Positions 1 to 33,517 of a stretch of 33,517 nt of DNA are shown piece after piece. The number at the start of each line of letters is the position of its first letter. Position 1 is the stretch's first letter. The translations under genes and the position numbers were made by a program. The notes beneath the pieces were generated by a model. That model did no database searches. It had not been told where the DNA came from and saw only the letters and a list, made by a program, of their open reading frames with translations. Source of the DNA: Candidatus Baltobacteraceae bacterium (GTDB lineage: Bacteria; Vulcanimicrobiota; Vulcanimicrobiia; Vulcanimicrobiales; Vulcanimicrobiaceae); contig DATBTN010000022.1 of the NCBI GenBank assembly GCA_036559195.1, positions 1 through 33,517 on the forward strand. The letters run 5' to 3'.

Positions 1-797
1 CCGTTTGGGGTTGGGGTTAGGGTGGTTTTGGCTAGGAGGGCTTCTAGTTCGGGGGCTGGGACGGGGCGGCTGAAGTAGAAGCCTTGGGCGTATTCGCAGC
101 CGCAGTCGCGCAGGAAGTCGCCTTGGGGCTGCGTTTCTACGCCTTCAGCGATCACTTTGAGGCCCAGCGCGTGCGACATCGCGATGATCGCGGTGACGAT
201 CGCGAGATCGTTGGCATCTTCGGGAATATCGCGCACGAACGACTTGTCGATTTTGAGTACGTCGATCGGAAAGCGTTTGAGGTAACTCAGCGACGAGTAG
301 CCGGTTCCGAAATCGTCGAGCGAGATGCCGATTCCGAGCGACTTGAGTTGCCGCATGACGCCGATCGATTCTTCGGCGTTGTGCATCGCGACGGTCTCGG
401 TGATCTCGAAATCTAAGTCGGTAGGATCTAGGCCGGCGTTGCGCAGCGCTTCTTCGATCTGCTTTACGAGATTGAAGTGCAAGAATTGCCGTCCCGAAAG
501 ATTCACGGCCAGGCGCAGGCGCCGGTTAAAGAGTTTTTGCCACGTTCGTACTTGTTCGGAGGCCGTGCGCAGCACCCAATCGCCCAATTGCACGATGAAG
601 CCCGAGGTCTCGGCCTGCGCGATGAACGTTTCGGGCGTCACGTACGTCTGATCGCGTTGCGGCCAGCGGCAGAGCGCTTCGACGCCCACAATCTCACCGG
701 TCGTAAGCAAGACAACCGGCTGATAGAAGAGCTGAAACTCGCCGTAGTTCAGCGCGTTGGCTAAACGCTGGTGCATCGGCAGCAAACGATAACTCAC
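1..797 (-). CDS. Stand-alone EAL-domain c-di-GMP phosphodiesterase (C-terminus cut by window edge)
   Basis: The frame reads from a GTG at 797 to the window edge without a stop, giving about 265 residues. It is an EAL domain that hydrolyses cyclic di-GMP to pGpG. The catalytic set looks complete: EAL in GVEALCRW, the Asn of NLSGRQF, EITET, DDFGTGYSS, the Lys of LKIDKSFV, AEGVET and QGFYFSRP. There is no GGDEF, sensor or membrane segment ahead of it; only a short helix precedes the domain. The GTG overlaps the TGA of the upstream aldolase gene (GTGA) and has an AGGAG about 6 nt upstream, so the two are translationally coupled. The last visible residues are a Thr/Pro-rich tail, so little is likely missing. 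An active phosphodiesterase is the confident reading; its signal input is unknown. Confidence 0.9.
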   Translation of the reverse strand, partial: MSYRLLPMHQRLANALNYGEFQLFYQPVVLLTTGEIVGVEALCRWPQRDQTYVTPETFIAQAETSGFIVQLGDWVLRTASEQVRTWQKLFNRRLRLAVNLSGRQFLHFNLVKQIEEALRNAGLDPTDLDFEITETVAMHNAEESIGVMRQLKSLGIGISLDDFGTGYSSLSYLKRFPIDVLKIDKSFVRDIPEDANDLAIVTAIIAMSHALGLKVIAEGVETQPQGDFLRDCGCEYAQGFYFSRPVPAPELEALLAKTTLTPTPN

Positions 798-1393
798 CGT
801 GGGCTCCTACTTGCGGTTTCGCCGAGGGCAAGCCTGCAGAAATAGGCGATGCGCGCGGCCTCTTCGGCCAGGTCGCTGCGCATAAAGGCGTCTTCGAGAC
901 ACGCTCCGACCGTCGAAAGTCCGTGGCGGGCCATGATGACCGAGTCGATACCGCGCGCGAATTCTACGGCGGTGATTTCGGCGAGTTCCTGCGATCCCGG
1001 CGCCCGGTAGGGGGTGCAGGCCACCTCGCCCAGCGTCTCGCTCGCTCCCACCGTATCGCGGGGGAGCGTCGTCTCGAGCTTCGACCAAACCACGCAAAAC
1101 GTCGGGTGCGAATGCACGACCGCGGCGACGTCGGCGCGCGCGCCGTAGGCGGCCAGGTGCAGCGGCAGCTCGCTCGTTGGATGCCGGCCCCGATCGCGCA
1201 CGACGCCGGTTCGATCGGTGCGAACGATATGCTCGCAGAGCAGGCTGCCGAGCGACGTGCCGGCCGGTGTTACGAGGATGTCGCCGTCATCCAAGCGCAC
1301 GCTGATGTTACCGCTCGTTCCGGTTACGAGCCGCCGGTCCCAGAGTGCGCGACCGTACCGAACGATCTCGTCGCGTGCGGCCGAATCGTCCAA
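794..1393 (-). CDS. Class II aldolase/adducin family protein (fuculose-phosphate aldolase type)
   Basis: This 199-residue protein has the full layout of zinc-dependent class II sugar-phosphate aldolases: TSGNIS near residue 26 for phosphate binding, the PTSELPLH acid/base Glu region, the zinc ligands HSHP, and a third His in ARHGLS. Members cleave fuculose-1-P, ribulose-5-P or related phosphates; the substrate cannot be told here. The start is TTG, directly after the in-frame TAA of the upstream ALDH-like gene, with a GGCAGG a few bases before it. The gene sits between the ALDH-like gene and the EAL gene, touching both, so all three are probably one transcript. An aldehyde produced by the aldolase could be passed to a dehydrogenase, but the adjacent ALDH homologue lacks catalytic residues. 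Confidence 0.88.
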   Translation of the reverse strand: MDDSAARDEIVRYGRALWDRRLVTGTSGNISVRLDDGDILVTPAGTSLGSLLCEHIVRTDRTGVVRDRGRHPTSELPLHLAAYGARADVAAVVHSHPTFCVVWSKLETTLPRDTVGASETLGEVACTPYRAPGSQELAEITAVEFARGIDSVIMARHGLSTVGACLEDAFMRSDLAEEAARIAYFCRLALGETASRSPR

Positions 1394-2269
1394 TTACATA
1401 CCTGCCGGATGCCAGATCGTTTTGATCTCCGTATAGGCTGCGATCTCGTCCAAACTCTGCGCGTCGGGTGCGAACCAATCGTCGCGCCCGCGCACCACGT
1501 GCGTGCGTTTGACGTTATCCGCCGCGTGCGTTTGCAGCATTTTCGTACATGCCGGGTCGCCGTCTACGAATCCGAGTGCGTTGACGTCCATGTGTTTGGC
1601 GAGGACCGGACCCAGTTCGCTGCGATGTCCGGTGAGAATGTTGACGACGCCGGCCGGAACGTCGCACGTCGCGAGCGTTTCGGCGAAGACGATCGCGGTG
1701 CGCGGGTCGCGCTGCGATGCAACGAGCACGACCGAATTACCCGCCACTAAGGCGGGAAGCAGCATCGTGACCAGGCCGAGCAGCGCGGGTTCGTCGGGCG
1801 CGAGAATCGCGACGACGCCGGTCGGCTCGGGGGTGGAGAAGTTGAAGTGCGGCCCGGCTACCGGGTTGCGCGTGGAGAGCAGGGCGCCGTATTTATCGGT
1901 CCAGCCCGCGTACCAGATCGTGCGATCGATCGCGGCGGCTACTTCGGCTTGCGCATCGGCGGCGGCCCCGCTGCCTTCGCGCACGCGCTCGACGAGTTCG
2001 TCGCGGCGCGCCTCCATCATCTCGGCGAGGCGATACAGAATAAGCCCCCGCGTGCTCGGGGCGGTCGCCCACCATTTCGGCTGCGCTCCGCGCGCCGCAA
2101 CGACCGCGTCGCGAACGTCCTTGCGCGAGGCTCGTGCGATGTTCGCGCCAAACGCTTTGCCATCCCAAACCGGTTCGCTGCGCGCGGATTCCGAGCGAAC
2201 GAATGCGCCGTTAATGTAGAGCTTGTACATCTTGCGGACCGCGAGGCGATCCCGGTCTTCCTTCGACAC
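1394..2269 (-). CDS. Short aldehyde dehydrogenase-like protein lacking catalytic residues
   Basis: The 291 residues cover the N-terminal, nucleotide-binding half of an aldehyde dehydrogenase and then jump to a short C-terminal tail (EIKTIWHPAGM). Landmarks such as YKLYINGAF, WYAGWTDK, GVVAILAPDEP and GNSVVLVASQ are seen. The usual WNFP Asn is replaced (APDEP), the KPAE Lys is absent (VASQ), and there is no LELGGK Glu or GQxC Cys. It should therefore be a pseudoenzyme. From memory, comparable short ALDH homologues sit beside deoC and a full ALDH in some actinobacteria, and ALDH16 enzymes carry a dead second ALDH domain. A complete ALDH and deoC occur here 8 kb away. GTG at 2269 fits the family N-terminus; ATG at 2230 is the alternative. 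Confidence 0.8.
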   Translation of the reverse strand: MSKEDRDRLAVRKMYKLYINGAFVRSESARSEPVWDGKAFGANIARASRKDVRDAVVAARGAQPKWWATAPSTRGLILYRLAEMMEARRDELVERVREGSGAAADAQAEVAAAIDRTIWYAGWTDKYGALLSTRNPVAGPHFNFSTPEPTGVVAILAPDEPALLGLVTMLLPALVAGNSVVLVASQRDPRTAIVFAETLATCDVPAGVVNILTGHRSELGPVLAKHMDVNALGFVDGDPACTKMLQTHAADNVKRTHVVRGRDDWFAPDAQSLDEIAAYTEIKTIWHPAGM

Positions 2270-2325
2270 GCTACATGGCCTACGACGCGAAGGCGCCGGC
2301 GACCTCGCTCCGCAACCATAGGCGA

Positions 2326-3909
2326 ATGAATCCGCGCTGCGTCATTGCCGAATCGTTCGCGGCCGAAGGCCAAGACGTACTGCGCGCACGCGGGATCGAC
2401 GTGCATTCGTGCGTCGGCGTTTCGCGGGACGAACTCGTCGCCGCGCTGGCGCACGCTCAAGCTCTCATCGTGCGTTCGGAGACGCGGGTGGACCGCGCGC
2501 TGTTGTCGGCGGGGCCCGGCCTGCGCGTGGTGGCGCGCGCGGGCGTCGGCGTCGACGCGATCGACGTGGATGCGGCGACCGAGGCGGGCATCGTCGTCGT
2601 CAACACCCCGTCGGCCAACACGATCGCCGCAACCGAACTAACCTTCGCGATGATGCTGGCGGCCGTGCGCCACATCCCCGACGCGACGGCGACGCTGCGC
2701 GCCGGCCGTTGGGAACGCGCGCAATTCGTGGGCAACGAACTGTGCGGTAAGACGCTCGGCATCGTCGGTCTGGGGCGCATCGGCGCGGGCGTGGCCGTAC
2801 GCGCGCGCGCGTTCGGAATGACGGTTCTCGCGTGCGATCCGTATATCGGTTCGGCGCGCGCGCAAGCGCACGACGCCGAGCTCGTCGATCTCGACGCGCT
2901 TTTCGCTCGCGCCGATATCGTAACGCTGCACGTTCCGTTGACCGAGCAGACCAAAGCGCTCGTGAATGCCGCACGGCTCGCGCGGATGCGTCCCCACGCG
3001 ATTCTCGTTAACTGCGCGCGCGGCGGCGTCGTCGACGAACGGGCGCTGCTCGCCGCGCTCGACGCCGGCACGATCGCGGGGGCGGCGCTCGACGTTGTCG
3101 CACACGAACCGCCCGCGGCCGATTCGCCGGGTTCGCGCTTGCACCGTCATCCGCGCGTCATCGCGACGCCGCACTTGGGCGGTTCGACGCACGAAGCGTT
3201 GCGGCGCATCGCCGTGGAACTCGCAACCGACGTGGCCGACGTGCTGACCGGTCGGCCCCCGCAGGGCGCCGTCAACGCTCCCGCGCCGAGCGGCGCCGAC
3301 GCGCAACAGGTGCGTCGCTACGTCGATATCGCCTATCGTCTGGGAGTCGTACTCCCGCAACTCGTCGACGGATCGCTGCAGCGTCCGGTCACGCTCGTCG
3401 CTTGCGGCGATCTCGCGCAGAGCGACCCGGCACCGCTGCGCGCCGCGCTGCTCTCGGGGCTCTTGCAAACGACGACCGAGCGGCGCGTTTCCATCGTCAA
3501 CGCCGAATCCATCGCCGCCGAGATCGGACTCGTGCTCGACGTCGTCGCCGACGAGGCGCGCGAGCCCTATGCGGCGTCGCTCGCCGTCGCATCGGGTCCG
3601 CATCGTCTGATCGGCACCGCCCTTCACAACGGCCCGCGCATCGTCGAGATCGACGGGTACGACGTGGATGCGATCCTGGAGGGCGTGCTCATCGTGACTC
3701 GCCATCGCGACGTGCCCGGTGTCGTTGGGCGCGTCGGCATGATCCTCGGCGACGCGAACGTCAATATCTCGACGATGCAAGTGGGCCGCAGCGCGCGCGG
3801 CGGCGATGCGCTCATGACGCTCGGAGTCGACCGGCCGTTAGATCGCGAGACGCTCGATGCGATCGGCGCGATCGCCGGAATGCGCCGCGTCGTAAGCATC
3901 GTGGTGTAG
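2326..3909 (+). CDS. serA: D-3-phosphoglycerate dehydrogenase
   Basis: SerA oxidises 3-phosphoglycerate to 3-phosphohydroxypyruvate with NAD, the first step of serine synthesis. The 527-residue protein is the long form: substrate and NAD domains (GLGRIG near residue 148; NCARGGVVDE with the catalytic Arg near 232; Glu in AHEPP near 260; catalytic His in PHLGGS near 283), an intervening ASB domain, and a C-terminal ACT domain (from about 455, VPGVVGRVG) that usually binds serine for feedback inhibition. I chose ATG 2326 because MNPRCVIAESF starts the fold; the ATG at 2275 would add 17 unstructured residues and lacks a Shine-Dalgarno sequence. It is divergent to the ALDH-like gene and 2 nt ahead of a histidine phosphatase. 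Confidence 0.95.
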   Translation: MNPRCVIAESFAAEGQDVLRARGIDVHSCVGVSRDELVAALAHAQALIVRSETRVDRALLSAGPGLRVVARAGVGVDAIDVDAATEAGIVVVNTPSANTIAATELTFAMMLAAVRHIPDATATLRAGRWERAQFVGNELCGKTLGIVGLGRIGAGVAVRARAFGMTVLACDPYIGSARAQAHDAELVDLDALFARADIVTLHVPLTEQTKALVNAARLARMRPHAILVNCARGGVVDERALLAALDAGTIAGAALDVVAHEPPAADSPGSRLHRHPRVIATPHLGGSTHEALRRIAVELATDVADVLTGRPPQGAVNAPAPSGADAQQVRRYVDIAYRLGVVLPQLVDGSLQRPVTLVACGDLAQSDPAPLRAALLSGLLQTTTERRVSIVNAESIAAEIGLVLDVVADEAREPYAASLAVASGPHRLIGTALHNGPRIVEIDGYDVDAILEGVLIVTRHRDVPGVVGRVGMILGDANVNISTMQVGRSARGGDALMTLGVDRPLDRETLDAIGAIAGMRRVVSIVV

Positions 3910-3911
3910 CG

Positions 3912-4541
3912 GTGGCAATCGTTCGCGTCGCTCGCCATGGGGAATCGACCTGGAACCGCTTGGGCCGCTACCAGGGCCGGCGCGATGCCGATCTTTCGCC
4001 GCTGGGTCGCGTCCAGTCGCAGTCGCTCGCGGCCGCGCTCCACGACGCGGGAATCGAGCGAATCGTCACGAGCCCGCTGCAGCGCGCGGTCCTCACGGCG
4101 CGCCCGTTGGCGGAGTTGCTCGGCGTGACCCCCGAGCTCGATGCGGCCGCGATCGAGATCGCGCATGGCACCTGGGAGGGCCGTTATCGCGAGGAAATCG
4201 CCGAAAACGACCCCGAGCGCTACCACCTCTGGCGCGAGCGCCCCGAGCTCGTCGCCTTCGAATTCGGGGAGACCGTGCTCGAGGTGTTGGAGCGCTGGCG
4301 GCGATTCGCGGCGCGCTTCGATGCGGGCCGCGACGCGCTGATCGTTACCCACGATGTCGTCGTGCGGCTGGCCATCCTCGACTCCACCGGGCGCGGCGCC
4401 GCGCAGCTCTGGCAGCCGCGCGTCGTCAACGCGGGCTACGCCGAGTTTCGCGTCGAGGGCGAGCGCTGGGAACTGTTGCGCGAGTGCGTGGACGGCCACC
4501 TGGCCGGCTGCACGGCCGATCTGCCCGGGCAAGCGCTGTGA
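3912..4541 (+). CDS. Histidine phosphatase family protein (candidate phosphoserine phosphatase)
   Basis: This 209-residue protein belongs to the phosphoglycerate-mutase-like histidine phosphatases. RHGESTWN at residues 8-15 holds the phospho-accepting His9; HGTWEG and VTHDVVVR supply the conserved Glu and second His. It starts with GTG two bases after the serA stop, so it is probably co-translated. Metal-independent phosphoserine phosphatases of this superfamily are known in organisms without SerB. Being coupled to serA, this protein is a reasonable candidate for that step. The alternatives are a cofactor-dependent mutase or a broad-specificity phosphatase. The family call is secure; the substrate is inference from position only. 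Confidence 0.85.
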   Translation: MAIVRVARHGESTWNRLGRYQGRRDADLSPLGRVQSQSLAAALHDAGIERIVTSPLQRAVLTARPLAELLGVTPELDAAAIEIAHGTWEGRYREEIAENDPERYHLWRERPELVAFEFGETVLEVLERWRRFAARFDAGRDALIVTHDVVVRLAILDSTGRGAAQLWQPRVVNAGYAEFRVEGERWELLRECVDGHLAGCTADLPGQAL

Positions 4542-4583
4542 AGTGGGTATACCTCTAGCCAATCTACTCGTTTAACCGGAGGC

Positions 4584-5147
4584 ATGGTGGCTAAAGCAAC
4601 CCCGTTTTTATCCGACGTGAAGTCGCTGCGCGCGCGCGCACGCAAAGATATGATGAAAGGCGCCGTCACGAGCGACTACAAGGGCGACGTGAAGAAGGCG
4701 GTCGATATTCTCAATTCGGCGCTGGCTACGGAGATCGTCTGCGTGCTGCGCTACAAGCGTCACTACTACATGGCGCAGGGCATTCACAAAGAAGCGGTGG
4801 CGGCCGAATTTCTCCAGCACGCAAACGAAGAGCAGGCGCACGCCGACCTCATCGCCGAGCGGATCACGCAACTCGGCGGGGCGCCCGACCTCAACCCGCA
4901 GGGACTTGCGACGCGCAGTCATTCGCAATATATCGAAGGCGATAATCTGATCGACATGATCAAAGAGAATCTGGTCGCCGAACGCATCGCCATCGAATCG
5001 TATCGCGAGATTATCCGGTATTTCGGTGACAACGATACGACCACGCGCCGTATGATGGAGGGCATTCTCGCGATGGAAGAAGAGCACGCGAGCGATATGA
5101 CCGATCTGCTCGAGGCGCACGGCACGGAGGCCGGGAGCAAGCATTAG
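4584..5147 (+). CDS. Ferritin-like/bacterioferritin-like diiron protein
   Basis: The 187-residue four-helix protein has a complete ferritin diiron set: Glu50 (ATEIVC), Glu83 and His86 (EEQAH), Glu133 (VAERI), Glu165 and His168 (EEEHAS). The 33-residue spacing of the first two ligands matches bacterioferritin. The Met that follows the second Glu in bacterioferritin and binds haem is Gln84 here, so a haem-free ferritin is likely. It would oxidise and store iron or protect DNA from peroxide. A GGAGG lies only 1 nt before ATG 4584 and 4 nt before the in-frame GTG 4587; the GTG may be the true start. The 3' end overlaps the next gene by a few bases. No iron-regulator site is evident in the 42-base gap upstream. 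Confidence 0.88.
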   Translation: MVAKATPFLSDVKSLRARARKDMMKGAVTSDYKGDVKKAVDILNSALATEIVCVLRYKRHYYMAQGIHKEAVAAEFLQHANEEQAHADLIAERITQLGGAPDLNPQGLATRSHSQYIEGDNLIDMIKENLVAERIAIESYREIIRYFGDNDTTTRRMMEGILAMEEEHASDMTDLLEAHGTEAGSKH

Positions 5148-5730
5148 ACTCACCTTCGTTCGGCACGGGGCGACCGACTGGAACCGCGACGGGCGCTTTC
5201 AAGGCCAAAGCGACGTTCCGCTCAGTCACGAGGGCCGCGCGCAAGCGCTGGCCCTCGCGGATGCGCTGCGCGGCGAGCGATTCGACTACGCGGTCGCAAG
5301 CGACTTGAGTCGCGCCTACGAAACGGCGCTGGCAATCGCGCGTCCGCACGGCGTGGACGTGGCGCGCGACCCTCGGTGGCGCGAGTTTGCTTTCGGCCGG
5401 TGGGAAGGCTTGACGTGGAGCGAGATCGTCGAGCGGTATCCGGCGTTGGCGGCCGGCGACGCTACGGCACCGCGTTCCTACGCGCCCGACGGCGGCGAAT
5501 CGTTCGAAGCGGTGACGCAGCGCGTGCGCGACGCACTCGATACGCTGCGCGGAGGCGAACACGAACACGCGCTCGTCGTCGCCCACGCGGGTCCGTTACA
5601 CGCGGCGCTGCACGTGCTCTTCGGTGCCGGCGCCATCGACGTTCGCTTCGTGCCGGCGAGCATCACGCGCGTGATGGTGGATCGAACCGGCGCTGCGCTG
5701 CTCACCCTTAACGATTCCTCGCATCTCTAG
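5143..5730 (+). CDS. Histidine phosphatase family protein with an ATT start codon
   Basis: This is a second phosphoglycerate-mutase-like phosphatase, about 195 residues, with RLTFVRHGATDWN at its very N-terminus (catalytic His8), FGRWEG and VVAHAGP with the second His. Homologues include alpha-ribazole phosphatases, but no cobalamin gene is nearby, so the substrate is unknown. There is no in-frame ATG, GTG or TTG before the catalytic motif: the frame opens after a TGA at 5098, and the first such codon is TTG 5305, which would remove the active site. ATT 5143 falls exactly where family members have their initiator Met, overlaps the ferritin stop (ATTAG) and has GGGAG 5 nt upstream. It is therefore the likely start, translationally coupled to the ferritin gene. 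Confidence 0.85.
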   Translation: MRLTFVRHGATDWNRDGRFQGQSDVPLSHEGRAQALALADALRGERFDYAVASDLSRAYETALAIARPHGVDVARDPRWREFAFGRWEGLTWSEIVERYPALAAGDATAPRSYAPDGGESFEAVTQRVRDALDTLRGGEHEHALVVAHAGPLHAALHVLFGAGAIDVRFVPASITRVMVDRTGAALLTLNDSSHL

Positions 5731-5739
5731 AGCGCGGCG

Positions 5740-7197
5740 CTACTGCCCCTGCGCGAGCGAGAAACCGCGCTCGCCGTCGAAGGTGTAGAGTCCCTCGGTC
5801 TTCACGACGTCGAACCCGGCCTTCGCCATCGCGTCGAGCAATCGCACCACGTGTGCCGGCGTAAACGGGGCGCCGTCGGCCTCGAAACGGCAACTCCAGT
5901 GATCGCTCCAGAACGTGTCGGGATTGCCGTCGGGCCAAACCTTCGTGCCGCGATTACTTATCACGGTGAGTTTCGTGCCGGCGACGCCGAGGCGTTGCAG
6001 TGTAGCGGCGATTTCGTCGGGTACGCCGTCCGGCTGATCGATAAAGATATCGACGCCCACGTGCGCTTTCTTGGGAACCGCTCCCGCGGCGCGAATCGCC
6101 AGATCGAGATTGGCGTCCTTCGCGTACACCGCTGCCTTGAGCTGTTGCGGTTTTTGGCCGAGTCGTTCGATGACGGCATCGGCAAACTCGCGCGTGCCGA
6201 CTTTTTGCTTGCTCGTGCCCTCTTTGTAAATGTCGTAGGTGTGGACGCCGTCTTCGATGGTGCGCAGCCATGCGTTGTGCGCGCGCTCCGCAATCTCACC
6301 CTGACCGATGTGGGAGAGCATTAGGAACGCGCCGTGCAGCAAGCCCGACGGATTGGCCATGTTCTGGCCCGCGCGCCGCGGCGCCGAGCCGTGAATCGCC
6401 TCGAACATCGAACAGTGATCGCCGATGTTGGCCGATCCGGCGAGGCCGACCGAGCCGGTGATCTGCGCCGCCACGTCGGAGAGAACGTCGCCGTAAAGAT
6501 TCGGCATCACGAGCACGTCGAAGGCCTCGGGCGTATCGGCCATCTTGGCCGCGCCGATGTCGACGATCCAGTGCTCGTTTTCGATCTCGGGATACTCTTT
6601 GGCAATTTCGTCGAAGACCTTGTGGAACAACCCGTCGGTGATCTTCATGATGTTGTCTTTGGTAAAGCACGTCACTTTTTTGCGCTTGTTCGCTTTCGCG
6701 TACTCGAAGGCGTAACGAACGATGCGTTCGCTGCCCGGACGCGAGATGAGTTTCAAGCACTGGGTGACGGCGTTGGTTTGGCGGTGCTCGATACCGCCGT
6801 AGACGTCTTCCTCGTTCTCGCGAACGATCACCAGATCCATCTTGGGGTGTTTGGTCGCAACGTACGGTGCGAGCGAGGCGCAGGGCCGAACGTTCGCATA
6901 CATGCCGAGCGTCTTGCGCACGGTAACGTTGAGCGATTTGAACCCGCCGCCTTGCGGCGTCGTAATTGGTGCCTTGAGAAAGACCCTGGTGCGGCGCAGA
7001 GAGTCCCAGGAGCTGGGCTCGATGCCGTTGCTCAATCCACGATTGTAAACGCCTTCGCCGATTTCGATGGTCTCGATATCGAGCTGCGCGCCCGCCGCAT
7101 TTACGATACGCAGCGTGGCATCCATGATTTCGGGCCCGATGCCGTCGCCGTGGGCAACGGTAATCGGCACTTTTTTGGCCGTAAGGGTCGTGGTCAC
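5740..7197 (-). CDS. icd: Isocitrate dehydrogenase, Thermus-like form with C-terminal extension
   Basis: It converts isocitrate to 2-oxoglutarate and CO2 in the citric acid cycle. The 485 residues show AHGDGIGPE near the start, NVTVRKTLGMYANVRP for isocitrate binding, the metal-binding region MPNLYGDVLSD, and HGSAPRRAGQNMANP. The pair RR replaces the Lys-Tyr seen in NADP enzymes and not the Asp-Ile of NAD enzymes, so NADP use is likely but unproven. About 140 C-terminal residues (VGVDIF, ISNRGTKVWP, CRFEADG, FSLAQGQ) match the extension known from Thermus-type enzymes. GTG 7197 is preceded by AAGGAGAG at good spacing. The gene is convergent to the phosphatase at 5143-5730, with 9 bases between stops. 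Confidence 0.95.
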   Translation of the reverse strand: MTTTLTAKKVPITVAHGDGIGPEIMDATLRIVNAAGAQLDIETIEIGEGVYNRGLSNGIEPSSWDSLRRTRVFLKAPITTPQGGGFKSLNVTVRKTLGMYANVRPCASLAPYVATKHPKMDLVIVRENEEDVYGGIEHRQTNAVTQCLKLISRPGSERIVRYAFEYAKANKRKKVTCFTKDNIMKITDGLFHKVFDEIAKEYPEIENEHWIVDIGAAKMADTPEAFDVLVMPNLYGDVLSDVAAQITGSVGLAGSANIGDHCSMFEAIHGSAPRRAGQNMANPSGLLHGAFLMLSHIGQGEIAERAHNAWLRTIEDGVHTYDIYKEGTSKQKVGTREFADAVIERLGQKPQQLKAAVYAKDANLDLAIRAAGAVPKKAHVGVDIFIDQPDGVPDEIAATLQRLGVAGTKLTVISNRGTKVWPDGNPDTFWSDHWSCRFEADGAPFTPAHVVRLLDAMAKAGFDVVKTEGLYTFDGERGFSLAQGQ

Positions 7198-7327
7198 CGT
7201 GATCTCTCCTTCGAGCGTCTTTAGCAGGGAGCCGACCGAAGCAATTCAGCCGCCCCCCACGCCGAGCCTCTCCAGACAACGTGGTTCGACGACTTCACCA
7301 TGACAAGCGCCCACCATGAGAGGTGCC
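7198..7327. other. Intergenic gap between the solute-binding lipoprotein gene and icd
   Basis: These 130 bases separate two minus-strand genes and hold the icd ribosome-binding site (AAGGAGAG near 7205-7212). A TTGTCA-like box on the minus strand near 7293 could be part of an icd promoter, but I see no matching -10 box. No terminator hairpin followed by a T-run is visible. Confidence 0.4.
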
Positions 7328-8953
7328 CTAGATCGACCATTGCCAGGCGTTCCAGTCTTCGCTTACGCCGTTGGGCGCGAAGTTTTGGAGATCGGGGTTC
7401 ATCGCGTACCGGCGCTTGGGATAGTAGAGGAAGAGGACGGGGACGTCTTGCGCGAGCAGCGCTTGCGTTTTCGCGTAGGCTGCCTTGCGGACGTTTCGGT
7501 CGAAGCTGTGCAGCGCGACGTTCTCGGCGGCGTCGAATTGTTTGTTGCAGTAATTCGCGATGTTGTTGCCGTTGGGCGGCACGTACGCGCACATGAATTG
7601 CTGCGAGTCGTCGGGATCGATTCCGGCTATCCAGGCATAGAGCCCGAGATCGTATTTGCCGCCGAGCAAAATGCCGCCCAGCTGCTGGGTCGCATACAAG
7701 AGCGTGTAGTTATAGCTCTTGATTGAAAGATCGACGCCGATGCGGCGCAGCTCCGATTGCACCTCGGCACCGATGACCTGCGAGGTGGGATTTCCCTGAC
7801 CGTAGACCAGCTGCAGTTCGAGCCGCTTGCCGTTCTTGCTCCGGATACCGTCGGCACCCGTCTTCCAGCCGGCCGCTTCGAGAAGCTGCGCGGCCTTCGC
7901 CGAATCGTAGGCGTAGATGGTTACGTTGGGGTCGTAGGCCCAGGAACTCTTGGCGATGTCTTCGGTGGCGAGATCCGCCGCGCCGTACGTATTGTCGCGC
8001 GTGATCGAGGCCGCGTCGATACCGTAGGCCAGCGCGCGGCGCACGCGCACGTCGTCGAGCGGAGGCCGTTTGAGGTTGAGATCGATCGACTCGTAGGCGG
8101 GCGAGCCCGGCAGAAGCACCCGGACGTTTGCCGCCGATCGCAAATCGCGCACGATCGGAAATGAGATGTCGTTGAGCAAGTCGGCGGAATGCGAGCGCAA
8201 ACTGGCCTCGCGCGTGTTGTCGTCGGTCACGAACCGTACGACGATGCGCCGCAGTTTTGGCTTCCCTTTGAAGTAGTCGTCGTTCGCGACGAACTCCACG
8301 TGATCGCCGTGCACCCACTTCACGACTTTAAACGGTCCGGTACCGATCGGCAGAGCGTTAAACGGCGCGCGATTGATGTTCGGATACTTGGCCAGAATGT
8401 GTTCGGGAACGACGCGAAACGGGTCGTCGCTCTCGCCGAAGACCGTGTCGACGAACGGCGCGAACGCTTCTTTCAAATGAAATATCACGGTGTACGGGTC
8501 CGGCGTATCGACCGAGGAGACCACGTCGTAGCCGCGTCGCTCGACCACGTTGTTATTGGGGTTCATGACCGCTTGCCACGAGAACTTCACGTCCTTGGCC
8601 GTAAACGGCACGCCGTCTTGCCACTTCACGTTCTTGCGCAAATGATAGGTCACCGTACGCCCGTCCTTGGCGATGCCGCCGTTGGCTAACGTGGGTACCG
8701 TGGCCGCAAGATCGGGGACGTCGTTGCCCTTATCGTCGACCGTAACGAGCAGATCGAATGCGAGGCCCGCGAGAAAATTATCCGAGGTGTTGCTTGCGAG
8801 CAGCGGGTTGAGCGAGTTGGGATTGGCCCAATCGTCGACGCGCAGAACTTCGGGCTGGGTCCACGGATGGCGCGTGCCGATCGGCGTGCCGTTTCCGGTG
8901 CGCGAACACGCGGCGAGAAAGAGCAGAAGCACTGCGGCCCGGAGCGCGCGCAA
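7328..8953 (-). CDS. ABC transporter substrate-binding lipoprotein, family 5 (oligopeptide/nickel type)
   Basis: The 541-residue protein begins with a lipoprotein signal: a charged start, a Leu-rich core and LAAC with the lipidated Cys at residue 16. It then shows the SBP family 5 fold: LNPLLASNTSDNF, YHLRKNVKWQDGVPFTAKDV, GTGPFKVVKW and RVRRALAYGID. It would capture peptides or similar ligands outside the membrane and hand them to an ABC permease. No permease or ATPase gene is in the window, so it is an orphan. TTG 8953 is the start that gives a proper signal peptide; it lies 4 nt after the stop of the upstream EgtB-like gene, implying coupling. The ligand cannot be read from sequence. Confidence 0.9.
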   Translation of the reverse strand: MRALRAAVLLLFLAACSRTGNGTPIGTRHPWTQPEVLRVDDWANPNSLNPLLASNTSDNFLAGLAFDLLVTVDDKGNDVPDLAATVPTLANGGIAKDGRTVTYHLRKNVKWQDGVPFTAKDVKFSWQAVMNPNNNVVERRGYDVVSSVDTPDPYTVIFHLKEAFAPFVDTVFGESDDPFRVVPEHILAKYPNINRAPFNALPIGTGPFKVVKWVHGDHVEFVANDDYFKGKPKLRRIVVRFVTDDNTREASLRSHSADLLNDISFPIVRDLRSAANVRVLLPGSPAYESIDLNLKRPPLDDVRVRRALAYGIDAASITRDNTYGAADLATEDIAKSSWAYDPNVTIYAYDSAKAAQLLEAAGWKTGADGIRSKNGKRLELQLVYGQGNPTSQVIGAEVQSELRRIGVDLSIKSYNYTLLYATQQLGGILLGGKYDLGLYAWIAGIDPDDSQQFMCAYVPPNGNNIANYCNKQFDAAENVALHSFDRNVRKAAYAKTQALLAQDVPVLFLYYPKRRYAMNPDLQNFAPNGVSEDWNAWQWSI

Positions 8954-8957
8954 ACCG

Positions 8958-10232
8958 CTACGCGCTCACGAGGCGAAACTTCGCGTACATGTACGGATAG
9001 TCGGCGTAGAACCAGTTGCGGAAGCTCCGCCGCACGAGTTCGCGTGCCGTAACGGGCGATGCGCCCTTCATCACGTAGTGGCGCCCGTCGAAGAAGTCGG
9101 CGCTGTATTGCGGATACGAAGCCATCGGTTCGAATCCCGGGAACGGTGCGAAGACCGTGCTCGTCCACTCCCAGCCGTTGCCGATGAGATCGTGCACGTC
9201 CCAGGCACTCGCTCCGGCCGGATTCGCGTCGACGGGTTCGGGGTCGAACCGATTGAAATCGAAGTTCCCGCGCTCGGCCGTTGGAGTTTCGTCACCCCAC
9301 GGAAACGGACGCTCCGCTCCGCTCGGCGTTCCGAAGGCCGCGCGGTGGTATTCGGCCTCCGACGGCAAGCGCGAGCCTTTCCAAGCGGCGTAGGCCTGCG
9401 CCTGATCGTGCGTCGCGTACACCGGCCAGGACCGCGGCAACGGCAGCGTTTCGAAGACGCCGAGCAGATACCAATCGCCGTCGCGTTCGATCCAGAACGG
9501 CGGCGGCGGCCCGCCGGCGCGTACGAATTCCAGATAGTCCGCGTTCGTCACCGGATACCGCTCGATCCCGAACGCGGGAACGCGGACTTCGTGCCGGCCG
9601 AACTCGTTATCCCACCCGAACGGAATGCTTCCCGGGTCCGCACCGAGCGTCGCCGTTCCGCCGGCAATCGCGACGAGGTCGTTTCGCGGCGGCGCGGGAT
9701 CGTGATGATCTTGCGCGATGCGTCCCTTGAGATCGGGGCCGAGCCGATGGATGATGTAGAGCAGCGTTTCGTGATGCATCGGCTCGTGCTCGAGTGCGGT
9801 GTAGATGGCTTGTCCGCGCGCCAGGCGCGGCGCGCGATCGTCGTGCAGCACCGCCGTTTCGATCGCCTCGAGAACGCGATCGTCGCAGGCGCGGCCGAAG
9901 GCTTCGATTGCGGCCTTCTGCGGCCAATCGCGCCGTTCGTGGCGGTTCGCATCGGTCAGCGAGCCGGGATCGATGCCGCGTTCGAAGAGCTTCTCGAGGA
10001 GCGGATCGACCGGCGCCTCGCCGAGCGCGCGTTCGTTAAACGTGAGGAAGCTAAATGCCGGGATATGGCCTTCGTAAAACGCGAACGGGTGCCGCAGCGG
10101 AATCGGACGGGCGTAGTATGCGGCCGGATCGATCAGCGCGAAGATCTGCGCGGACCGGGCGCGATTGCGCCGGTACCAGTCGGCAAGAAGCGGGCGATCG
10201 AGAGCCGGGGTTGCCGGTGCCAGGGTCTGCAT
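8958..10232 (-). CDS. EgtB/SenA/OvoA-type non-haem iron sulfoxide synthase
   Basis: The 424-residue protein joins an N-terminal DinB-like helical domain to a C-terminal FGE-sulfatase (SUMF1) domain, the layout of enzymes that couple a thiol or selenol to histidine or hercynine using O2. The iron ligands are present: His56 in GHIP and the HX3HXE motif HEPMHHE (His149, His153). The FGE part shows WDVHDLIGNGWEWT and, at the end, RRSFRNWFYADYPYMYAKFR. No histidine methyltransferase (EgtD), selenosugar synthase or lyase is adjacent, so ergothioneine, selenoneine and ovothiol roles cannot be separated. I use ATG 10232, which has AAGGTGAGG upstream; GTG 10241 is possible. It sits inside a tight operon with ALDH and the lipoprotein gene. 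Confidence 0.85.
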   Translation of the reverse strand: MQTLAPATPALDRPLLADWYRRNRARSAQIFALIDPAAYYARPIPLRHPFAFYEGHIPAFSFLTFNERALGEAPVDPLLEKLFERGIDPGSLTDANRHERRDWPQKAAIEAFGRACDDRVLEAIETAVLHDDRAPRLARGQAIYTALEHEPMHHETLLYIIHRLGPDLKGRIAQDHHDPAPPRNDLVAIAGGTATLGADPGSIPFGWDNEFGRHEVRVPAFGIERYPVTNADYLEFVRAGGPPPPFWIERDGDWYLLGVFETLPLPRSWPVYATHDQAQAYAAWKGSRLPSEAEYHRAAFGTPSGAERPFPWGDETPTAERGNFDFNRFDPEPVDANPAGASAWDVHDLIGNGWEWTSTVFAPFPGFEPMASYPQYSADFFDGRHYVMKGASPVTARELVRRSFRNWFYADYPYMYAKFRLVSA

Positions 10233-10242
10233 GTTCCTCACC

Positions 10243-11676
10243 TTACCCTAAATATTCAGCCAATCCGTGAACGCCGCCCTCGCGGCCGAATCCCGACTCG
10301 CGGTAGCCGCCGAAGGGCGACGACGGGTCGAACTGGTTGAAGGTGTTACACCATACCACACCCGCCCGCAAGTGTTGCGCGACGAACATGTTTTTGCTCC
10401 CTTTGTCGGTCCAGATACCGGCCGAGAGTCCGTACGGCGTGTTGTTGGCTTTTTCGATCGCCTCCTCGGGCGTTCGGAAGGTGATGATCGAAAGAACGGG
10501 CCCGAAGATCTCCTCGCGCGCGATGCGGTGCGATTGCGACACGTTGGTGAAAAACGAGGCGGGGAAATAATATCCGCGCTCGGGTATCGTGCACGACTGC
10601 TGCACGAGCGTGGCGCCCGCTTCGACGCCGCTGCGCACCAGTTCGTTTATACGTTCGAGCTGGATCTTCGAATTGATCGCGCCGATGTCAGTGTTTTTAT
10701 CGAGCGGATTGCCGAGCCGCAGCGTCTCGAGGCGTTCGGTGAGACGCACGACGATTTCGTCGTGTGCGCTCTCTTGCACGAGCAGACGCGAACCGGCGCA
10801 GCAGACGTGCCCCTGATTAAAGTAGATCCCGTTGACCACGCCTTCGATGGCCTGATCCATCGGCGCGTCGGCAAACACGATGTGCGCGGCTTTACCGCCG
10901 AGTTCGAGCGTGAGACGTTTTGCGGTGCCCGCGACCGAACGCGCGATCGCCTTGCCGACGTCGGTCGATCCCGTAAACGCGATCTTATCGATATCGGGAT
11001 GATCGACGAGCGCCGCACCGGTGGCGCCGTCGCCGGTTACCACGTTGACGACGCCGGGCGGTAAATCGCACTCGCGCACGATCGCCGCGAGTGCGAGCGC
11101 GGTCAGCGGCGTCGTTTCGGCCGGCTTGAGGACGACCGTATTTCCGCATGCGAGGGCGGGCGCGATCTTCCAGGCGGCCATCAGCAGCGGAAAGTTCCAA
11201 GGCACGATCTGCCCGGCGACGCCGATCGGACGCGGAATCTCGCCGGCCCGCATCGCCCACTCGAGCTTATCGGCCCAGCCCGCGTAGTAGAAGAAGTGCG
11301 CCGCCGCGAGCGGCACGTCGAAGTCGCGCGACTCTTTGATCGGCTTGCCGCCGTCCATCGTTTCGAGCACCGCGAGTTCGCGCGAACGCTCCGTAATGGC
11401 GCGCGCGATGCGATAGATGTACTTGGCGCGATCGGCCGGACGCAACTTGCGCCAGTACTTGTCATAGGCTTTACGCGCCGCGCGAACCGCGCGATCTACG
11501 TCGGCGGCGTCGCCGTAGGCGATCTCGGCCAGATGCGCTTCGTTGGACGGATCGATCGTCGCGAAGTAGCGCCCGCTCGCGGGCGCGCTCCACTGACCGT
11601 TGATGAAGAGCCCGTACCGTTCGCGGATCGCGACGGCGGTCGTTTCCGGCGCCGGCGCGTAATCGAAGATCGCCAT
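10243..11676 (-). CDS. NAD(P)-dependent aldehyde dehydrogenase
   Basis: This 477-residue ALDH oxidises an aldehyde to the acid. All catalytic parts are visible: VPWNFP (Asn161), VLKPAE (Lys184), FTGSTDVGK, LELGGK (Glu258) and HVCCAGSR, whose Cys292 aligns with the catalytic Cys. EEIFGPV and the closing GGYRESGFGREGG are typical. It starts 3 nt after the deoC stop with GAAGGA upstream, so the two are coupled. The likely job is to oxidise acetaldehyde or a related aldehyde released by DeoC. The short dead ALDH homologue at 1394-2269 may be its partner, as the second domain is in ALDH16, but that is inference. Confidence 0.92.
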   Translation of the reverse strand: MAIFDYAPAPETTAVAIRERYGLFINGQWSAPASGRYFATIDPSNEAHLAEIAYGDAADVDRAVRAARKAYDKYWRKLRPADRAKYIYRIARAITERSRELAVLETMDGGKPIKESRDFDVPLAAAHFFYYAGWADKLEWAMRAGEIPRPIGVAGQIVPWNFPLLMAAWKIAPALACGNTVVLKPAETTPLTALALAAIVRECDLPPGVVNVVTGDGATGAALVDHPDIDKIAFTGSTDVGKAIARSVAGTAKRLTLELGGKAAHIVFADAPMDQAIEGVVNGIYFNQGHVCCAGSRLLVQESAHDEIVVRLTERLETLRLGNPLDKNTDIGAINSKIQLERINELVRSGVEAGATLVQQSCTIPERGYYFPASFFTNVSQSHRIAREEIFGPVLSIITFRTPEEAIEKANNTPYGLSAGIWTDKGSKNMFVAQHLRAGVVWCNTFNQFDPSSPFGGYRESGFGREGGVHGLAEYLG

Positions 11677-11679
11677 CGT

Positions 11680-12561
11680 TTAGTCCTTCGGGAAGTAATC
11701 GGGGCCGGCGTAGCTTCCGGTCTGTTCTTTCTCGTACTGCATGAGCAAATCGTCGAGCAGCGAACTCGCGCCGATGCGAAAGAGATCGGGCGTCAACCAC
11801 GCCGCGCCGAGCGTCTCTTTGACGACGACCAGATACGTCATCGCTTGTTTCGTCGTGCGGACGCCGCCGGCAACCTTGAGTCCCGCGCGACGGCCCGTGC
11901 GGCGCGCGTAGTCCCGAATCGCCTCGCACATGACGACGGCGACCGGAAACGTGGCGCTGGTTCCGGCCTTGCCGGTGGAGGTTTTAATCACATCGGCGCC
12001 GGCTTCGAGTGCGAGGTCGCTCGCGCGGCGCACGTTGTCGTAACTGACGAGTTCGCCCGTTTCGAGGATGACCTTGAGATGGATCGTGCCGCAAACGCGT
12101 TTGACGGCGACGATCTCGTCGTAGACCTGCCGTTCTTTGCCCGAAAGAAACGCGCCGCGGTCGATCACCATGTCGATCTCGTCGGCGCCGGATGCGATCG
12201 CGGCTTGCGTGTCGGCGAGGCGCACCTCAAGCGACGAGAGGCCGCTTGGAAATGCGGTCGCGACCGACGCGACCTTCACCGTGCTGCCGCGTAACGCGTC
12301 CTTCGCAACCGCGACTAGGCTCGGATAGACGCAGACCGCCGCGACGCTCGGAACGTCGGGCAGATGCGGCGCCGGCGCGATCGCCTTCGCGCAGAGCGAT
12401 CGAACGCGGCCTTCGGAATCTTTGCCTTCGAGCGTGGTGAGATCCATGCATCCGATCGCCAGACGAATGCCGGCAACTTTGGTGCTGGTTTTGATCGAAC
12501 GCTTCGCAAGTGCCCCTGCGCGCGTCTCGAGCATGACGGCGTCGACGGTCGCGATGGTCAT
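11680..12561 (-). CDS. deoC: Deoxyribose-phosphate aldolase
   Basis: DeoC cleaves 2-deoxyribose-5-phosphate to glyceraldehyde-3-phosphate and acetaldehyde in deoxynucleoside breakdown. The 293-residue protein has the Schiff-base Lys193 in VIKTSTGK, Lys229 in GLKVAGGVRT, Asp130 in DEIDMVID and the KVILETG strand, all as in the E. coli enzyme. It carries roughly 40 extra N-terminal residues relative to the E. coli protein. The ATG lies 6 nt after the hppD stop, and the stop is 3 nt before the ALDH start. No deoxynucleoside phosphorylase or phosphopentomutase gene is in the window, so the substrate supply must be encoded elsewhere. Confidence 0.95.
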   Translation of the reverse strand: MTIATVDAVMLETRAGALAKRSIKTSTKVAGIRLAIGCMDLTTLEGKDSEGRVRSLCAKAIAPAPHLPDVPSVAAVCVYPSLVAVAKDALRGSTVKVASVATAFPSGLSSLEVRLADTQAAIASGADEIDMVIDRGAFLSGKERQVYDEIVAVKRVCGTIHLKVILETGELVSYDNVRRASDLALEAGADVIKTSTGKAGTSATFPVAVVMCEAIRDYARRTGRRAGLKVAGGVRTTKQAMTYLVVVKETLGAAWLTPDLFRIGASSLLDDLLMQYEKEQTGSYAGPDYFPKD

Positions 12562-12567
12562 GTGCGT

Positions 12568-13707
12568 TTAGAGCGTCCCGCGCTTTTCCTGTTCTTTCTC
12601 GATCGAGACGAAGAGCGCTTTGAAGTTGCCCTTTCCGAAGCTCAGACTGCCCTTGCGTTGGATGATCTCGAAAAATACCGTCGGACGATCCTGCAGCGGT
12701 TTGGTGAAGATCTGCAGCATGTAGCCGAGGTCGTCGCGATCGACGAGGATGCGTAACTCGCGCAGCATCTGCATCGCCTCGTCGATGTGACCGACGCGCG
12801 CTTCGAGATCGTCGTAATAACTATCGGGCGTGTCGAGGAACTCGACCCCGTTGGTCTTGAGCGCTCGAATCGTCGCGATGATATCGTCGGTGCGGATCGC
12901 GACGTGTTGCACGCCCGCGCCGCGATAGAAGTCCAGATACTCCTCGATCTGGGATTTCTTCTTGCCTTGCGCGGGTTCGTTGATCGGGAACTTCACGCGG
13001 TGTTCGGCGTCGGTCATGACTTTCGAACGCAGCGCCGTGTACTCGGTCGAGATGTCCTTATCGTCGAACGAGACGAGCTGCGAAAAGCCGAAGACCTTCG
13101 CGTAGAAGTCGCCCCAGGGGTCCATCTCTCCCCAGCCGACGTTTCCGACGCAATGATCGATGAACTGCAGACCGGGCTTCTGCGCGAACGCAACCGTCCC
13201 GTGCTGCGCCACGAACCCCGGCATGAATATCCCGCGGTAGCCATCGCGCTGGATGAAGCTATGCACCGTTTCGCCATAGGTGGCGATCGTTGCTTTGACG
13301 ATTCGCCCGTTCGCGTCCGATGACACCGTTGGCTCGAGTACCGCTTTGGCGCCGCCGGCGATCGCCTGGTCGAACGCGGCGCGCGCATCCTTCACGAGAA
13401 TGGCGACATCCTTAACACCGTCGCCGTGAAGCGCCACGTGTTTCGCGATGGCGTCGTCCGGACGCAAACTCGAGGTCAGCGCGAAGCGCAGCTTATTTTG
13501 AACCAAAACGTAGGAGGCGCGGTCTTGAACGCCGGTCTCGGGGCCCGCGTAGGCGACCCGGTCGAAGCCGAACGCCGAACAGTAATAGTGCGCGGCCTGT
13601 TTGGCGTTGCCGACGTAGAACTCGAGGTAGTCCCAATCGATCTGGGCCAGCGGGTTGGTCTTCGGCGAACTCATCGTTGTCATAGCGGGATGCACTTGGC
13701 GCACCAC
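12568..13707 (-). CDS. hppD: 4-hydroxyphenylpyruvate dioxygenase
   Basis: HppD turns 4-hydroxyphenylpyruvate into homogentisate, the second step of tyrosine breakdown. The two-barrel VOC fold is clear, with YVGNAKQAAHYY early and the Fe(II) ligands in FIDHCVGNV, VQHVAIRT and FFEIIQRKG. ATG codons at 13683 and 13674 have no Shine-Dalgarno sequence. GTG 13707 has GGAGGAG 9 nt upstream and is in frame, so I prefer it; the protein is then 379 residues. The start lies 18 bases from the divergent gene at 13726, so any promoter for one gene must lie inside the other. It leads a run with deoC, ALDH, the EgtB-like gene and the lipoprotein gene. Confidence 0.93.
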   Translation of the reverse strand: MVRQVHPAMTTMSSPKTNPLAQIDWDYLEFYVGNAKQAAHYYCSAFGFDRVAYAGPETGVQDRASYVLVQNKLRFALTSSLRPDDAIAKHVALHGDGVKDVAILVKDARAAFDQAIAGGAKAVLEPTVSSDANGRIVKATIATYGETVHSFIQRDGYRGIFMPGFVAQHGTVAFAQKPGLQFIDHCVGNVGWGEMDPWGDFYAKVFGFSQLVSFDDKDISTEYTALRSKVMTDAEHRVKFPINEPAQGKKKSQIEEYLDFYRGAGVQHVAIRTDDIIATIRALKTNGVEFLDTPDSYYDDLEARVGHIDEAMQMLRELRILVDRDDLGYMLQIFTKPLQDRPTVFFEIIQRKGSLSFGKGNFKALFVSIEKEQEKRGTL

Positions 13708-13725
13708 CTGCGAACTCTCCTCCGT

Positions 13726-14682
13726 ATGACCACTTCCTCGGGGCAACTCCCAGCCGCCACGGCGGCGTTTTCGGCCTTGATCGACTACGCCGGACTCTTT
13801 CCACCGGCGAAACTCGCCATGACCGAGGCGCTGCGCGAGTACGCCGAGGCGCGCCGCGCGCCGCACGCGTGGACGATCGGGCGCTTCATCGTGCCCGCCA
13901 GCCGCATGGGCGAACTGCTCGCGGCGCTCGACCAAACGCAGCCCGGCGAGGCGGCCCTGCCGGCGAGCGTCATCGTCGATGCCGAACCGGAACCGCGGGC
14001 GTGGCTGGCGAGCGCGCGGGCGGCGCTCGCCGGCATCGCCGCGCTGCGCCGCGATGGGCGCATCGCGATCGAAGCGCTCGAAGTGCCGCTTCCGCCGCTG
14101 GTCACGCGCCGCGAGACGTACGATGCCCCGGTCGGACAGTTTGCCATGCTCCTCGAAGGCGCCGCCTTGCGCGACCTGCCCGTCTATCTCGAGATTCCAC
14201 GCAACGAGCGATTCGCGGAGTTGCTCTCCGGCGCGCTTTTCGCGTTCGCGCGACACCGGCTGCGCGCGAAGGTGCGATGCGGCGGCATCACTGCCGATGC
14301 CGTTCCAGCGCCGGCGGAGCTGGCGGCGTTCGTCCATGCGGCCCATGCCGAACGTGTGGCGTTCAAAGCGACGGCCGGACTGCATCACCCCGTGCGCCAC
14401 TCCAACGACGCGAGCGGGTTCGTCATGCACGGGTTTCTCAATCTTCTCGGCGCCGCGGTCTTCGCCCGAGACGGAGCCGATACGGCGGACCTGACGGCGA
14501 TTCTCGAAGAAGACGATCCGGCGGCGTTTGGGATCGACGGCGCCGGCTTGCGCGTTGACGGCCGGAGCGCCGCGCTCTCGCAGATCGAGCTAGCGCGTCG
14601 CGAGTCGTTCGTGAGTTACGGCAGCTGCAGCTTGAGCGAGCCGATCGGCGATCTCATCGCGCTCGGCATGCTCGAAGGATAG
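13726..14682 (+). CDS. Conserved protein of unknown function next to fumarylacetoacetase
   Basis: I recognise no characterised family in this 318-residue protein. It starts MTTSSGQLPAATAAFSALID, has alternating strand and helix character suggesting a TIM-barrel-like fold, and contains motifs that look like an active site: LRAKVRCGGI near residue 183, VAFKATAGLHHPVRH near 210, and SYGSCSLSEP near the end. I recall similar KATAGLHHP proteins in other soil bacteria without an assigned role. It is divergent from hppD by 18 bases and 4 bases ahead of the fahA start, so it is probably co-expressed with the homogentisate pathway. No Shine-Dalgarno sequence precedes ATG 13726, so it may be translated from a leaderless or near-leaderless mRNA. 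An in-frame ATG at 13690 is less likely. Confidence 0.8.
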   Translation: MTTSSGQLPAATAAFSALIDYAGLFPPAKLAMTEALREYAEARRAPHAWTIGRFIVPASRMGELLAALDQTQPGEAALPASVIVDAEPEPRAWLASARAALAGIAALRRDGRIAIEALEVPLPPLVTRRETYDAPVGQFAMLLEGAALRDLPVYLEIPRNERFAELLSGALFAFARHRLRAKVRCGGITADAVPAPAELAAFVHAAHAERVAFKATAGLHHPVRHSNDASGFVMHGFLNLLGAAVFARDGADTADLTAILEEDDPAAFGIDGAGLRVDGRSAALSQIELARRESFVSYGSCSLSEPIGDLIALGMLEG

Positions 14683-14686
14683 CGTC

Positions 14687-15961
14687 ATCGATACGATCGA
14701 CCAAACGCTGACGTCGTGGATCGACGTCGCCTCCGACTCCGACTTTCCGATCCAGAATCTGCCCTACGGCGTCTTCAACCGCGAGGGCGCGCCGCACGTC
14801 GGCGTGGCGATCGGCGATCGCATTCTCGACCTGCACGCGTGCGCGAACGCCGGCCTCCTCGACGGCGCGGCCGCGCGCGATCTGCTGACGGCGCCGACGC
14901 TCAACGCACTGGCCGGCGCCGGACGGCCGGCGTGGGCGGCCTTGCGCGCGCGCTTGATCGAGCTGTTGCGCGCGGATGCGACGCAACTGCAGCGACACAA
15001 CGTCGACCGGCTCTTGGTCGCGCGGCGGGATGCGGCGATGCGCCTGCCCGTCGCCGTCGGAGACTACGTCGACTTTTACTCCTCGCTCGAGCATGCGACC
15101 AATCTCGGCAAAATTTTTCGCCCCGACGGCGATCCGCTGATGCCGAATTGGCGCTGGATCCCGATCGGATACCATGGCCGCTCGAGTACGATCGTCGTCG
15201 ACGGTACGCCGGTCGTGCGCCCGAGCGGTCAACGCAAACCGCCCGACGTGCAGACGCCTACGCTAGGCGCGTCGCGATCGCTCGATATCGAACTCGAAAT
15301 CGGCTTTATCACCGGGCCGGGAAACGCGCTCGGCACGCCGATCCCGATCGACGACGCGCGCGAGCACATCTTCGGTTTGGTGATCGTCAACGATTGGAGC
15401 GCGCGCGACATTCAAGCCTGGGAATATCAGCCGCTCGGGCCATTCTTGGGCAAATCGTTTGCGACGTCGATTTCGCCGTGGATCGTTACGCTCGACGCGC
15501 TCGAACCGTTTCGACTGGCCGGCCCCGCGCAAACTCCGGCGCCGTTACCGTATCTGCAGAACGCCCAAGCCTGGAACTACGACATCGTCTTGCGCGTCCT
15601 GCTCGAAAGCGAGCGCATGCGCCGCGAGGGCGACGCGCCCGCGCCGATCTCGCGCTCGAACTTTAAGTACATGTACTGGAATATGGCGCAGCAACTGGCG
15701 CACGCGACGGTGAACGGCACGGCGACGCGGCCCGGCGACCTCTACGCCTCGGGCACGATCTCAGGCCCCACTCCCGATAGCTACGGAAGTTTCATCGAGT
15801 TAACGTGGCGCGGCAGCAAGCCGCTGAACTTACCCAACGGCGAAGTGCGAACGTTTCTCGACGACGGCGATCGCGTAACGCTCGCCGCCGCATGCGAGCG
15901 CGCCGACGCGCGGCGCATCGGCTTCGGCTCGGTCAGCGGGATGATTCTGCCGGCGCGGTAG
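14687..15961 (+). CDS. fahA: Fumarylacetoacetase, probable ATC start codon
   Basis: This enzyme hydrolyses fumarylacetoacetate to fumarate and acetoacetate, the last step of tyrosine breakdown. The conserved N-terminus SDFPIQNLPYGVF begins around base 14738, followed by VGVAIGDRILDL, GYHGRSSTIV, DIELEIGFI and VNDWSARDIQAWEYQPLGPF, which carry the metal and catalytic residues. No ATG, GTG or TTG lies in frame upstream of SDFPIQNLPYGVF; the first is GTG 14804, which would delete that segment. ATC 14687 has GAAGGA 7 nt upstream, 4 bases after the stop of the preceding gene, and gives a protein of 424 residues, normal for the family. GTC 14684 and CTG 14708 are weaker alternatives. The 3' end overlaps hmgA tail-to-tail by 29 bases. 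Confidence 0.92.
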   Translation: MDTIDQTLTSWIDVASDSDFPIQNLPYGVFNREGAPHVGVAIGDRILDLHACANAGLLDGAAARDLLTAPTLNALAGAGRPAWAALRARLIELLRADATQLQRHNVDRLLVARRDAAMRLPVAVGDYVDFYSSLEHATNLGKIFRPDGDPLMPNWRWIPIGYHGRSSTIVVDGTPVVRPSGQRKPPDVQTPTLGASRSLDIELEIGFITGPGNALGTPIPIDDAREHIFGLVIVNDWSARDIQAWEYQPLGPFLGKSFATSISPWIVTLDALEPFRLAGPAQTPAPLPYLQNAQAWNYDIVLRVLLESERMRREGDAPAPISRSNFKYMYWNMAQQLAHATVNGTATRPGDLYASGTISGPTPDSYGSFIELTWRGSKPLNLPNGEVRTFLDDGDRVTLAAACERADARRIGFGSVSGMILPAR

Positions 15962-17117
15962 CCGGTTCTTCGATCCAGGATCGGAAGTAGAGCGGATCTT
16001 CAACGTCGAGCGCTCGTTGCGCGATCTGCAGCGGCTTGAACGTATCGAGCATCACGGCGATTTCATCGGTCGATGTTTTGCCGAGGCTCGCCTCGACGGC
16101 GCCGGGCTGCGGGCCGTGCGGCGCGCCGGCGGCGTGCAGGGTGATCGACCCTTCCTCGACGCCGCGGCGGCTCATGAAATTGCCGCTTACGTAGTAAAGC
16201 ACTTCGTCGCAGTCGACGCTCGAGTGATTGTACGGCACGGGAATCGCCAGCGGATGATAATCGAACATGCGCGGCACGAAGGCGCAGAATGCGGCGCCGG
16301 GCGCCTCGAACGTCGCGTGCGCCGGCGGCGGCTGGTGCAGCTTCCCGGTGATCGGTGCGAATTCGTCGAGGTTGAACGCGTAGGGATAACAGAATCCGTC
16401 CCACCCGATCGCGTCGCAAGGATGATTCCGTACCGTGTAGATCGCATCGCGCCCGGCATTGGTCACGCGAACCTCGAACTCGCCGCGCTCGTCGTGCGGC
16501 GCCTGCAGGGAAGGGGGCCGGAAATCGCGCTCGTAGTATGGCGCGTGCTCTTCCATTTGCCCGAACTCGTTGCGGTACTTGCGCGGAATCTTGATCTGCC
16601 CGGAGCTTTCGTAGATTAACAGGCGAGTCGGCGACGTCGGAGCGAGCTTCCACGTCGTTCCCGCCGGCAGAACGAGATAGTCGTGCGCGCGATAGACGAT
16701 GTTGCCGAACGGGGTCTCGATCGTCCCGTCGCCACGGTGCACGAAGAGCAGTTCGTCGCCGCCCACGTTGCGATAGAAGTACTCCATCGCACGGTCCACG
16801 TCGGCAATCGAGAGGACGATATCGGCGTTGCCGAGCAACGGAACGCGTGCGTCGACGGCATCGCCGGGCGCGTGAAGCTTCTGCGTTTTAACGTGCCGAT
16901 TGCGCAGCGGCTGGTTGGGGAGAAACTGCGGTACGGACCGGTTCCAATCGCGCACGTCGAGCGTTGCGGTCGGCGGCCGAAGATGATAGAGCAGCGAGTA
17001 GACGCTATCGAAGCCCTTGGTCGAGAAGAGTTCTTCGGCGTAAAGACCGCCATCCGGCCGGCGAAACTGAATGTGCCGTTTCGCGGGAAGTTCGCCCGCG
17101 CGCACGTAGAATGGCAT
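15933..17117 (-). CDS. hmgA: Homogentisate 1,2-dioxygenase
   Basis: HmgA opens the homogentisate ring to maleylacetoacetate using Fe(II) and O2. The 394-residue cupin protein has the iron-binding segment FDYHPLAIPVPYNHSSVDCDE (His and Glu ligands) followed by AAGAPHGPQPG with the third His, as in the family. It is somewhat shorter than the human enzyme, which is common for bacterial members. ATG 17117 has AAGAGGAG at good spacing and gives MPFYVRAGELP. It lies 5 nt after the CDGSH gene, and its last 29 bases overlap the end of fahA on the other strand. With hppD and fahA it completes most of the tyrosine route; a maleylacetoacetate isomerase is not seen. Confidence 0.93.
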   Translation of the reverse strand: MPFYVRAGELPAKRHIQFRRPDGGLYAEELFSTKGFDSVYSLLYHLRPPTATLDVRDWNRSVPQFLPNQPLRNRHVKTQKLHAPGDAVDARVPLLGNADIVLSIADVDRAMEYFYRNVGGDELLFVHRGDGTIETPFGNIVYRAHDYLVLPAGTTWKLAPTSPTRLLIYESSGQIKIPRKYRNEFGQMEEHAPYYERDFRPPSLQAPHDERGEFEVRVTNAGRDAIYTVRNHPCDAIGWDGFCYPYAFNLDEFAPITGKLHQPPPAHATFEAPGAAFCAFVPRMFDYHPLAIPVPYNHSSVDCDEVLYYVSGNFMSRRGVEEGSITLHAAGAPHGPQPGAVEASLGKTSTDEIAVMLDTFKPLQIAQRALDVEDPLYFRSWIEEPATAPAESSR

Positions 17118-17122
17118 GGCAG

Positions 17123-17350
17123 CTACTCCTCTTGCGACGCGCGGCCGGCCCGCTCCATCGCCTGAAAGCCGATCTTCGCGTGCGTTCCGTCGCAGAACGG
17201 CTTGGTCGCCGAACCGCCGCAGCGGCAGAGCGCGACGTTCCCTTTGGGATTCGCCGTCTCGTACGGATTGCCGTCGGCATCGATTAACGTGAAACTGCCG
17301 GTTACTAGATAGGGGCCGCTCTCGCGCGCCTTGATCGTTACATCGCTCAC
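17123..17350 (-). CDS. CDGSH-type iron-sulfur protein
   Basis: This 75-residue protein carries the CDGSH signature in the form CRCGGSATKPFCDGTH, whose three Cys and one His bind a [2Fe-2S] cluster as in mitoNEET-type proteins. Bacterial single-motif members are thought to act in electron transfer or cluster delivery. GTG 17350 has AAGGG about 7 nt upstream. The gene ends 5 bases before hmgA and begins 29 bases after the PEBP gene, so co-transcription with the dioxygenase is likely. A link to maintaining iron in HmgA is possible but not shown. Confidence 0.9.
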   Translation of the reverse strand: MSDVTIKARESGPYLVTGSFTLIDADGNPYETANPKGNVALCRCGGSATKPFCDGTHAKIGFQAMERAGRASQEE

Positions 17351-17379
17351 GAAGCACCCTTCGTTTGCATCGCCGCAGG

Positions 17380-17919
17380 CTACTGCTTGTAGAGTCCGAT
17401 CGTCACCGTCTGCGCGAGAACGTGTCCGCGCACCGCGGCCTCGACTTGCGGACCGGTCAGCGCACTACCGCGCAGAGACGGTTCGTTCAAAGCGTAGAGC
17501 GTAAAGCGATAGTGATGAACGTTTCCCGGCGGAGGGCACGGGCCGCCGTATCCCGTTGCGCCGAACGACGTGGTGCCGAGTTGGCCGGGCGCGACGCGCG
17601 CGCCGAACGCGAGGTTGCGGGTTGTGGGTGGAATGTTGTAGGCAACCCAGTGGTACCAGCCGCCCGGCGCCGGCGCATCGGGATCGTGTGCGACGAGCGC
17701 GAAACTCTTCGTCGCTTTGGGAGCGCCCGTCCAGTGAAGTTCCGGCGATCTATTCCCGCCCCGGCAGCCGCCTTTATCGTAGACGGTACTCTTCGGCATG
17801 AAGGCGTTGTCCCGAAACGTCGCGCTCGCGATCGTGAATCGGGCCGGCGCTCCAACCGCAACGCCCGCGCAGAGCGCGAGCGTTGCGAGTGCGGAGGCGA
17901 ACCTCCCGAGCGAGCGCAT
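17380..17919 (-). CDS. Secreted PEBP/YbhB-family protein
   Basis: The 179-residue protein has a signal peptide (MRSLGRFASALATLALCAGVAVGA) and the phosphatidylethanolamine-binding-protein fold, with SPELHWTGAP, HDPDAP, WVAYNIP and GYGGPCPPPG lining the anion-binding pocket. Bacterial YbhB/YbcL proteins have no firm function; kinase or protease inhibition has been suggested for some. ATG 17919 shares its A with the TGA of the upstream M3 peptidase gene (TGATG), so translation is coupled. A secreted PEBP protein coupled to a secreted peptidase invites the idea of an inhibitor or chaperone pairing, but nothing in the sequence proves it. Confidence 0.9.
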   Translation of the reverse strand: MRSLGRFASALATLALCAGVAVGAPARFTIASATFRDNAFMPKSTVYDKGGCRGGNRSPELHWTGAPKATKSFALVAHDPDAPAPGGWYHWVAYNIPPTTRNLAFGARVAPGQLGTTSFGATGYGGPCPPPGNVHHYRFTLYALNEPSLRGSALTGPQVEAAVRGHVLAQTVTIGLYKQ

Positions 17920-19985
17920 CAATGCGACGCGGCCGCCGGCGGCTGCGTGATGCCGAAATCCCGGTAGAACGCGTTGGGGTTCATCGGGCGCCCAAGGAAA
18001 TGCGCTACCTCGGTGTCGGGGTCGAGGGTGCGCGCCGGTTCGAGGATATCCTTGCGGTAACGCATGCCGACCGCGGCACTCTCGAGGCCGCCGCGCAGAA
18101 ACGCGGTGAACATGTCTTGCGCGTAGACCTTCGAGAAAAGATATCCGTAGTACCCGGCATCGTAGCCGCCCATGAGGTGTCCGAACGACGCCTGCGGGAT
18201 CGTCCCCGGTACCATCGGAATCGGCGTCGTTTCGCGGGCGACTTTAGCCCAAACGGCCGTCGTATCGACGTGCGGCCCGCTCGTGTGATAATCCATGTCC
18301 ACGACCGCGTATTGAATCTGCCGCGTGGTGAAGTACGCGTTGTCCACGTACCGTGCCTTAACCATCGAGGCGATCAACGCATCGGGGAGCGGCTGGCCCG
18401 TAACGACGTTCGAGCTGATTTGTTTGAGAATCGAAGGCTGCCAAACGAAGTTTTCGAGCATCTGCGAGGGAGCCTCAACAAAGTCTTGCACGAATCCGCC
18501 CGAGAGCGTTTCGTACGGCGCCGTGCCGAGCAGGGCGGCCATGTTGTGGCCGAACTCGTGGAAGAACGTCACGACGTCGTCGTGGCTCAGGAGCGCCGGA
18601 TGACCGGGCGCCGCCTTCGGCCAATTCCCGACGATCGCGGCGATCCCCGGCCGAAATTGTCCGTTAGAAAGCTTGCGCGCGGGCAGCAGCGGAAAGTTAG
18701 CGAAGTGATCGTACTTGCCGGGGCGCGGGAAGAGATCGAAATAGGTCGTTCCAAGCAGCTTGCCGCTCTTGGTGTCGGTCACGTTATAGGCGAGAACGTC
18801 CGGGTTCCACGCATCGGGTGCGTGCACTTGAACGAACGTGACGCCGAGCAGCGTGTGGTAGACGTTGAGCACGGCGTCGATCGTGTGCTGCACCGGAAAA
18901 TACTGCCGGATCGCATTATTATCGACCGCGTACTGCGTCTTATTCAAGAGGTTGTCGTAATACGAGGTGTCCCACGCATCGAGCGTTGCGGCGGGATTGC
19001 CCGTATCCTTGGCCTTAAGCGCCGTCAGCGTCGCGATATCGTCTTTCGCTTTGGGCAGCAGCGCGGCATCGAGATTATCGAGGAAGGAGAAGATGCGCTT
19101 CGGCGTTTTGGCGAGGCGGTCGGAGACCTGATAGGCGGCCCACGTTTGATATCCGAGCAGATGTGCCAGCCGGTCGCGCGTGGCGATCGCTTGTTCGAGC
19201 AGCGTTACATTCTTCGTGCCGCCCCGGTTGCCCGATGCGATCAGAAAGGCTTTGCGGGCACCGGGATCTTTTTCGTTCTGCATGAACTGCGCGGCCGTGC
19301 TCTCGTTGACCGGCACGGTGTAGCCGGTTGCCGTTTTCTTGAGACCGGCGACGAAGTCGGCCGGCAGGCTCTTGGCCTGCGCCGAATCGATCGCGATCGT
19401 CGTCGCGTCCTCACCGAGATTTTGCGCGTACCGGTTCTGAAGATCGGTGAGCTGGCCGCTGAGTTTTACGAACTCGGCACGCTGCGGTCCGGCGAGGCCG
19501 GCGCCGCTGCGTTTGAGCGTGTCGAGCCAGAGCGCGGTGAGACTGCGATCGTAGACCGAGCGCTCGCCGCGGCGCGAGGCGGCTGCGACGGCGGCGTAGA
19601 GGCGCGGGTCGGCCGTGATCTTCGCGAAGAATCCGGCTTCTTTGTTGTTGCAGTCCAACGAGGCGTCGCGGACCGGTTTGCTGGTCGAGACGTTGAAGAG
19701 AAACTGCTGCGCGATCGTGCGGTCGTTGAGATCGGCGGTCAAATTTTCGAGCGGCAGAACGACCGACGAGAACGTGCGCGCGCTGCGGGCGGCCACCAGC
19801 GCGTCGACGCGCTTTTGGGCGGTAGCGATCTCGCTCGAGCAGCTTGCGGCAACCTGCGCCGGCGTTAGATTCCAGTCGACGCGAGTCGGCGTTTGGCCGG
19901 CCGTCGCCGCGGGCGCGATGGCCGCTTGGGCGGCGAACGCGAGGACAAAAAAGCCGGCACTATACCGGGAGAAGTGACGAACCAC
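17919..19985 (-). CDS. Exported M3-family metallopeptidase (thimet oligopeptidase type)
   Basis: This 688-residue zinc peptidase has HEFGH near residue 475 (FFHEFGHNMAALL) and the downstream EAPSQMLE with the third zinc ligand, as in thimet oligopeptidase and Dcp. It should cut short peptides. A signal peptide (MVRHFSRYSAGFFVLAFAAQAAIAPA) indicates export, unlike most cytoplasmic family members. GTG 19985 follows GGAGG by 4 nt and gives this signal. The stop overlaps the PEBP gene start. Two perfect hairpins lie just upstream. An oligopeptide-type binding lipoprotein is encoded elsewhere in the window, which would fit peptide scavenging. Confidence 0.92.
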   Translation of the reverse strand: MVRHFSRYSAGFFVLAFAAQAAIAPAATAGQTPTRVDWNLTPAQVAASCSSEIATAQKRVDALVAARSARTFSSVVLPLENLTADLNDRTIAQQFLFNVSTSKPVRDASLDCNNKEAGFFAKITADPRLYAAVAAASRRGERSVYDRSLTALWLDTLKRSGAGLAGPQRAEFVKLSGQLTDLQNRYAQNLGEDATTIAIDSAQAKSLPADFVAGLKKTATGYTVPVNESTAAQFMQNEKDPGARKAFLIASGNRGGTKNVTLLEQAIATRDRLAHLLGYQTWAAYQVSDRLAKTPKRIFSFLDNLDAALLPKAKDDIATLTALKAKDTGNPAATLDAWDTSYYDNLLNKTQYAVDNNAIRQYFPVQHTIDAVLNVYHTLLGVTFVQVHAPDAWNPDVLAYNVTDTKSGKLLGTTYFDLFPRPGKYDHFANFPLLPARKLSNGQFRPGIAAIVGNWPKAAPGHPALLSHDDVVTFFHEFGHNMAALLGTAPYETLSGGFVQDFVEAPSQMLENFVWQPSILKQISSNVVTGQPLPDALIASMVKARYVDNAYFTTRQIQYAVVDMDYHTSGPHVDTTAVWAKVARETTPIPMVPGTIPQASFGHLMGGYDAGYYGYLFSKVYAQDMFTAFLRGGLESAAVGMRYRKDILEPARTLDPDTEVAHFLGRPMNPNAFYRDFGITQPPAAASH

Positions 19986-20001
19986 AATACCTCCGTCAGC
20001 A

Positions 20002-20045
20002 GGATTCGGCTCCGCCGAATCCGTGGCGTTCGGCCCCCTGGGCCG
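20002..20045 (-). promoter_or_regulatory. Two perfect hairpins in the M3 peptidase leader
   Basis: GGATTCGGC (20002-20010) and GCCGAATCC (20014-20022) form a 9-bp stem with a 3-base loop. CGGCCC (20031-20036) and GGGCCG (20040-20045) form a 6-bp stem. Both lie directly upstream of the peptidase ribosome-binding site. No T-run follows, so they are leader structures or operator-like repeats and not a standard terminator. Confidence 0.5.
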
Positions 20046-20124
20046 AGCCGCAGCGTTGATCATCTAGTGATTGAACGTATACACGGCCGGTCCCCGTTTC
20101 CCCCGGGGGTATGACTAGGGCGGC

Positions 20125-20155
20125 TTGCGGGGCGTTTGGAGCCCCGTGCTATCAT
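20125..20155 (+). promoter_or_regulatory. Probable promoter of the SRP RNA gene
   Basis: TATCAT at 20150-20155 is a fair -10 box and would start transcription at about 20162-20164, where the SRP RNA helix begins. TTGCGG at 20125-20130 could be the -35 box, with a long 19-base spacer. A CGGGGC/GCCCCG hairpin (20128-20146) lies between the boxes. Confidence 0.5.
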
Positions 20156-20163
20156 TCACAGAG

Positions 20164-20279
<116 letters not shown>

Positions 20280-20301
20280 TTTTCGATCCTCTAAACAACG
20301 T

Positions 20302-20799
20302 ATGCAGCCGACTTTTGTCGCGGCCTTAGCCGCTTTCGCGGGGGCGATTATCGCCCTTGCCATATACCACGTCGCGTTTATCGCGCCGGCGATGCGCCGC
20401 ATCCAAGCTCCCCTCGCCGCCCACGACGAACTGCTGGGGACCGGTGGGGTACCGGGCACGGGGAGGCTCTCTTCATTAGAAGAGGCGAGCCGCGGCCTGG
20501 CCGAACGAGTCGAGAGGTTCGAGCGGCGAGCAAGCGAACTCGAGTTGCTGGCCCGAACGGATCTCTCGCGCACCGGTTTCGTCCGGTACGACGCGTACGA
20601 TGATACCAGTTCGGAATTGTCTTATGCCCTGGCCCTTCTTAATCGAGAGGGCGACGGCGTCGTCCTGAGCAGCCTTTACTCTCGCTCCGATACGCGAACC
20701 TATGGCAAAGCGGTCGAGAAGTTCGCGCCGCTCGTCCACGCTTCGGATGAAGAACTCAGCGCCATCGCTCAAGCCCGTGGAGCTGCAGACAAACGATGA
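20302..20799 (+). CDS. DUF4446 family membrane-anchored protein
   Basis: The 165-residue protein has one N-terminal membrane segment (about residues 5-28), a helical linker rich in Glu and Arg, and the DUF4446 domain with VRYDAYDDTSSELSYALALLN, GVVLSSLYSRSDTRTY and a final acidic helix. The domain is found in many bacteria, often near chromosome partition genes in Firmicutes, but has no known activity. It has no clear Shine-Dalgarno sequence and begins about 22 bases after the SRP RNA. Its TGA overlaps the ATG of the M23 peptidase gene (ATGA). Confidence 0.88.
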   Translation: MQPTFVAALAAFAGAIIALAIYHVAFIAPAMRRIQAPLAAHDELLGTGGVPGTGRLSSLEEASRGLAERVERFERRASELELLARTDLSRTGFVRYDAYDDTSSELSYALALLNREGDGVVLSSLYSRSDTRTYGKAVEKFAPLVHASDEELSAIAQARGAADKR

Positions 20800-21734
20800 A
20801 GATCGCAATTAAAGAACGCTATTTTATTAAGGTCGTTCCGCAACGAGGCGAGACCGTACACCGGTTTGAGGTGACGCGGCGCCATATCATTGGGGCGGCG
20901 ATGGTGCTGGCCGTCCTCGTCGCCGGCTCGCTGGGCTTCGGCGCCTTGCAGATCGTTCGAGCGCACGCGCAGGTCGCGCAGCTGCAGACGCTCACGAGCA
21001 AGCAGGGAGACCAGCTGCGGACGATCGACCACCAGACCACGAGCATCCGCAGCCAATTGCAAAAGGTGCAGAAGCAGAATCAAGAGATTCGGCAATTAAT
21101 TGGAGCCAAGCCGACCAAGACGAGCGATCGTCGCACGCGGGGGCGCCGGGTGGCCATGCACGGCAATCGTCCGCTGGTCTCGCTCGTCGCCCGCCACGTT
21201 GAGATGCTCTCGGCGGCTTCGGCCCAGACGGTTGAGGAATCGAACGTGCTTCGCCGCTTGACGATGCACGTGCTGAATATCCGCCACTTGCAGAGTCTCA
21301 CGCGGGCGCGGTTGATCGCTTCGATCCCATCGATCGATCCGGTCGAAGGCGCGCCGATCGTCGGATGCTTCTGCTATCGCACCTCGCCGGACGTCGAATT
21401 TCATCCGGGCGTCGATCTCGCGGCGAATTACGGCGATACGGTCCACGCGGCCGCGGCCGGAACGGTCGTGAGCGCCGGCTGGGACGGCGGCTACGGTAAG
21501 AAGGTCGATATCGATCACGGGAACGGCTATCACACGTGGTACGCCCACCTCTCGCAGATCGACGTGCACGTCGGCCAGAGCGTCTATAAGAATCAATCCA
21601 TCGCGCTCGTCGGCTCGACCGGATTTTCGACCGGTCCCCATCTGCATTACCAGGTGATGCTCGACGGCAAGGCGGTCGACCCGGCCCCGTATCTAAACGG
21701 CGTGCCCTCGAAAGTGTTAGCGTCGCTTCCATAG
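20796..21734 (+). CDS. M23 (LytM) peptidase with membrane anchor and coiled coil
   Basis: The 312-residue protein has a short cytoplasmic N-terminus, one membrane segment (about 31-53), a coiled coil (about 60-105, rich in Gln) and a C-terminal M23 domain. Zinc ligands appear as HPGVD (His and Asp near 203-207) and TGPHLHY (near 283-285), with YAHL between. All are present, so it should be an active peptidoglycan endopeptidase, not an EnvC-like degenerate one. The layout resembles anchored cell-separation or elongation endopeptidases such as MepM. It is translationally coupled to the DUF4446 gene. Confidence 0.92.
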   Translation: MKIAIKERYFIKVVPQRGETVHRFEVTRRHIIGAAMVLAVLVAGSLGFGALQIVRAHAQVAQLQTLTSKQGDQLRTIDHQTTSIRSQLQKVQKQNQEIRQLIGAKPTKTSDRRTRGRRVAMHGNRPLVSLVARHVEMLSAASAQTVEESNVLRRLTMHVLNIRHLQSLTRARLIASIPSIDPVEGAPIVGCFCYRTSPDVEFHPGVDLAANYGDTVHAAAAGTVVSAGWDGGYGKKVDIDHGNGYHTWYAHLSQIDVHVGQSVYKNQSIALVGSTGFSTGPHLHYQVMLDGKAVDPAPYLNGVPSKVLASLP

Positions 21735-21747
21735 AACAGAGGCCTGC

Positions 21748-22032
21748 GTGAACGCTGGTCTGCTTTGCTCTTTCTACAACGGCCTCTCGACCGTCATTTG
21801 GATCTACACGCTCATCCTGCTCGCCTACGCGGTCGTTTCGTGGCTGCCCGATCTGCGCGGTCGCTGGACGATGTATCTGGCGATGCTCGTGGAGCCGCTG
21901 CTGACGCCGCTGCGCCGCATCATTCCCCCGATGGGCGGATTCGATCTGTCGTTTTTGGTCGTGATATTGATCATCAACTTCGTCGTTCGTCCGCTCGTCG
22001 CGCATCTCGCATTTAACGCCTGTTATTTTTAA
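21748..22032 (+). CDS. YggT family integral membrane protein
   Basis: The 94-residue protein has two hydrophobic spans with the YggT pattern between them: YAVVSWLP after the first, EPLLTPLRRIIPPMGG in the loop, and FLVVILIINFVVRPL in the second. The family is linked to cell-envelope or division processes in several bacteria, without a defined activity. GTG 21748 has GAGG a few bases upstream. The gene ends 3 bases before the lepA start. Confidence 0.9.
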   Translation: MNAGLLCSFYNGLSTVIWIYTLILLAYAVVSWLPDLRGRWTMYLAMLVEPLLTPLRRIIPPMGGFDLSFLVVILIINFVVRPLVAHLAFNACYF

Positions 22033-22035
22033 CTC

Positions 22036-23861
<1,826 letters not shown>

Positions 23862-23865
<4 letters not shown>

Positions 23866-24458
23866 AGACGTTCGTCGCGACCAAAAACGAAGGCAAGCTC
23901 GCCGAGATGCGCGCGATCTTCGCGGGTTCGTCGCTCGAACTCGAAACCTATCCGCAGTACGCCGACGTCGTCGAGGGCGACCGCAGCTATCGAGAAAACG
24001 CGATGCTCAAGGCGCGCGCGCTTCACGCGCAACTGCGAGCAGCCGGGATCGCCGGCGCCGTACTCGCCGACGACTCAGGGCTCGAAGTCGATGCGTTGCA
24101 GAGGCGTCCAGGCGTCCTTTCGGCGCGCTACGGCGGTGAGGGCGCGAGCTGGCCGCAGCGTCGCGCGCTCTTGCTCGAAGAATTGCGCGGAATCCCCGAA
24201 ACGGCGCGCAACGCCCGCTTCGTTTGCGCCATGGCGCTGATTCTGGGCGACGGCGTGGAAATCGAGGTGCAAGCGACCGTAGACGGGGCGATCGCGGCGA
24301 GCGAACAGGGTCGTTTCGGCTTTGGATACGATCCGATCTTTCTCTATCCGCCGGCGGACGTGACGTTCGCACAGCTCGACGATGCGCAGAAGAACCGCAT
24401 CAGTCATCGTCGCCGCGCGGCCGATGCGCTGCTCGCAAGACTCGCCGCACGTGTCTAG
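23862..24458 (+). CDS. rdgB: XTP/dITP diphosphatase (RdgB/HAM1)
   Basis: This 198-residue enzyme removes non-canonical purine nucleotides (dITP, XTP) from the pool. Typical motifs are [13 protein letters not shown] at the N-terminus, [19 protein letters not shown] and [11 protein letters not shown] at the C-terminus. TTG 23862 overlaps the lepA stop, so it is coupled. The last 8 bases overlap the GNAT gene. The lepA-rdgB junction implies a housekeeping operon with no dedicated promoter. Confidence 0.95.
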
Positions 24459-25311
24459 CGAAGCGCTGATTCTGCCCGCGAGCGGCGACGACGTCGCCTA
24501 CTACGCGCAACGCCGCTGGCCCGACGATCACGCGCGGCAGCTCTACGCCGACCTGGCGGAGCTCGCGCCCAACGGCGCGTGGGTCGCAAAGGACGAGGGC
24601 ACGCCGATCGGCATCGCCATCGCGCACCCGCTCGAGGACGAGTGGTTTCTGAGCGAGCTTTTTGTGGAGCCGAGCTTTGTGCGGCAGGGCATCGGCCGGA
24701 AGCTGCTCGTCGAGGTCGCGCGCGACGCCGGCGACGTGAGTCGCAGCGGTCTGCTCGATCCGCACGAACTCGGCGGCGTCGCCTTCTTCCTGGGGCGCGG
24801 CGTTTCGCTCCAGGCACCGGTCGTTCGCGTTGCCGGCGCCCTCCCGCCGGAGGAAGACCTCGCGCGCATGGCCGCCGGCGACTATCGCTTTTCGGCCGAA
24901 CCCATCGATCCGGCACGCGACCGGCAAGCGCTCGGCGCCCTCGATCGCGAGGTGCGTGGGACCGCCCGGCCGCTGGATCACACGTATTTTGCGCAGCGCG
25001 GTCAAGGCATCGGATTTCGGCTCGGTGACGAGTTCGTCGGCTACGCTTACGTGTGGCCCAACGGCAGCATCGGGCCGATGGTAAGCGCCTCGCCCGCGTA
25101 TCTCGTCCAATTCTTCGCGTATGCGCTCGTGATGCTCGATCGAACGTTCGGCGCGACCTGGTGCACCGCGCTCGTTCCCGGAACGAACGTTCGCGTGATG
25201 CGAGCGGCCCTGCGCGCGGGCCTCACGATCGACGCCGTCCGCCTCTTCGCATGCGATGCGGGCTTGCTCGATCTCACACGCTACGTGGGATTCCACCCGT
25301 TGTTGTTTTGA
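24451..25311 (+). CDS. GNAT-family N-acetyltransferase
   Basis: The 286-residue protein has a GNAT acyl-CoA-binding site, LFVEPSFVRQGIGRKLLVEV, near residues 70-90. The second half (from about 140) looks like a further, degenerate GNAT-like domain with GPMVSASPAYLVQFFAYAL and VRVMRAALRAGL. Substrate is unknown. GTG 24451 ([12 protein letters not shown]) overlaps the end of rdgB by 8 bases; an earlier in-frame ATG at 24382 would lie well inside rdgB and is unlikely. It closes the lepA-rdgB run and is followed by tRNA-Pro. Confidence 0.85.
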   Translation: MSSEALILPASGDDVAYYAQRRWPDDHARQLYADLAELAPNGAWVAKDEGTPIGIAIAHPLEDEWFLSELFVEPSFVRQGIGRKLLVEVARDAGDVSRSGLLDPHELGGVAFFLGRGVSLQAPVVRVAGALPPEEDLARMAAGDYRFSAEPIDPARDRQALGALDREVRGTARPLDHTYFAQRGQGIGFRLGDEFVGYAYVWPNGSIGPMVSASPAYLVQFFAYALVMLDRTFGATWCTALVPGTNVRVMRAALRAGLTIDAVRLFACDAGLLDLTRYVGFHPLLF

Positions 25312-25369
25312 ACCGGCGCGCGGTCTCGAAGGAATCGGGGGCGCGGCTCGAAAGCAGAGGACGGATTGT

Positions 25370-25443
25370 CGGGACGTAGCTCAGTTTGGTAGAGCGCTGC
25401 GTTTGGGACGCAGAAGTCGCAGGTTCAAATCCTGTCGTCCCGA
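25370..25443 (+). tRNA. tRNA-Pro (anticodon TGG)
   Basis: The cloverleaf is complete: acceptor CGGGACG pairs with CGTCCCG, the D arm is GCTC/GAGC, and the anticodon stem CTGCG/CGCAG frames the loop TTTGGGA with anticodon TGG. The T arm contains GGTTCAAAT. The 3' CCA is not encoded (A is followed by TAGG). Confidence 0.95.
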
Positions 25444-25498
25444 TAGGTCCATCCAGAACGCTCCGGAGGGCCGGTGAGCTAAAACCGGTTGCGCGGGC

Positions 25499-25508
25499 GT
25501 GGTATTCT
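25499..25508 (+). promoter_or_regulatory. Possible extended -10 promoter for tRNA-Arg/His
   Basis: TGGTATTCT contains TATTCT (25503-25508) preceded by the TG of an extended -10 element, about 36 bases before tRNA-Arg. No good -35 box is seen. A CCGGT/ACCGG hairpin lies just upstream (25471-25488). Confidence 0.3.
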
Positions 25509-25543
25509 AGTCGAGGTAACGACGCGAACCGAGGGTCAATCGT

Positions 25544-25619
<76 letters not shown>

Positions 25620-25627
25620 AGATACGT

Positions 25628-25705
25628 GGTGGTTGTAGCTCAGTTGGTTAGAGCGCTAGACTGTGACTCCAGAGGTCGCGGGTTCGAGTCCCGTCAGCCA
25701 CCCCA
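25628..25705 (+). tRNA. tRNA-His (anticodon GTG), CCA encoded
   Basis: Acceptor GTGGTTG pairs with CAGCCAC. An extra G at 25628 faces C73 at 25702, the histidine identity element G-1:C73. The loop CTGTGAC gives anticodon GTG, with one A-C mismatch in the anticodon stem. CCA is encoded at 25703-25705. Confidence 0.95.
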
Positions 25706-25716
25706 ATCTCTCTAGA

Positions 25717-25758
25717 AACGACCCGCTTCGACGAGAATCGAGCGGGTCGTTTTCGTTT
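25717..25758 (+). terminator. Rho-independent terminator after tRNA-His
   Basis: AACGACCCGCT (25717-25727) and AGCGGGTCGTT (25741-25751) form a perfect 11-bp stem with a 13-base loop, followed by TTTTCGTTT. It ends the tRNA transcript about 20 bases before the next coding region. Confidence 0.88.
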
Positions 25759-25777
25759 GGGGAACAACGCTACGAGG

Positions 25778-28570
25778 ATGGAGCGCCGCAGAGCCCCCGC
25801 GCGTCACTGGCGCGAGATCGCCGGGGCCGCCTTGGCAGTCGCGTCGGCGGTGCTGTTCTTTTTTGCGGTCGTGCAGATCGAGCGTTCCGACTCGGCCGCG
25901 GGCGGCGACGTTCGCACGCTCAAACAAGAGCGGGTCGCGATTGCGTACGCGCGCGTACTTCGGCCGCTGTTTGCCGACGCCGAGCGCTATCGCGACAGTC
26001 TGGCGCTCGTGCGTCCGCAACCGGAGCCGGGATTGCGGCGGCAGATCGACGGCGAGATGGCCGCCGTGACGGCTTTTGCGGCCGGTCCGGGCGCCGCACT
26101 CGATCTCGGCGCGAGCGCGCAACGAACGCGCGCCGCATGGCTGGCGGCGCGCCGCGAGCGCCATCCCTCCTCCGCCGCCGGTACGGCGCGTCTCGTGCGC
26201 GCGATCGAAGATCTCTATCTGACGGTAGAAAACCGCTCGGGTCTGACGTACGATCCCAATAGCGACGCGCAAAACCTCGCCGATATGCTCTTTGCGAAAT
26301 TGCCCGGTGCCTATAACGAAGTCGCGCATTCCGATCTAATCGCGCAGAACGCCGTCGTCACCGGCTCGATCGGCATTGCCGATCGCAACGAGTTGGCGAT
26401 CCTCCTGACGCTTACCGAGAGCGACTACAATCTCACGGCCGACGATCTGCCGAGCGTTCTCGCGAACGCACGCGCCGTCTCGAGCGTGCCGTCGAGCGAT
26501 GTGCTCGAGACCGCCGCGGCCGCGCAATCGTACGAACGTGCGGGCGACGCCTTTCGCGCGCTCGCCGGTTCCGGCGTGCGCGACCGGCTTCGCCCGCTCG
26601 GCGATCCGGCGGCGATCCACGCGCGCGCGGTCGCGGCGCTGGTCGCGGGGACGCGAGTCGACTACGATTTGCTCGCACTCTTCGATGCGACGCTGGCACG
26701 CCGGGCTCGAATCGAAGGCGTCCACAATCGGTACCTGTACCTCTCCGCGATCCTGGCGGCGATCTTTCTAATCGGAATGATGCTCTTCATCGCCGAGGCG
26801 CGACTGCGGCGCGAACGCGACGCGCGCCGTCAAGCCCAGCATCTTTCGAAGCGGCTCGAGGCGGAACTGGCCTTTCAAAAAGCCGAGCGTGCCTTGCAGC
26901 TCTCCGAAGCGCAGTTTCGCGCCATCTTTGAAGGCGCCGCCATCGGAATCGCCATTTTCGATCGCGACGGCAAGATCGTCGACGCCAACACGGTGTTTCG
27001 TACCGTCTACGGCGAGACCGGCGCGAACGCACTAGCCGGCCACGAGCGCGAGTTTCGGGAGTTAATGCAAGGCGAGCGCGATCTCTTCGAATTCGAAGGA
27101 CGCGTCGTCGCGCCGGACGGCGCCGAAGTCTGGACCGTCTCCACACTTTCGCTCGTTAACGACCCGCACGGAATCTCGCAGTTCGCCATTTGCACGTTCC
27201 GCGACGTGTCGGTTCTGAAGCGCAACGAGCGGCGCATCCTGCACGATATGATGCACGACGCGCTCACCGGCCTGCCGAACCGGCTCCTCTTTGAAACGAA
27301 GCTTCGCGAACGGTTCGTCGCGATGAAGGCCGTGCCCGATCGCTTCTTCGCAACGTTGATCGTGGACCTCGATCGCTTCAAAGACATCAACGAAAGCCTC
27401 GGCCACGACGCGGGCGATTTCGTGCTCGAGCACGTCGCCCAACGCCTGCGTTCCGCGGTCGAACCCGACGACGTGGTCAGCCGCCTCGGGAGCGACGAAT
27501 TCGCCCTGCTCGTCGGGCCGCTGCGCGATATCGCGCAGGTGGAAAAAGTAGCGGTGCGCGTGCTCGCGGCGATGGGAACGCCGATCGCGATCGGTGCTCG
27601 CGCCCTCTTCGTATCGCCCAGTATCGGCATTGCGGTTGCCTCGAGCGCGTACGCGCGTGCCGAGGATGTGATGCGCGATGCAAACATCGCCATGCGGCAC
27701 GCCAAAAGTGACGGCGGTTCGCGATTCGCCGTCTTCGACGGAAAGATGCACGCGCGCGCTCGGCGGCGCCTCCAGTTGACGACGGACCTTCGGTTGGGCC
27801 TCGAACGCGGAGAGTTCTTCCTGAACTATCAACCCATCGTGAGTCTGATCGACGGAACGCTCGCCGGCTGCGAAGCGCTCATTCGCTGGCGGCAATCGCC
27901 CGACCGGGTCGTTTTGCCGGCCGAGTTCATGCCGCTCGCCGAGCAGACGGGGCTCGCGGCCCCGATCGGCCTGTACGTTTTGCGAACCGCCTGCCAACAG
28001 CTCGGGAGCTGGAAACGCATTCCAACGGTAGCGCGGCAAGCGTTTTCGCTTAACGTCAACGTCTCGGCCGGCGAACTGGTCGATCGTTCGTTCGAACGAT
28101 CGCTGCTGGAGACGATCGCCGAATTCGGCGTGAGTCCCGAAGATCTCACGATCGAGATAACCGAAACCGTCGTTCTCGATGCGGGAACGCGATCGAACGA
28201 AATCGTCGAGCGTTTGCGCGGGCACGGATTCAAAGTGTGTATCGACGATTTTGGAACCGGATACTCGTCCTTGCGCTACCTGCAGCAATTCAAAGTAGAC
28301 TCGATAAAAATCGATCGCTCGTTTGTGGCGGGCCCGGATGGCGAGATCGCGAGCGAGCCGATCGTTCGAACGCTGATGACTCTGGCGGAATCGTTCGACG
28401 TGCGCGTGGTGGCCGAAGGCGTCGAGACGCAGCGCCAGCGCGACGTCCTGCGAAACGCCGGGTGTCGCTACGCGCAGGGATTCTTCTATTCGCACGCGGT
28501 CGCCGCGGAGGAGCTAGAGGCCATGCATCCGGAGCTCTTTGGCACGATCCCGCGCCGGGCGGCCGAATGA
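25778..28570 (+). CDS. Membrane PAS-GGDEF-EAL cyclic-di-GMP regulator
   Basis: The 930-residue protein has a membrane segment at about 16-36, an extracytoplasmic region to about 318, a second membrane segment (about 319-343), a PAS domain (about 377-490), a GGDEF domain (about 490-655) and an EAL domain (about 671-925). The cyclase signature reads GSDEF near residue 570, not GGDEF, so cyclase activity may be reduced or converted to GTP sensing. The EAL domain keeps CEALIRW, NVNVSAGEL, EITET, DDFGTGYSSL, KIDRSFV and AEGVET, so phosphodiesterase activity is expected. The periplasmic domain is helical and unassigned. ATG 25778 gives the charged N-terminus before the first membrane segment. tRNA genes flank it on both sides. 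Confidence 0.92.
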   Translation: MERRRAPARHWREIAGAALAVASAVLFFFAVVQIERSDSAAGGDVRTLKQERVAIAYARVLRPLFADAERYRDSLALVRPQPEPGLRRQIDGEMAAVTAFAAGPGAALDLGASAQRTRAAWLAARRERHPSSAAGTARLVRAIEDLYLTVENRSGLTYDPNSDAQNLADMLFAKLPGAYNEVAHSDLIAQNAVVTGSIGIADRNELAILLTLTESDYNLTADDLPSVLANARAVSSVPSSDVLETAAAAQSYERAGDAFRALAGSGVRDRLRPLGDPAAIHARAVAALVAGTRVDYDLLALFDATLARRARIEGVHNRYLYLSAILAAIFLIGMMLFIAEARLRRERDARRQAQHLSKRLEAELAFQKAERALQLSEAQFRAIFEGAAIGIAIFDRDGKIVDANTVFRTVYGETGANALAGHEREFRELMQGERDLFEFEGRVVAPDGAEVWTVSTLSLVNDPHGISQFAICTFRDVSVLKRNERRILHDMMHDALTGLPNRLLFETKLRERFVAMKAVPDRFFATLIVDLDRFKDINESLGHDAGDFVLEHVAQRLRSAVEPDDVVSRLGSDEFALLVGPLRDIAQVEKVAVRVLAAMGTPIAIGARALFVSPSIGIAVASSAYARAEDVMRDANIAMRHAKSDGGSRFAVFDGKMHARARRRLQLTTDLRLGLERGEFFLNYQPIVSLIDGTLAGCEALIRWRQSPDRVVLPAEFMPLAEQTGLAAPIGLYVLRTACQQLGSWKRIPTVARQAFSLNVNVSAGELVDRSFERSLLETIAEFGVSPEDLTIEITETVVLDAGTRSNEIVERLRGHGFKVCIDDFGTGYSSLRYLQQFKVDSIKIDRSFVAGPDGEIASEPIVRTLMTLAESFDVRVVAEGVETQRQRDVLRNAGCRYAQGFFYSHAVAAEELEAMHPELFGTIPRRAAE

Positions 28571-28603
28571 GGCGGGGGCGAGCAGGACGTCCCCTCGCCC
28601 CGC
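28571..28603 (+). terminator. GC-rich hairpin directly after the GGDEF-EAL stop
   Basis: GCGGGGGCGAG and CTCGCCCCGC form a stem of about 10 bp with one bulged G, starting right after the TGA. There is no T-run, so it may stabilise the mRNA 3' end or act as a weak terminator. Confidence 0.45.
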
Positions 28604-28630
28604 GCGTATCAGTAGGCCCGTCCTCGGTAC

Positions 28631-28659
28631 TTGAAAAAGTGCGCGATCCTCGTTAGACT
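28631..28659 (+). promoter_or_regulatory. Promoter of the tRNA-Lys pair
   Basis: TTGAAA (28631-28636) and TAGACT (28654-28659) are separated by 17 bases, the ideal spacing for a housekeeping sigma-70 promoter. The predicted start lies about 3 bases before the first tRNA-Lys. Confidence 0.7.
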
Positions 28660-28668
28660 AAGTCGGTT

Positions 28669-28741
28669 GCGCCTTTAGCTCAGTTGGTAGAGCAGTAGAC
28701 TTTTAATCTATTGGTCCCGGGTTCGAGTCCCGGAGGGCGCA
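28669..28741 (+). tRNA. tRNA-Lys (anticodon TTT)
   Basis: Acceptor GCGCCTT pairs with AGGGCGC (one G-T pair); the loop CTTTTAA gives anticodon TTT; the T arm is CCGGGTTCGAGTCCCGG. CCA is not encoded. Confidence 0.95.
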
Positions 28742-28745
28742 GAAC

Positions 28746-28817
<72 letters not shown>

Positions 28818-28827
28818 CGTTTACCAG

Positions 28828-28859
28828 AAGCCTCGATTCGTAACGAATCGGGGCTTTTT
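28828..28859 (+). terminator. Rho-independent terminator of the tRNA-Lys transcript
   Basis: AAGCCTCGATTCG pairs with CGAATCGGGGCTT (one G-T pair) around a short TAA-containing loop and is followed by TTTTT. This is a strong intrinsic terminator. Confidence 0.9.
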
Positions 28860-28934
28860 GCGAGCAATGAGTGGAACCGCTCGGTCGGTTCCGCGCGTTG
28901 TAGGGGTATATACGCTTCGAAGGGGGTGCGGCAC

Positions 28935-29825
28935 GTGATCTTGGCAATGGCTTCGGTTTCGGCCCCGGCGAGCGCCGCGCGCGATCCTTACGGCATATTT
29001 AATGCGGCGCGTTTGGTGTGGGAGCAAGCCGTATATCCTTCGTACGTGCGTTACAATATCGTCGTCCGAGTCGATGAAAACGGCGTCGCGAAGAGCAGTC
29101 ACTACAACTCGCTCTACGACGCGACATCCGATCTCGTGCGAGTCGACGGCGTCAGCGAGGAACAGCGCGCGCACCCTCATGTGGCGCCGACGGGCGTCAA
29201 TTTCAATATCATGGGAATAGGGGTGAGTAAGCCCGAGGAGCCGGTAGATTATCTCGGCATACCGGAACTCGCGCCCAATTATTCGTTCGGCATCGCGTCG
29301 TATGTGCCGGGCCGCACGAAAGATCCGGCGGCGCTCGTGGCCGCCATACGCCGCCAGTTTCACGATCCCGCACCGCGTCCGACGGCGCGACCGGCAAACG
29401 GCGGGCTAAAGGTCATCGGCGACGTGGAAGCGATGCGACGAAACTACGTGATGACCTACGACGGAATCGAACCGATCGACGGGCACCTCGACTATCATCT
29501 ATCGCTGCGTCCGACGCACGAGCCGAAGAAGTACCGGCTGCGCGAGTTGTGGATCGACGATCGATCGTTTATGACCGACCGTTTGACGAGCGACGGGAAT
29601 TTTACCGACGGGCCGGCGGCCGGCGTACCGTGGACGGTGACGTTTACGCAACTCGACGGCGCGCCGATTATCGCAACCGAGTCGACGACGGCGACATTGA
29701 ACGCGCACGCGCGGGCGTATTCGAATATCTCGATTGCATTCGAAGCGATGGATCCGCTCGCGAATATGCCGTTGGAATTGAATCTCGAGACGACGTCCGG
29801 CCAGGCGCTCCGCGAACCACAGTAG
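28935..29825 (+). CDS. Exported protein of unknown function
   Basis: I recognise no family in these 296 residues. A short hydrophobic, Ala/Ser-rich N-terminus ending in APASAA suggests cleavage by signal peptidase, followed by RDPYGIFNAARLVWEQ. The rest is rich in beta-strand patterns (YVRYNIVVRVDENG, HLDYHLSLRP, YRLRELWIDDRSF, PWTVTFTQLDG), suggesting a secreted beta-rich domain. GTG 28935 has GAAGGGGG about 8 nt upstream; GTG 28926 would add MRH and a better charged signal start. It stands alone between the tRNA-Lys terminator and tRNA-Leu. The repeated strand-turn pattern is reminiscent of lipid- or lipoprotein-carrier folds, but that is a weak impression. Confidence 0.75.
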   Translation: MILAMASVSAPASAARDPYGIFNAARLVWEQAVYPSYVRYNIVVRVDENGVAKSSHYNSLYDATSDLVRVDGVSEEQRAHPHVAPTGVNFNIMGIGVSKPEEPVDYLGIPELAPNYSFGIASYVPGRTKDPAALVAAIRRQFHDPAPRPTARPANGGLKVIGDVEAMRRNYVMTYDGIEPIDGHLDYHLSLRPTHEPKKYRLRELWIDDRSFMTDRLTSDGNFTDGPAAGVPWTVTFTQLDGAPIIATESTTATLNAHARAYSNISIAFEAMDPLANMPLELNLETTSGQALREPQ

Positions 29826-29912
29826 ATCCAGACCTTCGTCGCACCGTGGTTACTCGAATCGAGCGATCGCGTAAAGATTTTCCCAAAGCGCGGAGGAATC
29901 GCGCCCGAGGCG

Positions 29913-29942
29913 TTATATTTATCGGGGTCGCCACGCTATATC
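29913..29942 (+). promoter_or_regulatory. Possible promoter of tRNA-Leu/tRNA-Gly
   Basis: TATATC (29937-29942) is a fair -10 box placed 8 bases before tRNA-Leu. TTATAT (29913-29918), 18 bases upstream, is a poor -35 box. Position supports it more than sequence does. Confidence 0.35.
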
Positions 29943-29950
29943 GGCGTCCA

Positions 29951-30032
29951 GGGCAAGTGGCGGAACTGGCAGACGCGCTGGATTTAGGTTCCAGTGGGGC
30001 AACCCGTCCGAGTTCGAGTCTCGGCTTGCCCA
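29951..30032 (+). tRNA. tRNA-Leu (anticodon TAG)
   Basis: Acceptor GGGCAAG pairs with CTTGCCC; the anticodon stem CTGGA/TCCAG frames TTTAGGT with anticodon TAG; the long variable arm (TGGGGCAACCCGT) marks a class II tRNA. CCA is not encoded. Confidence 0.95.
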
Positions 30033-30056
30033 CGTTACCATCGGCGCGAAGCGCGT

Positions 30057-30128
30057 GCGGAAGTAGCTCAGTGGTAGAGCATCGCCTTGCCAAGGCGAGG
30101 GTCGCGAGTTCGAATCTCGTCTTCCGCT
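30057..30128 (+). tRNA. tRNA-Gly (anticodon GCC)
   Basis: Acceptor GCGGAAG pairs with CTTCCGC; the stem TCGCC/GGCGA frames TTGCCAA with anticodon GCC; the T arm is GCGAGTTCGAATCTCGT. CCA is not encoded. It lies 24 bases after tRNA-Leu. Confidence 0.95.
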
Positions 30129-30139
30129 GATTTCTTTAA

Positions 30140-30199
30140 CCGGCGCTGCGGCGCAAGCGCCTGCGCGCCCCCCACGGGCGGAGCCCGCGGGGTCCCCCT
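30140..30199 (+). repeat. GC-rich inverted repeats between tRNA-Gly and tig
   Basis: GCGGCGC/GCGCCTGC forms a stem over an AA loop, and CCCCACGGGC/GCCCGCGGGG forms a second, nearly perfect hairpin around GGAG. No T-run follows. They could end the tRNA transcript weakly or form a leader for the tig mRNA. Confidence 0.5.
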
Positions 30200-30252
30200 C
30201 CGGCGATTCCCGCTACCCCCCGTTTTGGCAAGAGTGCTCTCGGAGAGAATCT

Positions 30253-31551
30253 ATCATCGCTACGTCTACGCTCACGCAGCTCGCGCCCACGCAGGTGGAG
30301 CTCGAGATCCCCATCTCGGCCGACGAATTGAAAGCCGCCGAAGACCGCGCGTTTCGCCGCTTGGCGAAGAACGCGAAGCTCCCCGGCTTTCGTCCGGGTA
30401 AGGTGCCGCGCAAGGTGTTCGAACAGACCTACGGCGCCGAGACCATCACGAGCCAGGCGATGGAAGACGTCGTGCCGGAGGTCTACGCCAAAGCGGTGCG
30501 CGAGCACGATATCGATCCAATCGACCGCCCGAAGATGGAGCTGCTTCCGCAAGAAGAAGGCAAGCCGACCCGGATCAAGGCCGTCGTTGACGTCCGTCCG
30601 CAGATCGAGCTCGTCACGTATCGCGGTCTGGAACTCGAGCGCGAGCCCTCTACCGTGAGCGACGACGACGTGGAGCGCAGCCTGGCGGCCCTCGCCCGGG
30701 ACCGCGCCACGCTCGTTCCGGCGGAGCGCCCGGCGAAACTCGGCGACGTCGTTACCATCGACTACGAAGGCAAAATCGACGGCACGCCCTTCGAAGGCGG
30801 CACGGCCACGGGACAGGCTACCGAACTCGCGGAGGAGCGTTTCATCCCCGGTTTCGCGACCGGCATCGCCGGTATGAAGGCCGGCGAGACCAAGGACGTC
30901 GAGGCGATCTTCCCGGAGAAATACCAACAGGAAGAACTCGCCGGCAAGACCGCGGTCTTCACGATTACGCTCCACGAGGTCAAGGAACACGAGCTGCCGG
31001 TCGTCGACGATGAGTTCGCCAAGTCCGTCTCGCAGAGCGAGTCGGTCGAAGCGCTCAAAGACGATATCCGCAAGCGGCTCGAGGTGATTTCGGAGCAAAA
31101 GGCGCGCCGCGAGCTGGGCAACGCGGTCGTCGAGAAGCTCGTCGGCACTCACGAGTTTCCGTTGCCGGAGGTGTTGGTGCTGCGCGAGATCGACCAGATG
31201 CTCTCGGATACGGGCGGATTCGCAACCCGCATGGGCGTTTCGTACGAAGACTATCTCAAGGCCGTCGGCAAGACCGAAGACGACTTGCGGGCGGAGTACC
31301 GCAAGGACGCCGAGCAGCGCGTGAAGGGCACGCTCATCCTCGAGGCGATCGCCAAATCCGAGCAAATCAACGCCACCCCGGGCGATATCTCGGCGGAGTT
31401 GCAGAGCCTCGCCGAGCAATACGGGCAGCCCATCGACCGCATACGGCAGGCGCTTGGGAACAACGTCCTATCCTTGATGGACGGTATCGTAAGGAATAAG
31501 ACGGTCGAATTTCTTATCGACAACGCGTCGATTAAGGAAAAAAGCAACTAG
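30253..31551 (+). CDS. tig: Trigger factor, probable ATC start codon
   Basis: Trigger factor is the ribosome-bound chaperone and prolyl isomerase that meets nascent chains. The N-terminal ribosome-binding domain has the signature GFRPGKVPRKVFEQTYG, followed by the FKBP domain (VTIDYEGKIDGTPFEGG, FIPGFATGIAGMKAGE) and the long C-terminal helical domain. From ATC 30253 it has 432 residues, the usual size. Between the preceding tRNA and GTG 30295 there is no in-frame ATG, GTG or TTG; GTG 30295 has no ribosome-binding site and would cut off the first strand (TLTQLAPTQVELEIPIS). GGAGAG at 30242-30247 is 5 nt from ATC 30253 and 8 nt from ATC 30256, either of which fits. It heads the tig-clpP-clpX cluster. 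Confidence 0.95.
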   Translation: MIATSTLTQLAPTQVELEIPISADELKAAEDRAFRRLAKNAKLPGFRPGKVPRKVFEQTYGAETITSQAMEDVVPEVYAKAVREHDIDPIDRPKMELLPQEEGKPTRIKAVVDVRPQIELVTYRGLELEREPSTVSDDDVERSLAALARDRATLVPAERPAKLGDVVTIDYEGKIDGTPFEGGTATGQATELAEERFIPGFATGIAGMKAGETKDVEAIFPEKYQQEELAGKTAVFTITLHEVKEHELPVVDDEFAKSVSQSESVEALKDDIRKRLEVISEQKARRELGNAVVEKLVGTHEFPLPEVLVLREIDQMLSDTGGFATRMGVSYEDYLKAVGKTEDDLRAEYRKDAEQRVKGTLILEAIAKSEQINATPGDISAELQSLAEQYGQPIDRIRQALGNNVLSLMDGIVRNKTVEFLIDNASIKEKSN

Positions 31552-31566
31552 CACCGCGCCGTCGTA

Positions 31567-31592
31567 GTTACGGGATGCAGAAGAACCGTAAC
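31567..31592 (+). promoter_or_regulatory. Inverted repeat between tig and clpP
   Basis: GTTACGG (31567-31573) and CCGTAAC (31586-31592) form a perfect 7-bp inverted repeat with a 12-base spacer, just before the clpP ribosome-binding region. It could be an operator for a stress regulator or a small mRNA hairpin. It does not match CIRCE. Confidence 0.35.
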
Positions 31593-31612
31593 GCCAGGGA
31601 GAACTACACATA

Positions 31613-32221
31613 ATGGGTCATCTCGTTCCGATGGTCGTCGAGCAGAGCGCACGCGGCGAACGCGCCTTCGATATTTATTCGCGCCTGCTCAAGGATCGGA
31701 TCGTGTTCGTCGGCGGCGCCATCGACGACCACCTGGCGAACCTGGTCATCGCGCAGCTGCTCTTCCTCCAAAAGGAAGATCCGGATAAAGACATCGACAT
31801 GTACGTCAACAGTCCGGGCGGCAGCGTGACCGCGGGGCTCGCGATTTACGACACGATGCGCTTCATCAAACCCGACGTCGCGACCATCTGTGTCGGCATG
31901 GCCGCCTCGATGGGCTCGATTCTGCTCACCGGAGGCGCCCCGGGGAAGAGAATGTCCCTGCCGCACTCCAAGATCCTGATCCACCAGCCGTGGGTCCAGC
32001 AGGTCGGCGGCCAGGCCACCGATATCGAGATCCACGCCCGCGATCTGATCGCGACGCGCCGGATGCTGGCGGGGATCTACGAGGAGACGACCAAGAACAG
32101 TATCGAGCAGATCCTCAAGGATATCGAGCGGGATTTCTACATGACCGCGCAGGAAGCCAAAGATTACGGTATCATAGACACGATCATCGAGAACTCGTCG
32201 TCTCTGGCTACCCCGGCCTAG
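31613..32221 (+). CDS. clpP: ATP-dependent Clp protease proteolytic subunit
   Basis: ClpP is the serine peptidase chamber that degrades proteins fed by ClpX or ClpA/C. The 202-residue protein holds the catalytic triad Ser99 (GMAASMGS), His124 (ILIHQPW) and Asp174 (IERDF), plus the YVNSPGGSV oxyanion segment. The N-terminal [23 protein letters not shown] is typical, with self-processing expected within the first residues. AGGGAGA lies about 10 bases before the ATG. It is 61 bases after tig and 30 bases before clpX, the standard order. Confidence 0.97.
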
Positions 32222-32251
32222 TCGACAGAAAAGGGCAAGTACACCAGGGAT

Positions 32252-33511
<1,260 letters not shown>

Positions 33512-33517
33512 CCACCC

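Follow-up and report, generated by a model that had tools for sequence, protein, structure and literature searches.

A protein of 318 amino acids encoded directly upstream of fahA in a Candidatus Eremiobacterota genome (G000:C22) is, on balance, probably a maleylacetoacetate isomerase that needs no cofactor and takes the place of the unrelated MaiA in bacteria lacking glutathione. Its open reading frame lies at 13726–14682 on the forward strand of the window, the whole 33,517-nucleotide stretch of DNA that was analysed, and has an ATG start, 318 codons and a TAG stop ending at 14682. The gene linkage, the missing MaiA and glutathione synthetase, the TIM-barrel model and the invariant polar residues were all computed, and from these we infer the reaction and its mechanism. 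A preliminary description of the window had proposed a step or repair function in tyrosine breakdown, which was right in kind given the fahA linkage, the MaiA absence and the enzyme-type barrel; the present evidence narrows it to one inferred step, most likely maleylacetoacetate isomerisation. This would most likely be a known reaction carried out by an unrelated protein, and an enzyme family new to the homogentisate pathway.

Between homogentisate 1,2-dioxygenase (HGD) and fumarylacetoacetase (FahA) the pathway needs the isomerisation of maleylacetoacetate, for which proteobacteria use the glutathione-dependent MaiA. Neighbouring fahA and maiA genes were seen in Sphingobium and Acinetobacter. 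Actinobacteria and bacilli also use the homogentisate pathway, mostly without glutathione, and their isomerase step has had no assigned gene because the textbook isomerase needs this thiol, which is mostly missing there. In the phylum surveyed here, MaiA was absent throughout, with none over the cut-off in 149 genomes; glutathione synthetase was over the cut-off in none of the 60 genomes checked, and no GST_N domain was found in the window's own genome. Sub-cut-off GST- or MaiA-like proteins were commoner in FahA genomes without the family gene (4/8) than in those with it (7/91; p = 0.005), an excess that hints weakly at replacement. In Rhodococcus globerulus, a 2025 proteome study reported HmgA and HmgB, with no HmgC in the available part of the paper (PMC11889516). 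The literature searched, mostly open-access and so weak as evidence of novelty, contained no paper naming the family and no description of a glutathione-independent maleylacetoacetate isomerase.

A profile search of the 149 phylum genomes, with FahA counted at more than 70 bits, found the family gene in 92 and FahA in 99. Both were present in 91 genomes, FahA alone in eight and neither in 49; the only genome with the family gene and no FahA (G040) is a fragmented assembly in which the gene itself is cut. FahA was thus encoded by 91 of the 92 carriers compared with eight of the 57 non-carriers (Fisher p about 1e-29, kinship ignored). In 88 of the 92 carrier genomes the family gene is followed immediately by fahA in the same orientation, a position beside fahA that is also a trait of MaiA; the median gap between match edges is 32 nt. 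A second copy in G038 and the gene in G039 lie about 1.4 kb before fahA, the former in the order family gene, canonical hmgA, fahA (L094), whereas in G014 and G021 the family gene is beside hppD and canonical hmgA and fahA are near each other elsewhere. Where a canonical HGD takes the place of the short divergent class, as in L094, the family gene still stays linked to the pathway. An HGD of either class was present in all 33 carriers of the 60-genome set, that of G039 being inferred from a matching layout and a 24% match, and a distant phylum member (G132) has a full operon in pathway order, hppD-HGD-gene-fahA (L129).

Outside the phylum, relatives were recovered by tblastn of plasmid records, and all 13 inspected loci have fahA directly downstream of the family gene. 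The order HGD-gene-fahA was found in Streptomyces, Pseudonocardia and Rhodococcus, and in Nonomuraea as read by HMM; Tsukamurella has hppD-HGD-gene-fahA and Priestia hppD-gene-fahA-hisC-HGD, while in Kovacikia hppD and HGD are divergent from gene-fahA. In two plasmid-borne Streptomyces clusters gene-fahA is present but no HGD is annotated in the vicinity. Since the genomes counted are related and the Fisher test ignores kinship, more weight attaches to this adjacency recurring from phylum to phylum. The homologues are therefore not scattered away from aromatic catabolism genes, the outcome that had been named as fatal to the early reading, but are tied to fahA and otherwise to hmgA or hppD.

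In the window itself the gene lies, as first described, between a divergent hppD (12568–13683, reverse strand; TIGR01263, 458 bits), encoding 4-hydroxyphenylpyruvate dioxygenase, and fahA (14687–15961, forward strand; TIGR01266, 541 bits, over the cut-off; Pfam FAA_hydrolase). The reported gap of four bases to fahA depends on a fahA start at ATC 14687: no in-frame ATG, GTG or TTG was found at 14687–14803, before FahA residue 40, and in fahA relatives an ATG or GTG stands at the position matching 14687 or close to it. The gene thus probably begins with the rare ATC, unless the sequence has a base error. Convergent with fahA is a short-type HGD (15933–17117, reverse strand; HgmA_N, TIGR01015 scoring 50 bits where the cut-off is 511), which is conserved in 31 of 60 relatives; it is of the short divergent class, and other phylum members have the canonical class instead.

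Other genes also accompany hppD. In many carriers hppD is followed downstream by a deoxyribose breakdown pair, deoC and an aldehyde dehydrogenase gene (10243–12561, reverse strand, in the window); the window's true deoC, at 11680–12561, is a gene separate from the one at 13726–14682. The pair is missing at other carriers' loci, where hppD is directly followed by the gene for a sulfoxide-synthase-like protein with DinB_2 and FGE-sulfatase domains (8958–10241, reverse strand, in the window). This protein scored 218, 197 and 189 bits against the OvoA, SenA and EgtB models, all below cut-off, and its product may be an uncommon histidine compound bearing a thiol or selenol. Its gene adjoins hppD repeatedly in carriers, though only in part of the loci.

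The open reading frame is more than a chance one, since 36 relatives inside the phylum align over the whole length at 35–56% identity with 34 invariant columns, which bears out the conservation first supposed. The protein is likewise uncharacterised as stated: searches of Pfam and NCBIfam returned nothing at E<=1, and neither sequence nor profile searches gave a credible match in the PDB, those to an ER membrane complex subunit, Sly1 and ribosomal S20 having been rejected as chance. Relatives in Priestia and at actinobacterial loci are still publicly annotated as hypothetical proteins, and the viral contigs searched held no relative. The tblastn relatives, from Streptomyces, Priestia, Pseudonocardia, Rhodococcus, Nonomuraea, Tsukamurella and the cyanobacterium Kovacikia, mostly share 20–40% pairwise identity. 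The 39-sequence alignment spans at least four bacterial phyla. Invariant across it are D20, A22, P26, P27, E119, E156, K182, R184, G186, K214, T216–H220, G236, R291, G299, C301, S302 and P306.

All three motifs picked out in the preliminary description were found, namely KVRCGGI at residues 182–188, FKATAGLHHPVRH at 213–225 and SYGSCSLSEP at 297–306. The first (14269–14289, forward strand) lies at the end of predicted strand 6 and includes the invariant K182, R184 and G186. Its Cys185 is C, T or A in the family, being threonine in Priestia, Kovacikia, Streptomyces, Pseudonocardia and Rhodococcus and alanine in one relative, and was rejected as a general catalytic residue. The second (14362–14400, forward strand), which contains K214, H220 and H221, lies at the end of strand 7, with K214 and T216–H220 invariant. 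The core of the third, GSCSLSEP from G299 to P306 (14620–14643, forward strand), is at the end of strand 8 and carries Cys301, the only cysteine invariant across the 39 sequences.

An AlphaFold2 model built with nine homologues (mean pLDDT 89.2, pTM 0.89) has the element order of an eight-stranded alpha/beta (TIM) barrel, with strands at 19–21, 51–57, 78–83, 113–121, 153–156, 180–184, 213–216 and 295–300. The nearest natural folds in the PDB are those of deoxyribose-phosphate aldolases, with E-values of about 1e-4 to 1e-3, 12–14% identity and TM-scores, by query, of about 0.45–0.5; the predicted fold is TIM-like and not close to any solved member. In the model, invariant residues are placed at or just after strand ends, namely D20 (strand 1), E119 (4), E156 (5), K182 and R184 (6), K214 and H220 (7) and C301 (8), and it is at such strand ends that the active sites of barrel enzymes sit. 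The protein had been called probably enzymatic, and the predicted enzyme-type barrel is in line with this; the fold search brought up no fold of known unrelated role, and a viral structure library gave nothing at E<=0.001.

In the proposed scheme, HGD makes maleylacetoacetate, the cis isomer, which the 13726–14682 protein would convert to the trans isomer fumarylacetoacetate, to be cleaved by FahA, the product of the next gene. Cys301, at the end of strand 8, would attack the activated double bond, which is conjugated to the diketone, in a reversible addition; the resulting single bond would rotate, and loss of the thiolate would then yield the trans product. R184, with K182 and K214, may hold the two carboxylates and the enolate, and H220 or E119 and E156 could move protons. 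Such chemistry would parallel that of the glutathione thiol in MaiA, the thiol here coming from the protein. For the same reaction, the main alternative chemistry would have K182 or K214 form a Schiff base, giving a dienamine.

Comparison with known systems sets the family apart from each. MaiA, of the GST zeta class (TIGR01262), shares the proposed reaction, the slot next to fahA and the proposed nucleophilic thiol, but belongs to the glutathione transferases and works with glutathione, whereas the present protein would supply its own thiol in Cys301; it matched neither TIGR01262 nor any GST family (Pfam and NCBIfam, E<=1), and its modelled barrel is not the thioredoxin-like GST fold. The mycothiol-dependent maleylpyruvate isomerase catalyses cis-trans isomerisation of a maleyl-ketoacid without glutathione, using a DinB four-helix fold, a metal and mycothiol. 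This enzyme (PF11716) resembles the proposed one in serving bacteria without glutathione but is a helical bundle, unlike the barrel modelled here, which has no Pfam match. In maleate cis-trans isomerase, of the Asp/Glu racemase fold, the double bond is attacked by a cysteine of the enzyme, a possible mechanistic parallel to the chemistry proposed for Cys301; its fold is different, and no match to that family was returned by Pfam or NCBIfam.

Several exceptions bear on the isomerase reading. Two genomes, G007 (99% completeness) and G023 (85%), have hppD, HGD and fahA and lack both the family gene and MaiA, and the profile search of the five FahA genomes without the family gene in the first set found no divergent copies. 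The isomerase step may accordingly be dispensable or done otherwise; in these two genomes chemical isomerisation with other thiols may be fast enough, or FahA may accept the cis isomer. In Nocardia farcinica HGD and fahA are adjacent with no family gene between them. Nor is the split by thiol a strict one: several carriers in family f14 encode numerous GST-like proteins as well, and glutathione is made in the phylum to which Kovacikia belongs. Because of these cases, together with the G005 copy discussed below and the Streptomyces clusters without HGD, our confidence in the isomerase reading is moderate.

A side or repair reaction, in which the protein removes or recycles a reactive by-product (such as a succinyl- or maleyl-acetoacetate side product, or non-isomerised diketone) and performs no isomerase step, is rather unlikely. 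It would show the same gene linkage and would suit a step dispensable in a few genomes such as G007 and G023; the nearest solved folds are, moreover, aldolases that form Schiff bases with carbonyls, and the family has two invariant lysines on neighbouring strands. However, an accessory function would hardly be expected in as many as 91 of 99 FahA genomes, the pathway of the carriers would be left without an isomerase, and the slot between HGD and FahA is occupied in several actinobacterial groups.

The same fold resemblance could point to an aldolase-like C–C lyase or hydrolase that acts directly on maleylacetoacetate or helps FahA, making isomerisation unneeded. DERA carries K167 and K201 on strands 6 and 7, and the present barrel, nearest to class I aldolases such as DERA, has the invariant K182 and K214 on the same strands as predicted by the model. 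The surrounding motifs differ from the KTSTG and KxxGG of DeoC, identity is about 13%, the family is strictly linked to homogentisate genes, and there was no match to PF01791 or TIGR00126. Homology with DeoC was rejected, the likeness being at fold level only, as the profile comparison failed (hhalign probability 0.2%). With a full-length FahA over the curated cut-off encoded alongside, a second hydrolase would be redundant, and this reading is improbable.

It is more doubtful still that the protein is a non-catalytic partner of FahA, serving its assembly, stability or channelling. The family gene does track fahA more strictly than it does HGD or hppD, and the copy in G005 (3881–4765 of locus L088) keeps its place before fahA with an intact reading frame after losing most active-site-like residues: R184, T216, H220, C301 and S302 are changed or lost, as are the RCGG, TAGLHH and GSCS motifs. 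That copy is a degenerate relative and possibly a pseudoenzyme. In the family at large, by contrast, about eight charged or nucleophilic strand-end residues are invariant over at least four phyla, a catalytic signature; the gene is away from fahA in G014 and G021, and the proteobacterial fahA loci inspected have no such neighbour.

Mycothiol-dependent maleylpyruvate isomerases do exist, and genes annotated with a maleylpyruvate isomerase N-terminal domain lie near some Streptomyces copies. A 2024 paper lists one such enzyme among Streptomyces tyrosine-pathway genes, with no maleylacetoacetate isomerase gene named in the available part of the text (PMC11012174). That the isomerase is such a DinB-type thiol-dependent protein, or the sulfoxide-synthase-like one at 8958–10241, with the 13726–14682 protein doing something else, is nonetheless hardly credible, as no such gene fills the slot beside fahA in the other carriers inspected and the sulfoxide-synthase-like gene adjoins hppD at only some loci.

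Homogentisate is the route by which phenylalanine, tyrosine and many hydroxyphenylacetates are degraded. For the family as a whole the case is evenly poised that this unnamed TIM-barrel protein is the missing maleylacetoacetate isomerase, free of a thiol cofactor, of glutathione-lacking bacteria in the Actinomycetota, Bacillota and Eremiobacterota and in some Cyanobacteriota. Such an enzyme would have been invented independently, with the catalytic thiol shifted from glutathione to a cysteine of its own, or with a lysine Schiff base serving the cis-trans isomerisation. If the isomerase reading is true, a gap in the pathway would be filled and many genomes could be correctly annotated, and the family would illustrate by what means a thiol cofactor was replaced in the evolution of a cis-trans isomerase.
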